DNA of 50,251 nt from Desulfococcaceae bacterium (GTDB taxonomy: Bacteria; Desulfobacterota; Desulfobacteria; Desulfobacterales; Desulfosalsimonadaceae): assembly GCA_030145385.1 (NCBI GenBank), contig JAQYVU010000022.1, positions 1 through 50,251 of the forward strand. The letters run 5' to 3'. Of this stretch, positions 1-50,251 are shown one piece after another (position 1 is the stretch's first letter; every line of letters starts with the position of its first letter). The translations under genes and the position numbers were made by a program. Under the pieces are notes generated by a model, which saw only the letters and a program-made list of their open reading frames with translations, did not search any database and was not told where the DNA came from.

Positions 1-354
1 ATCCGCATCCACGCCTTCCGGAAGGGCGAAAGATCTTTGAAATTTACCGTAAGCCATTTCTTTGCGGTAATAATTTTCTTCTTTCACTTGTTTGTCTTCG
101 GTTCGTTCTCCTTTAAGAACCAGCATGTTGTTTTCAACGTCAACGTGAATATTCTTTTTATCAATCCCCGGGAGCTCAGCCTTGATAACATATTGGCTGT
201 CTTCTTCATAAACATCGGCACTCGGATTCCAGTTTCGTACGGACAATTTATCATCATTGCCCAAAGCCGGGGCAAAAAAATCATCCAAAATCCGGTTCAT
301 TTGGTCATGCATCCGCCATACATTTCGCTGGGGCGTCCATCGGATTACTTCCAT
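1..354 (-). CDS. Hsp20-family small heat-shock protein (3' end outside window)
   Basis: Reading the minus strand from the ATG at 354 gives 118 codons running off the window start, so the C-terminus is missing. The protein starts MEVIRWTPQ and carries the alpha-crystallin beginning typical of Hsp20: NWNPSADVYE, then VIKAELPGIDKKNI, then the LVLKGER strand and a YGKFQRSFALPEGVD segment. Hsp20 proteins are cytoplasmic ATP-independent holdases that bind unfolding proteins. A strong GGAGG ribosome site lies at about 362-366, just before the ATG, which fixes the start. A copy of the 125-bp dispersed element (372-496) lies immediately upstream of that site, so it would be transcribed in the leader or would separate the gene from its promoter. 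Family assignment is firm; the paralogue type cannot be told. Confidence 0.93.
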   Translation of the reverse strand, partial: MEVIRWTPQRNVWRMHDQMNRILDDFFAPALGNDDKLSVRNWNPSADVYEEDSQYVIKAELPGIDKKNIHVDVENNMLVLKGERTEDKQVKEENYYRKEMAYGKFQRSFALPEGVDAD

Positions 355-371
355 AATTTTTACCTCCATTT

Positions 372-496
372 GATGGCTTCGCAAAAAGTCCGAATTCTGT
401 GTTGCACTGCATTCTTCGTCACTGCGGAGTAGGCGAGCTACGCCTCATTCCTCAGAACTTGTGCGCCTTGAATTTGGAGCTTTTTTCTTTGCCATC
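372..496. repeat. 125-bp dispersed inverted-repeat element, copy A
   Basis: The copy begins GATGGCTTCGCAAAAAGTCC and ends in TTTTTTCTTTGCCATC. The two ends are imperfect inverted repeats of about 20 bp. The middle holds a partly palindromic core around GGCGAGCTACGCC. It has the same length as copy F (40536-40660), in the opposite orientation. The GATGGCTTCG end faces the hsp20 ribosome site, a few bases away. There is no coding capacity. Confidence 0.85.
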
Positions 497-674
497 AGTT
501 TCTGTTTTTTTACGTGATTAATTTTGTTTTGCCATTACTTTTCTTTATTTGTATAAAAAATATGGATGATTTGTTTTATGTCAATAGCCTTTGATTATTT
601 TTTATTGTATTATTTTAAAAAAATATTATCATTAAGTAATGAAAAGTGAAAACAGATAACAGGCGGGGTGCGCC
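497..674. other. AT-rich divergent intergenic region
   Basis: This very AT-rich stretch lies between the element upstream of hsp20 and the gene at 675. It must hold the promoter for the 675 gene and possibly the one for hsp20. Several TTT/TATTTTAA-like boxes are present, but none could be chosen with confidence. No gene is seen. Confidence 0.4.
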
Positions 675-1265
675 ATGAAAAAATTTAAAAATAAAAACGT
701 GAATTTGCCGCCGGCATCGTCTTTGGAGCTGGCCGGCATGCAATCGGTGCGTGCAACATTTAAACTGTCGAAACGAACCATTAAGACCATTAATATTGTT
801 GCCGCACAATTGGGTATTCGCCAAAAGTCCTTGTTCGACCATCTTATGGATGACTTCGAGAGTCTCAAGGCGGTGGCCGATGAAATCCAGCAGGTCGCCC
901 CGGTGGCAAAAGAAAGGATTCATAAAACATATGTGATCAGCAGAAAATCGCTGACATGCCTGGAGAAAATATCCCAAACCAGTAATGCGTCGCGGGATAT
1001 ATTAATCGAGTATTCCGTTCAAAGGTTAATGCCGATCATTGAAAAGGAACAGGAAAAGCAAAAAAAAAGAAAAGAAATTATCAATGAATTTAAGGGATTA
1101 GTTCAAAAGTCGCAGCAGTTACTAGAAAAATCAGGTGAGGTGCTGGACGAAGACGACCTGGTTTTCAACCGTCTGGCATCGGCGATTGCATACAGCATCA
1201 ATGCATATCAGCATATGACGGAATATGTCAAAAAGGGGGAGGGGCTGGAAGATTATTCCTTTTGA
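675..1265 (+). CDS. Hypothetical protein with two ribbon-helix-helix-like repeats
   Basis: The 196-residue protein is not a family I can name. Two segments look like duplicated ribbon-helix-helix units. The first, around residues 25-60, is a short strand (VRATFKLSKR) followed by two helices (TIKTINIVAAQLGI..KSLFDHLMDDF). The second, around 85-120, has the same pattern (KTYVISRKSLTCLEKISQ..ASRDILIEYSVQRL). A lysine/glutamate-rich helix, probably coiled coil, follows at about 122-160. The fold guess suggests a small DNA-binding protein, perhaps a one-chain RHH dimer; this is inference. A purine-rich site AGGCGGGG lies ahead of the ATG. The stop codon TGA at 1263-1265 overlaps the GATGGC end of repeat copy B. 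Confidence 0.75.
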   Translation: MKKFKNKNVNLPPASSLELAGMQSVRATFKLSKRTIKTINIVAAQLGIRQKSLFDHLMDDFESLKAVADEIQQVAPVAKERIHKTYVISRKSLTCLEKISQTSNASRDILIEYSVQRLMPIIEKEQEKQKKRKEIINEFKGLVQKSQQLLEKSGEVLDEDDLVFNRLASAIAYSINAYQHMTEYVKKGEGLEDYSF

Positions 1266-1360
1266 TGGCTTCGCAAAAAATTTAAATTTTGTGTTCACTG
1301 CATTCTTCGTCACTGCGGAGTAGGTTGCAAGCTACGCCGCATTCTTCAGAATTTGAATTC
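1264..1360. repeat. Dispersed inverted-repeat element, copy B (truncated)
   Basis: It starts GATGGCTTCGCAAAAAA, sharing the GA of the upstream gene's TGA stop. It contains the TTCTTCGTCACTGCGGAGTAGG core of the family (given here in part) and then degenerates before the right inverted repeat. Sequence past 1360 is the end of a sigma-54 regulator fragment, so the right end was lost. Confidence 0.75.
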
Positions 1361-1366
1361 CTGTTT

Positions 1367-1548
1367 TTATCTTATTCCCAGCTTTTTCATCCGGTTGTAA
1401 AGACTGGTCCGTTTCATGCCTAAGATTTCCGTTGCCCCGCCGGGTCCGCTGAGCTTGCCCCCTGTTCTATCCGGTACAAAGGCAACGTATCGCCGCTGGA
1501 TTTCGTCTAAAGTGGGGAGGTCGTCAAACTGGCTGCGTGCCGTGGGCC
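1367..1548 (-). pseudogene. C-terminal remnant of a sigma-54-dependent regulator (Fis-type HTH)
   Basis: On the minus strand about 55 codons read SQFDDLPTLDEIQRRYV, then a short linker, TGGKLSGPGGATEILGM, and KRTSLYNRMKKLGI, followed by TAA (1367-1369). This is the usual C-terminus of NtrC-type enhancer-binding proteins: LDEIQRRYI.., then GxxxGPGGAAxxLGxxRTTLxxRMKKLGI. No AAA+ domain or receiver sequence precedes it; upstream the frame is unrelated sequence without a start or ribosome site. It is therefore a decayed 3' fragment, lying between the truncated repeat copy B and an AT-rich promoter region. The upstream limit is approximate. Confidence 0.75.
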
Positions 1549-1881
1549 GTCTTCGTAAAGAAAAACAGCCTTTTTTATTTGAATATTACCCTCCCCGCCC
1601 AGAATTTTTACCCGCCATACGCCTGTCCGTGATTGATAAATTATATTCCGATTGAAAAAAATGTGTATTTTATAAAATAATTTCTTTAAATCATTGAATT
1701 TTTTATATGAAAAAATTATTGTGTTAAAAATATAGTTTTTTAACCGGCTATCCTGGGAAAATCGGGTTAAGGCTGTAATGATGAAAGTAGGAAAGTTATG
1801 TTTAACAAAAGAGCAAAAAGTTTATCCTTATTAATTAACGGACTATTTTACGAGCAGGACCAATAGCAGGAGACAGAAGGT
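1549..1881. other. Intergenic, AT-rich leader region of the sensor kinase gene
   Basis: About 330 bp are without a convincing gene. The stretch 1655-1740 is strongly AT-rich (runs of TTTTATA and AAAATTATTG) and probably holds the promoter of the downstream kinase. A good AGGAGA site lies at about 1868-1873. No palindromic operator was identified. Confidence 0.4.
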
Positions 1882-4800
1882 ATGCGGTTGCTCATTGTCG
1901 ATGACAGTCAAATTGAGCGGATGATTTTAAAAGAAATGCTTCAGGCCGAGGGACATACGGTAGAAGAAGCTGAAAACGGGAAACAGGCGTTGAAACAGGC
2001 GTTGCTGTCCCAGCCGGATATGATTATTTCTGACATTCTGATGCCGGTTATGGATGGTTTTAAACTTTGCCGGGAGATCAGGGCTGATCACAGAACCTGT
2101 GATATCCCGTTTGTTTTCTATACGGGAACGTATACCAAGACCGAAGATGAGGAATTTGCCTTTAAAATGGGCGCGGACCGGTTTTTGGTAAAAAATATGG
2201 AATGGGAAAAATTTTTCCGGGAACTTCAGGATGTAATCAAAGAAAAAAAGATGGGGGAATGGAATTTTCCGGAACGTATTCCCAAAGATGAAAAGGAGAT
2301 TTATAAGCTATACAGTGAGCGGCTTATTAAAAAACTGGAAGATAAAGTGACTGAGCTGGAAAGTGAGGTCAGCTGGCGTAAAAAATTGGAAAAGCAGCTG
2401 TTTGACAGCCAGGAAAGTCTCCAGATGGCATTGGACGGGGCCCATCTCGGAATGTGGGACTGGAATGTTCAAACCGGTGAGGCGAAATTTAATCCGCAGT
2501 GGGCTCAATCTTTTGGGTACACCCCTGAAGAGCTTTTGCCCCATTTGAGCACCTGGGAAAAATTACTTCATCCGGATGACCGGCAAAAAGCAATGGCCGC
2601 ATTGCAGGCAAACCTGAGCGGTACGACGGACGTTTATGAAAGTGAACATCGGCTGAAGGATAAGGACGGATTCTGGCATTGGTTCCTTGCCAAGGGCAAA
2701 GTAGTCAGCCGTGATACGGCCGGTGAAGCCCTGCGGCACGTGGGGACTTTTTTAGATATTACCGATCGTGTTGAAGCAAAAAAAACCCTTGAAAAGAGCG
2801 AAAAAAAATATCGCACCATTCTGGAAAAAATTGAAGACGGGTATTTTGAAGTGGATCTTACCGGCAATCTGGCTTTTTTCAACAAGGCGTTGTGCGATAT
2901 TCTCGGTTATCCGGAATCTGAATTAAAGGGAAAGAATTACCGGTCGTTTATGAATGCGCAAAATGCTAAAAAAACATTTCAGACATTCAACCGGGTATTT
3001 GAAACTGGTGAACCGCTAAAAGGGTTTGATTGGAAAATCATCAGGAAAAACGGTACCGGCGGATATCTGGATACTTCGGTTTCTCCAGTCAAAGATAAAG
3101 AGGAAAATGTGATCGGGTTCCGGGGGATTGCCCGTGATGTGAGTGAACGCCGGCTGATGGAACAATTTCTGGCTGAAAGTGAAGAACGGTATCGCCTGAT
3201 TTTTGAATCCGCCCCGGCCGGTATTTTCCATTATGATAAAAAAGGCATTATCCGGGCATGCAACCAGGCATATGTGGACATTAACGGATCATCTTTGGGG
3301 AAACTCATCGGTTTTAATCTCTTAGAAAGTGTCACCAACCAACTGGCGATGAATGCTGTCAAGAAATCTTTGGCCGGATCGCCGGGGCATTATGAAGGGG
3401 AATACACTTCGGTCACCGGCGGCAGAACAAGTTATATTAAAGCGGATTTTGTGCCGGTTCTTTCTGAAAGTAAAAACCTCGATGGCGGCATGTGTGTTGT
3501 GGAAGATATTACCGAACGCAAAAAGGCGGAAGATGCTTTAAACAAGAGTGAGCGGGAGGCCGGGGTGCTTCTGAATGCAACTACTGATGCCGCGGTGCTC
3601 CTGGACCCGGATGGAATCATAATAAACATTAATGATACGTTTGCGAACCGGTTTAACAAAAATAAGGGTGACATCATCGGCAAATGTATCTGGAGTAAGT
3701 TTTCTTCCAATATCACCATCTCCCGAAAGGATTATGTCCGGGAAGTCTTTGAAACCGGAAAACCCGTCACTGTGGTCGACGAGTTTCAGGGGATATGGGA
3801 TTACACGAATATTTTTCCGGTTTTGGATGCTTCTGAAAAAGTGACGCGGGTGGCGGTTTTTGCGCAGGATATTACGGATAGAAAACGGGCGGAAGAAGCG
3901 CTCAGGGAAAGCGAGGAAAGGTATCGCGGCCTGGCGGAACGCAGTCCGGGCATTATTCTGCTTTCCTCCCTGGATGGTGTTTGTCAGTTTGTTTCTCCGT
4001 CAATTGAGCGGCTCCTCGGATACCGGCCGGAAGAGGTGATCGGAACCGTTCCCGGTGATTTTTACTCGCCGCAGGAAGCCGGCCGGTTGCTTGAACTCCT
4101 TTCCCGGGTCGGAAAAGGGGAGACGGTGCGTAATTTTGAAGTGCGACTTGTAAGAAAAGATGGTTCCCCCGCGGTCCTTGAATTGGAAGGTATTCCGGTT
4201 CGTCGGAAAGGGCGCGTTGCCGGCGTTCAGTATCTCGGAAGAGATATCACGGATCGGAAGATTGCCGAGGAAGAACTCAAAAAGTCCCGTCAGCAGCTGC
4301 GTGCGCTTTCCAAACATCTGCAGCAAAGCCGGGAACAGGAACGGGCCGCTATTGCCCGTGAGATCCATGATGACCTGGGGCAATCTTTGACAGCGATTAA
4401 GATGGACATCTCCTGGCTCCAGGGTAAAATCCCCGAAGATCAGGAAGTGCTCAGGCATAAGGCCCAGGGAACCATATCGCTTATAGATTCAGCGATTCAA
4501 TCGGTGAAAAGAATTTCCGCCGAACTCCGCCCCGGCTTGCTGGATGATCTCGGCCTTCCGGCGGCTGTTGAATGGCAGGCCGGGGATTATCAGAAACGAA
4601 GTGGTATAAACATTAATGTGAGCATTGCCCCGGAAGAAATTTTTCTGGGTGAAGATCTGTCGATTGCCATTTTCCGTGTCTGCCAGGAGTCTTTGACCAA
4701 TATTGTCCGGCATTCCGGGGCAACCGACGCCTGGGTGGATTTGTCAAAAAACAGCAGCTCGGTTGAACTCGTTGTAACGGATAACGGGAGCGGAATCAGT

Positions 4801-4941
4801 GAAAAAGAGATTGCAAAAAAGAATTCATTCGGCCTGATCGGTATGCGGGAGCGGATTCATTCGTTTGGCGGGCGAATCAAAATTAGCAGGATTCAGGACG
4901 GCGGCACAAAAATAGCCGTGCGGGTTCCGCTCGATAAATAA
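1882..4941 (+). CDS. REC-multi-PAS sensor histidine kinase (HisKA_3 type)
   Basis: This 1019-residue cytoplasmic kinase has no membrane segment. It begins with a receiver domain: D7/D8, phosphoacceptor D51 in SDILMPVMDGF, T81 and K104. Five PAS/PAC units follow at roughly 179-295, 308-425, 436-550, 560-670 and 680-795, each ending in a D-I-T/V-x-E/D-R element. The catalytic part is NarX/LiaS-like: AIAREIHDDLGQSL with phosphorylated H829, then an HATPase domain with a DNGSGI N-box and GLIGMRERI. Such kinases usually phosphorylate NarL/FixJ regulators, and one is encoded convergently at 5010-5642. The N-terminal receiver suggests the kinase is itself the target of an upstream phosphorelay. No cofactor ligand can be deduced for the PAS domains. 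Confidence 0.95.
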   Translation: MRLLIVDDSQIERMILKEMLQAEGHTVEEAENGKQALKQALLSQPDMIISDILMPVMDGFKLCREIRADHRTCDIPFVFYTGTYTKTEDEEFAFKMGADRFLVKNMEWEKFFRELQDVIKEKKMGEWNFPERIPKDEKEIYKLYSERLIKKLEDKVTELESEVSWRKKLEKQLFDSQESLQMALDGAHLGMWDWNVQTGEAKFNPQWAQSFGYTPEELLPHLSTWEKLLHPDDRQKAMAALQANLSGTTDVYESEHRLKDKDGFWHWFLAKGKVVSRDTAGEALRHVGTFLDITDRVEAKKTLEKSEKKYRTILEKIEDGYFEVDLTGNLAFFNKALCDILGYPESELKGKNYRSFMNAQNAKKTFQTFNRVFETGEPLKGFDWKIIRKNGTGGYLDTSVSPVKDKEENVIGFRGIARDVSERRLMEQFLAESEERYRLIFESAPAGIFHYDKKGIIRACNQAYVDINGSSLGKLIGFNLLESVTNQLAMNAVKKSLAGSPGHYEGEYTSVTGGRTSYIKADFVPVLSESKNLDGGMCVVEDITERKKAEDALNKSEREAGVLLNATTDAAVLLDPDGIIININDTFANRFNKNKGDIIGKCIWSKFSSNITISRKDYVREVFETGKPVTVVDEFQGIWDYTNIFPVLDASEKVTRVAVFAQDITDRKRAEEALRESEERYRGLAERSPGIILLSSLDGVCQFVSPSIERLLGYRPEEVIGTVPGDFYSPQEAGRLLELLSRVGKGETVRNFEVRLVRKDGSPAVLELEGIPVRRKGRVAGVQYLGRDITDRKIAEEELKKSRQQLRALSKHLQQSREQERAAIAREIHDDLGQSLTAIKMDISWLQGKIPEDQEVLRHKAQGTISLIDSAIQSVKRISAELRPGLLDDLGLPAAVEWQAGDYQKRSGININVSIAPEEIFLGEDLSIAIFRVCQESLTNIVRHSGATDAWVDLSKNSSSVELVVTDNGSGISEKEIAKKNSFGLIGMRERIHSFGGRIKISRIQDGGTKIAVRVPLDK

Positions 4942-4971
4942 GGTAGTTGATGCGTTAAATAGAGAGTTGTT

Positions 4972-4990
4972 GCCTTTTTTACGAAGCCAC
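4972..4990. repeat. End fragment of the dispersed element
   Basis: CCTTTTTTACGAAGCCAC matches the TTCG-side end of the 125-bp family in reverse orientation (compare CTTTTTGCGAAGCCATC at 40644-40660). The rest of the element is absent. The end points at the response-regulator stop codon, 20 nt away. Confidence 0.45.
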
Positions 4991-5009
4991 TAAAGAAAGT
5001 TGAAAAACC

Positions 5010-5642
5010 TTACTGTACCAGCATGTTTTTAATGGCATAATGGATTATTTCCGCATTATTTTTCATGCCCATTTTCTGCAGAATTCTGGACCGGTAGGTG
5101 CTGATTGTTTTTTCACTCAAAAACAGGCATCCGGCAATGTTTCTGACGGTTTCCCCGGAAGCTATCATGCATAAAACCTGATATTCACGATCAGACAGGG
5201 TCGCATGAACCGGTTTGTCATGATCAGATAAAAGTGTATCCGCCAGATTTTCGGCAAACGTCCGACTGATGTATTTCCGGCCGGTGGAAACCTTTCGAAT
5301 CGCGTTTACCAGTTCCGATGGGGCGCTTTCTTTTGTCAGGTAGCCGGAAGCCCCTGCCTTTAAAACACGAACAGCATATTGCTCTTCCGGATGCATGCTC
5401 AAGACCAGGATCTGGACGGCGGGCAACTGCCGTTTTATTTGTTTTAATACATCCAGGACATTTGTGCCCGGCATGGTGATGTCTAAGACAACAACATCAT
5501 ATTTGTTCAGCAGCACTTTTTGAATTAACTCACTGCCGTCACAGGCCTCATCACAGACTGTCATATCCGGAGTATCGGCAATAATCTGTTTCAGTCCTTC
5601 ACGAACAATTGAATGGTCATCAGCGATAATTAATTTAATCAT
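5010..5642 (-). CDS. NarL/FixJ-family response regulator
   Basis: The 210-residue protein has a receiver domain (acidic D8/D9, phosphoacceptor D54 in VVLDITMPG, S82, K104). A LuxR-type helix-turn-helix follows at about 146-205, with LSDREYQVLCMIASG and the recognition segment SEKTISTYRSRILQKMGM. Proteins of this form dimerise on phosphorylation and bind DNA at promoters. It faces the multi-PAS HisKA_3 kinase that ends at 4941, with 68 bp between the stop codons. The convergent order is unusual for a two-component pair, but the kinase class and regulator class match. The start ATG at 5642 is the first in frame with the conserved LIIADDHSIVREGL segment. Confidence 0.95.
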   Translation of the reverse strand: MIKLIIADDHSIVREGLKQIIADTPDMTVCDEACDGSELIQKVLLNKYDVVVLDITMPGTNVLDVLKQIKRQLPAVQILVLSMHPEEQYAVRVLKAGASGYLTKESAPSELVNAIRKVSTGRKYISRTFAENLADTLLSDHDKPVHATLSDREYQVLCMIASGETVRNIAGCLFLSEKTISTYRSRILQKMGMKNNAEIIHYAIKNMLVQ

Positions 5643-5780
5643 TGGGTCTCTCTGTTTTCGAGCGTTGTTATCTTAAATGATTCTTTCATGAATAATTCGG
5701 GCAGCTGGCCTTTTTTAGTATTCTCATGATTCTGAATCATATTTTCATCTGAAATTCTTATGAGCTGCTTTTACGTCTTC

Positions 5781-5796
5781 TCGTTATATATAACGA
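5781..5796. promoter_or_regulatory. 16-nt perfect palindrome, candidate operator
   Basis: TCGTTATATATAACGA is its own reverse complement. It lies about 140 bp upstream of the NarL-type regulator start. Perfect palindromes of this size in promoter regions often bind dimeric regulators. The binder is unknown, and the AT-rich centre makes chance more likely than usual. Confidence 0.35.
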
Positions 5797-5933
5797 TAAT
5801 TTTATGATACATTCAACTTTTTTGTTGGGGGATTATTTTTTGAAAAATATTAAATCCTCAGTTTAGAGAAAATAATTACTATCTATATACATCAGAAACC
5901 CGGGGGATTGTATCCGATTTTTTCTGATTTTTT

Positions 5934-5999
5934 TGTAGGGAGTATATTATTTTAATGTAGGGATCGGCCTACACAGCGCCGGGCGGGGTGTCGTGTAGG
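5934..5999. promoter_or_regulatory. Repeated TGTAGG motifs with hairpin potential
   Basis: TGTAGGGA occurs at 5934-5941 and 5956-5963 (22-bp phase, about two helical turns). CCTACAC (5968-5974) pairs with GTGTAGG (5993-5999), giving a third copy and an inverted one. The phasing and orientation resemble a binding array for a dimeric response regulator. It lies 200-270 bp upstream of the gene at 6203. Confidence 0.35.
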
Positions 6000-6202
6000 A
6001 TAAATGCTGACAAAAAAATCGGCAAAAGTCTTATAGAATTATCAGGATCTTTCCGATATTGCGGGGATTGTTTTTTTGTTAAAGTAAATACAAGGTTTTT
6101 TGCCGGGATTAAACTTCACTGCCAATTATCTTAATTCACGACATTGAAGCCGGTCGCTATTAACCCCAAACGTTAACAATAGACGCTGTCGGGGAGAAAT
6201 AT

Positions 6203-6724
6203 ATGTCTGCAAAAATACATAATTCAGCATTGCTTTTAGCTCTGGCGATATCATTGATTTATGCTGTGTGCTGGGTGGTTTTTTCATTTTTTTTTGATAA
6301 TATAATCCTGTTTTCGATGAATAATCAGGTACATCCCCATAGATTACAGGTTTTGACAGGATTTCTGTATTTGTCTGCCACCACGTTTCTGGTTTTTATT
6401 TTAATGAAGAACCAAGTACGTCAAGCTGTCATTCTTCAGTCTAAATTGGAAATCTCGGATGAGACTTTAGAAAGCCGGGTGAAGCTGCGCACCGCTGAAA
6501 TTGAAAAATCATTTGGATCGTTGAAAACATTAGAGGGAATTATTCCGATTTGCGCGAATTGCAAAGGCATCAGGAACGGATCGGGACAATGGGAAACAAT
6601 CGAGTCTTATATTCAGAAGCGTTCTGATGCGGAGTTTTCTCATGGTCTGTGTCCGGATTGTGATAAAGAACTGTATGGGGATAAACGGATGCTTTTTCAA
6701 ACGATTGCCAGCAAATATTCTTAA
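6203..6724 (+). CDS. Small membrane protein with C-terminal CxxC...CPxC domain
   Basis: The 173-residue protein has two hydrophobic helices (about 9-31 and 50-68), a charged, probably coiled segment (75-110) and a C-terminal Cys domain. That domain has PICANCKGIRNG (C117, C120), W130, IESYI, then FSHGLCPDC (C150, C153). The same domain often caps PAS, receiver or GGDEF proteins in deltaproteobacteria, where the four Cys suggest a zinc or redox site. Here it sits directly on a membrane anchor with no other signalling domain. A related protein is encoded at 28835-29731. A GGGGAG site precedes the ATG. The function is unknown; a membrane-bound sensor or scaffold is a guess. Confidence 0.8.
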   Translation: MSAKIHNSALLLALAISLIYAVCWVVFSFFFDNIILFSMNNQVHPHRLQVLTGFLYLSATTFLVFILMKNQVRQAVILQSKLEISDETLESRVKLRTAEIEKSFGSLKTLEGIIPICANCKGIRNGSGQWETIESYIQKRSDAEFSHGLCPDCDKELYGDKRMLFQTIASKYS

Positions 6725-6794
6725 AGCGCATTCGCTCGACAGCCTGAGTATACAAAATCTTAAATACGGTGACATATCCAATTTGATATTTAAC

Positions 6795-6865
6795 GGGCGG
6801 GGATAAACCCCGCCCCTGCGGGAAATGCCGCAAATCTTATGTAGAGGAGGGCTTTTATGCCCTCC
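6795..6865. terminator. Two tandem perfect hairpins between convergent genes
   Basis: GGGCGGGG (6795-6802) and CCCCGCCC (6808-6815) form an 8-bp stem with a 5-nt loop. GGAGGGC (6846-6852) and GCCCTCC (6859-6865) form a second stem with loop TTTTAT. They lie between the gene ending at 6724 and acnB ending at 6895, so they can stop transcription from both sides. Neither has a long T tract. The first hairpin matches a GC-rich motif that is dispersed in many bacterial genomes, so a repeat origin is equally possible. Confidence 0.5.
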
Positions 6866-6894
6866 AGTGTAACTTCCGGTATTTGTAGATGTAT

Positions 6895-9393
6895 TTATTT
6901 ATGAAATCGAATTCTCCGCCTTCCGCCTTCCACCTTTATAAAACCCATATACTCTTCAATGGTCGGGATTTTACCCAAAATAGCGCAAATTGATGCCAGT
7001 TGCGCGGAGCCGAGATAAACGCTGGTATTATCCCCCATCCGGTTGGGAAAATTTCGGGTAGATGTTGATATAACCGTTGTTCCATTCATGACCCGGGCCT
7101 GATTTCCCATGCAGAGAGAACACCCCGGTGTTTCCAGGCGGGCACCGGTGGCACCGAAAATACTGAACATTCCGTCATTTTTGAGGTGCTGCGCGTCTAT
7201 CCGGGTGGGCGGTGTCATCCACAGTCTGGCCGGCAGATTTTTTTTATTTTCAAGGATTTCTGCCGCCTGGCGAAAATGGGAAATACCGGTCATGCAGGAT
7301 CCGATAAACACTTCGTCTATGGGAGTTCCGGCTATGTCACTTAACAGGCGGACATCATCCGGATCATTGGGGCACGCCAGGATCGGTTCCCGAATGTCTG
7401 ACAGATTGACTTCTATTTCAGCTGCATACACGGCATCAGGATCCCGTTTCATCAACTCCGGATTCTTCAGCCATTGTTCCATTTTCATCACCCGCTGCCG
7501 GATCGTATCGGCATCCCCATAGCCGTCGGCAACCAGACCTTTCAAAACTTCAATATTGTCTTTTAAGAAATCTGCGACCGTGTTGGTGCATAAATCAATG
7601 GTTGCGGCGGCTGCGGATCGTTCCGCGGACGCGTTGGTCAACTCGTATGCCTGGGCAACGGTTAATTCCGGCCACCCTTCAAACTCAATGATTCGTCCGG
7701 CAAAGATATTCTTTTTGCCTTCTTTTTTAACGGTTAAAAGACCATTCTGGATGGCCGCATAGGGGACCGCATTCACCACATCGCGCATGGTGATGCCGGG
7801 CTGGAGATCGCCCGTGAATTTCACCAGAACAGACTCTGGCATATCTAAGGGCATAAATCCAAGGGCTGCGGCAAAAGCGATCAGCCCGGATCCGGCCGGA
7901 AAACTGATGCCAATGGGAAAGCGGGTATGGGAATCTCCCCCGGTTCCCACGGTATCCGGCAGCAGCATGCGATTCAGCCACGCATGAATGATGCCGTCGC
8001 CTGGAAGCAGCGCCACGCCGCCGCGGTTTTTGATAAATTCATGCAGGCTGTTCTGCATTTTTATATCCACCGCCTTGGGGTAAGCGGCGGTGTGACAGAA
8101 GGACTGCATCACGAGGTCTGCGGAAAATTTCATGCAGGCCAGTTCCTTGATCTCATCCCGGGTCATGGGACCGGTGGTATCCTGGGAGCCGACTGTGGCG
8201 ATTTTGGGCTCGCAATATTCTCCGGGGAGAATCCCGGCGCATCCGCAGGCCCGGCCGACCATTTTCTGGGCCTGGGTGTACCCTTTTGCCGGCATCTTGC
8301 AAACCGGCGGGTTTTCAAAGACATCAGAAGATGAAAACCCGAGGGCCTTTCTCGCTTTTTCGGTCAGTGTTCGTCCGATAATCAAAGGAATACGGCCGCC
8401 GGCCCGCACTTCATCTGCAATAACATTTGTTTTTAAGTGAAATCGGGCCAGTTCTTCCCCGGTATTCTCATTGATGATTCTGTTTTCATTAGAGAATATG
8501 GTAATGGTGTCTCCATTTTTGATCCGGCTCACATCACATTCAATTGGCAGCGCTCCGGCGTCTTCAAGGGAATTAAAAAAAATAGGGGCAATGGTGCTGC
8601 CCAGAACCACGCCGCCCCGGCGTTTATTCGGAAGGTAGGGAATGTCCTCGCCGATATGCCAGATGACGGAATTGGAGGCTGATTTTCTGGAAGACCCGGT
8701 ACCCACCACATCACCGACAAAGGCGATGGGAAACCCTTTTTGTTTCAATTGACGGATGGTGTCAATGGTATTGTCCGGGGTGCGGGAAGACAGCATGCAT
8801 AGAGCGTGCAACGGGATATCCGGACGGCTCCAGGCTTCTGAAGCCGGGGAGAAGTCATCGGTATTGATTTCGCCTTCCACCTTAAACACCGTATAAGTCA
8901 GCTTTTCCGGCAGCGTCGGTTTTTCGGTAAACCATTGGGCGTCTGCCCAGGCATCAACCACCTGCCGGGCAAATGAATTGGTTTTTGACTTTTCAAATAT
9001 CTCGTCAAACGCATCAAAGATCAGAATCGATCTTGAAAGCGCGGTTGCGGCATCCGGCGCCAGGTCGGCATTATCCAGTAAGTCAATTAAAGGGGCAATG
9101 TTGTATCCGCCCCCCATGGTGGACAGCAGAAAAACGGCTTTCTGCGGGGAAATTAAAGGTGACTGGCATTTGTTTTTGGCAATATCATACAAAAACCCCG
9201 CTTTGACTTTAGCGGCCTCATCCACGCCGGCCGGCACGCGGTGGGTGATCAGATCAAGCAGCAGGGTTTCATCCTGGCCGTTCGGGTTCTTCAAAAGGCC
9301 GGTCAGTGCCTGAACCTGTTCGTCGGTTAACGGTTTTGCCGGGATGCCCTGTGCTTCACGTTCCTGCTTATGTTTCAGGTATGCGTCGATCAT
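6895..9393 (-). CDS. acnB: Aconitate hydratase B
   Basis: The 832-residue protein follows E. coli AcnB in order and length (865). It has an N-terminal HEAT-like domain (LTDEQVQALTGLLKNP.., VDEAAKVKAGFL), the swivel domain with GDVVGTGSSRKS and AGGRIPLIIGR, and the catalytic domains with GSQDTTGPMTRDE, SFCHTAAYPK and GTGGDSHTRFPIGI. The [4Fe-4S] ligands are C700 (GSCMT), C758 and C761 (PGCSLCMGNQ). The enzyme converts citrate and isocitrate in the TCA cycle, oxidative or reductive in sulfate reducers; AcnB proteins may also act on 2-methylisocitrate. The C-terminus is short and basic (GGRRRIRFHK) and lacks the tail of the E. coli protein. An AGGAAA site precedes the ATG at 9393. Confidence 0.97.
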   Translation of the reverse strand: MIDAYLKHKQEREAQGIPAKPLTDEQVQALTGLLKNPNGQDETLLLDLITHRVPAGVDEAAKVKAGFLYDIAKNKCQSPLISPQKAVFLLSTMGGGYNIAPLIDLLDNADLAPDAATALSRSILIFDAFDEIFEKSKTNSFARQVVDAWADAQWFTEKPTLPEKLTYTVFKVEGEINTDDFSPASEAWSRPDIPLHALCMLSSRTPDNTIDTIRQLKQKGFPIAFVGDVVGTGSSRKSASNSVIWHIGEDIPYLPNKRRGGVVLGSTIAPIFFNSLEDAGALPIECDVSRIKNGDTITIFSNENRIINENTGEELARFHLKTNVIADEVRAGGRIPLIIGRTLTEKARKALGFSSSDVFENPPVCKMPAKGYTQAQKMVGRACGCAGILPGEYCEPKIATVGSQDTTGPMTRDEIKELACMKFSADLVMQSFCHTAAYPKAVDIKMQNSLHEFIKNRGGVALLPGDGIIHAWLNRMLLPDTVGTGGDSHTRFPIGISFPAGSGLIAFAAALGFMPLDMPESVLVKFTGDLQPGITMRDVVNAVPYAAIQNGLLTVKKEGKKNIFAGRIIEFEGWPELTVAQAYELTNASAERSAAAATIDLCTNTVADFLKDNIEVLKGLVADGYGDADTIRQRVMKMEQWLKNPELMKRDPDAVYAAEIEVNLSDIREPILACPNDPDDVRLLSDIAGTPIDEVFIGSCMTGISHFRQAAEILENKKNLPARLWMTPPTRIDAQHLKNDGMFSIFGATGARLETPGCSLCMGNQARVMNGTTVISTSTRNFPNRMGDNTSVYLGSAQLASICAILGKIPTIEEYMGFIKVEGGRRRIRFHK

Positions 9394-9444
9394 TATTTTT
9401 CCTATCGTGATTTCCTATTTATGTTTAAGAATATGAGAAGATTA

Positions 9445-9565
9445 ATGGCAAAGAAAAAAGCTCAAATTCAAGGCGCACAAATCCTGAGGAGCGAGGCGTA
9501 CGAATGTACGTTGAGCGACGAAGGATGAAGTGCAACGCAGAAGTTGGGCTTTTTACGAAATCATC
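9445..9565. repeat. Dispersed inverted-repeat element, copy C
   Basis: Plus strand reads ATGGCAAAGAAAAAAGCTC at the left and CTTTTTACGAAATCATC at the right, so its TTCG-side end is the right one. The centre holds GAGGCGTACGAATGTACG, a locally self-complementary core. The right end overlaps the stop codon (9564-9566, minus strand) of the downstream-named oxidoreductase gene. It lies between that gene's 3' end and the acnB start. Confidence 0.8.
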
Positions 9566-11567
9566 AGATGTTTATGCCCGCCTTAAACCCCTGATGAACC
9601 GCATCAAACGCCATGCCGATATTTTTGGCATCTCCGATAATATCACAGGCAATCCCTTTTGCCTCTATGATTGCGGCAAGGTCATTGCAGGACCTGGAGC
9701 CGGCCGCCATCACCACCGTGTCTGCCGGGATTTCTTCCACACCGTCAGCGGTTTCTATCTTGATACCGGCAGGCGTTATTTCCAGCGCTTTGGCAGTGAC
9801 TTTAGACGCCACTCCATAGCGGGTGACATCCTGCAGCATGCCCCATCGGGTGGTTTTACCGAAATCCTTGCCGATCTTGTCGATCATTTCAATAATGGTG
9901 ATCTGCTTGGTTCCTTGAGTTGCCATTTCATAGAGTACTTCCGGGGTCTCGGCTTTATTGACAAACAGGAATTTTAAAACATCAGCGGAAAGGGTGCCTT
10001 TTTCCGCCAGCAGCAAGGCGGTTTCGACACCGACGGCACCGCCGCCGACGATCACCACGCGTTTTCCGGTATACACCTGACCGGCCAGCACGTCCCAGGA
10101 CTGGACTACATGCGGAAGTTCAACGCCTGGAATGGGGGGCGTCATGGGTGTTGCGCCGGTGGCCAGAATAATGTGATCCGGCTTTTCCTGGGCGATGAGC
10201 GTTTCATCCACGATCTGGTTTAAGCAGATATCGATGTCCCGATAATACACCTGGGTTTCCAGATCATATGCCAGTTCCGAGAATTCTTTCCGGCCCGGAG
10301 GGGCAGCAGCCAGGTATAATTGGCCGCCGAGTTCGTCACCTTTTTCATACAATGTTACCTGGTGGCCGCGATCTGAGGCGGCAATAGCCGCGTTCATTCC
10401 GGCAGCGCCGCCGCCGATGACCATGACTTTTTTAGGGGTTTCTGCAATTCCGCAATCCGTGTCACATTCATATCCCGCTTTTGGATTACATAAGCATTCA
10501 ACATGTTTGAGTTTGAACAGGTTGTCAAAGCATCCCTGGGCGCAGGCAATACAGTGCAGAATTTCCTCATCCCGGCCTTCTTTTGCTTTTTCCGGCAGAT
10601 ACGGATCGGCGATCAGGCTCCGGCCCATGGCCACCATGTCGCACATGCCGTCGGCAATGAGTTCGCGGGCCGTATCCGGATCATTGATGCGATGGCTGGC
10701 AATGACCGGGACATTAACGAGTTCCTTGATCCCCCGGGAAAGATAGGCAAATGCGCCACGGGGAACAGATGATGTAATCTGCGGCACTCTGGCTTCATGC
10801 CAGCCCACATTAATACACAGGGCATCCACGCCGGCCTCTTCAACAAGCGCTTTGGCATAAAGCCGGAGTTCTTCGCTTCCCTGTCCGCCGGGCATGAAAT
10901 CATTTCCGTTCATTCGGACAATAACCGGAAAGTCATCGCCTACCTGTATCCGAATGGCTTTCATAATATCTAAGCCAAAACGCATCCGGTTTTCAAGAGA
11001 GCCTCCATATTCATCCGTGCGCTGATTGGTCAGTGGGGATAGAAATTCACTGATCAGGTAGCCGGTGCCGCTTAGGACTTCCACGGCATCAAACCCGGAT
11101 TTCTTGACCCGCAGCGCGGCTTGGGCAAAATTATCCACGATCTGATGGATCTCTTCAGGCTCTAAAGCCTTGGGCGTTTCTCCGGTCATCCGGGATGCGA
11201 TGGCAGAAGGTGCAACCGGTTGTTTGCCGTCTAAAAAGAAGGAAAAATTATACCGGCCCGCATGATTGATCTGAACACAGGACCGGGCACCATTGTTTTT
11301 GATGGCATCGGACAAACGCTTAAGTCCGGGGATAAATTCATCTTTATGAGCACCGATGTTTAAGGTGTTGCCGGATAATTCATCCACCGTGGCATATCCC
11401 ACACAAATCATACCCACGCCGCCGCGGGCGCGTTCGGCATAAAATTCAACAATCTGGTCGGTGACTTCAAAATTGTTTGCCATCCCCAGATGCATGGCCG
11501 GAAGATATATTCGGTTGTTAAGCGCCAGTGTATTGATTTTAATTGGTTGGAACAGCGGATCTTTCAT
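9564..11567 (-). CDS. NADH:flavin oxidoreductase / 2,4-dienoyl-CoA reductase family (FMN, 4Fe-4S, FAD)
   Basis: The 667-residue protein has an Old-Yellow-Enzyme TIM barrel at 1-370 (NRIYLPAM, YLISEFLSP, NQRTDEYGGSLENRMRF). The Fe-S ligands C339, C342 and C346 (HCIACAQGC) are followed by a fourth Cys in ECLCNP. Two nucleotide-binding folds come next: VIGGGAAGMNAA at about 383 and VIVGGGAVGVETA near 510. A segment of about 27 residues (TLSADVLKFLF.., NKAETPEVLYEM) is inserted after the second glycine motif, as in many anaerobe members and unlike E. coli FadH. The family reduces C=C bonds of enoyl or dienoyl acids/CoAs with NAD(P)H. The substrate here cannot be fixed; 2-enoate reductase and BaiCD-type proteins are close relatives. 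A GGGGG ribosome site precedes ATG 11567. Confidence 0.9.
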   Translation of the reverse strand: MKDPLFQPIKINTLALNNRIYLPAMHLGMANNFEVTDQIVEFYAERARGGVGMICVGYATVDELSGNTLNIGAHKDEFIPGLKRLSDAIKNNGARSCVQINHAGRYNFSFFLDGKQPVAPSAIASRMTGETPKALEPEEIHQIVDNFAQAALRVKKSGFDAVEVLSGTGYLISEFLSPLTNQRTDEYGGSLENRMRFGLDIMKAIRIQVGDDFPVIVRMNGNDFMPGGQGSEELRLYAKALVEEAGVDALCINVGWHEARVPQITSSVPRGAFAYLSRGIKELVNVPVIASHRINDPDTARELIADGMCDMVAMGRSLIADPYLPEKAKEGRDEEILHCIACAQGCFDNLFKLKHVECLCNPKAGYECDTDCGIAETPKKVMVIGGGAAGMNAAIAASDRGHQVTLYEKGDELGGQLYLAAAPPGRKEFSELAYDLETQVYYRDIDICLNQIVDETLIAQEKPDHIILATGATPMTPPIPGVELPHVVQSWDVLAGQVYTGKRVVIVGGGAVGVETALLLAEKGTLSADVLKFLFVNKAETPEVLYEMATQGTKQITIIEMIDKIGKDFGKTTRWGMLQDVTRYGVASKVTAKALEITPAGIKIETADGVEEIPADTVVMAAGSRSCNDLAAIIEAKGIACDIIGDAKNIGMAFDAVHQGFKAGINI

Positions 11568-11739
11568 GGTTTTAATCCCCCTATAATTTAATATATAAAT
11601 GACTTTTTCATGTTTTCGTAATAAGTATTCGTATGGCTAAGTAAAAAGTGATATGTGATTTATCTGATTTTGACAATGAATTACAATGAAAAAACGATCA
11701 ATTATTTTATATCACATGCAATCTGAAAAAGGGGGAGAT

Positions 11740-12258
11740 ATGGAAAAGGGTTACGTTCAGATTTACACGGGAAACGGCAAAGGCAAGACAACCGCAGCTT
11801 TTGGTTTGTCCTTAAGGGCTGCCGGAGCCGGATTCAAGGTTTATATCGCCCAGTTTATGAAAAAGGGCGGTTACAGCGAATTAAAAGCGCTGGAGCGTTT
11901 TGACGACCTGATAACCATTGAGCAGTTCGGTACGGGAAAATTTACTTTTGGAAAGCCGACGGACGAGGATATTGCCGCCGGTCGAAAATGTCTTAAGGCC
12001 ATCAGGCAGGCGCTTGAGTCTGCTTTATATGATGTGGTCATCATGGAAGAGGCGGCTGTGGCAGAAAAGTTCGACGTTATTTCAACAGAAGATATTCTTG
12101 AAATGATTCGGATTAAACCGGAAAAAACCGAATTGGTGATCACCGGGCGGGGGGCATCTGAGCAACTGATTGCGGCCGCCGACCTGGTGACCGAGATGAG
12201 AGAGATCAAGCATTATTATCAGCAAGGCGTGGGCGCCCGGGTCGGCATCGAGAGCTAA
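11740..12258 (+). CDS. cobO: Cob(I)yrinic acid a,c-diamide adenosyltransferase
   Basis: The 172-residue CobA/CobO-type enzyme transfers the adenosyl group of ATP to the cobalt of corrinoids. The P-loop GNGKGKTTAAFG lies at residues 10-21, followed by LRAAGAGF, QFMKKG, the VIMEEA acidic segment, and TGRGA near the C-terminus. An upstream in-frame ATG at 11686 would add 18 residues. I chose 11740 because GGGGGAG ends just before it and the protein then begins MEKGYVQIYTGNGKGKT, as in family members. It is divergent from the oxidoreductase and lies upstream of cobQ in the same orientation, with a dispersed repeat between. A role in cobalamin synthesis or salvage fits a B12-dependent anaerobe. 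Confidence 0.93.
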   Translation: MEKGYVQIYTGNGKGKTTAAFGLSLRAAGAGFKVYIAQFMKKGGYSELKALERFDDLITIEQFGTGKFTFGKPTDEDIAAGRKCLKAIRQALESALYDVVIMEEAAVAEKFDVISTEDILEMIRIKPEKTELVITGRGASEQLIAAADLVTEMREIKHYYQQGVGARVGIES

Positions 12259-12267
12259 TCCCGGTGT

Positions 12268-12375
12268 CGTAATACGCCCAACTTCTTCGTTACACTCATC
12301 CTTCGTCACTCAACGTACATTCGTACGCCTCGTTCCTCAGGATTCGTGTGCCTTGAATTTGAACGTATTTCAACG
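12268..12375. repeat. Dispersed element, diverged copy D
   Basis: The core (about 12284-12363) contains CATCCTTCGTCACTCAACG, then GTACATTCGTACGCCTCG and TTCCTCAGGATTCGTG. This matches the reverse complement of copy C closely. The outer ends differ from the other copies (GTCGTAATACGCCC on the left, CGTATTTCAACGCCGG on the right) but are still partly inverted. It lies between cobO and cobQ. Confidence 0.7.
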
Positions 12376-12524
12376 CCGGTGGGGCAATATAATTTGGCTC
12401 GTTCCCGCTTTTCTTAGTGGGAATGCATACTGTCGTGATGAAGGGAAAAAAGGAAGGGCTCTTTTATTCCATTGGTTATTAGCAGGTAACAATTTATTAC
12501 CAACTATTTCAAGCAGATAAAAAG

Positions 12525-14021
12525 ATGAAAAAAGCAAACTGCATTGCAGTGCTGGGGACCGGGTCGGATGTGGGTAAAAGCATTGTCACCACAGCCCTTT
12601 GCCGGATATTTTATCAGAAGGGCGTTTCTGTAGCGCCATTTAAGGCCCAGAATATGTCCAATAATTCCGGGGTCACCCCGGAAGGCCTGGAAATGGGGCG
12701 AGCCCAGATTGTTCAGGCCGAAGCTGCCGGATTGATCCCCCATGTGGATATGAATCCGGTGCTGTTAAAACCCAGCGGTAAATCCGGATCACAGGTGGTA
12801 TTGTTCGGCAAGGCATTGGGCAATCAGAGCGCTCAAGTGTATCGTAAGAACAATTCCGGCCTGTTCAATGCCGCAGGCTCCGCCTTAGATCGCCTAAGAG
12901 ACACCTATGAGCTGGTGGTCATGGAAGGGGCGGGATCATGTGCTGAAGTTAATCTGATGGATAATGATATCGTGAATTTCCGGATGGCTCAATATGCGGA
13001 TGCGGACGTGATTCTAGTGGCGGACATTGATAAGGGCGGTGTGTTTGCCCAGATTGTGGGAACGTTGGAATGCCTGCCAAAGCAGTTTCGGAAAATGGTC
13101 AAAGGGTTTGTCATCAACCGGTTTCGGGGGGACATTCAGCTTTTTGAAGACGGGGTGCAATGGATTGAAGAAAAAACAGGCATACCGGTTGTCGGGGTGA
13201 TCCCATGGTTTAATGATATCCATATTGATGATGAGGATTCCGTGGCCATTGAATTTTCTGACAACATTTCAGAAGACCATGAAAATGGCATTCCAAAGAT
13301 AGCAGTCATCCGTCTGCCGTATATTTCCAATTTTACAGATATTAATCCGTTGAAGCAGACCAACGGTGTCCAGGTCGTCTATATCGAAGCGCCTATAGAT
13401 CTTAGCGGTTTTCGGGCGGTCATTATTCCGGGATCTAAAAATACCCGCTATGACCTGGCATGGCTGAAACAGACCGGATGGGCGGAAAGCTTGCATTCCT
13501 ACGCGGAAAGCGGAGGTCACTTGCTGGGCATTTGCGGCGGTTATCAAATGTTGGGTCAATTTATCGATGACCCGGACGGGCTGGAAGAAGATCCGGGAAA
13601 ATCTATCGGGCTTGACCTGCTGGATGTTGAAACCATTTTAAAGGCACCCAAAACCACCACCCTGTCGTCTTTTTCATGGAACGGCGTGCAAGGTGTGGGA
13701 TATGAAATTCATATGGGACAGACCCGGCGACTTTCCGGTTTTCCTTTGCTCACGGTTAATAAACGAAATGACATTTCATGTAATGATAATGACGGGTGTG
13801 TTTCACAAAACAAACGCGTGATGGGCACCTATATGCACGGTTTTTTTGATTCGCCTGAAATTCTGGAAAAATGGCTGGAACATATCGGTGTCAAGGATGT
13901 AGAAATTCCGGAGGCGTATGGTTTAAATGCCCGCAGCCGGGAATACGACCGGCTGGCAGAACATGTGCGGAAGAATGTGGATATGGGAAAGATTATCTTT
14001 CCAGCACCTCCACCCCTTTAA
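12525..14021 (+). CDS. cobQ: Cobyric acid synthase
   Basis: The 498-residue CbiP/CobQ enzyme amidates four carboxylates of adenosylcobyrinic a,c-diamide using glutamine and ATP. The N-terminal ATPase half has LGTGSDVGKSIVTTALCR and KAQNMSNNSGVT, then a DIDKGGVFAQ segment. The glutamine amidotransferase half has GICGGYQMLG with nucleophile C337, and GTYMHGFFDSPE with H438. Length matches the family (about 480-510). The ribosome site is weak (AGCAGATAAAAAG). No cobalamin riboswitch was seen upstream. The last 29 bp overlap the convergent gene at 13993-14496. Confidence 0.96.
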   Translation: MKKANCIAVLGTGSDVGKSIVTTALCRIFYQKGVSVAPFKAQNMSNNSGVTPEGLEMGRAQIVQAEAAGLIPHVDMNPVLLKPSGKSGSQVVLFGKALGNQSAQVYRKNNSGLFNAAGSALDRLRDTYELVVMEGAGSCAEVNLMDNDIVNFRMAQYADADVILVADIDKGGVFAQIVGTLECLPKQFRKMVKGFVINRFRGDIQLFEDGVQWIEEKTGIPVVGVIPWFNDIHIDDEDSVAIEFSDNISEDHENGIPKIAVIRLPYISNFTDINPLKQTNGVQVVYIEAPIDLSGFRAVIIPGSKNTRYDLAWLKQTGWAESLHSYAESGGHLLGICGGYQMLGQFIDDPDGLEEDPGKSIGLDLLDVETILKAPKTTTLSSFSWNGVQGVGYEIHMGQTRRLSGFPLLTVNKRNDISCNDNDGCVSQNKRVMGTYMHGFFDSPEILEKWLEHIGVKDVEIPEAYGLNARSREYDRLAEHVRKNVDMGKIIFPAPPPL

Positions 14022-14496
14022 TCCCCGTAAACATCCATTCATCTTCAATTTTTTCTAAGGTGCATTCTGCTTCATGGATTTCATCCACCCGTTCGTTGGA
14101 GCGGGTGGTTGCCTCAAAAACGCCTGTCAGGTCAACAACGGCTGATGTGTTTCCTTCTGCGATCTGGATTTGAAAATCATGAAATTCAAGAGTTATTTTT
14201 TGATAAAGGGCCCTTGCATAAAGCACATGCGGAGAAATTTCGCTGCGGGGAAATGTTTTATCAACCGAATATGACGGGATCTGAATGCGGACGGATCCGG
14301 TAAACATCTGTTCAATTTCATGGGCTGTTTTTGCAGCGATTAAATCGTGTTCATTGCCATTTTTTTCTATCTTTGCAGCCAGTTTATGAAACTGTTTTTT
14401 AATCTTTGTTTCATCATTTTGCGATAAAATGAAAAAAGCAATAATGCCGCAAGTCATCAGCAGGACGGTAATAATGATATTTTTTTGATTTACCAT
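13993..14496 (-). CDS. Membrane-anchored NTF2-like hypothetical protein
   Basis: The 167-residue protein has one N-terminal membrane helix (about 7-25, IIITVLLMTCGIIAFFIL). A periplasmic domain follows, with an early helical pair (KKQFHKLAAKIEKNG) and a beta-rich end (ITLEFHDFQIQI.., TSAVVDLTGVFEAT.., EDEWMFTGIKGVEV). The pattern of helices followed by a curved sheet is typical of NTF2/SnoaL-like folds; this is a structural guess. It overlaps the signal peptidase gene upstream by 7 bp, so the two are surely cotranscribed. Its 3' end overlaps cobQ by 29 bp on the opposite strand. No enzyme residues can be recognised. Confidence 0.8.
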   Translation of the reverse strand: MVNQKNIIITVLLMTCGIIAFFILSQNDETKIKKQFHKLAAKIEKNGNEHDLIAAKTAHEIEQMFTGSVRIQIPSYSVDKTFPRSEISPHVLYARALYQKITLEFHDFQIQIAEGNTSAVVDLTGVFEATTRSNERVDEIHEAECTLEKIEDEWMFTGIKGVEVLER

Positions 14497-14987
14497 ATGG
14501 GGACTCCTGTGATCCGGTTAATTGGCGTTTGTCCGAAATGATGCGTTTGCATGGGCACATTTCGGTTGTCTCCCACCACATAGACATGGCCTTTTTTCAC
14601 GATTCTTGGGGCAAGGTCCCATGATTGTCTTTTGGATACATAAGGCTCGTCAATTTTCCGGCCGTTGATCAGTAGAAAACCTTTTTTAAATTCAACTGTC
14701 TCACCTTCGAATGCAACGATTCGTTTTAACAGCATGACATGGGTGCCGGAAAAACGGACGGTCACCACGTCAAACCGCTTGGGCGGGGTAAGCAGGTATT
14801 TTAATGTAAAAGAAAAATTAAACCCCCCGTTATTGTAAGTGGGAACCATGCTGAAGCCCTGGATACGAAATGGAATTAATATATATTTAAAGAGGATGAA
14901 AGCACTGATGCCGACCACGATGATCCTGATAAGAAATTTACGGTTCAAATCCGGAAAAAGAAATTTTTGAAGTTTTTTGCCGGTCAT
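14490..14987 (-). CDS. lepB: Signal peptidase I (S26 family)
   Basis: The 165-residue protein has one membrane helix (about 18-40) ahead of the catalytic serine S46 in GFSMVPTY. The catalytic lysine K88 is in MLLKRIVAFEGE. The conserved GDNRN motif follows, but the usual DSR.G end is replaced by MQTHHFG. The enzyme removes N-terminal signal peptides of exported proteins on the outer face of the inner membrane. At 165 residues it is compact, closer to Gram-positive or plasmid TraF-like forms than to E. coli LepB. It may therefore be a specialised second peptidase. It overlaps the NTF2-like gene, which could be its partner. Confidence 0.92.
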   Translation of the reverse strand: MTGKKLQKFLFPDLNRKFLIRIIVVGISAFILFKYILIPFRIQGFSMVPTYNNGGFNFSFTLKYLLTPPKRFDVVTVRFSGTHVMLLKRIVAFEGETVEFKKGFLLINGRKIDEPYVSKRQSWDLAPRIVKKGHVYVVGDNRNVPMQTHHFGQTPINRITGVPIW

Positions 14988-15042
14988 GGCGTTTTCGAAA
15001 ATCCTTGTTGTACGATTCAGTAATTAACAGAAATCAAATGAA

Positions 15043-15822
15043 TTATACCGGTATCTTGATGTAAAATTCCCGGGTTTCATCATCTATCGGGGTGTTCACG
15101 TAATGCGAAAATGTGCGTTCGGCAAACGTCATCCGGCCGGCATTGTCGGCAAAAATTACCGCAGACGACCGGGTCCCGTAAATATCACTATAAACAAAGA
15201 CCGAAGACAGAATGCGTTCCCATTCCAGGCCCACGCCGGTCTCCGGCAGTTTGTCGTCCGGCGGGCGGGTTTTGTCCGCCAGCACCTGAAAAATATCTTC
15301 CGGGTTAATTTTTGTTTTTTGGGAGCAGACTTTTTCAATTCCGGATTTTGTTTTCACAGTTTTCGGCCACGGCGTATCCATCAGGTGATTGCTGATCACA
15401 TGAATGCCGGGTGTAATTTTTACAATGGCATTTTTTTTGTTTGAATACCACCACAACTGATTCATATCACCGACAATCAAATTGAATCCGTTGTATTTTT
15501 TTTCGGAATTTTTAATGGCGTTCAGATAATTTTCCGGATGGTGATTTGAGGCAAGAAAATTGCTGACCAAAAGCCCCCTTGAAGGTGCATGGGGATCTGC
15601 GAATGCCGGTTCCCGAAAATTGGTAATGGCAGCAATGCGCCCTGTTTTTGTAATTCCCAGCCAGGTGCCGCTTTGCTGGAGGTCCCTTCCGGCCAGTATA
15701 TTCGGGTGATCTTGCCAGAATGCGAGCGGGGCTGTGGGGCGATGGAAAAATTCATCCCGGTTTGCCGCAATGATCAGCGGGTAGAGCGGGTGAATCCGGG
15801 TGGCGATTGCGATCAGGCACAT
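15043..15822 (-). CDS. NRDE / TANGO2-family protein
   Basis: The 259-residue protein starts with MCLIAIA and has the diagnostic AANRDEFFHRPT motif (residues 19-30). LAGRDLQQSGTWLGITKTG and AAITNFREP follow. These are the hallmarks of the NRDE family, related to eukaryotic TANGO2 and with an N-terminal-nucleophile-like beginning at Cys2. Bacterial members are poorly characterised; heme handling has been proposed for some relatives. The C-terminal region has GTRSSAVIFADNAG, another family motif. The gene stands alone upstream of the signal peptidase gene with 55 bp between. Confidence 0.9.
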   Translation of the reverse strand: MCLIAIATRIHPLYPLIIAANRDEFFHRPTAPLAFWQDHPNILAGRDLQQSGTWLGITKTGRIAAITNFREPAFADPHAPSRGLLVSNFLASNHHPENYLNAIKNSEKKYNGFNLIVGDMNQLWWYSNKKNAIVKITPGIHVISNHLMDTPWPKTVKTKSGIEKVCSQKTKINPEDIFQVLADKTRPPDDKLPETGVGLEWERILSSVFVYSDIYGTRSSAVIFADNAGRMTFAERTFSHYVNTPIDDETREFYIKIPV

Positions 15823-16075
15823 ATGTTTTTTAAGAATTTATTTGGGTTTAAATGATTTAAGGCAGCCGTTTGTTTCAAGTTTGATATCTCTATGTAAAAA
15901 TAATTACTTATATCTATTTAAGGATTCAATGTTGCATGTGGTTTGTTCTTGTGTTTTAACAAGTGTTTTGATACAAAAAATAATTTATCTGAAAGCATAT
16001 TTCTTATAAAAAGTATATTCATAAATTAATTATAATTAATCATATTTTAATTACAATATCAGGGAGGATTCTCTT

Positions 16076-17362
16076 ATGCAAGAGGCAGTCATTGTCAGTG
16101 GTGCAAGGACCCCGGTGGGCTCATTCGGCGGTGTTTTAAAAAGCGTTTCCGCGATTGAATTAGGTTCATTGGCCATTAATGAAGCAGTTAAACGAGCAGG
16201 TTTGCGGCCGGTAATTAGTGATGAAATGAAAGCGGTTGGCCCGGATAAATTGAAAGATCAGGGCAAAATCGATCTGGAGAGTAAGCTGGAAGAGTGGGAT
16301 AGCAATGCCACGCCGTTTGTTGTGGATGAAGTGATTATGGGAAATGTCCTTATGGCCGCCCAGGGCCAGAATCCGGCCCGCCAGACCATGATTCGTGCCG
16401 GAATCCCCAAAGAAACCCCGGCATTTACCATTAATAAAGTCTGTGCTTCCGGACTTAAGGCCATTGCGCTGGGCGCATCTTCCATTATGTGCGGAGAAGC
16501 GGATGTAATCATTGCCGGCGGGCAGGAGTGTATGAGTATGGCGCCCATGGCGTTGCCAAAAGCCCGGTGGGGGCACCGGATGGAAGTGACCGGTAAGGGG
16601 GAACTTTATGATCTGATGGTCTATGACGGCCTTTATGAAATCTTTTACGGCTACCATATGGGCGTCACCGCGGAAAACATTGCTGAAAAATATAATATCT
16701 CCCGCCAGGAGCAGGATGAACTGTCCCTGCTCAGCCACAACCGTGCCTTGGGTGCGATCAAAGACGGCACGTTTGCCAGAGAAATCGTTCCGGTGGTAAT
16801 CAAGGGGCGCAAGGGCGATGTGGTCGTGGATACGGATGAACGTCCCATGGAAACCAGTATGGAAAAAATGGCCAAACTGCGGCCGGTCTTCAAAAAAGAC
16901 GGCAGCGTCACCGCCGGCAATGCTTCCGGTATTAATGACGGGGCCGCCGCCGTGGTGATGATGAGTAAAGCCAAGGCAAATGAGATGGGCTTAGAAGTTC
17001 TGGCAACCGTTAAGGCCTTTGCCGGCGGCGGAATGGATCCGGCATATATGGGGCTCGGTCCGATTCCGGCCATCCGGAAGGTATTGAAGAAAACGTCTAT
17101 GAACATCAAGGATATTGATGTGATTGAACTTAATGAAGCCTTTGCCTCTCAGGCCATTGCCTGCATGCGGGAGCTGGAAATTCCCGTTGATAAGCCCAAC
17201 CAGGTGGGCAGCGGTGTTTCTCTTGGTCATCCGATTGGATGTACGGGCGCACGCCAGATGGTGACCTGTCTGAACCTGATGAAGCAAAATCAGTTAAACA
17301 CCGGCCTGATTTCCATGTGCATCGGCGGCGGCATGGGGATGGCCATGATTATAGAAGCATAA
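16076..17362 (+). CDS. Acetyl-CoA acetyltransferase (thiolase) with N-terminal-domain insertion
   Basis: The 428-residue thiolase has active-site C123 in NKVCASGLKAI, H385 in GHPIGCTGARQ and C415 in CIGGGMGMAM, all intact. The enzyme condenses or cleaves acetoacetyl-CoA, in fatty acid or butyrate-type metabolism. The nucleophilic Cys is normally near residue 90. Here about 34 extra residues (roughly 42-76, RPVISDEMKAVGPDKLKD.., KLEEWDSNATP) are inserted before DEVIMGNVLMAAQGQNPARQ. A strong GGGAGGA site precedes ATG 16076, and 250 bp of AT-rich DNA upstream probably holds the promoter. A tiny membrane-protein gene follows after 24 bp. Confidence 0.95.
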   Translation: MQEAVIVSGARTPVGSFGGVLKSVSAIELGSLAINEAVKRAGLRPVISDEMKAVGPDKLKDQGKIDLESKLEEWDSNATPFVVDEVIMGNVLMAAQGQNPARQTMIRAGIPKETPAFTINKVCASGLKAIALGASSIMCGEADVIIAGGQECMSMAPMALPKARWGHRMEVTGKGELYDLMVYDGLYEIFYGYHMGVTAENIAEKYNISRQEQDELSLLSHNRALGAIKDGTFAREIVPVVIKGRKGDVVVDTDERPMETSMEKMAKLRPVFKKDGSVTAGNASGINDGAAAVVMMSKAKANEMGLEVLATVKAFAGGGMDPAYMGLGPIPAIRKVLKKTSMNIKDIDVIELNEAFASQAIACMRELEIPVDKPNQVGSGVSLGHPIGCTGARQMVTCLNLMKQNQLNTGLISMCIGGGMGMAMIIEA

Positions 17363-17386
17363 TTTTACGGAATAAGGAGATAGTAA

Positions 17387-17551
17387 ATGGAGATGTCAGC
17401 AATCAGCAGAAAAGTGGGCACAATGGTTCTGATGGGTGTCCCGGTAATTGTCGGCGGTGGTATTGTATATTTTGCATTTGGAAATTTTACAACGCTGATC
17501 GTCTATGAAGTGATCTTGGGGTTAGCCTCGCTCGGATTTATCAGTAAATAA
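17387..17551 (+). CDS. 54-residue membrane protein downstream of thiolase
   Basis: A short frame with a strong AAGGAGA ribosome site 7 nt ahead of ATG begins MEMSAISRKVG. It continues with one long hydrophobic segment (about 12-31, MVLMGVPVIVGGGIVYFAF) and a second weaker one (about 35-52, TTLIVYEVILGLASLGF), ending FISK. It starts 24 bp after the thiolase stop and is very likely in the same transcript. No family is recognised. The clean ribosome site and the two membrane segments support a real gene. Confidence 0.65.
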   Translation: MEMSAISRKVGTMVLMGVPVIVGGGIVYFAFGNFTTLIVYEVILGLASLGFISK

Positions 17552-17737
17552 TAAACAAATAGTTAATTAAATAATTAGATATTTCCTGAAAAGAAATGTG
17601 AGTGAAAGATCGGGAAAATTTATAAAGTCAAGGTTTAAGAGCCGCGCAATGCCTTTTATGAAGGTCTTGCAGGGACATCACGGAAGCGCTTGTAAAACAC
17701 ATTGTAATACCCGAAGTTTTTTTGAGCAGGAGAGGCT

Positions 17738-20239
17738 ATGAGTCAGGTCGAAGAAAGAAGAGAAGAGGTCAGTATTGAAAAAGAGATGAAGCAGTCGTAT
17801 CTGGATTATGCGATGAGCGTCATCATCGGAAGAGCGCTCCCGGATGTTCGGGATGGCTTAAAGCCCGTGCATCGTCGGATTCTTTTTGCCATGAGCGAAT
17901 TGAGAAACGATTGGAATAAGCCAAACAAGAAATCGGCAAGAATCGTCGGTGATGTGATTGGTAAGTATCATCCCCATGGAGATTCAGCGGTATATGACGC
18001 CCTGGTCCGAATGGCCCAGACATTTTCCTTAAGATATCCCATGGTCAAAGGGCAGGGGAACTTCGGATCAGTGGATGGGGATCCGCCGGCGGCTATGCGG
18101 TACACGGAAGTCCGGATGATGCGCCTGGCGCATGAAATGCTGGCGGACATTGATAAGGAAACGGTTGATTTTACTGTCAACTACGATGAAACGCTGGAAG
18201 AGCCGGAGGTCCTGCCGTCAAAAATCCCCTCATTGCTGCTCAACGGATCATCCGGTATTGCTGTGGGCATGGCAACCAATATCCCGCCGCATAACCTGAC
18301 GGAATTGTGTAATGCGATCAAAGCCTTGATTGATAATCCGGATATTGAATTTGAAGATTTGATTCAGCACCTGACCGGCCCTGATTTTCCGACCGGCGGT
18401 ATCATTTACGGCAACCAGGGCATTATTGACGCCTACCGGACGGGACGGGGCAAGCTCCGGATCCGGGCCAAGGTGGAAATCGAGCAGGATTCAAAATCCA
18501 AGTCAGAAATAATTATTGTCCGGGAACTTCCCTACCAGGTCAACAAGGCAAATCTGGTTTTAAAGATTGCGCAGTTGATCAAGGACAAACAGCTGGAAGG
18601 GGTAAGGTATGTCAGGGATGAATCCGACAAGGACGGCATCCGTATTGCCATTGCTTTAAAAAGGGATCAGATCCCCGAAGTCATTCTTAATCAGCTGTAT
18701 AAGCATACAGCACTTCAGCATAATTTCGGAATCATATTTCTGGCAGTGGTCAACAAGCGGCCTCAGGTGATGTGTTTAAAGGAAATCCTTGAGCATTTTA
18801 TCATCCACAGAAAAGAGATCATTATCCGCCGGACCCGTTTTGAACTGAGAAAAGCCGAAGCCCGGGCCCATATTCTCGAAGGTTTGATTGTTGCTTTAGA
18901 TAACCTGGATGAAGTCGTGGCGCTGATCAGAAATTCCAAGTCTCCGGCGGAAGCCAAAGAGCAGCTGATGCGCCGGTTTGAGCTGAGCGAAATTCAGGCC
19001 CAGGCAATCCTGGATATGCGCCTGCAGCGTTTAACCGGTCTTGAAAGGGATAAAATCAAGCATGAGCATATTGAAATTTTAAAGGATATTGCCCGCTTTC
19101 AGGAGATCCTGTCCAGCGAACGGATTGTCTTGAATCTTATCAAGGACGATCTGGCTGAAATGCAGGAGTTGTACGGGGATGAACGCCGGACCATGATCGT
19201 TGCGGAATCTAAAGAAATCACCATGGAGGATATGATTGCCGAGGAAGACATGGTGGTAACGATTTCAAACAGCGGATATATTAAACGGAATCCCATTACC
19301 ATGTACCAGCAGCAGCACCGGGGCGGAAAAGGCAAAACCGGGATGGGAACCAAGGACGAGGATTTTGTTGAACATTTATTTGTTGCCTCAACCCATCATA
19401 CCTTTTTGTTTTTTACGAATCTGGGACGCCTCTACTGGTGCAAGGTATATGATCTTCCCCAGAGCAGCCGGACCAGTCGCGGCAAGGCGGTTGTCAACTT
19501 ATTAAATCTGGGGCCTGATGAAAAACTGGCCACCGTTCTGGCCGTTCCGAATTTTGAGCCGGGCAATCATGTGATTATGGCCACACGACTGGGCGTTGTT
19601 AAAAAAACGGATATTATGTCATACAGCCGGCCGCGTGCCGGCGGGATCATTGCCGTTAACTTAAGGGAAGATGATGAGCTGATAGCGGCCCGGATGACGG
19701 ACGGAACCCAGAACGTATTCTTATGTTCATCGCTGGGTAAATCCATCCGGTTCCATGAATCCGATGTGCGTCCCACCGGACGGACCGCCAGCGGTGTCCG
19801 GGGTCTTAATCTGGGTAAAGATGATCACCTGGTGGGTATGGAGGTATTGTCCCACGGTCAGACGCTGTTTACAGCCACAGAAAACGGTTATGGAAAACGG
19901 ACGCTGATTGATGAATATCCGGTCCAGAAACGCGGCGGAAAAGGCGTTATCACCATTAAAACGAGCGTCCGAAACGGTCGTGTCATGACCATTCTGGCTG
20001 TGGATGAAGAAGATGAAGTTATGCTGATCACGGATATCGGAAAAATTATCCGGCTGCAGATTGCCGGTATATCGGTTATCAGCCGGAACACCCAGGGCGT
20101 GCGGCTCATGGTTATGGATCCTGCGGAACGGCTGGTCGGTGCGGCAAGACTTGTCGAGAATGGTGATGGTGAGAATGGTGAGGCTTCTGAGAGTGCTGAT
20201 GGGGCCGAACCTGCTGATGGTTTTGAGAAGGAAGATTAA
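17738..20239 (+). CDS. gyrA: DNA gyrase subunit A
   Basis: The 833-residue type II topoisomerase subunit introduces negative supercoils together with GyrB. The catalytic tyrosine is Y122 in [10 protein letters not shown]. The quinolone-resistance region is wild type, with S83 and D87 in HGDSAVYD at E. coli numbering. The GyrA box appears as [11 protein letters not shown], which distinguishes GyrA from ParC. The C-terminal beta-pinwheel blades repeat LFFTN / VFLCSS / TLFTATENG / VMLITD segments. The tail is acidic ([17 protein letters not shown]). A GAGCAGGAGAGG site precedes ATG 17738. gpsA starts one base after the stop, giving an unusual gyrA-gpsA couple. Confidence 0.98.
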
Positions 20240-20240
20240 T

Positions 20241-21257
20241 ATGGATGCTGAAGCCGCAAGAATCGGCGTGGTTGGCGCCGGCAGCTGGGGAACAGCGCTG
20301 GCAAGCCTGCTCGGCATGAAGGGGTATCGGGTTGAGCTGTGGGTTTATGAAAAGGAAGTAAGAGACAGCATTGCCGATTCTCATGAGAATAAACTGTTTC
20401 TGCCGGAAATTCCCCTTTCGGAAAATATCGTGCCGTCGAATGATATTGCCGGTGTTGTGTCGGACAAAGATCTGGTTCTTGTGGTGGTCCCCTCCCATGT
20501 CATGAGAGAAACCGCTTTAAAGTTTGCGCCATATCTGTCTGATCAGACAATACTGGTATCTGCGTCAAAAGGCATCGAAAACAAAACCCATTTAACCATG
20601 ACCGGCGTGCTGGAAGACGTGCTGCCGGACGCGTTCAAAAACAGGCTGGCAGTGCTTTCCGGACCGAGTTTTGGGCGGGAGGTGGCTAAAAAAGTGCCGA
20701 CTGTTGTTACGGCGGCGTCTTCAGATCCATCTGTGGCGATGTTCGTTCAGAATGTTTTTGTGACCCCGTTTTTCAGGGTATACACCAATGACGACATGAT
20801 GGGTGTGGAACTGGGGGGGGCGGTTAAAAACGTCATTGCCATCGCATCCGGAATCATCGATGGCCTTTGTCTGGGCTTAAATACCCGGGCGGCATTAATT
20901 ACCCGGGGGCTCACCGAGATGCGCCGTCTGGGCGTGCGGCTTGGTGCAAATCCACACACGTTTTCAGGTCTTGCGGGAATGGGCGATCTCATTCTGACCT
21001 GTACCGGTTCCCTCAGCCGCAACCATACCGTGGGCAAACTGATTGGAGAAGGCAATAAGTTAAATGATATTCTGGCGGATATGAAAATGGTGGCCGAAGG
21101 CGTAAAGACTGCAAAATCGGTGCGGAACCTTTCCATTCGGGTCGGTGTTGACATGCCGATTTCACATGCGGTTTATAATATTCTTTATGAGGGGCTTTCT
21201 CCGGAAAAAGCAGTTTTCCAGCTGATGACAAGGGATCTTAAGGACGAAATGGACTGA
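20241..21257 (+). CDS. gpsA: Glycerol-3-phosphate dehydrogenase [NAD(P)+]
   Basis: The 338-residue enzyme reduces dihydroxyacetone phosphate to sn-glycerol 3-phosphate for phospholipid synthesis. The dinucleotide motif is IGVVGAGSWGTAL at the N-terminus. Further family segments are SASKGIE, LSGPSFGREVA, GGAVKNVIAIASGI with the catalytic lysine, and GLAGMGDLILTC. An upstream frame could extend into gyrA. I place the start at 20241 because AAGGAAG lies just before it and the protein then begins right at the Rossmann fold. The stop TGA (21255-21257) overlaps repeat copy E. Confidence 0.97.
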   Translation: MDAEAARIGVVGAGSWGTALASLLGMKGYRVELWVYEKEVRDSIADSHENKLFLPEIPLSENIVPSNDIAGVVSDKDLVLVVVPSHVMRETALKFAPYLSDQTILVSASKGIENKTHLTMTGVLEDVLPDAFKNRLAVLSGPSFGREVAKKVPTVVTAASSDPSVAMFVQNVFVTPFFRVYTNDDMMGVELGGAVKNVIAIASGIIDGLCLGLNTRAALITRGLTEMRRLGVRLGANPHTFSGLAGMGDLILTCTGSLSRNHTVGKLIGEGNKLNDILADMKMVAEGVKTAKSVRNLSIRVGVDMPISHAVYNILYEGLSPEKAVFQLMTRDLKDEMD

Positions 21258-21393
21258 TGGCTTCGTAAAAAAGCCAACTTCTATTCTTGTTGTGGGTTGC
21301 GCTTTATCCTTCGTCGCGCAACGACCATTTGTACGCCTCGCTCCTCGGGACTCGCACGCCTTGCCAAATTTTTATAAGAATGGTGACTTTTTT
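21256..21393. repeat. Dispersed inverted-repeat element, copy E
   Basis: It begins GATGGCTTCGTAAAAAAGCC, sharing the GA of the gpsA stop codon. The middle contains TTATCCTTCGTCGCGCAACG and GTACGCCTCGCTCCTCGG, matching copies C and D. The right end is diverged (TTTTTATAAGAATGGTGAC). It fills most of the gap between gpsA and radC. Confidence 0.75.
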
Positions 21394-21435
21394 TCATTGC
21401 GATTAATCAGAGAAGTTAAGAGGTGACCGGTAAAA

Positions 21436-22158
21436 ATGGTAAAAGATGCCTCAAAACATAAGGGTGAGGGGCACCGGCAGCGTCTCCGGGACAAGTTTAT
21501 GGATTCCGGTTTAAACGGATTCCATGATTATGAAGTCATTGAGCTGCTCCTTACACTTGCAACTCCCCGAAAAGACTGCAAGGAATCTGCAAAGGCCGTT
21601 CTCCAAAAGTTTGAGACGCTCCAGGGGGTATTTGAGGCCTCGGTGAATGATTTGTGCACAGTGGACGGGATCGGCCCGAAAAATGCCTTGGGTATTAAGC
21701 TGATTCAATCGGTGGCCGACCGGTATCTGGAAAAAAAAGTGATCGGCAAGGAGCCTGTGAGTAATTCAAGGGCGTTGTTTGATTACCTGTACCTTTCTAT
21801 GGGATCAAAAGACAGGGAATGTTTCAAGGTCCTTTTTTTAGATGCCAAGAATCGGGTGACTGCGGTTGAAACCCTTTTTACCGGCACATTGACGGCCAGT
21901 TCGGTTTATCCGCGGGAAGTGGTTCGGGCAGCACTGGACCGGAGTGCGGCAGCCCTGATTTTTGCTCACAATCATCCGTCCGGTGAATCGGAACCGTCCC
22001 CGGCGGATTATTCAATTACCCGCCAGCTGCTTTTTGCCTGTCAGACTGTGGGAATAACCGTTCATGAGCACATTGTTATCGGCAATAATCAGTATTTCAG
22101 CTTTGCGGATCAGGGGCATATTGCTCAGATGAATCGCGAGTACCGTAAAAATGAGTAA
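21436..22158 (+). CDS. radC: RadC-family JAMM/MPN+ protein
   Basis: The 240-residue protein has the N-terminal RadC UPF0758 helix-hairpin-helix portion (GHRQRLRDKF, HDYEVIELLL, DGIGPKNALGIKL). A C-terminal JAMM metalloprotease-like domain follows, with HNHPSGESEPSPAD (H178, H180, D191 as zinc ligands). RadC was once linked to DNA repair, but its true role is uncertain. Length is slightly above the usual 220-230. An AGAGGTGACC site precedes ATG 21436. It is followed at 15 bp by the small 4-Cys gene. Confidence 0.93.
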   Translation: MVKDASKHKGEGHRQRLRDKFMDSGLNGFHDYEVIELLLTLATPRKDCKESAKAVLQKFETLQGVFEASVNDLCTVDGIGPKNALGIKLIQSVADRYLEKKVIGKEPVSNSRALFDYLYLSMGSKDRECFKVLFLDAKNRVTAVETLFTGTLTASSVYPREVVRAALDRSAAALIFAHNHPSGESEPSPADYSITRQLLFACQTVGITVHEHIVIGNNQYFSFADQGHIAQMNREYRKNE

Positions 22159-22173
22159 AGGGCATTAATCTCC

Positions 22174-22443
22174 ATGGAACGAGATCCAGATAAGCCGGAT
22201 TGTTTCGGGGTTATCGATATTGTTTTTCCGATGCATGACGACGGATTGCGGCATTCGCCGGAAAGCTGTATGGCGTGCTCTTATAAAACCGAATGCCTGC
22301 GGACGGCCATTCAAAATCCGGACGGTCTTCAAGTTCAGGAGGAAATCGTGGACCGGGCCTATGAATCCAAAAATATCAGTTTTCTGCAGCGGTGGTCGAA
22401 ACGAAAGTATATTCATAAGATTAAACATAAAAAAAGTGAATAA
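22174..22443 (+). CDS. Small 4-Cys hypothetical protein
   Basis: The 89-residue protein has Cys at 10, 32, 35 and 41 (the cluster reads SCMACSYKTECLR), His at 21 and 27, and a very basic C-terminus (RWSKRKYIHKIKHKKSE). The Cys spacing suggests a small metal site, perhaps zinc or Fe-S. It lies tightly between radC (15 bp) and pgk (25 bp) in the same direction, so it is probably in the same transcript. No family name can be given. Support comes from the close packing and the coherent Cys motif. Confidence 0.65.
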   Translation: MERDPDKPDCFGVIDIVFPMHDDGLRHSPESCMACSYKTECLRTAIQNPDGLQVQEEIVDRAYESKNISFLQRWSKRKYIHKIKHKKSE

Positions 22444-22468
22444 AGTCAGTATATGAAAGGAAGTTTTC

Positions 22469-23653
22469 ATGCGTTCTATTAAGGATCTGGATGTTTCAGG
22501 TAAAAAAGTGCTGGTGCGGGTGGACTTTAATGTACCCATGGATAAACATCAGAATATCACGGATGATACGCGAATCCGCTCTGTTTTATCAACACTTCGG
22601 TATGTTCTGGATAATAACGGCACCCTGATTATCATGTCCCATATGGGCCGGCCAAAAGGAAAAGTCGTGCCGGAACTGAGCCTGACACCGGTGGCAAAAC
22701 GTCTGGGAAGACTTCTTCAGCAGAACATCAAAATGGCGCCGGACTGTATCGGACCTGACGTAAAAAAAATGGTCGATGAAATGAATACCGGCGACATTCT
22801 GCTGCTTGAAAACTTAAGGTTTTATCCGGGAGAACAGGCCAATGATGAAGCGTTTGCCCGCGAACTCGCATCAATATGCGATATTTACATCAACAATGCG
22901 TTTGCGGTTTCCCACCGGGAGCACGCGTCTGTTGCTGCCATCACAAAATTTGCGCCTCAGTCGGCGGCCGGATTTCTGCTGATAAAGGAGCTGGATTATT
23001 TTCACGCGGCCATGGATAACCCCCGGCGTCCGCTGGTCGCGATTGTCGGCGGTGCAAAGGTTTCAAGCAAGCTGGGTGCGCTGAAAAACATGTTGGGCCG
23101 GGTGAACAAATTCATTATCGGCGGTGCCATGGCCAATACTTTTTTAAAAAGCCAGGGGTATAATCTTGGAAAATCCATGGTGGAAGAAGATCTGGTTGAA
23201 GAAGCCGGAGAAATCATGAAACGGGCCATCAGCGAGGGGATCAAGTTTTACTTGCCCGTGGACGCGGTAGTGGCCAGCGAGATTGATCCGGAGGCTGAGT
23301 CAAAGATTGTCCCCATCCAGGAAATTCCGGAGGACTGGATGGCCCTTGATATCGGTCCGGCCTCATCCCGGCTGTTTGCGGAAGTCTTAGATGATGCCAA
23401 AACCATTGTCTGGAACGGGCCCATGGGGATATTTGAAATGGATGCGTTCAGCCGGGGAACGGTTTCCATGGTCCACAGTGTTGCCAATTCCTATGCATTA
23501 ACCATTGTCGGGGGCGGTGATACGGATGTCGCGGTTCATTCAACCGGTCAGAGCGACCGGTTTTCGTATATTTCAACCGGCGGCGGCGCATTTCTATACC
23601 TGATGGAAGGCAAAATATTGCCGGGGGTTGCGGCATTGAACAATTTGAAATAG
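22469..23653 (+). CDS. pgk: Phosphoglycerate kinase
   Basis: The 394-residue glycolytic/gluconeogenic enzyme interconverts 1,3-bisphosphoglycerate and 3-phosphoglycerate with ADP/ATP. It has the N-terminal signature [12 protein letters not shown], then [19 protein letters not shown], and [12 protein letters not shown]. The glycine-rich nucleotide region follows: [21 protein letters not shown], and GGGDTDVAV. Length matches the family (about 390-400). An AAAGGAAG site precedes the ATG. The next gene starts on the base after the stop. Confidence 0.98.
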
Positions 23654-24340
23654 ATGACTTCCCTTGTCATCAAATATAAAATTCAGATTCTGCTGCTCGC
23701 ATGTGTGGTTCTGGCGTTTGTTATGTTCAGAAATCAGCTGGTTGACCTGTATTTTATTTTGACGGACAGGCAAGGCATCAAGGATTTTATTGAATCCTGC
23801 GGGGCAGGAGCGCCGTTTGTGTTTATGGGCTTTCAGGTGGTGCAGGTCATGTTTGCGCCGGTTCCGGGTGAAATCAGCGGTTTTGTAGGCGGCTATCTTT
23901 TTGGGACCACGCTCGGATTTATTTATTCAAGTATTGGCCTGGCCGCAGGTTCGGCTATTAACTTCTGGATTGGCCGGGTCCTGGGATACCGGTTTGTCCG
24001 CAGAGTGGTTCCAAAAGCGAAATTGGAAAAGTTTGACACGTTTATTTCGCATCAGGGTGTGATTGTTCTTTTGTCTTTGTTTATATTCCCCGGTTTCCCA
24101 AAGGATTATCTGTGTCTTTTTCTTGGGATCACAACTCTGCCGTTTAAAATTTTTATTCTTCTGGCAGGGTTTGGAAGGATGCCGGGAACGTTGATGCTTA
24201 GTCTGCAGGGGGAGTTTTTATTTGCCCAAAATTACAAGGTGCTCGGGGCAATCGGTTTGATCTGTCTGCTAATTGTCGGGCTTGCCATCCGATATCGAAA
24301 GGCTGTTTACGCCTGGGCGGAGCAAATTAATAGAAGATAG
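23654..24340 (+). CDS. TVP38/TMEM64 (VTT-domain) membrane protein
   Basis: The 228-residue inner-membrane protein has a first helix at 9-26, then the VTT/DedA-like core. FAPVPGEISGFVGGYLFG is followed by a glycine-rich helix (AAGSAINFWIGRVLGY), FPGFPKDYLCLFLGIT and a terminal helix near 195-212. VTT proteins are polytopic with re-entrant loops; some act in lipid flipping or membrane homeostasis. The ATG follows the pgk TAG with no gap, so it is translationally coupled to pgk. Confidence 0.88.
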   Translation: MTSLVIKYKIQILLLACVVLAFVMFRNQLVDLYFILTDRQGIKDFIESCGAGAPFVFMGFQVVQVMFAPVPGEISGFVGGYLFGTTLGFIYSSIGLAAGSAINFWIGRVLGYRFVRRVVPKAKLEKFDTFISHQGVIVLLSLFIFPGFPKDYLCLFLGITTLPFKIFILLAGFGRMPGTLMLSLQGEFLFAQNYKVLGAIGLICLLIVGLAIRYRKAVYAWAEQINRR

Positions 24341-24361
24341 TCAATTATATCAGTTGACTAT
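24337..24361 (+). terminator. Weak hairpin after the pgk-VTT unit
   Basis: ATAGTCAA (24337-24344) pairs with TTGACTAT (24354-24361), an 8-bp AT-rich stem with a 9-nt loop, followed by only a short T run. It overlaps the end of the VTT gene. It could attenuate or mark the transcript end; the stem is weak. Confidence 0.3.
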
Positions 24362-24449
24362 TTGCCGTATTGGTGCTAAACGTCGAGAAGTAGCGCATTG
24401 GGGATTTTTCTGAAATTTTTTTTGATTTAAATTGAGTCAGGGGGCGTAG

Positions 24450-25511
24450 TTGTACTGGAGAATCAGAGACGAATTAAGCCTGTCAGAACGTTTAAGGCGT
24501 TCTTATTACAGGCTGTTGAGGGATGAGCTAAATCAATTCCTTCTGGACAAGGCATTGACATCCTCCTATCGGAATTTTGTCGAGAGAAATTTGCCTTACC
24601 CTTTTGTTGAACGCAGAGAACTCAAACCCCGCGCCAGGATTCCCAAGCTGGAATATGAATGTCAGAATTCGTTTCTGGTCATTTTTCTTGAAGACAGCAT
24701 CCCTCCGGAACATAAAAAATACATCCGGTTTTTTGATTCCAACAGAACGACCAAGACCAATCTGTTAAGATCAAAAACCCTTTCACTGGATTCGGATTTT
24801 GACCGGACCCAGAAATATCTGGAATCCGCTCATTTTTTTGATGTCTTTGATGAACTGCTTCCGGTGGACTATGCTCTGTTGATCCAGCGTGACCCCACGA
24901 AACAGTTAAGAAAAAACAGATACAGCATATCGCATTTTCATGTTCGGATTGACTGGCCGATCACTGAAGCGGCGGAAGATATGGCACGTGATCTTAGATA
25001 CATCTCAAAAGATCTGTATGAAAAAGGGGAAAAATACGCGGAAGACATTCAGAAAAAGTTTTTTGAATACTATTGCCTGCCGGAAATGGTCGGGGGGCGA
25101 CGGACGGCCGCAGTGGTTGCTGCCCAATACTTAAGGCGGATTCCATGCATTTCAACAATTTATGTGGCAAGCTCCGAATCCCGGGCACTGATTCGGTGTA
25201 CCGAACGAGGCGTGTCAAAATCCGTTCTGATCAAGCTCAGCAATAAAGAGATGGTCCATATCGCAGAAGCAAATAATATGACCTTGTCAATGTTAAAAAA
25301 ACATTACATGGTGGCAAAAGAAGGAAAGAGCGGTGTTTTTATTTTCAAGGCCACTTATGCGCCGACCGTTCATGCCCTGCCGCCTGAAGGCGGCAAACTG
25401 CGGGAGGTCGTTCCGGAGCCCTATTGGATGACGGTCGATTACCAGCAGATCCTGCCCAAAACCGGTGTGTGGGATTGGGCGCCCATAACTCACAATCTCA
25501 TCTATTCCTAA
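24450..25511 (+). CDS. Hypothetical protein, 353 residues
   Basis: I do not recognise the family. The product is soluble, without membrane segments. It is rich in Arg and Tyr near the N-terminus (RIRDELSLSERLRRSYYRLLRDEL) and has ISHFHVRIDWPI, GGRRTAAVVAAQYLRRIP and VYVASSE-like beta segments further on. The start is TTG at 24450, chosen because AGGGGG (24439-24444) lies 5 nt before it and no ATG near the start is better placed. It is separated by 109 bp from the VTT gene and meets the convergent acetyltransferase 4 bp after its stop. Confidence 0.75.
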   Translation: MYWRIRDELSLSERLRRSYYRLLRDELNQFLLDKALTSSYRNFVERNLPYPFVERRELKPRARIPKLEYECQNSFLVIFLEDSIPPEHKKYIRFFDSNRTTKTNLLRSKTLSLDSDFDRTQKYLESAHFFDVFDELLPVDYALLIQRDPTKQLRKNRYSISHFHVRIDWPITEAAEDMARDLRYISKDLYEKGEKYAEDIQKKFFEYYCLPEMVGGRRTAAVVAAQYLRRIPCISTIYVASSESRALIRCTERGVSKSVLIKLSNKEMVHIAEANNMTLSMLKKHYMVAKEGKSGVFIFKATYAPTVHALPPEGGKLREVVPEPYWMTVDYQQILPKTGVWDWAPITHNLIYS

Positions 25512-25514
25512 GCG

Positions 25515-25976
25515 TTATTCCAGATTTTTAATCATGGCGGTTTCGTCGCAATCCGGGAACTTGACGCAGTGGATGCAGTCGGCCCAGATTTTTAAAGGCA
25601 GGTCGGCTTTATCAATTTTTATAAAACCGAATTTTTCAAAAAAAGACGGCTTATATGTCAGTGTAAATAACGATTTAATTTTGTATTGTTTGGCCTCTTC
25701 AAACACATTTTCAATCAGCTGCCTGCCGATGGATTTTCCAACAACATCTTCGCGGACAGCCAGGGAACGAATTTCCGCGAGATCCTCCCAGCAGAACTGC
25801 AATGCACAGCACCCGATAATTTTTGTCGTGTTTTGAGGTTCCGTAAACACGGAAAAATCTCTTACATGATCGTAGAGTTTGCTCAACGGCCGGGCAAGAA
25901 GTTCCCCCTTGTCGCCGTAATACTTCAGCATGGCATGGATGCTTTTAATGTCTTCTATGGTAGCGTTTCTAATCAT
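25515..25976 (-). CDS. GNAT-family N-acetyltransferase (short ArgA-type)
   Basis: The 153-residue GNAT protein matches the short N-acetylglutamate-synthase-like group. It has IRNATIEDIKSIHAMLKYYG, then GCCALQFCWEDLAEIRSLAV, the acetyl-CoA loop VVGKSIGRQLIENVFEEA, TYKPSFFEKFGF, and the C-terminal IWADCIHCVKFPDCDETAM with three Cys. In many anaerobes this stand-alone form supplies N-acetylglutamate for arginine synthesis. That role here is by family similarity only; no arg genes are near. The 3' end meets the convergent hypothetical gene. Confidence 0.85.
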   Translation of the reverse strand: MIRNATIEDIKSIHAMLKYYGDKGELLARPLSKLYDHVRDFSVFTEPQNTTKIIGCCALQFCWEDLAEIRSLAVREDVVGKSIGRQLIENVFEEAKQYKIKSLFTLTYKPSFFEKFGFIKIDKADLPLKIWADCIHCVKFPDCDETAMIKNLE

Positions 25977-26030
25977 AGACGTTTTTTAGCGGTTATCTCT
26001 TATTAAATCAAGGTTTTTATGCGTCCTTCA

Positions 26031-27980
26031 TTATTCAGGCGGATTTTCTTTGGCAAACAAAGCAACCACACCGTCTGAATCATTTGTTTGATCATTTGGG
26101 AGTGGCTTGCCGGTGGTCGGACTGATTTTTATTTTAATCATGTTATCCGGTACATCAAAGTATTCATATTCCTGATTTTCAAGGGCATTTTTCATAAACT
26201 CTATCCAGATGGGAAGTGCTGCCCGGGCTCCGGTTTCTTTTGCCCCCAGTGTGGAAAAATCATCACATCCCACCCAGACGCCGGTGGCAATCGTTGGTGA
26301 AAATCCGATAAAAAGCGCATCTTTATAGTTGTTGGTGGTACCGGTTTTGCCGGCAACAGGCCGATGGATTGATTTTGCCTTCTTTCCGGTACCTTCCAAA
26401 ATAACGCCTTCCAGTATATTGCTCATAATCGCAGCGTTTTCACGGGACATGGCAATCCGTTTTTCCGTAGCCGGTTTCCAGATACTCTGGTTGCCGTCAT
26501 CTAAGACATCGACAATGCAATAAGGATGAATATAAATTCCCTGATTGGGAAAAACTGCGTATGCAGCGGTTAATTCGGTTAAATTGATTTCAGATGTTCC
26601 CAGAGCCAGGGACAGGTACGGCGACAGTCTGGATTGAATCCCCAGTTTTCTTGCAAAATCGATCACGCTGGAAATCCCAAGCTGATCAATCAGCCGGACA
26701 GCCGGGATATTTTCCGAATGGGTGAGTGCTTTACGTAAAGTGATTTCACCCTGGTATGTTTTTGAAAAATTTTCAGGCTGCCATGGTTTATTTTTTTTTG
26801 CTCCCGGAAAAGAGACCGGGGCGTCAAGGATCAAAGACGACTGGTTAAATCCCTGTTCTATTGCATGGGCATATAAAATTGGTTTAAACGCGGAACCCGG
26901 TTGGCGGCGCGCAGCAGTTGCCCGGTTAAAAGGGCTTTTGCTGTAGTCATTTCCTCCGGACATGGCAATAATGCCGCCTGTCCGGACATCGATTGAGATA
27001 AGCGCTCCCTGAGGTCTGGCTTTTAAAGCAGGTGCTTTTTTTCGTCGGTTTTGCAGATTTTCAATCCCATGGGCAATGGCCAGGTCTGAGGCGTTTTGCA
27101 GTTTGGAAGAAAGGGTTGTATAGACAGTCAGTCCGCCGGTATATAATCGCGTTGGGCCGATTTCCTTTTCCAGGATCTTTTTTACATAATCCACAAAATA
27201 GGGGGCTTTGGAAACGGTAATTTTTTTAACCGCAACAAAGGGTTTTTCCGCAGCTTTTTTGTACTGGTCGTCTGTAATGGCGCCGGTGACCCGCATCTGT
27301 TTTAAGACGATATTTCTTCTTTTGACCGCCAGTTCCGGGTTGGCCAGCGGCGAATAGGCGGACGGGGCTTTAGGCATGGCCGCTATCATGGCGCAATCCG
27401 ATAGATCCAGATTTGTTACGGGTTTTCCGAAAAAAATCCGGGCCGCAGATTCAACGCCATAAGCGCCGCTGCCCAGGTAAATCTGGTTCAGGTAGAGTTC
27501 CAGGATTTCATCTTTGGTATACCGGCGTTCCAGCTGGATTGCCATAAGCGCTTCTTTAATTTTCCGCAAAATGGTTTTTTGCGGAGACAGAAAAAGCGTT
27601 TTGGAAAGCTGCTGGGTGATGGTGCTGGCACCCTGGACAAAGCCGCCTGCCAGAATATCGGTTATGATTGCCCGGGCAATTCCCTTCAGGTCAATGCCGC
27701 TGTGCGTGTAAAACTGTCGGTCTTCGGCTGTAATTAACGCTTTTTGGAGATATTCGGGAATTTTATCCAAAGGAACAGGATCTCGTTTTTCCCTGTAGAG
27801 TTCGGCCAGAAGTTTATTATCTGTTGAATAAATCCTTGTGATGGCCGATGGGGTATATGTTTCCAGTGATCGGATCTGCGGCAGGTCCCGGATCATGAAT
27901 AAAAACATGCCGGCAATGCTTCCGCACGCGATAGCCGTGAAAAGCAGGATAAAACCGGTGATGTATAAGCGTTTGTTCAT
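26031..27980 (-). CDS. Class A penicillin-binding protein 1A
   Basis: This 649-residue bifunctional peptidoglycan synthase has one N-terminal membrane helix (8-30). The GT51 glycosyltransferase domain carries catalytic E86 in TAEDRQFYTHSGID, then GASTITQQLSKTLFLS and QIYLGSGAYGVESAA. The transpeptidase domain has S363 and K366 in PGSAFKP, the SEN motif in THSENIPAVRL, and K545 in GKTGTT. It is shorter than E. coli PBP1a (850) because it lacks the inserted OB-type domain. It acts in the periplasm on lipid II. The tRNA gene starts 88 bp upstream on the opposite strand. Confidence 0.96.
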   Translation of the reverse strand: MNKRLYITGFILLFTAIACGSIAGMFLFMIRDLPQIRSLETYTPSAITRIYSTDNKLLAELYREKRDPVPLDKIPEYLQKALITAEDRQFYTHSGIDLKGIARAIITDILAGGFVQGASTITQQLSKTLFLSPQKTILRKIKEALMAIQLERRYTKDEILELYLNQIYLGSGAYGVESAARIFFGKPVTNLDLSDCAMIAAMPKAPSAYSPLANPELAVKRRNIVLKQMRVTGAITDDQYKKAAEKPFVAVKKITVSKAPYFVDYVKKILEKEIGPTRLYTGGLTVYTTLSSKLQNASDLAIAHGIENLQNRRKKAPALKARPQGALISIDVRTGGIIAMSGGNDYSKSPFNRATAARRQPGSAFKPILYAHAIEQGFNQSSLILDAPVSFPGAKKNKPWQPENFSKTYQGEITLRKALTHSENIPAVRLIDQLGISSVIDFARKLGIQSRLSPYLSLALGTSEINLTELTAAYAVFPNQGIYIHPYCIVDVLDDGNQSIWKPATEKRIAMSRENAAIMSNILEGVILEGTGKKAKSIHRPVAGKTGTTNNYKDALFIGFSPTIATGVWVGCDDFSTLGAKETGARAALPIWIEFMKNALENQEYEYFDVPDNMIKIKISPTTGKPLPNDQTNDSDGVVALFAKENPPE

Positions 27981-28024
27981 AAATTTAAATACGTTGTTTT
28001 GTCAGAAAACAGTCTTTATTTTTC

Positions 28025-28053
28025 TTGACAGTAAAACAGATTTGATGTTAACA
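28025..28053 (+). promoter_or_regulatory. Likely promoter of tRNA-Val
   Basis: A perfect -35 box TTGACA lies at 28025-28030. Seventeen bases further is TTAACA (28048-28053), a weak -10. The predicted transcript would start a few bases before the mature tRNA end at 28069. Confidence 0.5.
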
Positions 28054-28068
28054 AAACCTTAACTTTAA

Positions 28069-28144
28069 AGGCGCGTAGCTCAGTTGGCAGAGCGCTACCT
28101 CGACACGGTAGAAGTCATCAGTTCAAGTCTGATCGTGCCTACCA
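28069..28144 (+). tRNA. tRNA-Val (GAC), CCA encoded, with C33
   Basis: The cloverleaf closes fully in 76 nt. The acceptor stem AGGCGCG/CGTGCCT has one G-T pair, and the D-stem is GCTC/GAGC. The anticodon stem CTACC/GGTAG encloses the loop TCGACAC. The variable loop is 5 nt. The T-stem ATCAG/CTGAT encloses TTCAAGT, followed by A73 and an encoded CCA. In this fold the anticodon is GAC, reading GUC and GUU (valine). Position 33 is C, whereas U is almost universal. The short variable loop rules out serine for the alternative CGA reading. Identity is therefore valine with good but not complete certainty. Confidence 0.92.
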
Positions 28145-28154
28145 GAATATTCAA

Positions 28155-28186
28155 GGGTTTACAGTTTATGCTGTAAACCCTTTTTT
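28155..28186 (+). terminator. Rho-independent terminator of tRNA-Val
   Basis: GGGTTTACAG (28155-28164) pairs perfectly with CTGTAAACCC (28171-28180) around a 6-nt loop, followed by TTTTTT (28181-28186). It lies 10 nt after the CCA end, a textbook intrinsic terminator. Confidence 0.93.
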
Positions 28187-28834
28187 ATTTGTGACCATTT
28201 CAAAAATATTTATTTATATTACATCTTTTCTCAAGAAGCAATAAACTCGAAATTAAATTTTTAATAAGTCCTTGATGTGAATATTTTTATGCCCGATTTT
28301 TTGAATCCCGGCTTGGCGTTGAGAATCCAACGATTATCGGGTTCCGTGTGCATAGCGATGTAAAGGTTTTTTCAAAATTAGACAGCCCCGAGATCCAGTA
28401 TGCCATCAAAAAGCAGGAAGTGTTCCGCTATTCTTATAGTGCGCGCCTCTGAGAATATCTTGTTGTGGAGACTCGTTCCGATGTGTGCGCCTAATCCCCG
28501 ATTCCTGTATGTCATCCCGTACCTTCGCGGTGTTCCGTCGTGACATGGTCGCTTCCTCCCGAAGTATCGTCACCGATATTTCTTTGCCATACCGCTAAAT
28601 CCTTCGCCTCCATCGGTCTGGATCTAAGACTTGCCAAATATCGAAATATCATGATATATTTGGCACACTTTTAAGAACATGTGCCGTGCCGGCACACAAA
28701 TCCCTGCTTCCGACTCGGTTCCCTCACGGTATATCTCAACCGTTATGTATATTTCAGCTAAAAAATTCTATTGGTTCTCAAAAAGGCTTAATATGGATCT
28801 GATTTAAAACGTTTCAAGTCTCTAAAGGAGCATA
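28187..28834. other. 650-bp region with degraded coding fragments and hairpins
   Basis: No intact gene was found. On the plus strand about 28283-28453, an open frame without a start reads RFFESRLGVENPTIIGF, then RVHSDVKVFSKLDSPEIQYA and KKQEVFRYSYSARL before TGA. It looks like a C-terminal coding remnant of unknown family. GCCAAATAT (28633-28641) and ATATTTGGC (28656-28664) form a 9-bp hairpin, and GTGCCGGCAC near 28690 is a short palindrome. The region appears to be a decayed insertion between the tRNA and the next gene. Confidence 0.4.
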
Positions 28835-29731
28835 ATGATCGACATAAAGACATTGATATTATCTATTATGCTTGTCAGTATATTTTTCTGCATCGCATTT
28901 TTTATATACAGTCTGGAGCAAAAAACCTACCGAGGATTTAGCTTATGGAGTTTTAGTACACTGATTATGGCATTGGGCTTTTTAGCGATAATTCTGCGTG
29001 GAACGATTCCGGTCGGATTAAGCGTTTTTGCTGTGAATGGCCTTTTTACCTTGGTTGCTGTGATCCGTCTGGATGCAATTAAACGCTTTCTGGTGGACAA
29101 AAGTCTAAATAAATTATTGTATACTATCCCGATCTTCGTTGCTCTTGCCAGCAGTATCTTCTATTTTGCCGTTGACCTGATTGAGATCCGAACTTTTATT
29201 GTAAGTGTTGCCCTTTTTATATTATCCGTTTTGATTTCATGGGATCTGATTCGGTATTCACCACTCGAAAATAGGCTGCTTTACTATTCGGCCGGCATTT
29301 TTATTGCGTTCCGGGGCTTAACAGTATTGGCTCGGGCCTTTTTATGGCAGGCTGATACCCAGCATAATATTTTTGATAACAGCATCTGGTCCTCAATCCA
29401 GTTAGAATTTGGCTTGATTAGCGAAATCGGGCAGAACGTAATTTTTTTAATGATGAACAGTAAACGGGCTGAGGCGAATTTTAACCAAGCCGAGTCAAAA
29501 CTAAATTCTACGGTTATTGATCTGAAAAAAGCGCTGTCAGAGGTTAAAAAACTTCAAGGTATTTTACCGATTTGTTGATACTGTAAGAAAATTCGGGACG
29601 ACCAGGGTGCCTGGCAAGGCATAGAAAAATACGTTCATGAACGTTCCGATGCTCAGTTCAGCCATGGGATCTGCCCTGAGTGTGCAAAAAAATATTATCC
29701 GGATATCGATATATACGGTGAAAGCGAATAA
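28835..29731 (+). CDS. Six-helix membrane protein with CxxC...CPxC domain, interrupted by in-frame TGA
   Basis: From ATG 28835 (AAAGGAG site just before), 247 codons encode about six membrane helices, then a coiled-coil linker (KRAEANFNQAESKLNS.., LKKALSEVKKLQ). The conserved domain begins GILPIC and meets TGA at 29576-29578. The same frame continues without a break to TAA at 29729-29731. It reads YCKKIRDDQGAW, IEKYVHERSD, FSHGICPECAKKYYP, which is the rest of the domain present intact at 6203-6724. With TGA read through, the product is 298 residues with C247, residue 248, C250, C280 and C283. At the TGA position the related protein has Ala, and Ser or Ala is usual in the family. Three readings are possible: selenocysteine, other readthrough, or a recent nonsense mutation (TCA to TGA needs one change). 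A CCAGG-GTG-CCTGG hairpin lies 23-36 nt after the TGA. Confidence 0.7.
29602..29614 (+). promoter_or_regulatory. SECIS-like hairpin downstream of in-frame TGA
   Basis: CCAGG (29602-29606) pairs with CCTGG (29610-29614) around the 3-nt loop GTG. The loop begins 29 nt after the TGA, and its first base is G. Published bacterial SECIS consensus rules ask for a stem of at least four pairs, a small loop with a G near its 5' side, and a loop 16-37 nt from UGA; this hairpin fits. The stem is short and lies in GC-rich coding sequence, so chance is a serious alternative. Confidence 0.35.
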
Positions 29732-30203
29732 CGTTTATGATAAATCTGCTTGATAAGCATAGTGTCATATAACGAACCACGATCTTATCTGCCACTGGTG
29801 CAGACGCAATAAAGCCGTGATGCACAGTTCAACCGTTTGAAAAGTGCTCACGGTCAAGCTCTATCCCGTCAATGCAGAATACAATAGCAAGCGGCACCAG
29901 GGAAAATTATACACACACAGGATATAGTGTTTTCACTCACTCATTTCGATTTTGGTTATTCTTCATATATTAGAAAAAACTTAAGACTCTTTTTGGGGAT
30001 CTTCACCAATAGGAGTAGGCGTGGCTACTTTATACATCCGTATTTTTAATAAAAATGCTGATTATCGAGTCTTTTATATTTTTATTTTTCTTCACTGACA
30101 CAATATATTGGGTCACACAGAAATATTCCAAAAATGATTACATTCTCATTCACAGCTTCCCGCGCTTTGCAAATGAACGGATTGAATTGGATAGAAAACC
30201 GGA
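29732..30203. other. 470-bp intergenic region without a recognised gene
   Basis: A short plus-strand frame near 29771 reads HDLICHWCRRNKAVMHSS and then stops; it has no ribosome site and is not called. No hairpin terminator or promoter was identified with confidence. Base composition is AT-rich towards 30050-30130. Confidence 0.35.
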
Positions 30204-31133
30204 TTAGCTACCGTATTTTCTAAATAAACCGGTTAGTGTTTCGAGGTATTGATCTTGAAATACCAGGTTGTTCTGGCTGGTAATATTGTCCAGGGCCAGA
30301 TCAATATAGGGGCGTATGTCAATGCCATATCGGTTAATCCCCGCCGTATTGGCCCTGTCAAGAACCAGCACAGCGTAGTAATCCGTTAAACACCGGATGG
30401 CCGAGCTCCTGCGGAATAAATAGCTTTTGCCGGCAAACGTGTTCATAAAAAAGCCGGCATACTCGTATAAAGTGTTTAATGATACGCAGGGTTCGTCGTC
30501 ATTTTTGCAACAATCTCCGGTCACATAATAGGTATAAAAATCTGCCATGGCATGTTCTATCACGTCGTTTTCAGTTGCCATGATGTTTTTGACCATTTCA
30601 ATCCTGTCTTTTTGTAATATCCGGTAAAAATGGGCCAGGTTATGCTTTAAGCTGACAAGATCCCGTGTCTCATCAACGATCATGGGCGGATTTGCGGCCA
30701 ATGCCCGAACCATCTGAAGGAACACGTCTGAGGGATTTTTTTCGTTTTTATTGACACCGATATAGGAATTCTGCTGCAAATAATTGAAAAAAGATGTGAT
30801 TTTGTTTTTCATGGCATCGCATGAGTGATCCGGCTCCGAAGAAACAATTGGCTGGGGCTTGCCGAAAACTTCTGTGATGCGATCATCTGAAACAGCCGGT
30901 GGTTCTATCATTGCCAGTTTATTCTGCAACTGGATGATTTTGTATTCAAGATCCGCGCTTTCTTCCGCCATTTTTTGCTGTTGATGCAGTACAGCGGTTT
31001 GAACTTCATTTTCATGCCATTTCATGAATTGACGATATCCCATATAGCCGATTGCCGCGGAAACCACTATCGCAGTTATAATAACGGCAATGCGCTTTTC
31101 ATGATTTGTTGTTTCCGGCAGGTCATAGTCCAT
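30204..31133 (-). CDS. Membrane-anchored coiled-coil hypothetical protein
   Basis: The 309-residue protein has a short cytoplasmic N-terminus, one membrane helix at about 14-33 (IAVIITAIVVSAAIGYMGY) and a coiled coil at about 38-75 (ENEVQTAVLHQQQKMAEESA, LEYKIIQLQNKL). A Pro-rich linker is followed by a helical domain of about 200 residues with Cys in GDCCKNDDEPC. The C-terminal part (YIDLALDNI, LETLTGLFRKYG) looks like repeated helices. No family is recognised. The protein probably faces the periplasm with its large domain. It lies in the same direction as the radical SAM gene, which ends its upstream neighbour side, with 159 bp between. Confidence 0.78.
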   Translation of the reverse strand: MDYDLPETTNHEKRIAVIITAIVVSAAIGYMGYRQFMKWHENEVQTAVLHQQQKMAEESADLEYKIIQLQNKLAMIEPPAVSDDRITEVFGKPQPIVSSEPDHSCDAMKNKITSFFNYLQQNSYIGVNKNEKNPSDVFLQMVRALAANPPMIVDETRDLVSLKHNLAHFYRILQKDRIEMVKNIMATENDVIEHAMADFYTYYVTGDCCKNDDEPCVSLNTLYEYAGFFMNTFAGKSYLFRRSSAIRCLTDYYAVLVLDRANTAGINRYGIDIRPYIDLALDNITSQNNLVFQDQYLETLTGLFRKYGS

Positions 31134-31292
31134 GGTGAATCCTTCCTTGATTATAAAATGATTGGGGAAGACGCAGAAAACATTTTAATAACCGAATGGT
31201 TAAGCCTCATCATAAAAAAATAATTTTTACGCGTCAAGTGCCGGGGTGAGGCAGCAATATATTAACTTGCTGAAATAAATATTTTTAATTGA

Positions 31293-32870
31293 TTAATAAA
31301 AATAATCAAAAAACAGCCGGACCATGTCATTATCCATATTGGGAACCGGAATAATTGATCGGGACCCATTTTTCTTAACAAGGGTGTAAAGCTTTTTTTC
31401 TTGTGTGATTTTTTGGATTAATATTTCTTCTTCTTTTGATTTTATTCCCGATTTTAAAAGATTGACAAACCGGCTCAACCGGAACGCGGTGACCAGTTCG
31501 GCGGTGGTCAGGGACTGATTCCAGGCAAACGCGGAGGATCCGGCGCAAAGGAAGGGGGGGTATTTGTCAAAGCGGGCCTTATCAGTGAAATCCGGAATCC
31601 CTGGGACCGGGTAAAAAAGGGAAATCCCGATGCGTGTGGGATGCTTGGCCAGATATGCAATATTGGCCGCTACTGTTTTTTTTGAATCTTTTTTAAAGCC
31701 GCAGATAAAATAGGTGATGCTCTGGATGTTCTGCCTGTCCAGAATTCGGACCACTTGTTCATACAGGGGAAGCGTGGAATCCCTTTGTTCGTTTTCAAGA
31801 ATCGGCAGATGGGTGGAGGCAATCGACAGGTTAAATTGTTTCATTCCCAGATCGATCAGGATTTTGACCAGATCGGGGGTAAGTTTCGTATAATCCACAC
31901 CGTTTTCAGCCAAAAAATAAACCCGGGTAAATTTTTTTTTAAATGCTTTTAAAATGGATAAAAAATATTCCGGAGCCAGAAGGAGATTGTCATCCTCAAA
32001 ATTAATATAAACCGGTTTTTCTCTGTCTTCGGGGTTGAGGGAAATATCGGCCAGGCCTTTTTGAATCTTATTGATTGGAACGACCCTGAATTCGCGGCCA
32101 TGACACAGAAAATTTGAACAGAACCGGCATCTTTTCGGGCATCCCCGGGATAAAGATGTTGTAAAATAAATGGCTTTTTTAGTCTCATTGGTCTTTTTCA
32201 GGACAAACGCAACCTCATCTGCATGTGTCTGTTTTTTTATGAGCGGCGCTATAATGCGGCCGGTGTTTTTTTGGTAAAGGTTGGGAACCCCGCCAGCAAC
32301 ACCGGGTAAATTTTTCCCGGTTGATCTCAGGGCGTTTAAAAAAGACGGAATAGAGACTTCCGCTTCACCGGTCAGCGCAAAATCAATATTCGGGTTCCGG
32401 ACAAAAAAATCAGGATACGCACTGACCCCTGCGCCGCCGACTGCAATGGCAATTTCCGGCCGGATGGCCCGAATATGGGATGCCAGCTCTATTGCTGAAT
32501 CGGCGTAGCAAAAAGCAAAGCAGGATATAAACACAATGTCCGGCAAAGAAGCAATGATCTGATCCGCGCATTGGCAAAGCGGCGGGCCGAAACGCTGATA
32601 CCGGGTAAAAAATGAGAGCCTGCCTTGCTCGTTTTCAATGATGTGGGGTTTTAAATAATCAAGTGTTTTTGGCAGCCGAAGTTGCCCGCCTTTTTTTTTC
32701 TGATGCGGGAAATTAAATAATTGAACCTCACAACCATTTTCCAGCAGAAGGGTGTATAAAATTTCACTGCCCAATATTGAAAACCGGTGCCGTGTAAAAT
32801 AAAAATCAAACACAGGCGGAACGGCAATAGTTGCCTTTAATGGTTTTTTTTCATGAATTCGAATTGTCAA
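31293..32870 (-). CDS. B12-binding-type radical SAM protein
   Basis: The 525-residue protein has an N-terminal cobalamin-binding-like Rossmann region. DIVFISCFAFCYADSAIELA is followed by EIAIAVGGAGVSAYPD and FALTGEAEVSIPSFL, without a clear DxHxxG cobalt-ligand motif. The radical SAM core has C244, C248 and C251 in SRGCPKRCRFCSNF, then NFEDDNLLLAPEYF and the later barrel strands. The family (class B/BchE-like) includes methylases and ring-forming enzymes as well as members of unknown chemistry. The N-terminal fold may bind corrinoid base-off or not at all. No substrate clue comes from neighbours. Confidence 0.88.
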   Translation of the reverse strand: MTIRIHEKKPLKATIAVPPVFDFYFTRHRFSILGSEILYTLLLENGCEVQLFNFPHQKKKGGQLRLPKTLDYLKPHIIENEQGRLSFFTRYQRFGPPLCQCADQIIASLPDIVFISCFAFCYADSAIELASHIRAIRPEIAIAVGGAGVSAYPDFFVRNPNIDFALTGEAEVSIPSFLNALRSTGKNLPGVAGGVPNLYQKNTGRIIAPLIKKQTHADEVAFVLKKTNETKKAIYFTTSLSRGCPKRCRFCSNFLCHGREFRVVPINKIQKGLADISLNPEDREKPVYINFEDDNLLLAPEYFLSILKAFKKKFTRVYFLAENGVDYTKLTPDLVKILIDLGMKQFNLSIASTHLPILENEQRDSTLPLYEQVVRILDRQNIQSITYFICGFKKDSKKTVAANIAYLAKHPTRIGISLFYPVPGIPDFTDKARFDKYPPFLCAGSSAFAWNQSLTTAELVTAFRLSRFVNLLKSGIKSKEEEILIQKITQEKKLYTLVKKNGSRSIIPVPNMDNDMVRLFFDYFY

Positions 32871-33008
32871 TTGCTTCAGCTCGGGCGGATGGTCGTTGAT
32901 TCATGCCTTAAAATGGGTCCGTTTTTTTAGCTGATATAGACAGTATCATTTTTGTCCGCATTTCTCATGAAAAATTTCGTTCAGGCATAAATTATCCGTC
33001 TATCTCTT

Positions 33009-33130
33009 TCAGGTGTGCCGGGAAAGTCCCAGCGATTTGCGGATGCGGCTGAGCAGTATTTTTTCCTTGTCGTTGAATGCCTGGTCAGCCAGGGCGATCT
33101 GTTCTGCAATTTTAATGGCCGCAGCCGGGC
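33009..33130 (-). pseudogene. C-terminal fragment resembling TerB
   Basis: The minus strand reads AAAIKIAEQIALADQAFND and KEKILLSRIRKSLGLSRHT, then TGA (33009-33011). The pattern (A-I-x-I-A..ADGxFxxxEKxLLxRI..xLGL) is the usual end of TerB-like domains. The rest of the gene is missing: the opposite strand changes to an aminotransferase fragment at about 33130. It is a short relic, and the assignment is by pattern only. Confidence 0.5.
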
Positions 33131-33521
33131 AGTTGAATGATCTTGTTTGTATCTGCCCTTCGTCTCCCCAGGCAGGGGCTGCCGGAGGCATTACCGAAAT
33201 CAAGGAAGAGTATTATGAAAATATCCGAACCAGTTATGAGAAAAAACGAGACATGATCTGCGCTGCATTGGACCCGGTGGGATAACCCCGTTTATACCGG
33301 AAGGGTCGTATTATGTCCTGGCCGATACGACCAAGGTTGCCGGAGAAACGGCGCTTGAAAAGGCCATGCATATCCTTGAGAAAACCAACGTGGCTTCTGT
33401 TCCGGGCAACGCGTTTTATGAAAATGCCGGCACGAATCTGGTCCGGTTTTGTTTTGCAAAAGACGACCATATTATTGAAAAAGCATATCGCCGGATTACA
33501 GACGCTGGAAATTTTTTTTAA
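33130..33521 (+). pseudogene. C-terminal fragment of a class I aminotransferase with frameshift
   Basis: The plus strand reads LNDLVCICPSSPQAGAAGGI, EIKEEYYENIRTSYEKKRDM and ICAALDPVG, then TAA in that frame. One base earlier a new frame continues GITPFIPEGSYYVLADTT, ALEKAMHILEKTNVASVPGN, AFYENAGTNLVRFCFAKDD, IIEKAYRRI, ending at 33521. This is the small-domain half of a PLP aminotransferase (PFIPEGSYYVLAD, VPGxxF, VRFCFA). The PLP-lysine half is missing and the join has a frameshift near 33278. It is a non-functional relic abutting the TerB-like fragment. Confidence 0.82.
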
Positions 33522-33557
33522 GAGGTATTTTCCACAGATTACATTTTCTGATGGTCA

Positions 33558-36470
33558 TCAGTTGAGTTCTTCCCCGATCACTCCATCCAGAACTTGTCGA
33601 ATGGTTCTGGCGATTTGTTCGATACTGATTGGCTTCATGACAAATGCCCGAAAGCCGATTTTTAATGCCTGGTCTTCGTTTATGGATTGGCTGAATCCCG
33701 TGCACAGAATAATTGGAATATCCGGCCGGATGCGCATAAGTTCCCGAGCTAATTTTGCGCCGGTCATGTGCGGCATCGTCATATCCGTTATGACAAGATC
33801 AAAATCGTTCGAAAAATTTTTAAATAATTCAAGCGCTTCAATGCTGCTGGTTCGCGCTTCTACCTGGTAGCCCAGTTGTTCCAGTACCTGACGGCCCAGG
33901 TCTGTAATGCTTTTTTCATCATCAATAAAAAGAATCCGTTCATTTCCTGTCGGAACCTGCAGGCTGATTTCAACTCCCGGCTGGATTTGTTTTTCGACCA
34001 CCGGAAGAAAGACGTTAAAACTGGACCCTTTTCCCGGCGCACTTTGAACAGTGATTGCCCCTCCATGGCTTTTAATGATTCCATGGACCACAGAAAGGCC
34101 TAACCCGGTTCCTTTATCCGGTGTTTTTGTCGTAAAAAATGGATCAAAAAGCCGTTTTATCAGTTCCTTTGACATTCCTTGGCCGGTATCACTGACCGTC
34201 AGGCAAAGATATCGGCCGGGGTTTATCTCGGGATTTCTAATTGCAAAGTTTTGGTCAAGATTCACATTGTTTAAGCTGACTTCGAGTATGCCTCCGGCTT
34301 CGCTCATTGCATGTTCGGCATTTGTACACAGGTTCATCAGTATCTGATGAATCTGGGTCGGATCAGCCAATACCATTGCATCACTCATTAAGTTGAGACG
34401 GATCTCAATGGTCGTCGGAATGGATGCCCGGAGCAGTTTGAGGGCTTCGTTGACGATCAGTTTGGCCTGTACGGTTTTCTTTTCATGTTCCGCCTGCCGG
34501 CTGAATGCGAGAATCTGCTTGACAAGATCCCGGGCCCGGTAGCCGGCTTTCAGAATCTCGTCTAATTTTTTTTTAAGACCGGGATGATTTGCGGCTTCAT
34601 TTAATCCCAGTTCCGTGTAGCCGATGACCGCTGAAAGGATATTATTAAAATCATGGGCAATGCCGCCGGCCAGGGTGCCGACGGCTTCCATTTTATAAGC
34701 CTGCTGCAGTTTTGATTCCAGTTTTTTCTTTTCCGCTTCCGCTTTTTTCCTTTCGGTAATGTCGCGTGAAACCCCTAGAATGCTGATTGGCCGGTTATCT
34801 TTATCCCGGATGAATTTTGCGGTAACTTCAATCCAGATGGTGGATCCATTCTTGCAGTATTGTTTCAGCTCCATCGTCTTGGATCTTGATGGGTCAGCAG
34901 CCCCTGCTTTATCTATATTCAGTTCCTCTGATATCAGTGCATTGGCGTATTTTAAGGATTGGGGAGGAAAAATTTTTTCCAGGCTGAGTTTCATAAATTC
35001 TTCAGATGTATATCCCTGAATGTTTTCAACCGACGGGCTTACATAAGAGAAACCGGCATCTTTAAGATCCAGTACCCAGATAACATCGGATATGTTGTCT
35101 GAAAGGAGGCGGTAGCGTGCCTCGCTTTCCCGGATTTTTTCAAAAGACATGGCGTTGATGATGCTGATCGCTGTTTCCGAGGCAACACCCATCAAAAGAT
35201 TCATATCGCTTTGTCGTAAATCCATTTTGGATTTACCGTTATCTACCGCCAGGATGCCGATGGATTTTTTTTCATATACAATCGGAACGCATATAAGTGA
35301 CTCCCCGGCCAGTTCCCTGGCGAATTCCAGGCTTTTTTGAGAAAACGTGTTTTTAATATCATTGAGGTTTTCAATAAGAAACGGTTTGCGTTCTCTTAAG
35401 GCCACCACAAAAAGTCCTCTGGAGTTGGGATTGTCAATGTGGAATTCAGTGCTTTTTAATAATCTTTCCTGTTCTGTGGTGTGGCCATATCCGCCTTTAT
35501 AAATCAGCCGGGTTTCCGTCTTGTTTGTCAGCATAATCATGCCGCGATCAAAACCGAGGCGTTTTTTCATAACGCTGACGACCGTGTTGATGATTGTATT
35601 AACAGCGCGTATGGTTGACGTTGCCTGTCCGATTTCCTGGATCAGCAGGGCATTGTTATAGCGGATGTTGCTTTCAAGTATATGGTCCTGGGCCGCCTCT
35701 TTCTGGTTCTTAATCGTTTTGAGCAGGTCTTTGTTTTCAAGCCTTTCAAAATTATAGGTGATCAGCGTTGTCAGAAAAGCGCCGGATAGCGCGGCAACTG
35801 TCCAGGATGTCATGGGCAGCGCAAAAAAGAGAAGTCCGCAGATTAAAATACTGCTGATTAGAAAATAATTGCGTGCCCGTTTCCAGAAATGCAGTGTGGA
35901 TGCCTGCCAGGTTATAATGTACCGGCAGCACGAATCCCCTTTGTGAATGCATTCGTGATGCTCAATGTTTGCATACCGGTCGGTAAATAGTTTGGTCACC
36001 GCCTCGAAGAAACCGGTTCGATTCTCGCATTGATATTGTTTTTCCGCGACGCCCGGTTTGGGGGTGGCAACAATTTCGAACGTATTGGTTCTGATTTTTT
36101 TTGCTTTGATATCGGCGCCGCGGCTAAATAACGGATAAACTTTTTTCATCAAAAGGTAAATCGCCGAAGGACTCATAAGGCCTAATAAATATTGTTTTGT
36201 GGCGCCTAATCCTTCTGATGATGCAAACCGGCCGGCATATCGTGCAATCCTTGGTTCACCTGTCATTTCAAGCAGGACGCTGTGAAAACGATCGGCCTGG
36301 TCTTGTGTGAACCAGTGAGCCGGGTCCTCTATCTCATAGTTTTCAATCTTTGCTTCTTTGAGAACCGCATCCGGGTTGACATCCGGGTAATCTTTCTGGA
36401 GGTATTCCAGAAAAACTTTAAGAATTCTGCTGTTGTAAAGCGGTAATGTGTTGCTCGGCGTCGTATTCAT
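33558..36470 (-). CDS. Hybrid sensor histidine kinase (V4R-like, TM, GAF, PAS, HisKA, HATPase, REC)
   Basis: The 970-residue protein starts with a 190-residue ligand domain ending HHECIHKGDSCCRYIITW, reminiscent of V4R-type domains (C174, C181, C182). Two close membrane helices occupy about 203-238. A GAF domain follows (about 290-440, FDRGMIMLTNK.., ICVPIVYEKKSIGILAVDN), then PAS/PAC (about 452-575, ending GVSRDITERKKAE). HisKA has H606 in GGIAHDFNNILS, and HATPase has NLCTNAEHAM, DTGQGM and GTGLGLSVVHGI. A C-terminal receiver has D896 in DLVITDMTMPHMTG. The layout fits a phosphorelay kinase sensing a small ligand at the N-terminal domain. No Hpt or output protein lies adjacent. Confidence 0.94.
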   Translation of the reverse strand: MNTTPSNTLPLYNSRILKVFLEYLQKDYPDVNPDAVLKEAKIENYEIEDPAHWFTQDQADRFHSVLLEMTGEPRIARYAGRFASSEGLGATKQYLLGLMSPSAIYLLMKKVYPLFSRGADIKAKKIRTNTFEIVATPKPGVAEKQYQCENRTGFFEAVTKLFTDRYANIEHHECIHKGDSCCRYIITWQASTLHFWKRARNYFLISSILICGLLFFALPMTSWTVAALSGAFLTTLITYNFERLENKDLLKTIKNQKEAAQDHILESNIRYNNALLIQEIGQATSTIRAVNTIINTVVSVMKKRLGFDRGMIMLTNKTETRLIYKGGYGHTTEQERLLKSTEFHIDNPNSRGLFVVALRERKPFLIENLNDIKNTFSQKSLEFARELAGESLICVPIVYEKKSIGILAVDNGKSKMDLRQSDMNLLMGVASETAISIINAMSFEKIRESEARYRLLSDNISDVIWVLDLKDAGFSYVSPSVENIQGYTSEEFMKLSLEKIFPPQSLKYANALISEELNIDKAGAADPSRSKTMELKQYCKNGSTIWIEVTAKFIRDKDNRPISILGVSRDITERKKAEAEKKKLESKLQQAYKMEAVGTLAGGIAHDFNNILSAVIGYTELGLNEAANHPGLKKKLDEILKAGYRARDLVKQILAFSRQAEHEKKTVQAKLIVNEALKLLRASIPTTIEIRLNLMSDAMVLADPTQIHQILMNLCTNAEHAMSEAGGILEVSLNNVNLDQNFAIRNPEINPGRYLCLTVSDTGQGMSKELIKRLFDPFFTTKTPDKGTGLGLSVVHGIIKSHGGAITVQSAPGKGSSFNVFLPVVEKQIQPGVEISLQVPTGNERILFIDDEKSITDLGRQVLEQLGYQVEARTSSIEALELFKNFSNDFDLVITDMTMPHMTGAKLARELMRIRPDIPIILCTGFSQSINEDQALKIGFRAFVMKPISIEQIARTIRQVLDGVIGEELN

Positions 36471-36777
36471 TATTTGAACTTAAGCTCCTGTTTTGTTGAA
36501 ATAAGAAGCTGCACATCGTGCAAAGGTAGGAATAAGGTCACACCACCGAAAATTGCCGGCGCATGAATTATACTATTCCGGCTCTGTTTGGTCTTTATGA
36601 GTGCGAAGAGAAATCAAGTTAGTCGTAATTTCAATGATTTTACATAGCATATACTAATAGAAAAAACAAGAGTTGGGTTTTTGGAAGGTTAAAATTGAGA
36701 TTGGAGGCTTGATGCAAAATACTGAAGCAGATATGTTTACTTTCATAGATAAAAAATGTGGTAATTTTCTTATTGTA
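36471..36777. other. Intergenic region upstream of the hybrid kinase
   Basis: About 300 bp are without a convincing gene. A 32-codon plus-strand frame at 36712-36810 has a GGAGG site but runs through the terminator hairpin and is not called. AT-rich DNA at 36600-36660 is a likely promoter area for the minus-strand kinase. Confidence 0.35.
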
Positions 36778-36808
36778 AAAAAGCAGGGCCCAAAAGGCCC
36801 TGCTTTTT
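36778..36808 (-). terminator. Strong intrinsic terminator of the 5'-nucleotidase-like gene
   Basis: AAAAAGCAGGGCC (36778-36790) pairs perfectly with GGCCCTGCTTTTT (36796-36808) around CAAAA. On the minus strand the stem is followed by T residues. It lies 30 bp after the stop of the gene at 36839. The A/T flanks make it work in both directions. Confidence 0.9.
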
Positions 36809-36838
36809 AAACAGCCAAATTTTTGAAAAAATATATGG

Positions 36839-39091
36839 TTAATCGCTCACTATCTCTATACGGTTCTCTATAGCGCCGCCGGGTCCATAAATTGTCGATG
36901 GAATACTTGTTCCCATGCTCGGGAGATAATTAAGCAGTGCCATCCATTCCTTGAGTTCCTGTACGCCGGCAGTAAGCGGGTCTCTGTCGATTCGGAAGCC
37001 CATGTAGTTAGTAATCAGATTTCCATCCTTGTCTTTGGGAACGATTGAAAGCCCATAGGGGGCAAGGAAATCATTTACCACATACAACAGCTGGAATGCA
37101 TATAGGTCGACGACCCCGTGATATAATTTGGTTGGGTCAAAGGGGTTCACAAAAGTTGTCGGTCCTAAGCAGAGCGGATCATTCGGGGCATAAAGGCTGA
37201 CTCCTCTGACTCCCTGCAGAGCAGGAGCATATGCCGGGTTATAGGCGATTTTGGCACCTGATAGATTCAGGTAGTAAGTGGATCCGAATAATTGGGAAAC
37301 TGTTAATCCTACTTCAGCAATAATATAAAGCTCCATGCCGGTGAAATATGCGTGCATCATGGGATAACCGGGAACGGGCTGCGAAGTGTCGGGAGATATG
37401 CCCAGCGGCAGGCAATTGTATACATCTGAAAAAGTAACAATACCTGTATTGCCCGCAAATATTTCATCCCGGATTACGCCGTTTGGCACAATGCCCACAT
37501 CAACGGGGATTCCGTCAAGTCCGCCATAGGCTACCAAACCATTGGCGACGTTACGGACAGAATCCGCGCAAAGGCTGCCAAGACCCGTCACACCGGTTGC
37601 CTGATACGCGCCCATCTCCAGGTCAAAGCTGGTGGTTGTGATGGTATCGTCCAGCTGGGGCAGACCAGCAGCTGACAGTGATGCATTAATCCCCGCATTA
37701 TATTGATCAACCATATACTGAATGTCCGAATTTCCAGGCACTGTATCATCGACAGGCACGAGGTTAAATTCATATCCGACAACCCGACCCAGCTTTTCAT
37801 TGTAGGTAAAGTCAAGCCGGCTTACCCATTCTCCATATTCACCCGGAGAAAAAATGATCGAATTCGAATCGCCTTTTATAGCCGCTTCGAAAATTTTGGT
37901 GTGAGCATGTCCTGATGCGATGATATCAATACCGGTAACATTTCTGGCAATTTCGGCATCTTCACCATTGCCGCTGGAGTTAACACCGGTGTGTGACAGA
38001 GCCACCACCACATCGACACCGTCATTGTTTCTGAGGTCATCAACACAAGCCTGAATAAACACATAATCATGATTAAAATCTATCGGGGAAGCCACAGGCG
38101 CATCTTCATCTGCATTTTCACCCATCAACCCTATAAGGCCGATTTTAACGCCATTATCCTGTTCGATGATTTTTTTGTTTACGATAGCGCCGGTTGACAT
38201 CAGGTATTCGATGCCGTCGTCGCCAGTGCCCAATTCCCCGTCCGGTATGGTATTGCTCGCTACAACCGGGACGTTGAATCCATTTGCCAGGCCGGCACTC
38301 AGGAGCATATAGAGTCCGCCCGGTGTCCAGTCAAATTCATGGTTGCCCAGCGTGATGGCGTTATATCCCATGAGCGTGAAAAATTGAAGTGCAATGGGAT
38401 TCGAGGCGGTGAGATCATAGGTGGTTCCCATAAAGTAATCGCCGGAATCGATCAGCAGCGTTGGGATGCCTGCCATGGCCTGCTGATATTTTATCCCGCC
38501 GATGACTGTTGCCAGTCTGGCATATCCCCCGGTTACACCGTCATCTCCGGGAATGTCAGGGGTGTAATCGTAATAGGGGCCATAACCGCTCGCATGATGG
38601 TGAATGTCGGATGTCTGTAAAATTGTAGATGAGACACCCTCTGCTACCACGGATACGGTATCGGATCCCAAAAAATCAACATCATCGGCTGTCCCGCTGA
38701 CTGTCAATTCTTCGGATCCCATAAACATATGGGACTGTAATAATTGTCTGTCAAATTTGACCTTCAGGTCCGGTATGCCATCATTGTCATAATCTTCGAT
38801 AGCATATTTTTCTTCTGCGGTTATGACGTAGTCGTTTACACTTAATCTTACAGTGCTCACATCGATTTGTCCGACATTATAAGCGCAGGTAGCTGGAAAT
38901 TCAATAAAAACAGTTGCCGATTTCCCTTTACTTGCAAGGTCAAATTCGTTTGGGTCCACGTCGATTATGGCATCAACTGAATCATCGGCTAATGCCGATG
39001 AAACAGGTCCGATCAATATCAGGGCCCCCAAAAAGGTTAACATTAATAGTAAGGATGTGATTTTGGTAAAGTCGGATGTGGTTTGCTTCAT
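36839..39091 (-). CDS. Secreted 5'-nucleotidase-family metallophosphoesterase
   Basis: The 750-residue exported protein has a signal peptide with probable cleavage after A35 (SSALA-DD). Residues 36-160 form an N-terminal extension with a DYDNDGIPDLKVKFD calcium-loop-like motif, as in surface-anchored or modular proteins. The metallophosphoesterase domain has QTSDIHHH, LLIDSGDYFMG, TLGNHEFDWTPGG, ALSHTGV and ASGHAHT. The C-terminal 5'-nucleotidase domain starts near 470 and carries substrate-binding segments such as PNGVIRDEI and FSDVYNCLPLGI. Such enzymes release phosphate from nucleotides or UDP-sugars in the periplasm or outside the cell. The usual GNNY..D substrate motif is not obvious. 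The gene has a strong terminator. Confidence 0.9.
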   Translation of the reverse strand: MKQTTSDFTKITSLLLMLTFLGALILIGPVSSALADDSVDAIIDVDPNEFDLASKGKSATVFIEFPATCAYNVGQIDVSTVRLSVNDYVITAEEKYAIEDYDNDGIPDLKVKFDRQLLQSHMFMGSEELTVSGTADDVDFLGSDTVSVVAEGVSSTILQTSDIHHHASGYGPYYDYTPDIPGDDGVTGGYARLATVIGGIKYQQAMAGIPTLLIDSGDYFMGTTYDLTASNPIALQFFTLMGYNAITLGNHEFDWTPGGLYMLLSAGLANGFNVPVVASNTIPDGELGTGDDGIEYLMSTGAIVNKKIIEQDNGVKIGLIGLMGENADEDAPVASPIDFNHDYVFIQACVDDLRNNDGVDVVVALSHTGVNSSGNGEDAEIARNVTGIDIIASGHAHTKIFEAAIKGDSNSIIFSPGEYGEWVSRLDFTYNEKLGRVVGYEFNLVPVDDTVPGNSDIQYMVDQYNAGINASLSAAGLPQLDDTITTTSFDLEMGAYQATGVTGLGSLCADSVRNVANGLVAYGGLDGIPVDVGIVPNGVIRDEIFAGNTGIVTFSDVYNCLPLGISPDTSQPVPGYPMMHAYFTGMELYIIAEVGLTVSQLFGSTYYLNLSGAKIAYNPAYAPALQGVRGVSLYAPNDPLCLGPTTFVNPFDPTKLYHGVVDLYAFQLLYVVNDFLAPYGLSIVPKDKDGNLITNYMGFRIDRDPLTAGVQELKEWMALLNYLPSMGTSIPSTIYGPGGAIENRIEIVSD

Positions 39092-39286
39092 AATTCATTT
39101 TCCTTTCTTCTAAAGGGTAATTAAATTAATCCACAGAAATCGAAATATAGGTTTTGAAAAAACAGGAGCAGATGAAAAATGGTGGATTTTGCCGGATGTT
39201 TGCTAAGAGTAAATGGATTTCGGTTTGACTTTTTCTTATTATTAAAATCGTTTTGAGTAAAAAACTGACTGGATGGCGGTTTTATA

Positions 39287-39430
39287 TCAACTTGTTTTTC
39301 TTCTGTCTTTTCCGGATCGTTCATCCCAGCCGCTCCGGCGGTCCCCTCCATTATACTCAGGGGCGTTATTTTGTCTTCGATGTTTTCCTTTTCTTCGGTC
39401 GTTACCGGAACGACGCTCCATGTTATTCAT
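39287..39430 (-). CDS. 47-residue arginine-rich protein with RRSGxDRR repeats
   Basis: A short minus-strand frame with an excellent AAAGGAGAGGAG site 4 nt before ATG 39430 begins MNNMERRSGNDRRKGKHR. It ends with GGDRRSGWDERSGKDRRK and TS, then TGA. The RRSGxDRR motif occurs twice, with a third degenerate copy (ERSGKDRR). Small proteins with this motif are seen in deltaproteobacteria, but I know of no established function; binding to nucleic acid or acidic surfaces is a guess from the charge. It lies upstream of the 5'-nucleotidase gene in the same direction (195 bp). Confidence 0.7.
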   Translation of the reverse strand: MNNMERRSGNDRRKGKHRRQNNAPEYNGGDRRSGWDERSGKDRRKTS

Positions 39431-39663
39431 AATCTCCTCTCCTTTATGAATATTGTAATGGCGTTTTAGTCAGAGAATTGTTTTTGGTTAACCTGACAAT
39501 CCCATGGGGCTTCCTGAATGGACGTATTTTATAATATATCGGAAAAGCAATGAAAAACAATGGGTCATCGGTATGATTTTTTTTATAAAAAAGCCATGGC
39601 AGGGGGGGGATATTCAGACCAAAGACCTAAAACGATTGTCGGGCATCCGAATGCAAATTTTTT

Positions 39664-39699
39664 ATTCGAAAATATGTATTGAAAAAGAAATTTTCGAAT
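39664..39699. promoter_or_regulatory. 10-bp perfect inverted repeat upstream of GntR gene
   Basis: ATTCGAAAAT (39664-39673) and ATTTTCGAAT (39690-39699) are perfect inverted copies separated by 16 bp, flanking the -35 box. They could be a second regulator site or a hairpin in the leader. Confidence 0.45.
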
Positions 39700-39714
39700 G
39701 CTATGGTATTACCA
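39679..39714 (+). promoter_or_regulatory. Promoter and FadR-type operator of the GntR gene
   Basis: TTGAAA (39679-39684) and TATGGT (39702-39707) are spaced by 17 bp. TGGTATTACCA (39704-39714) overlaps the -10 and fits the FadR-subfamily operator TNGTNNNACNA as a perfect inverted repeat. The position, 32 nt before the GntR start, predicts autorepression relieved by the pathway's ligand. Confidence 0.65.
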
Positions 39715-39745
39715 CCAGCCAATAAAAAAGGAGAAGCAAAATACG

Positions 39746-40468
39746 ATGTTTGATGGATTATATCCTGTTAAAACAGATAGTTTAAAAGATGTCTGCACAA
39801 AGCGGTTTGAGGGTTTGATTTTATCGGGTGCGTTTGCATCGGGTGAGAAACTGCCTCCGGAACGGGAACTGGCCAAGCGCCTTGGGGTGAGCCGGCCGGT
39901 GATACACGAGGCGCTGGTGGACATTGCCGCCAAGGGACTGGTGACCATAACGCCGAGAAAAGGGACCATGGTCAATGATTTCCGCCGCCAGGGATCGGTC
40001 ACTCTGCTGATATCTTTGCTGGAATATCATGACGGAAAGCTTGATGCCAGACTGCTCGACGGGCTTCTTAATATGCGGCTGCTGGTTGAGATTGAAAATG
40101 TGCGCCTGGCTGCCCGGCATCGCACGGATGTTCAGCTTGAAGAATTTAATAATATTCTGCACCAGGAAACAACAGCGGACCATACGGACATTGAAAAAAT
40201 CACCCATCTGGATTTTGAGTTTCACCTGATCGTCGCCATTGCCACTGATAATCTGCTTTACCCGCTTTTGTTAAATTCTTTTAAACCGGTGTATACGAAT
40301 CTTTCCGGTCAGTTTTTTCAGGATTCCGCAGTTGTCGGTACTGTGTTTGATTTTCATAAAAAAATTGTGTCCGCCATTTATGATCAGGATGAACAGCACG
40401 CAGCGGATTTGATGCATCAAATGCTGTCCCATGGCGAGGATAGGTTGCGAAAGATTATTTCAAAATAA
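39746..40468 (+). CDS. GntR/FadR-subfamily transcriptional regulator
   Basis: The 240-residue protein has an N-terminal winged helix: FEGLILSGAFASGEKLPPERELAKRLGVSRPVIHEAL, in overlapping parts, ending ITPRKGTMVND. The C-terminal all-helical FCD/FadR ligand domain has LLNMRLLVEIENVRLAARH, FEFHLIVAIATDN and AADLMHQML, with His residues suited to a metal or acid ligand. I start at 39746, not the earlier in-frame ATG at 39698, because AAAAGGAG lies just upstream and the protein then begins at the DNA-binding domain. FadR-type proteins usually repress catabolic genes and are released by a carboxylate. Genes for a glycyl-radical enzyme and its activase follow, so they are the likely targets. Confidence 0.92.
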   Translation: MFDGLYPVKTDSLKDVCTKRFEGLILSGAFASGEKLPPERELAKRLGVSRPVIHEALVDIAAKGLVTITPRKGTMVNDFRRQGSVTLLISLLEYHDGKLDARLLDGLLNMRLLVEIENVRLAARHRTDVQLEEFNNILHQETTADHTDIEKITHLDFEFHLIVAIATDNLLYPLLLNSFKPVYTNLSGQFFQDSAVVGTVFDFHKKIVSAIYDQDEQHAADLMHQMLSHGEDRLRKIISK

Positions 40469-40535
40469 ATGGCGGACGAAAAATATTTTTGTCCCGGTGT
40501 TTTGTAATTGATGAACTTGAATAAAGCCTGATTCA

Positions 40536-40660
40536 GATGGCAAAGAAAAAAGCTCCAAAGTCAAGGCGCGCAAATTCAGAGGAATGAGGTGTAGCTCGCC
40601 TACTCCGCAGTGACGAAGAATGAAGCGCAACACAGAAATTGGACTTTTTGCGAAGCCATC
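40536..40660. repeat. 125-bp dispersed inverted-repeat element, copy F
   Basis: It starts GATGGCAAAGAAAAAAGC and ends CTTTTTGCGAAGCCATC, exactly 125 bp, the reverse complement of copy A's layout. The core contains GAGGTGTAGCTCGCC. The GCGAAGCCATC end lies 10 bp before the GGAGG site of the glycyl-radical enzyme gene, so the element is inside or just ahead of that gene's leader. Confidence 0.85.
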
Positions 40661-40681
40661 AACAATTTAAGGAGGCCAATA

Positions 40682-43201
40682 ATGAGTGTCGCCGCAAAAG
40701 AAATTGCCCATCATATTAAGGAACCCAAAGGCTTATCTGACCGGATTAAGAGGCTCCGGGATTATTATTTTAAAGGCGTTGAGAGGGCTTGGAACAATGA
40801 ATCCACGTCATGGACTACCGGCACTCCGTGGGATGTTCAATTCAATGAGATGACGTTTTATATTGTTCCGGAAACCTATATGCTGATGCAGACGCTTCTG
40901 TCTTCCTACCGGCAGGGCGCACGACCGGTTGTTTTGTCCGAAGATTTCTGGACAAAACCAATAGTGGCGCGCCGGGCATGGTTTATCAGAGAAGTCATGG
41001 TCAACTATGTGCCCAAAGAAATTCTCCCCGGGGACCTGATTGCCGGCGGTCGGTTTAACATTCAGGCATCCATGTGTCTGACCGAAAAAGAGCAGACGGA
41101 ATTTAACCGGCTGACCACCGGTAAAAACGGGGCGCGATCAGCCGTCAACTGGTTCCATGGCCATGGGTATGGAAATGCCGGAGCCACGAGCGGCCATCTG
41201 ATTCCCGGTTATGAGCGGGCATTGACGCTGGGGTGGCGGGGAATTTATGAGGAACTTGAAAAATTATATGCTGATTTGTCTGAGCAAGACAAAAAGGGTG
41301 CAAAAGGGGATCAACTCCGGGCGATGATGACATCGGCTACCATGCCCCGGGATCTGGCAATCGAATATGCCAAAGTATGTCAGAAGCTTGCTGTAAAAGA
41401 AACGGATGCAGACCGGAAGTCGGAACTGATGCAGATGGTCAAAAATCTGGAGAAGGTGCCGTGGGAACCGCCCAAGACCTTCTGGGAAGCTGTGCAGGCC
41501 CTGTGGTTGAACCATATGCTGATTATGAGCGATGAGAACTATCCCGGGCCCGGGGTTTCGTTTGGCCGGATTGATCAATACCTGCTGCCGTACTGGGAGT
41601 ATTCAATCAAAAACGGAATGAGCCGGGAGTTTGGCAAGGAAGTATTAAAATGTTTCTGGGTCCATGCCAACACCGCCTATGATGCCATGATCCGCAACGG
41701 GAACCAGGGAATCACCGCCGGATTCGGGCAGCTGATTACCCTTTCCGGTCTGGGCAGGGACGGCACAGGTATGACGGATATGACCAATGACTTGACATAT
41801 GTCATGCTGGAAGTGATTGACGAGATGAGCCCGATTCTTGAACCCAAGCCCAATGTGCGGATGCACCGGAACACACCGGATATGCTGCTGGACAAAATGG
41901 TGGATATGGTGGGTTCCAGCCAGGGGGCGCCGTTTTTAATCAATTTTGATGAGCGGTCCATGGCCGGAATGATGCGGGAGGCCAAAGCGGCCGGTATTGA
42001 GCACCTGATCAACAAGGATAATGTCCATGAATACTCTCCGGTGGGGTGTCTTGAAAATACCATGGTAGGCAATGACCGGTCCGGTACGGTGGATTGTAAT
42101 TTGAACCTGCTCAAAGCCGTGGAACTGTCGCTGACCGGCGGAAAGGACATGATTGCCTTTGTCGATCCCATGACGTTTAAAACAGAAAAAATTTGCCAGG
42201 ACGGCCCGGAAACCGGTGATGCAACACGGTTTAAAATCTGGGATGAATTTTGGGACGCATACAAACATCAGAATGCCTATATTATCAACAAATGTGTGGA
42301 CCTGTATGAGAAGTCCGAGTCGATTCGGGCAACATTTCTGCAAACGCCATACCTGTCATGCCTGGTCAAGGGATGTGCTGAAAAAGCAACTGATGTTACC
42401 CGGGGCGGTGCGGAGATCAGTTTTGCGACCATGGAGGCAGTGACGTATGCCACCACCGTGGATGCGCTGCTTGCCATTAAATACCTGGTGTTTGATGAAA
42501 AAAAATGCACCATGAAACAGTTGATCCAGGCATTAAAAGACAACTGGGAAGGTCATGATGTGCTTTGCGCGCTGGCAAAAAACCGCGCACCCAAGTACGG
42601 GCAGGATGATGACGCAGCGGACGCTATGGCCAAACAGGTGATGGATCTCTGGACTGAAGAAACCTGGAAACACCGGACAATTTCAACTGGTCGGCAGTTT
42701 CGGCCGGGAATGCTCAGCTGGAATTACTGGGCTGGAGACGGGTATGTTATGGCGGCCAGTGCGGATGGCCGTAAAAAAGGCCAGTTTTTGTCCAACGCGA
42801 TCTGCCCGTCAAACGGAGCGGACATCAATGGTCCGACGGCCAATGCCAACTCTGTGGGCAAATCCCTGGGCGGCAAAGATCAAAACCAGGGGGACTGGGA
42901 GGATTACATGAACAGTCTGCCCAATGGCGCCAGTCATACGATTACGTTTAATCCGTCAATTATCAAGGATCCGGAGCATCAGGACAAGTTCAAGGCGTTT
43001 TTAAAAGGATACGCGCAAAACGGCGGAACCTGCCTGCAGGTGAACATGCTGGACCCGGAGATGCTGATCGATGCACAAAAGCACCCGCAGGATTACCGGC
43101 ATCTGCTGGTCCGGATTACCGGGTATAATGCGTATTTTACGTCGGTGGGCAGGGAATTACAAAATGAAGTCATAGCAAGGCTCAGTCACGAGCGGTTTTA
43201 A
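40682..43201 (+). CDS. Glycyl radical enzyme (PFL/dehydratase/decarboxylase superfamily), substrate unknown
   Basis: This 839-residue enzyme has both superfamily hallmarks. The thiyl cysteine C456 is in PVGCLENTM, with E458 two residues on as in C-x-E dehydratases and decarboxylases. The C-terminal glycyl radical loop VRITGYNAYF has the radical at G814. The N-terminal PFL domain has RRAWFIREVMVNYVPKEILPGD, GYGNAGATSGHLIPGYERAL, and FGQLITLSGLGRDG. Oxygen would cleave the protein at G814. C-x-E members include choline lyase, glycerol/diol dehydratases, sulfonate lyases and arylacetate decarboxylases; I cannot place this one among them. I start at 40682 because GGAGG (40671-40675) precedes it; a longer frame would begin inside the repeat. 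The activase follows 150 bp downstream. Confidence 0.93.
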   Translation: MSVAAKEIAHHIKEPKGLSDRIKRLRDYYFKGVERAWNNESTSWTTGTPWDVQFNEMTFYIVPETYMLMQTLLSSYRQGARPVVLSEDFWTKPIVARRAWFIREVMVNYVPKEILPGDLIAGGRFNIQASMCLTEKEQTEFNRLTTGKNGARSAVNWFHGHGYGNAGATSGHLIPGYERALTLGWRGIYEELEKLYADLSEQDKKGAKGDQLRAMMTSATMPRDLAIEYAKVCQKLAVKETDADRKSELMQMVKNLEKVPWEPPKTFWEAVQALWLNHMLIMSDENYPGPGVSFGRIDQYLLPYWEYSIKNGMSREFGKEVLKCFWVHANTAYDAMIRNGNQGITAGFGQLITLSGLGRDGTGMTDMTNDLTYVMLEVIDEMSPILEPKPNVRMHRNTPDMLLDKMVDMVGSSQGAPFLINFDERSMAGMMREAKAAGIEHLINKDNVHEYSPVGCLENTMVGNDRSGTVDCNLNLLKAVELSLTGGKDMIAFVDPMTFKTEKICQDGPETGDATRFKIWDEFWDAYKHQNAYIINKCVDLYEKSESIRATFLQTPYLSCLVKGCAEKATDVTRGGAEISFATMEAVTYATTVDALLAIKYLVFDEKKCTMKQLIQALKDNWEGHDVLCALAKNRAPKYGQDDDAADAMAKQVMDLWTEETWKHRTISTGRQFRPGMLSWNYWAGDGYVMAASADGRKKGQFLSNAICPSNGADINGPTANANSVGKSLGGKDQNQGDWEDYMNSLPNGASHTITFNPSIIKDPEHQDKFKAFLKGYAQNGGTCLQVNMLDPEMLIDAQKHPQDYRHLLVRITGYNAYFTSVGRELQNEVIARLSHERF

Positions 43202-43222
43202 GGCCCGGGCTGTTTGAAAAAT

Positions 43223-43291
43223 GGTGTCAGGTTCCGGGTGTCAGGAGTTGAAACCCAGCCATGGATTTTTTGACACCTGAACACTGACACC
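43223..43291. repeat. Imperfect 21-bp inverted repeat between enzyme and activase
   Basis: The arm 43223-43243 (GGTGTCAGG.. then GGTGTCA) matches the reverse complement of 43271-43291 at most positions, with a 27-nt loop. Each arm itself holds two GGTGTCA units. As RNA it would form a long hairpin between the two cistrons; such GTGTCAGG-rich repeats look like dispersed sequences. Confidence 0.6.
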
Positions 43292-43351
43292 TGGATTTCA
43301 GCATTTTCAGGAAATTATGAATCGACATCACCTTTTAAATAGAAAAAGATA

Positions 43352-44320
43352 ATGAACCAATCCTCTAATGCTACCATTCTTGAAATTGTGCGAATGTCGA
43401 CCGAAGACGGGCCGGGAATCCGGACAACGGTTTTTTTTAAGGGATGCACGCTCAAATGTGCCTGGTGCCATAACCCGGAAAGCATTTCCATCCGACCTCA
43501 GTTATGCTGGGTGGGCAGCCGGTGTATTGGGTGTAAAACGTGTTTGTCGGTTTGCAGGGAAAATGCCCTGACGCTGACGGAAACGGGCATGCAAATTGAC
43601 CGGACCCGTTGTACAGGATGTGGCGATTGCGCAGAAGAATGTCCGGGAACGGCTCTTGAATTGATGGGCAGCCAATGGCAGTTGGATGATCTGGTCGCTG
43701 AAGTGATCAAGGACCGGGCATACTTTGAAACATCAAACGGCGGTATTACGATATCCGGCGGCGAGCCCACCATACAGGCCGGGTTTGCGTCGCAGTTTTT
43801 AAAAGCGCTCAGGGAAAAAGGACTGCATACGGCCCTGGATACCTGCGGCCAGTGCAGCCGCGAAGCTCTGGAACAGACCCTGCCTTATGCAGCCATGGTT
43901 CTGTTTGATATTAAATTAATCGAACCGGAAGCCCACAAAAAGCTGACCGGTCATGATAACACAAGAATCCTTGATAATCTGCTGTATGCGGCGGATTATA
44001 TCCGGGCGCATGTTTACCCTTCTGAAATGTGGATCAGAACCCCCATTATACCGGGTGCTACGGCAACTCATGGAAATATAAGCGGTATCGGACAGTTTAT
44101 TGCCTCACACCTGGACGGTGTGGTTTCCCGATGGGAATTGTGCGCGTTTAACAATCTGTGCCGGGATAAATACCTGCGGCTGGATCAGTCGTGGGCATTT
44201 GCAGATGAAAGTCTGCTGGAAAAATCGTTTTTAGAGGAGCTGGCGGAGACAGCAAAGCATTCCGGTGTGGACCCGGACATTGTATTTGCAACCGGTGCCA
44301 CCCGTCTGTCAGGTTACTGA
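43352..44320 (+). CDS. Glycyl-radical enzyme activase (radical SAM)
   Basis: The 322-residue activase generates the glycyl radical by reductive cleavage of S-adenosylmethionine. The radical SAM cluster ligands are C32, C36 and C39 in GCTLKCAWCHNPES. Two extra ferredoxin-type clusters follow: C58, C61, C64, C68 (CIGCKTCLSVC) and C87, C90, C93, C97 (CTGCGDCAEEC). This eight-Cys insert is typical of activases for non-PFL glycyl radical enzymes. ISGGEPTIQ and DTCGQC are the SAM-binding segments. It is cotranscribed with the enzyme. The last codons (S-G-Y-stop) lie inside the left inverted repeat of the element at 44312-44446, so the native C-terminus may have been altered. Confidence 0.95.
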   Translation: MNQSSNATILEIVRMSTEDGPGIRTTVFFKGCTLKCAWCHNPESISIRPQLCWVGSRCIGCKTCLSVCRENALTLTETGMQIDRTRCTGCGDCAEECPGTALELMGSQWQLDDLVAEVIKDRAYFETSNGGITISGGEPTIQAGFASQFLKALREKGLHTALDTCGQCSREALEQTLPYAAMVLFDIKLIEPEAHKKLTGHDNTRILDNLLYAADYIRAHVYPSEMWIRTPIIPGATATHGNISGIGQFIASHLDGVVSRWELCAFNNLCRDKYLRLDQSWAFADESLLEKSFLEELAETAKHSGVDPDIVFATGATRLSGY

Positions 44321-44446
44321 AAAGCTATTGCGCTTGCCACTACTGCGTTAAAATTCGACTCAAAATGCTCATTTATAAATATAAACTCCGCTTTTTCGCC
44401 GAATTTTGCCTTGTATTGTCGACGCTCATTACGCTTTTCAGCAACC
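44312..44446. mobile_element. 135-bp miniature inverted-repeat element
   Basis: The ends are GGTTACTGAAAAGC (44312-44325) and GCTTTTCAGCAACC (44433-44446), inverted over 14 bp with one mismatch. Inside, AAAATTCG near 44351-44358 and CGAATTTT near 44398-44406 form a second inverted pair. No coding capacity exists. The left end overlaps the final codons and TGA of the activase gene. MITE-like nature is inferred from structure; no target duplication could be confirmed. Confidence 0.6.
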
Positions 44447-44518
44447 TGATCGAAATTACGGAGTCATTAGAAGAAAAGCTCGCGGAAAAAAAACAGACAA
44501 ACAGACAGGAGGTCGGTA

Positions 44519-45376
44519 GTGGAATATAATCTGAAAGAATTTGATGAACAAACCATAAAAGCATTTGAACCGGCTGAAAAAATTGGCCTGGTGGCATCGG
44601 TCAATCCGGACGGATTGCCCCATATTACACTGATTACGTCCATTGGTGCAGCAGGCCCGAAACAGGTCATTTTAGGTGAATTCTGTAAAGGCAGCAGTAA
44701 ATCCCAAATCCAGAAAAATCCGAAGATCGGTTTTCTGGTGATGAGCATGGATCGGAAGATGTGGCGGGGGCATGCCCGCTGGACCCATTTGCGCCAGGAA
44801 GGCCCGGAGTATGAGAAATATAATGACCTGCCCATGTTTCGCTACAATGCGTATTTTGGCATTAACACGGTTCATTATTTAGACCTCATCGACGCGCGCG
44901 GACCGGATGGTCTGCCGCTGCCCAAAATTATTCTTTCCGCTCTGATGACAAAAATGGCTAAGGGCGGTGTGTTATCCGAACCCACAGGCCGGATTCTCTC
45001 AACATTTAGCGAAGATCTGTTCAACCGGCTGGATGCATTGAAATTTATTGCCTATATCCAGGAAGACGGGTATCCGGAAATCATTCCGCTCCTTCAATGC
45101 CAGGCAGCCGGCAGCCGGCGGCTGGCATTTTCCACAATGGCGTACGGAAAAGAGCTTGAGAAAATAAAACCCGACCAGACTGTGGCTGTTTTCGGTATGA
45201 CCATGAAGATGGAGGATGTGATGATCCGGGGAACATTCAGGGACGTTGTCCGGTCGCGGGGTATCCAGACAGGAACCGTTGACATCGAATGGGTGTATAA
45301 CTCCATGCCGCCGTGTCACGGGCAGATTTATCCACCGGTGAAGTTGGAGCCAATAACGGAGTGGAGTGACTTTTAA
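44519..45376 (+). CDS. Tandem split-barrel FMN-binding (pyridoxamine-phosphate oxidase-like) protein
   Basis: The 285-residue protein begins with GTG at 44519 behind a strong AGGAGGTC site. It contains two related split-barrel halves. The first has KIGLVASVNPDGLPHITLI, then GEFCKGSSKSQIQKNPKIGF. The second, near 178, has FIAYIQEDGYPEIIPLL, then MAYGKELEKI and AVFGMTM. PNPOx-like barrels bind FMN, F420 or heme and usually act as dimers, so this may be a one-chain pseudo-dimer. It lies just after the glycyl-radical module and the small element. A link to that pathway is suggested only by position. The 3' end overlaps the convergent channel gene by 4 bp. Confidence 0.82.
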   Translation: MEYNLKEFDEQTIKAFEPAEKIGLVASVNPDGLPHITLITSIGAAGPKQVILGEFCKGSSKSQIQKNPKIGFLVMSMDRKMWRGHARWTHLRQEGPEYEKYNDLPMFRYNAYFGINTVHYLDLIDARGPDGLPLPKIILSALMTKMAKGGVLSEPTGRILSTFSEDLFNRLDALKFIAYIQEDGYPEIIPLLQCQAAGSRRLAFSTMAYGKELEKIKPDQTVAVFGMTMKMEDVMIRGTFRDVVRSRGIQTGTVDIEWVYNSMPPCHGQIYPPVKLEPITEWSDF

Positions 45377-46572
45377 ATTCGTTTGTCCACCAGCGCATTC
45401 CTCTGATACGTCCGCAATCCGAAAAAGGGGAGGGCTGCCAGGATGTGATCAAAGATGTCCGCCTGGACGGATTCGTATTGATTCCATCGGGTGTCGTTTA
45501 AAAAACAATATATTTCAAGCGGCAGCCCTTTGTCGGCTTCCGGTTGGAGGTGTCTGACAATCAGGGTTAAATCTTTTCTGATATGCGGGTTGCATTTTAA
45601 ATATTGCTCCACATAGGCGCGAAACGTCCCCAGGTTTGTCAAACATCGTCCGTTTAACGGGCTGTCCGGAGAAATCTCCTGCTGTTGATTGGCTTTGGAT
45701 ATTTCTTTTTGTTTATTGCCCATGTACTCTTTGAGTAAATCAACTTTTTTCATATTCTCCAGCATTTCCTGATCCAGAAAGGTCACGCTGGACTGGTCAA
45801 TTAAAATGGATCGTTTGATGCGCCGGCCATCCGCCTCGTACATGCCTCGCCAGTTTTTAAATGAGTTGTCCAGAAATTTATGGGTGGGAACGGAAACATT
45901 CGTTTTATCAAAATTCTGAACTTTGACGGTATGCAGGGATATGTCTACCACATCACCATCCACGCCAAATGACGGCATTTCGATCCAGTCGCCCACGCGA
46001 ATTAAGTTGTAGCTGGCAATCTGCAGGCTGGCGACAAATGAAAGCAGGGTGTCCTTGAAAATCAGCATGAGAATGGCGGTCATGGCGCCGATACTGCTAA
46101 TAAGGCCCCAGGGAGATTTATCTAAAATCAATGCAATGATAAAAATCCCCCCTAAGATGGTGACAAACATTTTTAGCAACTGTCCCCATCCTTTTAACGG
46201 CCATTTATACGACATAGGCCGGGTGCTGTAGATGGCGACAAAGGCATCGAGAAAGCTGTTTAAAATGGCAATAATGACAAAATACACATAAATCTGGATG
46301 GTTTTGGATAAAAAATCATAAAAGTCAGGTACCAGCGGCAGGCCGTAATGAATGATCATAGCCGGTATGAGCAGCATCAGCCGGCCGAAGACTTTGTTGT
46401 CGGTCAGCAAATCGTCCCATGTTACCTGGGTGCGCTTTAAGAATTTATGGATGAGCGGCAGAATAATTTTTCTGCTGACATAAAATCCGATGATTGCAAC
46501 AATAATCAGGCATAAGAACTTAACAAGTTCCTGAAAGTATTCGTTTTTTAGTAGAAGGAGCCAGTTTTCCAT
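45373..46572 (-). CDS. MscS-family mechanosensitive channel (YbdG-like)
   Basis: The 399-residue inner-membrane protein has about five hydrophobic helices before the pore helix. Helices lie at about 15-35, 63-80, 90-112 and 130-150. The conserved pore/beta region reads LISSIGAMTAILMLIFKDTL, SFVASLQIAS and NLIRVGDWIEMPSFGVDG. The cytoplasmic part has VPTHKFLDNSFKNWR, a marker of the YbdG group, and a long C-terminal vestibule. These channels open on osmotic downshift. The gene is monocistronic or leads the downstream side only; the phosphodiesterase lies upstream. Confidence 0.93.
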   Translation of the reverse strand: MENWLLLLKNEYFQELVKFLCLIIVAIIGFYVSRKIILPLIHKFLKRTQVTWDDLLTDNKVFGRLMLLIPAMIIHYGLPLVPDFYDFLSKTIQIYVYFVIIAILNSFLDAFVAIYSTRPMSYKWPLKGWGQLLKMFVTILGGIFIIALILDKSPWGLISSIGAMTAILMLIFKDTLLSFVASLQIASYNLIRVGDWIEMPSFGVDGDVVDISLHTVKVQNFDKTNVSVPTHKFLDNSFKNWRGMYEADGRRIKRSILIDQSSVTFLDQEMLENMKKVDLLKEYMGNKQKEISKANQQQEISPDSPLNGRCLTNLGTFRAYVEQYLKCNPHIRKDLTLIVRHLQPEADKGLPLEIYCFLNDTRWNQYESVQADIFDHILAALPFFGLRTYQRNALVDKRI

Positions 46573-46610
46573 GTGTTTCCTTTATGATATTTTTTTCAAC
46601 AACCTGTTAA

Positions 46611-46638
46611 CCCGGATTTCTCACCGGTCTGATTCGTT
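46611..46638. repeat. 28-bp direct repeat, copy 1
   Basis: CCCGGATTTCTCACCGGTCT and GATTCGTT, differing from copy 2 (47191-47218) by one base. Here it is part of a 53-bp unit bounded by TTAACCCG (46608-46615) and CGGGTTAA (46653-46660), an inverted pair. It lies just downstream of the phosphodiesterase gene. Confidence 0.7.
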
Positions 46639-46662
46639 CAAACTTTTCATAATAATTGCGGG

Positions 46663-47154
46663 TTAAATGGAGATTCTTTGAATATCCTGACTGACTGTAT
46701 CAAAGATGCAGAATCCCGGATCACCGTCTTTTCCCATGATATCTCCGGGGTTCAATAAAATGGTCGTTTTGATATGCTTGAGCGCATATTGATGGGAATG
46801 GCCAAAGCAGACCATGTTGTACTTTTCGCTGGCAGCAAGTCCCTGGGCGACAGCCCATTCATGGGTGAAGCCGATTTTGAACCCATCTATATCCACTTCG
46901 CCGATAATGCTGTGCAGGGTGATTAATCCCTTGCTTTCAAGGGCAAACCGGGTCAGCAGGTGTTTGTCTCCGTCATTATTGCCGAACACGCAGTGGACGG
47001 CAATGGCGGCCTGCGCCAGTTCTTTAAACATAAACGGTGCGATAAAATCACCGCAGTGAATAATTTTTTCGCAGTTTTTTGATTTTATGATGCCAAGTGC
47101 TTTTCGCAGCTTCCAGATGTTGTCATGGCTGTCACTCATGACGGCAATTTTCAT
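46663..47154 (-). CDS. YfcE/MJ0936-type phosphodiesterase
   Basis: The 163-residue metallophosphoesterase has DSH at 8-10, HCGDF with D36, GNND at 58-61, the FTHEW histidine and GHSH near 118-121. This is the complete two-metal ligand set of the YfcE/MJ0936 family, which hydrolyses phosphodiester bonds in small model substrates. The true substrate is unknown. Length matches the family. The ATG at 47154 follows GGAGAAT. Both sides are flanked by copies of a 28-bp direct repeat. Confidence 0.93.
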   Translation of the reverse strand: MKIAVMSDSHDNIWKLRKALGIIKSKNCEKIIHCGDFIAPFMFKELAQAAIAVHCVFGNNDGDKHLLTRFALESKGLITLHSIIGEVDIDGFKIGFTHEWAVAQGLAASEKYNMVCFGHSHQYALKHIKTTILLNPGDIMGKDGDPGFCIFDTVSQDIQRISI

Positions 47155-47190
47155 AAGGATTCTCCTGAGTGTTTTCGATATTGGCCGTGG

Positions 47191-47218
47191 CCCGGATTTC
47201 TCACCAGTCTGATTCGTT
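47191..47218. repeat. 28-bp direct repeat, copy 2
   Basis: CCCGGATTTCTCACCAGTCT and GATTCGTT lie upstream of the phosphodiesterase start, 580 bp from copy 1 in the same orientation. A GCGGGTTAGA motif near 47306 may be the matching far end. Confidence 0.7.
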
Positions 47219-47397
47219 TATCTGCAGGGCATAAGTGCTGAAGCTGTAGCGGTTTACCGCGAACAGCTTATAACACTGCAAATGGATGAATCAGGCATGT
47301 GAGTTGCGGGTTAGAGTTGTTTTTTTATAATGCAGAACCTATGATAACCGCCATGTTCAAAAAACAAAACACTTATTTTATGGCGATAAGCAGATAA

Positions 47398-48342
47398 ATG
47401 GCGCACCAGCATTCATATAATAAAACAAAAAAGGAGCCTGCAGAAAAAATGACTGCGCCTTCTTTGCCTGTCAAATTGCCGTCACGGCTGATAGTTATTA
47501 TGGGATGCCTGTCAATCCTGGCTTCGGCAGTTTTTTTCTATATATCCACGGTATTTATCCGATGGGCAGACGCAAAAGTGGCTATTGATGCCTCTTTTTT
47601 TGTGTTTTTCAGATTTATGATGGGCTTTTTCGTGATCAGCGTAATTTTAATATTGCAGAAAAAGTCTTTAAAGCCCCGGCGCTATGATCTGCTGGTCGGC
47701 AGAACGGTGTTTAACTGTATTGCCGTGTTTTGTTTTTACCGGGCAGTGACCGCAACTTCCCTGGCAGAAGCCAATATTCTGAATATGACGTACCCCATTT
47801 TTCTGGCGGTTTCATCGTGGTTTTTGTTAAAGGAACAGCGTGATTTTGGCACCATGGTGATGGTGGGGGTTGCATTTACCGGGATCTGGCTGATTCTTTC
47901 ACCGGATACGATCCAGCCGAACCTTCAGAATCTATGGGGCCTGGCATCGGGAGTCAGCGCCTCTTTTGCAATTCTTTATTTAAATATCAGTCGTCAGCAT
48001 CATGACACGGAAACCATTTTATTTTATATGTTCGGCCTGGGAAGCATTCTGATTTTCGGCCTGTTTTATGATCGGATTTTCTGGCCAAATACGATGGAGT
48101 TTAAATATTTATTTTTGTGTGCGGTGTTCGGGGTGGGCGGCCAATACTTACTGACCATCGGTTTTCGCTATGTCACGGCCGTGGAAGGCGCGATTCTTTC
48201 TTCTGCCCGGATTTTGATGGCCGCTGTTTTAGGACCCTGGATTGCTCTGGATCCGCCCCTGGAAGTGGCCGGATGGATTGGCGCGATGTTGATTTTTCTG
48301 GCCAATGTGGTGCTGGCGGTGAGGAAGACCGGAAAGGCCTGA
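47398..48342 (+). CDS. EamA/DMT-superfamily transporter
   Basis: The 314-residue protein has about ten membrane helices in two EamA halves. The first half contains FVFFRFMMGFFVISVILI, FNCIAVFCFYRAVTATSLAEANILNMTYPIF, given here by its overlapping motifs, and FLAVSSWFLLKEQ. The second has GLASGVSASFAILYLN and AVEGAILSSARILMAAVLG. Members export metabolites such as amino acids or nucleosides. The first ATG (47398) has a poor ribosome site. An in-frame ATG at 47449 follows AAAAGGAG with a 12-nt spacing and may be the true start, giving 297 residues. The gene stands alone. Confidence 0.88.
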   Translation: MAHQHSYNKTKKEPAEKMTAPSLPVKLPSRLIVIMGCLSILASAVFFYISTVFIRWADAKVAIDASFFVFFRFMMGFFVISVILILQKKSLKPRRYDLLVGRTVFNCIAVFCFYRAVTATSLAEANILNMTYPIFLAVSSWFLLKEQRDFGTMVMVGVAFTGIWLILSPDTIQPNLQNLWGLASGVSASFAILYLNISRQHHDTETILFYMFGLGSILIFGLFYDRIFWPNTMEFKYLFLCAVFGVGGQYLLTIGFRYVTAVEGAILSSARILMAAVLGPWIALDPPLEVAGWIGAMLIFLANVVLAVRKTGKA

Positions 48343-48409
48343 TTTAATTATTTAAAAGCTTTGAATGATTCCGGCAGCCTCTTTTCCAATTTCACGAAGA
48401 ATTTTTCTC

Positions 48410-48541
48410 GCGGGTGGTATGGGCAACTAGTTGCCCATGTTCCGAAGGAACAAGAGGGATTTTAAGAGGTTCGAAATATTTTCATCCTACAGAGAGCTTC
48501 TTGTGCTTTGCTCACTGGCAAAATTTACCAATGTCACCCGC
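48410..48541. repeat. Hairpin repeat element, copy 1
   Basis: The outer arms GCGGGTG (48410-48416) and CACCCGC (48535-48541) are inverted. Inside are the perfect 16-nt palindrome GGGCAACTAGTTGCCC (48421-48436) and a GTTCC-GAA-GGAAC hairpin (48439-48451). The right side has CACTGGCAAAATTTACCAGTG-like sequence that is partly decayed. Confidence 0.75.
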
Positions 48542-48954
48542 AAATCCCCGTTTAAGGCTAACACCAGGATTGAAAGCTGGGGAAAATAGTCATATTTTGA
48601 ATTATGGTAACAATTTGATTTTTATGTTCTTTTCTTTGATGGCCAAAGAAAAGAACCAAAAGAAAGGCCACCCAACAGCTTGGTCCGAAAGGGCCGGACT
48701 TCCCTCGGTCAACGGTTTTTGCAGCGGCGGCAAAAACTCGCTTGGTTCAAATTGATGGCAGGATTATCGACTTTCCCGCAATGAAGACATTTCCTTGCGC
48801 ATTGCCCGCCGATCCGCTCAAACAGTTTGCCGCCTTTTTCTGCAAAAATCCGTTTCCCTCGGCTGCGCTGCAATGGGACCCGCAGCCCGAGGCAAAATCA
48901 GGATTAAGTGTATATATTGCATGAAAATGAAATATATTGTTGTTTAGACGGGTA

Positions 48955-49084
48955 GGGGTGGTATGGGCAACTTGTTGCCCATGTTCCGAAGGAACAGAAG
49001 GGTGCCAATAATTTAGGATATTTTCTTGTACTGATGAATCCCTTTTGCGCTAAGCACTGGCAACAAGTTGCCAGTGTCATCCCC
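48955..49084. repeat. Hairpin repeat element, copy 2
   Basis: It shares GGTGGTATGGGCAAC and TTGCCCATGTTCCGAAGGAA with copy 1. Left GGCAACTTGTTGCC (48966-48979) is perfectly complementary to right GGCAACAAGTTGCC (49059-49072), while each arm is also a small hairpin, so it can fold as one long stem or as separate stems. Same orientation as copy 1, 545 bp away. Confidence 0.8.
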
Positions 49085-49153
49085 CTGTTGATACAGATTT
49101 GCATTCCCCGGAGGATCGCGGGAGAAATGTATAAACAATGTTGATTCTTTTGA

Positions 49154-49185
49154 TTGACAGTGCTATGTAAAAAAGTATCTACAAT
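49154..49185 (+). promoter_or_regulatory. Likely mazEF promoter
   Basis: A perfect TTGACA lies at 49154-49159. Candidate -10 boxes are TATCTA (49176-49181, spacing 16) or TACAAT (49180-49185, spacing 20). The region lies 28-60 nt before the antitoxin start, between the repeat element and the operon. Confidence 0.45.
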
Positions 49186-49212
49186 GTATAAATTTATAGC
49201 AAGGGGGCGAAT

Positions 49213-49473
49213 ATGCGCATGGTGATTAAAAAATGGGGCAACAGTCTGGCAACGAGAATTCCAAAAGCCGTGGTCGAGACCACCGATTTACACCTCAACC
49301 AGGAGGTCGATATTGAGGCTGTTAACGGTAAAATCATTATCTCGCCGATAAAGAAAAAGAAGGAATATCAACTTGAAGAACTTCTCAGTCAGTGTAAGCC
49401 CGGAGCTATGAAACCCGACAAAGAAGATCAGGAATGGCTCAATGCTGAACCTGTCGGTAAGGAAGTTTGGTGA
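49213..49473 (+). CDS. mazE: MazE-like antitoxin (AbrB-type)
   Basis: The 86-residue protein has the swapped-hairpin AbrB/MazE DNA-binding start VIKKWGNSLATRIPKAVVE and VDIEAVNGKIIISPIKKK. A flexible acidic tail (PDKEDQEWLNAEPVGKEVW) normally wraps the toxin. It neutralises MazF and represses its own operon. An AGGGGG site precedes the ATG. The stop codon overlaps the toxin start by one base (TGATG), so the two are translationally coupled. Confidence 0.94.
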   Translation: MRMVIKKWGNSLATRIPKAVVETTDLHLNQEVDIEAVNGKIIISPIKKKKEYQLEELLSQCKPGAMKPDKEDQEWLNAEPVGKEVW

Positions 49474-49814
49474 TGGTTAAGAAAAAGTATATTCCAAAAC
49501 GCGGTGATGTTGTATGGACTGATTTTGATCCTGCTGCCGGGCATGAGCAAATGGGCAAAAGACCTGCGCTTGTTCTTTCTCCGGCTCCTTTCAATAAAAA
49601 AATTATGCTGGCTATGGTGGCACCGATCACAAGCAGGATCAGAGGTCATGGTTTTGAAGTACCCCTTAATGGTAAAAAAGTTAAGGGCGTTGTGTTGTGT
49701 CACCAGGTGAAAATGATCGACTTTGCTGAAAGGGGGCTTCAGTTTTCGGAAAAAGCACCGGAAATCGTAACAATTGATGCATTGGCAAAAGTCCGAGCGA
49801 TCGTTAGTGAATAA
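49473..49814 (+). CDS. mazF: MazF-like endoribonuclease toxin
   Basis: The 113-residue PemK/MazF fold has KRGDVVWTDFDPAAGHEQMG, KRPALVLSPAPFNKK, VAPITSR and GVVLCHQVKMIDF, with the catalytic Arg and Thr/Ser regions conserved. MazF toxins cut mRNA at short sequence motifs when the antitoxin is degraded. I place the start at ATG 49473, overlapping the mazE stop, and not at the TTG two codons earlier. AAGGAAG lies a suitable distance upstream. Confidence 0.94.
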   Translation: MVKKKYIPKRGDVVWTDFDPAAGHEQMGKRPALVLSPAPFNKKIMLAMVAPITSRIRGHGFEVPLNGKKVKGVVLCHQVKMIDFAERGLQFSEKAPEIVTIDALAKVRAIVSE

Positions 49815-49918
49815 TGATTATGTTTTCGAGAGAATTCATACTTTTTTATCTTTTTAGATCTTGAAATAAATCAGCAGTCAATGCGGGTCTCTTTTAATGG
49901 TTGATTCGGATATGCGTT

Positions 49919-49936
49919 CCCACGGGGAACCGTGGG
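49919..49936. repeat. Perfect hairpin after mazEF
   Basis: CCCACGG (49919-49925) pairs with CCGTGGG (49930-49936) around GGAA, preceded by GCGTT. CGTTCCCACG-type hairpins are widespread dispersed repeats in bacterial genomes. It has no T tract, so terminator activity is uncertain. Confidence 0.5.
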
Positions 49937-49967
49937 ATTGAGGAAAAATAATTTTTTGGAGTAAGGT

Positions 49968-50114
49968 GTGAAAGCAATTTTAGGTGTGTTGTTTGTGTTT
50001 GGAGTGACTTTTATTGGGTGTTCTCCGAATACAAGGATATTTTATATGGATAATATTACATGTTCTGCTTCCAATAGGGATACAGAAGAGTGGGCGTATT
50101 ATATAATTGAGTAA
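49968..50114 (+). CDS. Small putative lipoprotein, possibly truncated by IS66
   Basis: A 48-residue frame begins with GTG at 49968 behind TTGGAGTAAG and reads MKAILGVLFVFGVTFIGCSP. This is a signal sequence with a lipobox-like FIGC, so Cys18 would be lipidated. The rest (TRIFYMDNITCSASNRD, EEWAYYIIE) is short and lacks a recognised domain. The stop TAA lies inside GTAAGCGC (50111-50118), which resembles the terminal GTAAGC of IS66 elements. It may therefore be the 5' end of a longer gene cut by that insertion. Confidence 0.55.
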   Translation: MKAILGVLFVFGVTFIGCSPNTRIFYMDNITCSASNRDTEEWAYYIIE

Positions 50115-50251
50115 GCGCTTAATCAAGCACACCTGCTGGCAAATTTTTCAATCTGGTCAGGGGCAAGATTCTGCGGCAGGAGTTTTTCATAATCTGCTTC
50201 GGTTTTTGCAAATGGGATTCTGTCAAACAGATACCTAAGGTAATCATATGG
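50111..50251 (-). mobile_element. IS66-family element, one end (continues beyond window)
   Basis: The window ends inside an IS66-type transposase gene read on the minus strand. GTAAGCGC at 50111-50118 fits the IS66 terminal inverted repeat, which starts GTAA. The boundary is tentative because the stop codon of the transposase would then lie only 5 bp from that motif. Confidence 0.6.
50123..50251 (-). CDS. IS66-family transposase, C-terminal 42 residues
   Basis: The minus strand reads PYDYLRYLFDRIPFAKTEAD, then YEKLLPQNLAPDQIEKFASR and CA before TGA (50123-50125). The EPYxYLRYLFERLP..K..EDYExLLP pattern is the typical C-terminus of IS66 TnpC/TnpB-type transposases. The N-terminal part, including the DDE catalytic core, is outside the window. 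Confidence 0.88.
   Translation of the reverse strand, partial: PYDYLRYLFDRIPFAKTEADYEKLLPQNLAPDQIEKFASRCA

Follow-up and report, generated by a model that had tools for sequence, protein, structure and literature searches.

Results

An in-frame TGA in a gene for a four-cysteine protein

The window analysed here is a stretch of 50,251 nucleotides from a draft genome of a Desulfococcaceae bacterium, on the forward strand of which an open reading frame of 247 codons (28835..29578, + strand) runs from an ATG at 28835 to a TGA at 29576..29578. Direct reading shows the ribosome-binding-like sequence AAAGGAG ahead of the ATG and, past the TGA at codon 248, a frame that reads YCKKIRDDQGAWQGIEKYVHERSDAQFSHGICPECAKKYYPD... 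and stays open for 50 further codons before closing at a TAA at 29729-29731 (29579..29731, + strand). The in-frame TGA, the 50-codon continuation and the clean TAA, from which the original prediction of either a new selenoprotein or a fresh nonsense mutation set out, are thus confirmed. Apart from the TGA, the 298 codons contain no further stop or frameshift. No in-frame ATG, GTG, TTG or CTG is found between the TGA and the TAA, so that the last part of the protein would scarcely be produced unless ribosomes moved through the TGA. Homology, and not chance, accounts for this open extension: its best match in another genome (E value 1.7e-28) shares 81% identity over 54 residues, and the conserved residues said to follow the TGA are indeed all in place.

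A model of the full-length read-through product, of low confidence overall (mean pLDDT 63.8), presents six helices, one further, long helix and, at the C-terminus, a small domain. Six helices, which are probably membrane-spanning, and the long helix belong to the 247 residues that precede the TGA, and the gene product is sensor-like in this predicted arrangement of membrane region, coiled-coil-like linker and C-terminal four-cysteine domain. Modelled alone, the domain gives a better result than the full-length protein (pLDDT 85.9). Comparison of this domain model with solved structures by fold returned no match with an E value of 0.001 or lower, the best sequence-profile match in the PDB had an E value of 0.043, with no known fold assigned, and a search of PHROGs gave one weak match, a family of unknown function (E value 0.042).

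A widespread domain with four invariant cysteines

The domain follows the motif C-x-x-C-K-x-I-R-D-D ... F-S-H-G-I-C-P-x-C, in which the CxxC...CxxC cysteines, Cys247, Cys250, Cys280 and Cys283, are invariant in alignments of 9 and 41 sequences. The TGA falls between Cys247 and Cys250, at a variable site of the domain, and the 50 codons beyond it supply the remainder of the C-terminal domain (CxxC...H..CPxC). The window copy has the same invariant cysteines as other copies of this signalling domain, from which it differs by its stop. Of 291 genomes of the class that were searched for the domain, 225 gave matches, with up to 23 copies in a single genome. In the ten domain proteins scanned for partner domains, out of twelve listed, five contain PAS folds (one of these together with a solute-binding domain), one contains Cache plus PAS, and one each contains CHASE, Cache, MASE3 and a receiver domain. 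Since it sits towards the C-terminus, the four-cysteine domain looks like an unnamed output module of signal transduction.

Searches against Pfam-A gave no match to the window protein up to an E value of 1 and none up to 0.01 for the related loci L101, L009, L132 and L002 or for the second copy in the window. NCBIfam matched neither the window protein nor L101, and L009 gave one match below cut-off (E value 0.16). None of five spellings of the motif turned up in the papers searched. A by-product of the analysis is a widespread four-cysteine signalling domain to which, among the proteins scanned, no Pfam or NCBIfam model was found to correspond.

Domain matches in the window lie at 29537-29698 and at 6440-6682. 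The second belongs to a gene at 6203-6724, coding for 173 residues, which carries the domain at its C-terminus and contains no stop within it. Eight copies were detected in the genome as a whole, and the seven other than that at codon 248 are all free of stops.

Residues aligned with codon 248

The nearest full-length orthologue found (L101/L131, in a genome of the same order, G572) is 74% identical over residues 1-296 and carries a Ser at the TGA codon. More distant full-length relatives in Desulfuromusa kysingii (64% identity) and in genome G528 (43% identity) present a Met and a Ser respectively, so that none of the three aligns a Cys with the TGA. The Ser codon of L101 is one substitution from the TGA, which bears out the earlier remark that one base change would suffice to create the stop. 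Within the family of G572, two of 86 genomes contain a match at an E value of 1e-40 or better. No other genome of the same species appeared among the searches made, and no relatives were found in plasmid records or viral contigs. Synteny was considered as context and set aside, as in the 19.9 kb around L101 and the 6.9 kb around the D. kysingii gene nucleotide similarity does not extend beyond the gene.

Among 68 fetched copies of the domain, the window included, the residue at this position is Ser in 41, Ala in 16, Met in four, Thr in two, Cys in two, Phe in one and Val in one, with the TGA of the window as the remaining case. These counts rest on distinct fetched copies that fit one fixed motif expression; copies listed and not fetched are outside them, as are L009-L042 and L086-L090, which trace directly or indirectly to a search with a Cys at this site. 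When all loci are taken together, Cys occupies the position in 31 of 103 distinct stop-free copies, a sample biased by construction because it includes that search, whose query (C-C-x-C) returned many distant Cys copies. The earlier statement that homologues have Ser or Ala and not Cys therefore describes most copies but is too narrow, as Met, Thr, Val, Phe and occasionally Cys also occur.

Stops in other copies of the domain

A strict TGA-specific pattern, applied with no mismatches and apt to miss copies with a divergent motif, matched in one of 395 genomes of the phylum, namely the genome of the window. By hand count of the best 150 domain matches from the search of 291 class genomes, the window alone contains a stop, with none in the other 149 listed. 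A first search for relatives, in 60 genomes including the window's own, listed 150 matches in 41 genomes (hand count), nine of which were flagged for a stop. These nine comprise the window and eight fetched copies, seven of them with a stop at the terminal position and one with an internal TAG. Neither the strict pattern in the phylum genomes nor the other listed class matches thus provide a TGA in a homologue from another organism. Within the genomes searched, the features expected of a recent nonsense allele are seen: the nearest orthologue has a sense codon that a single substitution separates from the stop, and the stop is confined to this lineage.

The internal TAG was found in L084 (genome G040, contig C3, 5090-5305), in an otherwise homologous frame of the same domain. 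It is either a sporadic stop or, if the G040 genome uses it, a pyrrolysine codon; it is a second, independent stop in the domain family, and TAG is not a selenocysteine codon. Its presence indicates that a stop does appear sporadically among the many copies of this domain.

Constraint on the downstream frame

Comparison of the window with L101 gave an omega of 0.23 for the 247 codons that precede the TGA and of 0.12 for 48 codons beyond it. Changes polarised against D. kysingii over 40 downstream codons number eight at the nucleotide and none at the amino-acid level on the window lineage, and seven and three on that of L101, a rough comparison given the few sites and the saturation of synonymous sites to this outgroup. 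The region after the TGA has probably been constrained until recently, judging from these substitution patterns, and it follows that the stop would be young, an error or read through. Such constraint fits a young stop and fits equally a sequence error, readthrough or the insertion of selenocysteine.

Hairpins after the TGA

Limits published for bacterial SECIS elements comprise a loop of 3-9 nt, a stem of 4-16 bp, a G among the first two loop nucleotides, a UGA-to-loop distance of 16-37 nt and a minimum free energy (MFE) of -7.5 kcal/mol or lower (PMC13188914). The limits as worded there leave unspecified the stretch to which the MFE applies, and single unbroken stems were scored here. The hairpin CCAGG-GTG-CCTGG, put forward previously as lying within such rules, is present on the + strand at 29602..29614 (+24 to +36, one base off the claimed position, with 28 nt from TGA to loop), but it is not part of the minimum-energy fold and alone reaches -5.4 kcal/mol. 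The minimum-energy fold contains in its place a competitor, GTGCCT-GGCA-AGGCAT (29607..29622, + strand; +29 to +44), with 6 bp, the loop GGCA and 34 nt from TGA to loop, which at -7.7 kcal/mol falls just inside the published limits.

Values of this size are not rare. Among 3000 synonymous reshufflings of the same peptide, 3.4% reach -7.5 kcal/mol, 2.0% reach -7.7 and 15% reach -5.4; the value of -7.5 is also reached by 2.8% of 2584 background codons (every third codon of 12 open reading frames in the window) and by two of 103 homologous copies, a set in which Cys-biased loci are included and copies with a stop at the position are left out. The 50 nt after the TGA have an MFE of -10.4, with a z score of -0.96 and 34 of 200 shuffles as good. 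Selenocysteine sites of the same genome served as positive controls and gave hairpins of -9.7, -9.7 and -13.2 kcal/mol at 18 nt for the formate dehydrogenases and of -9.3 at 20 nt for SelD; the 50-nt MFE is -15.8, -21.2, -19.6 and -19.0 at these sites, compared with -10.4 at the window. The orthologue L101 has no qualifying hairpin, and the 3' arm of the alternative hairpin differs from the corresponding L101 sequence by three synonymous codon differences. In view of the chance rates, the shuffle z score and the stronger control sites, the hairpin is at best mild evidence for selenocysteine.

Selenocysteine machinery of the genome

The genome encodes selenoproteins. A tRNA-Sec (anticodon tca, 75 bits) and SelA (611 bits) are present, selD is split over contigs C68 and C112 and contains in its first part its own in-frame TGA followed by a strong hairpin, and three formate dehydrogenase alpha genes each have one TGA and a strong hairpin, a fourth above cut-off being without a TGA. 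SelB was the one component of the proposed check of sel genes that was not recovered: the draft, of 209 contigs, 97% complete and with 4.2% contamination, yielded no match above the TIGR00475 cut-off and none with PF09107, a model that does match in E. coli. As true selenoprotein genes are present, SelB is likely missing only from the draft assembly.

Discussion

The original prediction had named, as observations that would speak for a nonsense mutation or an artefact, orthologues with Ser or Ala, a TGA in this strain alone and a genome without sel genes. The first two are essentially what was found among the genomes searched, with one of the three full-length relatives carrying Met; sel genes are present, although SelB was not found. 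We consider it likely that a recent Ser-to-stop change truncates one of eight detected copies of an unnamed four-cysteine signalling domain. At a site of the domain that varies among copies, a Ser codon would recently have turned into TGA in this genome, and ribosomes would end there, leaving a 247-residue protein without the complete domain. This explanation takes Ser to be the ancestral residue, the stop to be real in the population and the TGA to act as a stop, each of which we infer.

Genes truncated by a single nonsense change are pseudogene-type alleles. The present gene resembles these in that one stop interrupts a homologous frame that is otherwise intact, in that the nearest orthologue found carries a sense codon and in being one of eight paralogous copies; it differs in that no decay has yet set in downstream and in that the first 247 residues could still be produced.

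Rather unlikely, in our estimation, is an assembly or base-call error in the draft, in which case the true codon would be an ordinary one and the gene intact. The state of the draft (209 contigs, 97% complete, 4.2% contamination), the lack, on the window lineage, of any polarised amino-acid change after the TGA and the distance of one substitution from the orthologue's codon would all agree with an error. It left no direct sign of itself, and no other stop or frameshift accompanies it in 298 codons. The possibility that most ribosomes terminate at the TGA while a few place a normal residue there and complete the protein, with the downstream frame kept under selection, would account for the conserved frame and its low omega, and it has been proposed that bacterial genes often have their in-frame stops read through (PMC7918605). 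We regard it as highly unlikely here, as no specific sequence sign was seen, the stop is common to none of the relatives examined and a young stop explains the same data.

A new selenoprotein, in which TGA 248 would encode selenocysteine and form C-U-Y-C in the four-cysteine domain under the direction of the hairpin at +29 to +44, appears very unlikely. The locus does resemble bacterial CxU, UxC and CU selenoproteins in its TGA beside cysteines, the selenocysteine genes of the genome (tRNA-Sec, SelA, the split SelD with its TGA and three TGA-containing formate dehydrogenase genes with strong hairpins) and the hairpin after the TGA, which at -7.7 kcal/mol and 34 nt meets the limits of PMC13188914; distant copies with Cys at the position and the constrained downstream frame would also agree with it. 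The differences are a position that is variable, close homologues that do not carry Cys, a marginal hairpin and no TGA homologue found elsewhere. The closest relatives present Ser, Met and Ser, Cys occurs in two of 68 fetched copies and no second TGA was found in 395 genomes. Rare selenoproteins evolved from Cys ancestors in most families having them, according to PMC1794560. The deep-Sep procedure keeps a candidate if it has a known selenocysteine homologue or at least two Cys homologues in the top ten (PMC12013277), a rule against which the residues of the three full-length relatives may be set. Uniqueness alone does not exclude selenocysteine, since three of the nine new families reported for deep-Sep are without a TGA homologue elsewhere (PMC12013277). 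Hairpins of -7.5 kcal/mol also arise in 3.4% of reshufflings, 2.8% of 2584 codons and two of 103 homologues, the true selenocysteine sites of the genome lie at -9.3 to -13.2 kcal/mol and 18-20 nt, and SelB was not found in the draft. Catalogues of 87 prokaryotic selenoprotein families (PMC9312934) and of 119 selenoprotein families (PMC13188914) show, among the entries compared by name and domain identifier, none recognisable as the four-cysteine domain, their 'hypothetical protein' entries not being comparable by sequence. Candidates from bSECISearch in a deltaproteobacterium, including a histidine kinase, are described as awaiting verification (PMC8318568).

A newborn selenoprotein would be a special case, in which Ser changed to TGA and the three synonymous differences completed a weak SECIS-like hairpin 34 nt downstream. 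We hold it to be highly unlikely; were it true, selenocysteine would have entered the protein with no preceding Cys in this lineage. With regard to the two readings offered at the outset, the residues of the orthologues and the uniqueness of the TGA among the genomes searched support the nonsense mutation or artefact and do not support the selenoprotein.

If the TGA is indeed a recent truncating stop, it illustrates how an ordinary stop in a genome with selenocysteine genes can imitate a new selenoprotein: cysteines lie next to it, the frame beyond it is intact and a hairpin falls just within published limits. The nearest orthologue, together with a count across paralogues, quickly separates a stop mutation from a selenoprotein.

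A second candidate for recoding in the window, an in-frame TAG at 23651-23653, was rejected. This codon is the end of a phosphoglycerate kinase gene, and the ATG of a VTT-domain gene follows directly in frame (23651-23656); the pair is two ordinary genes with no recoding.
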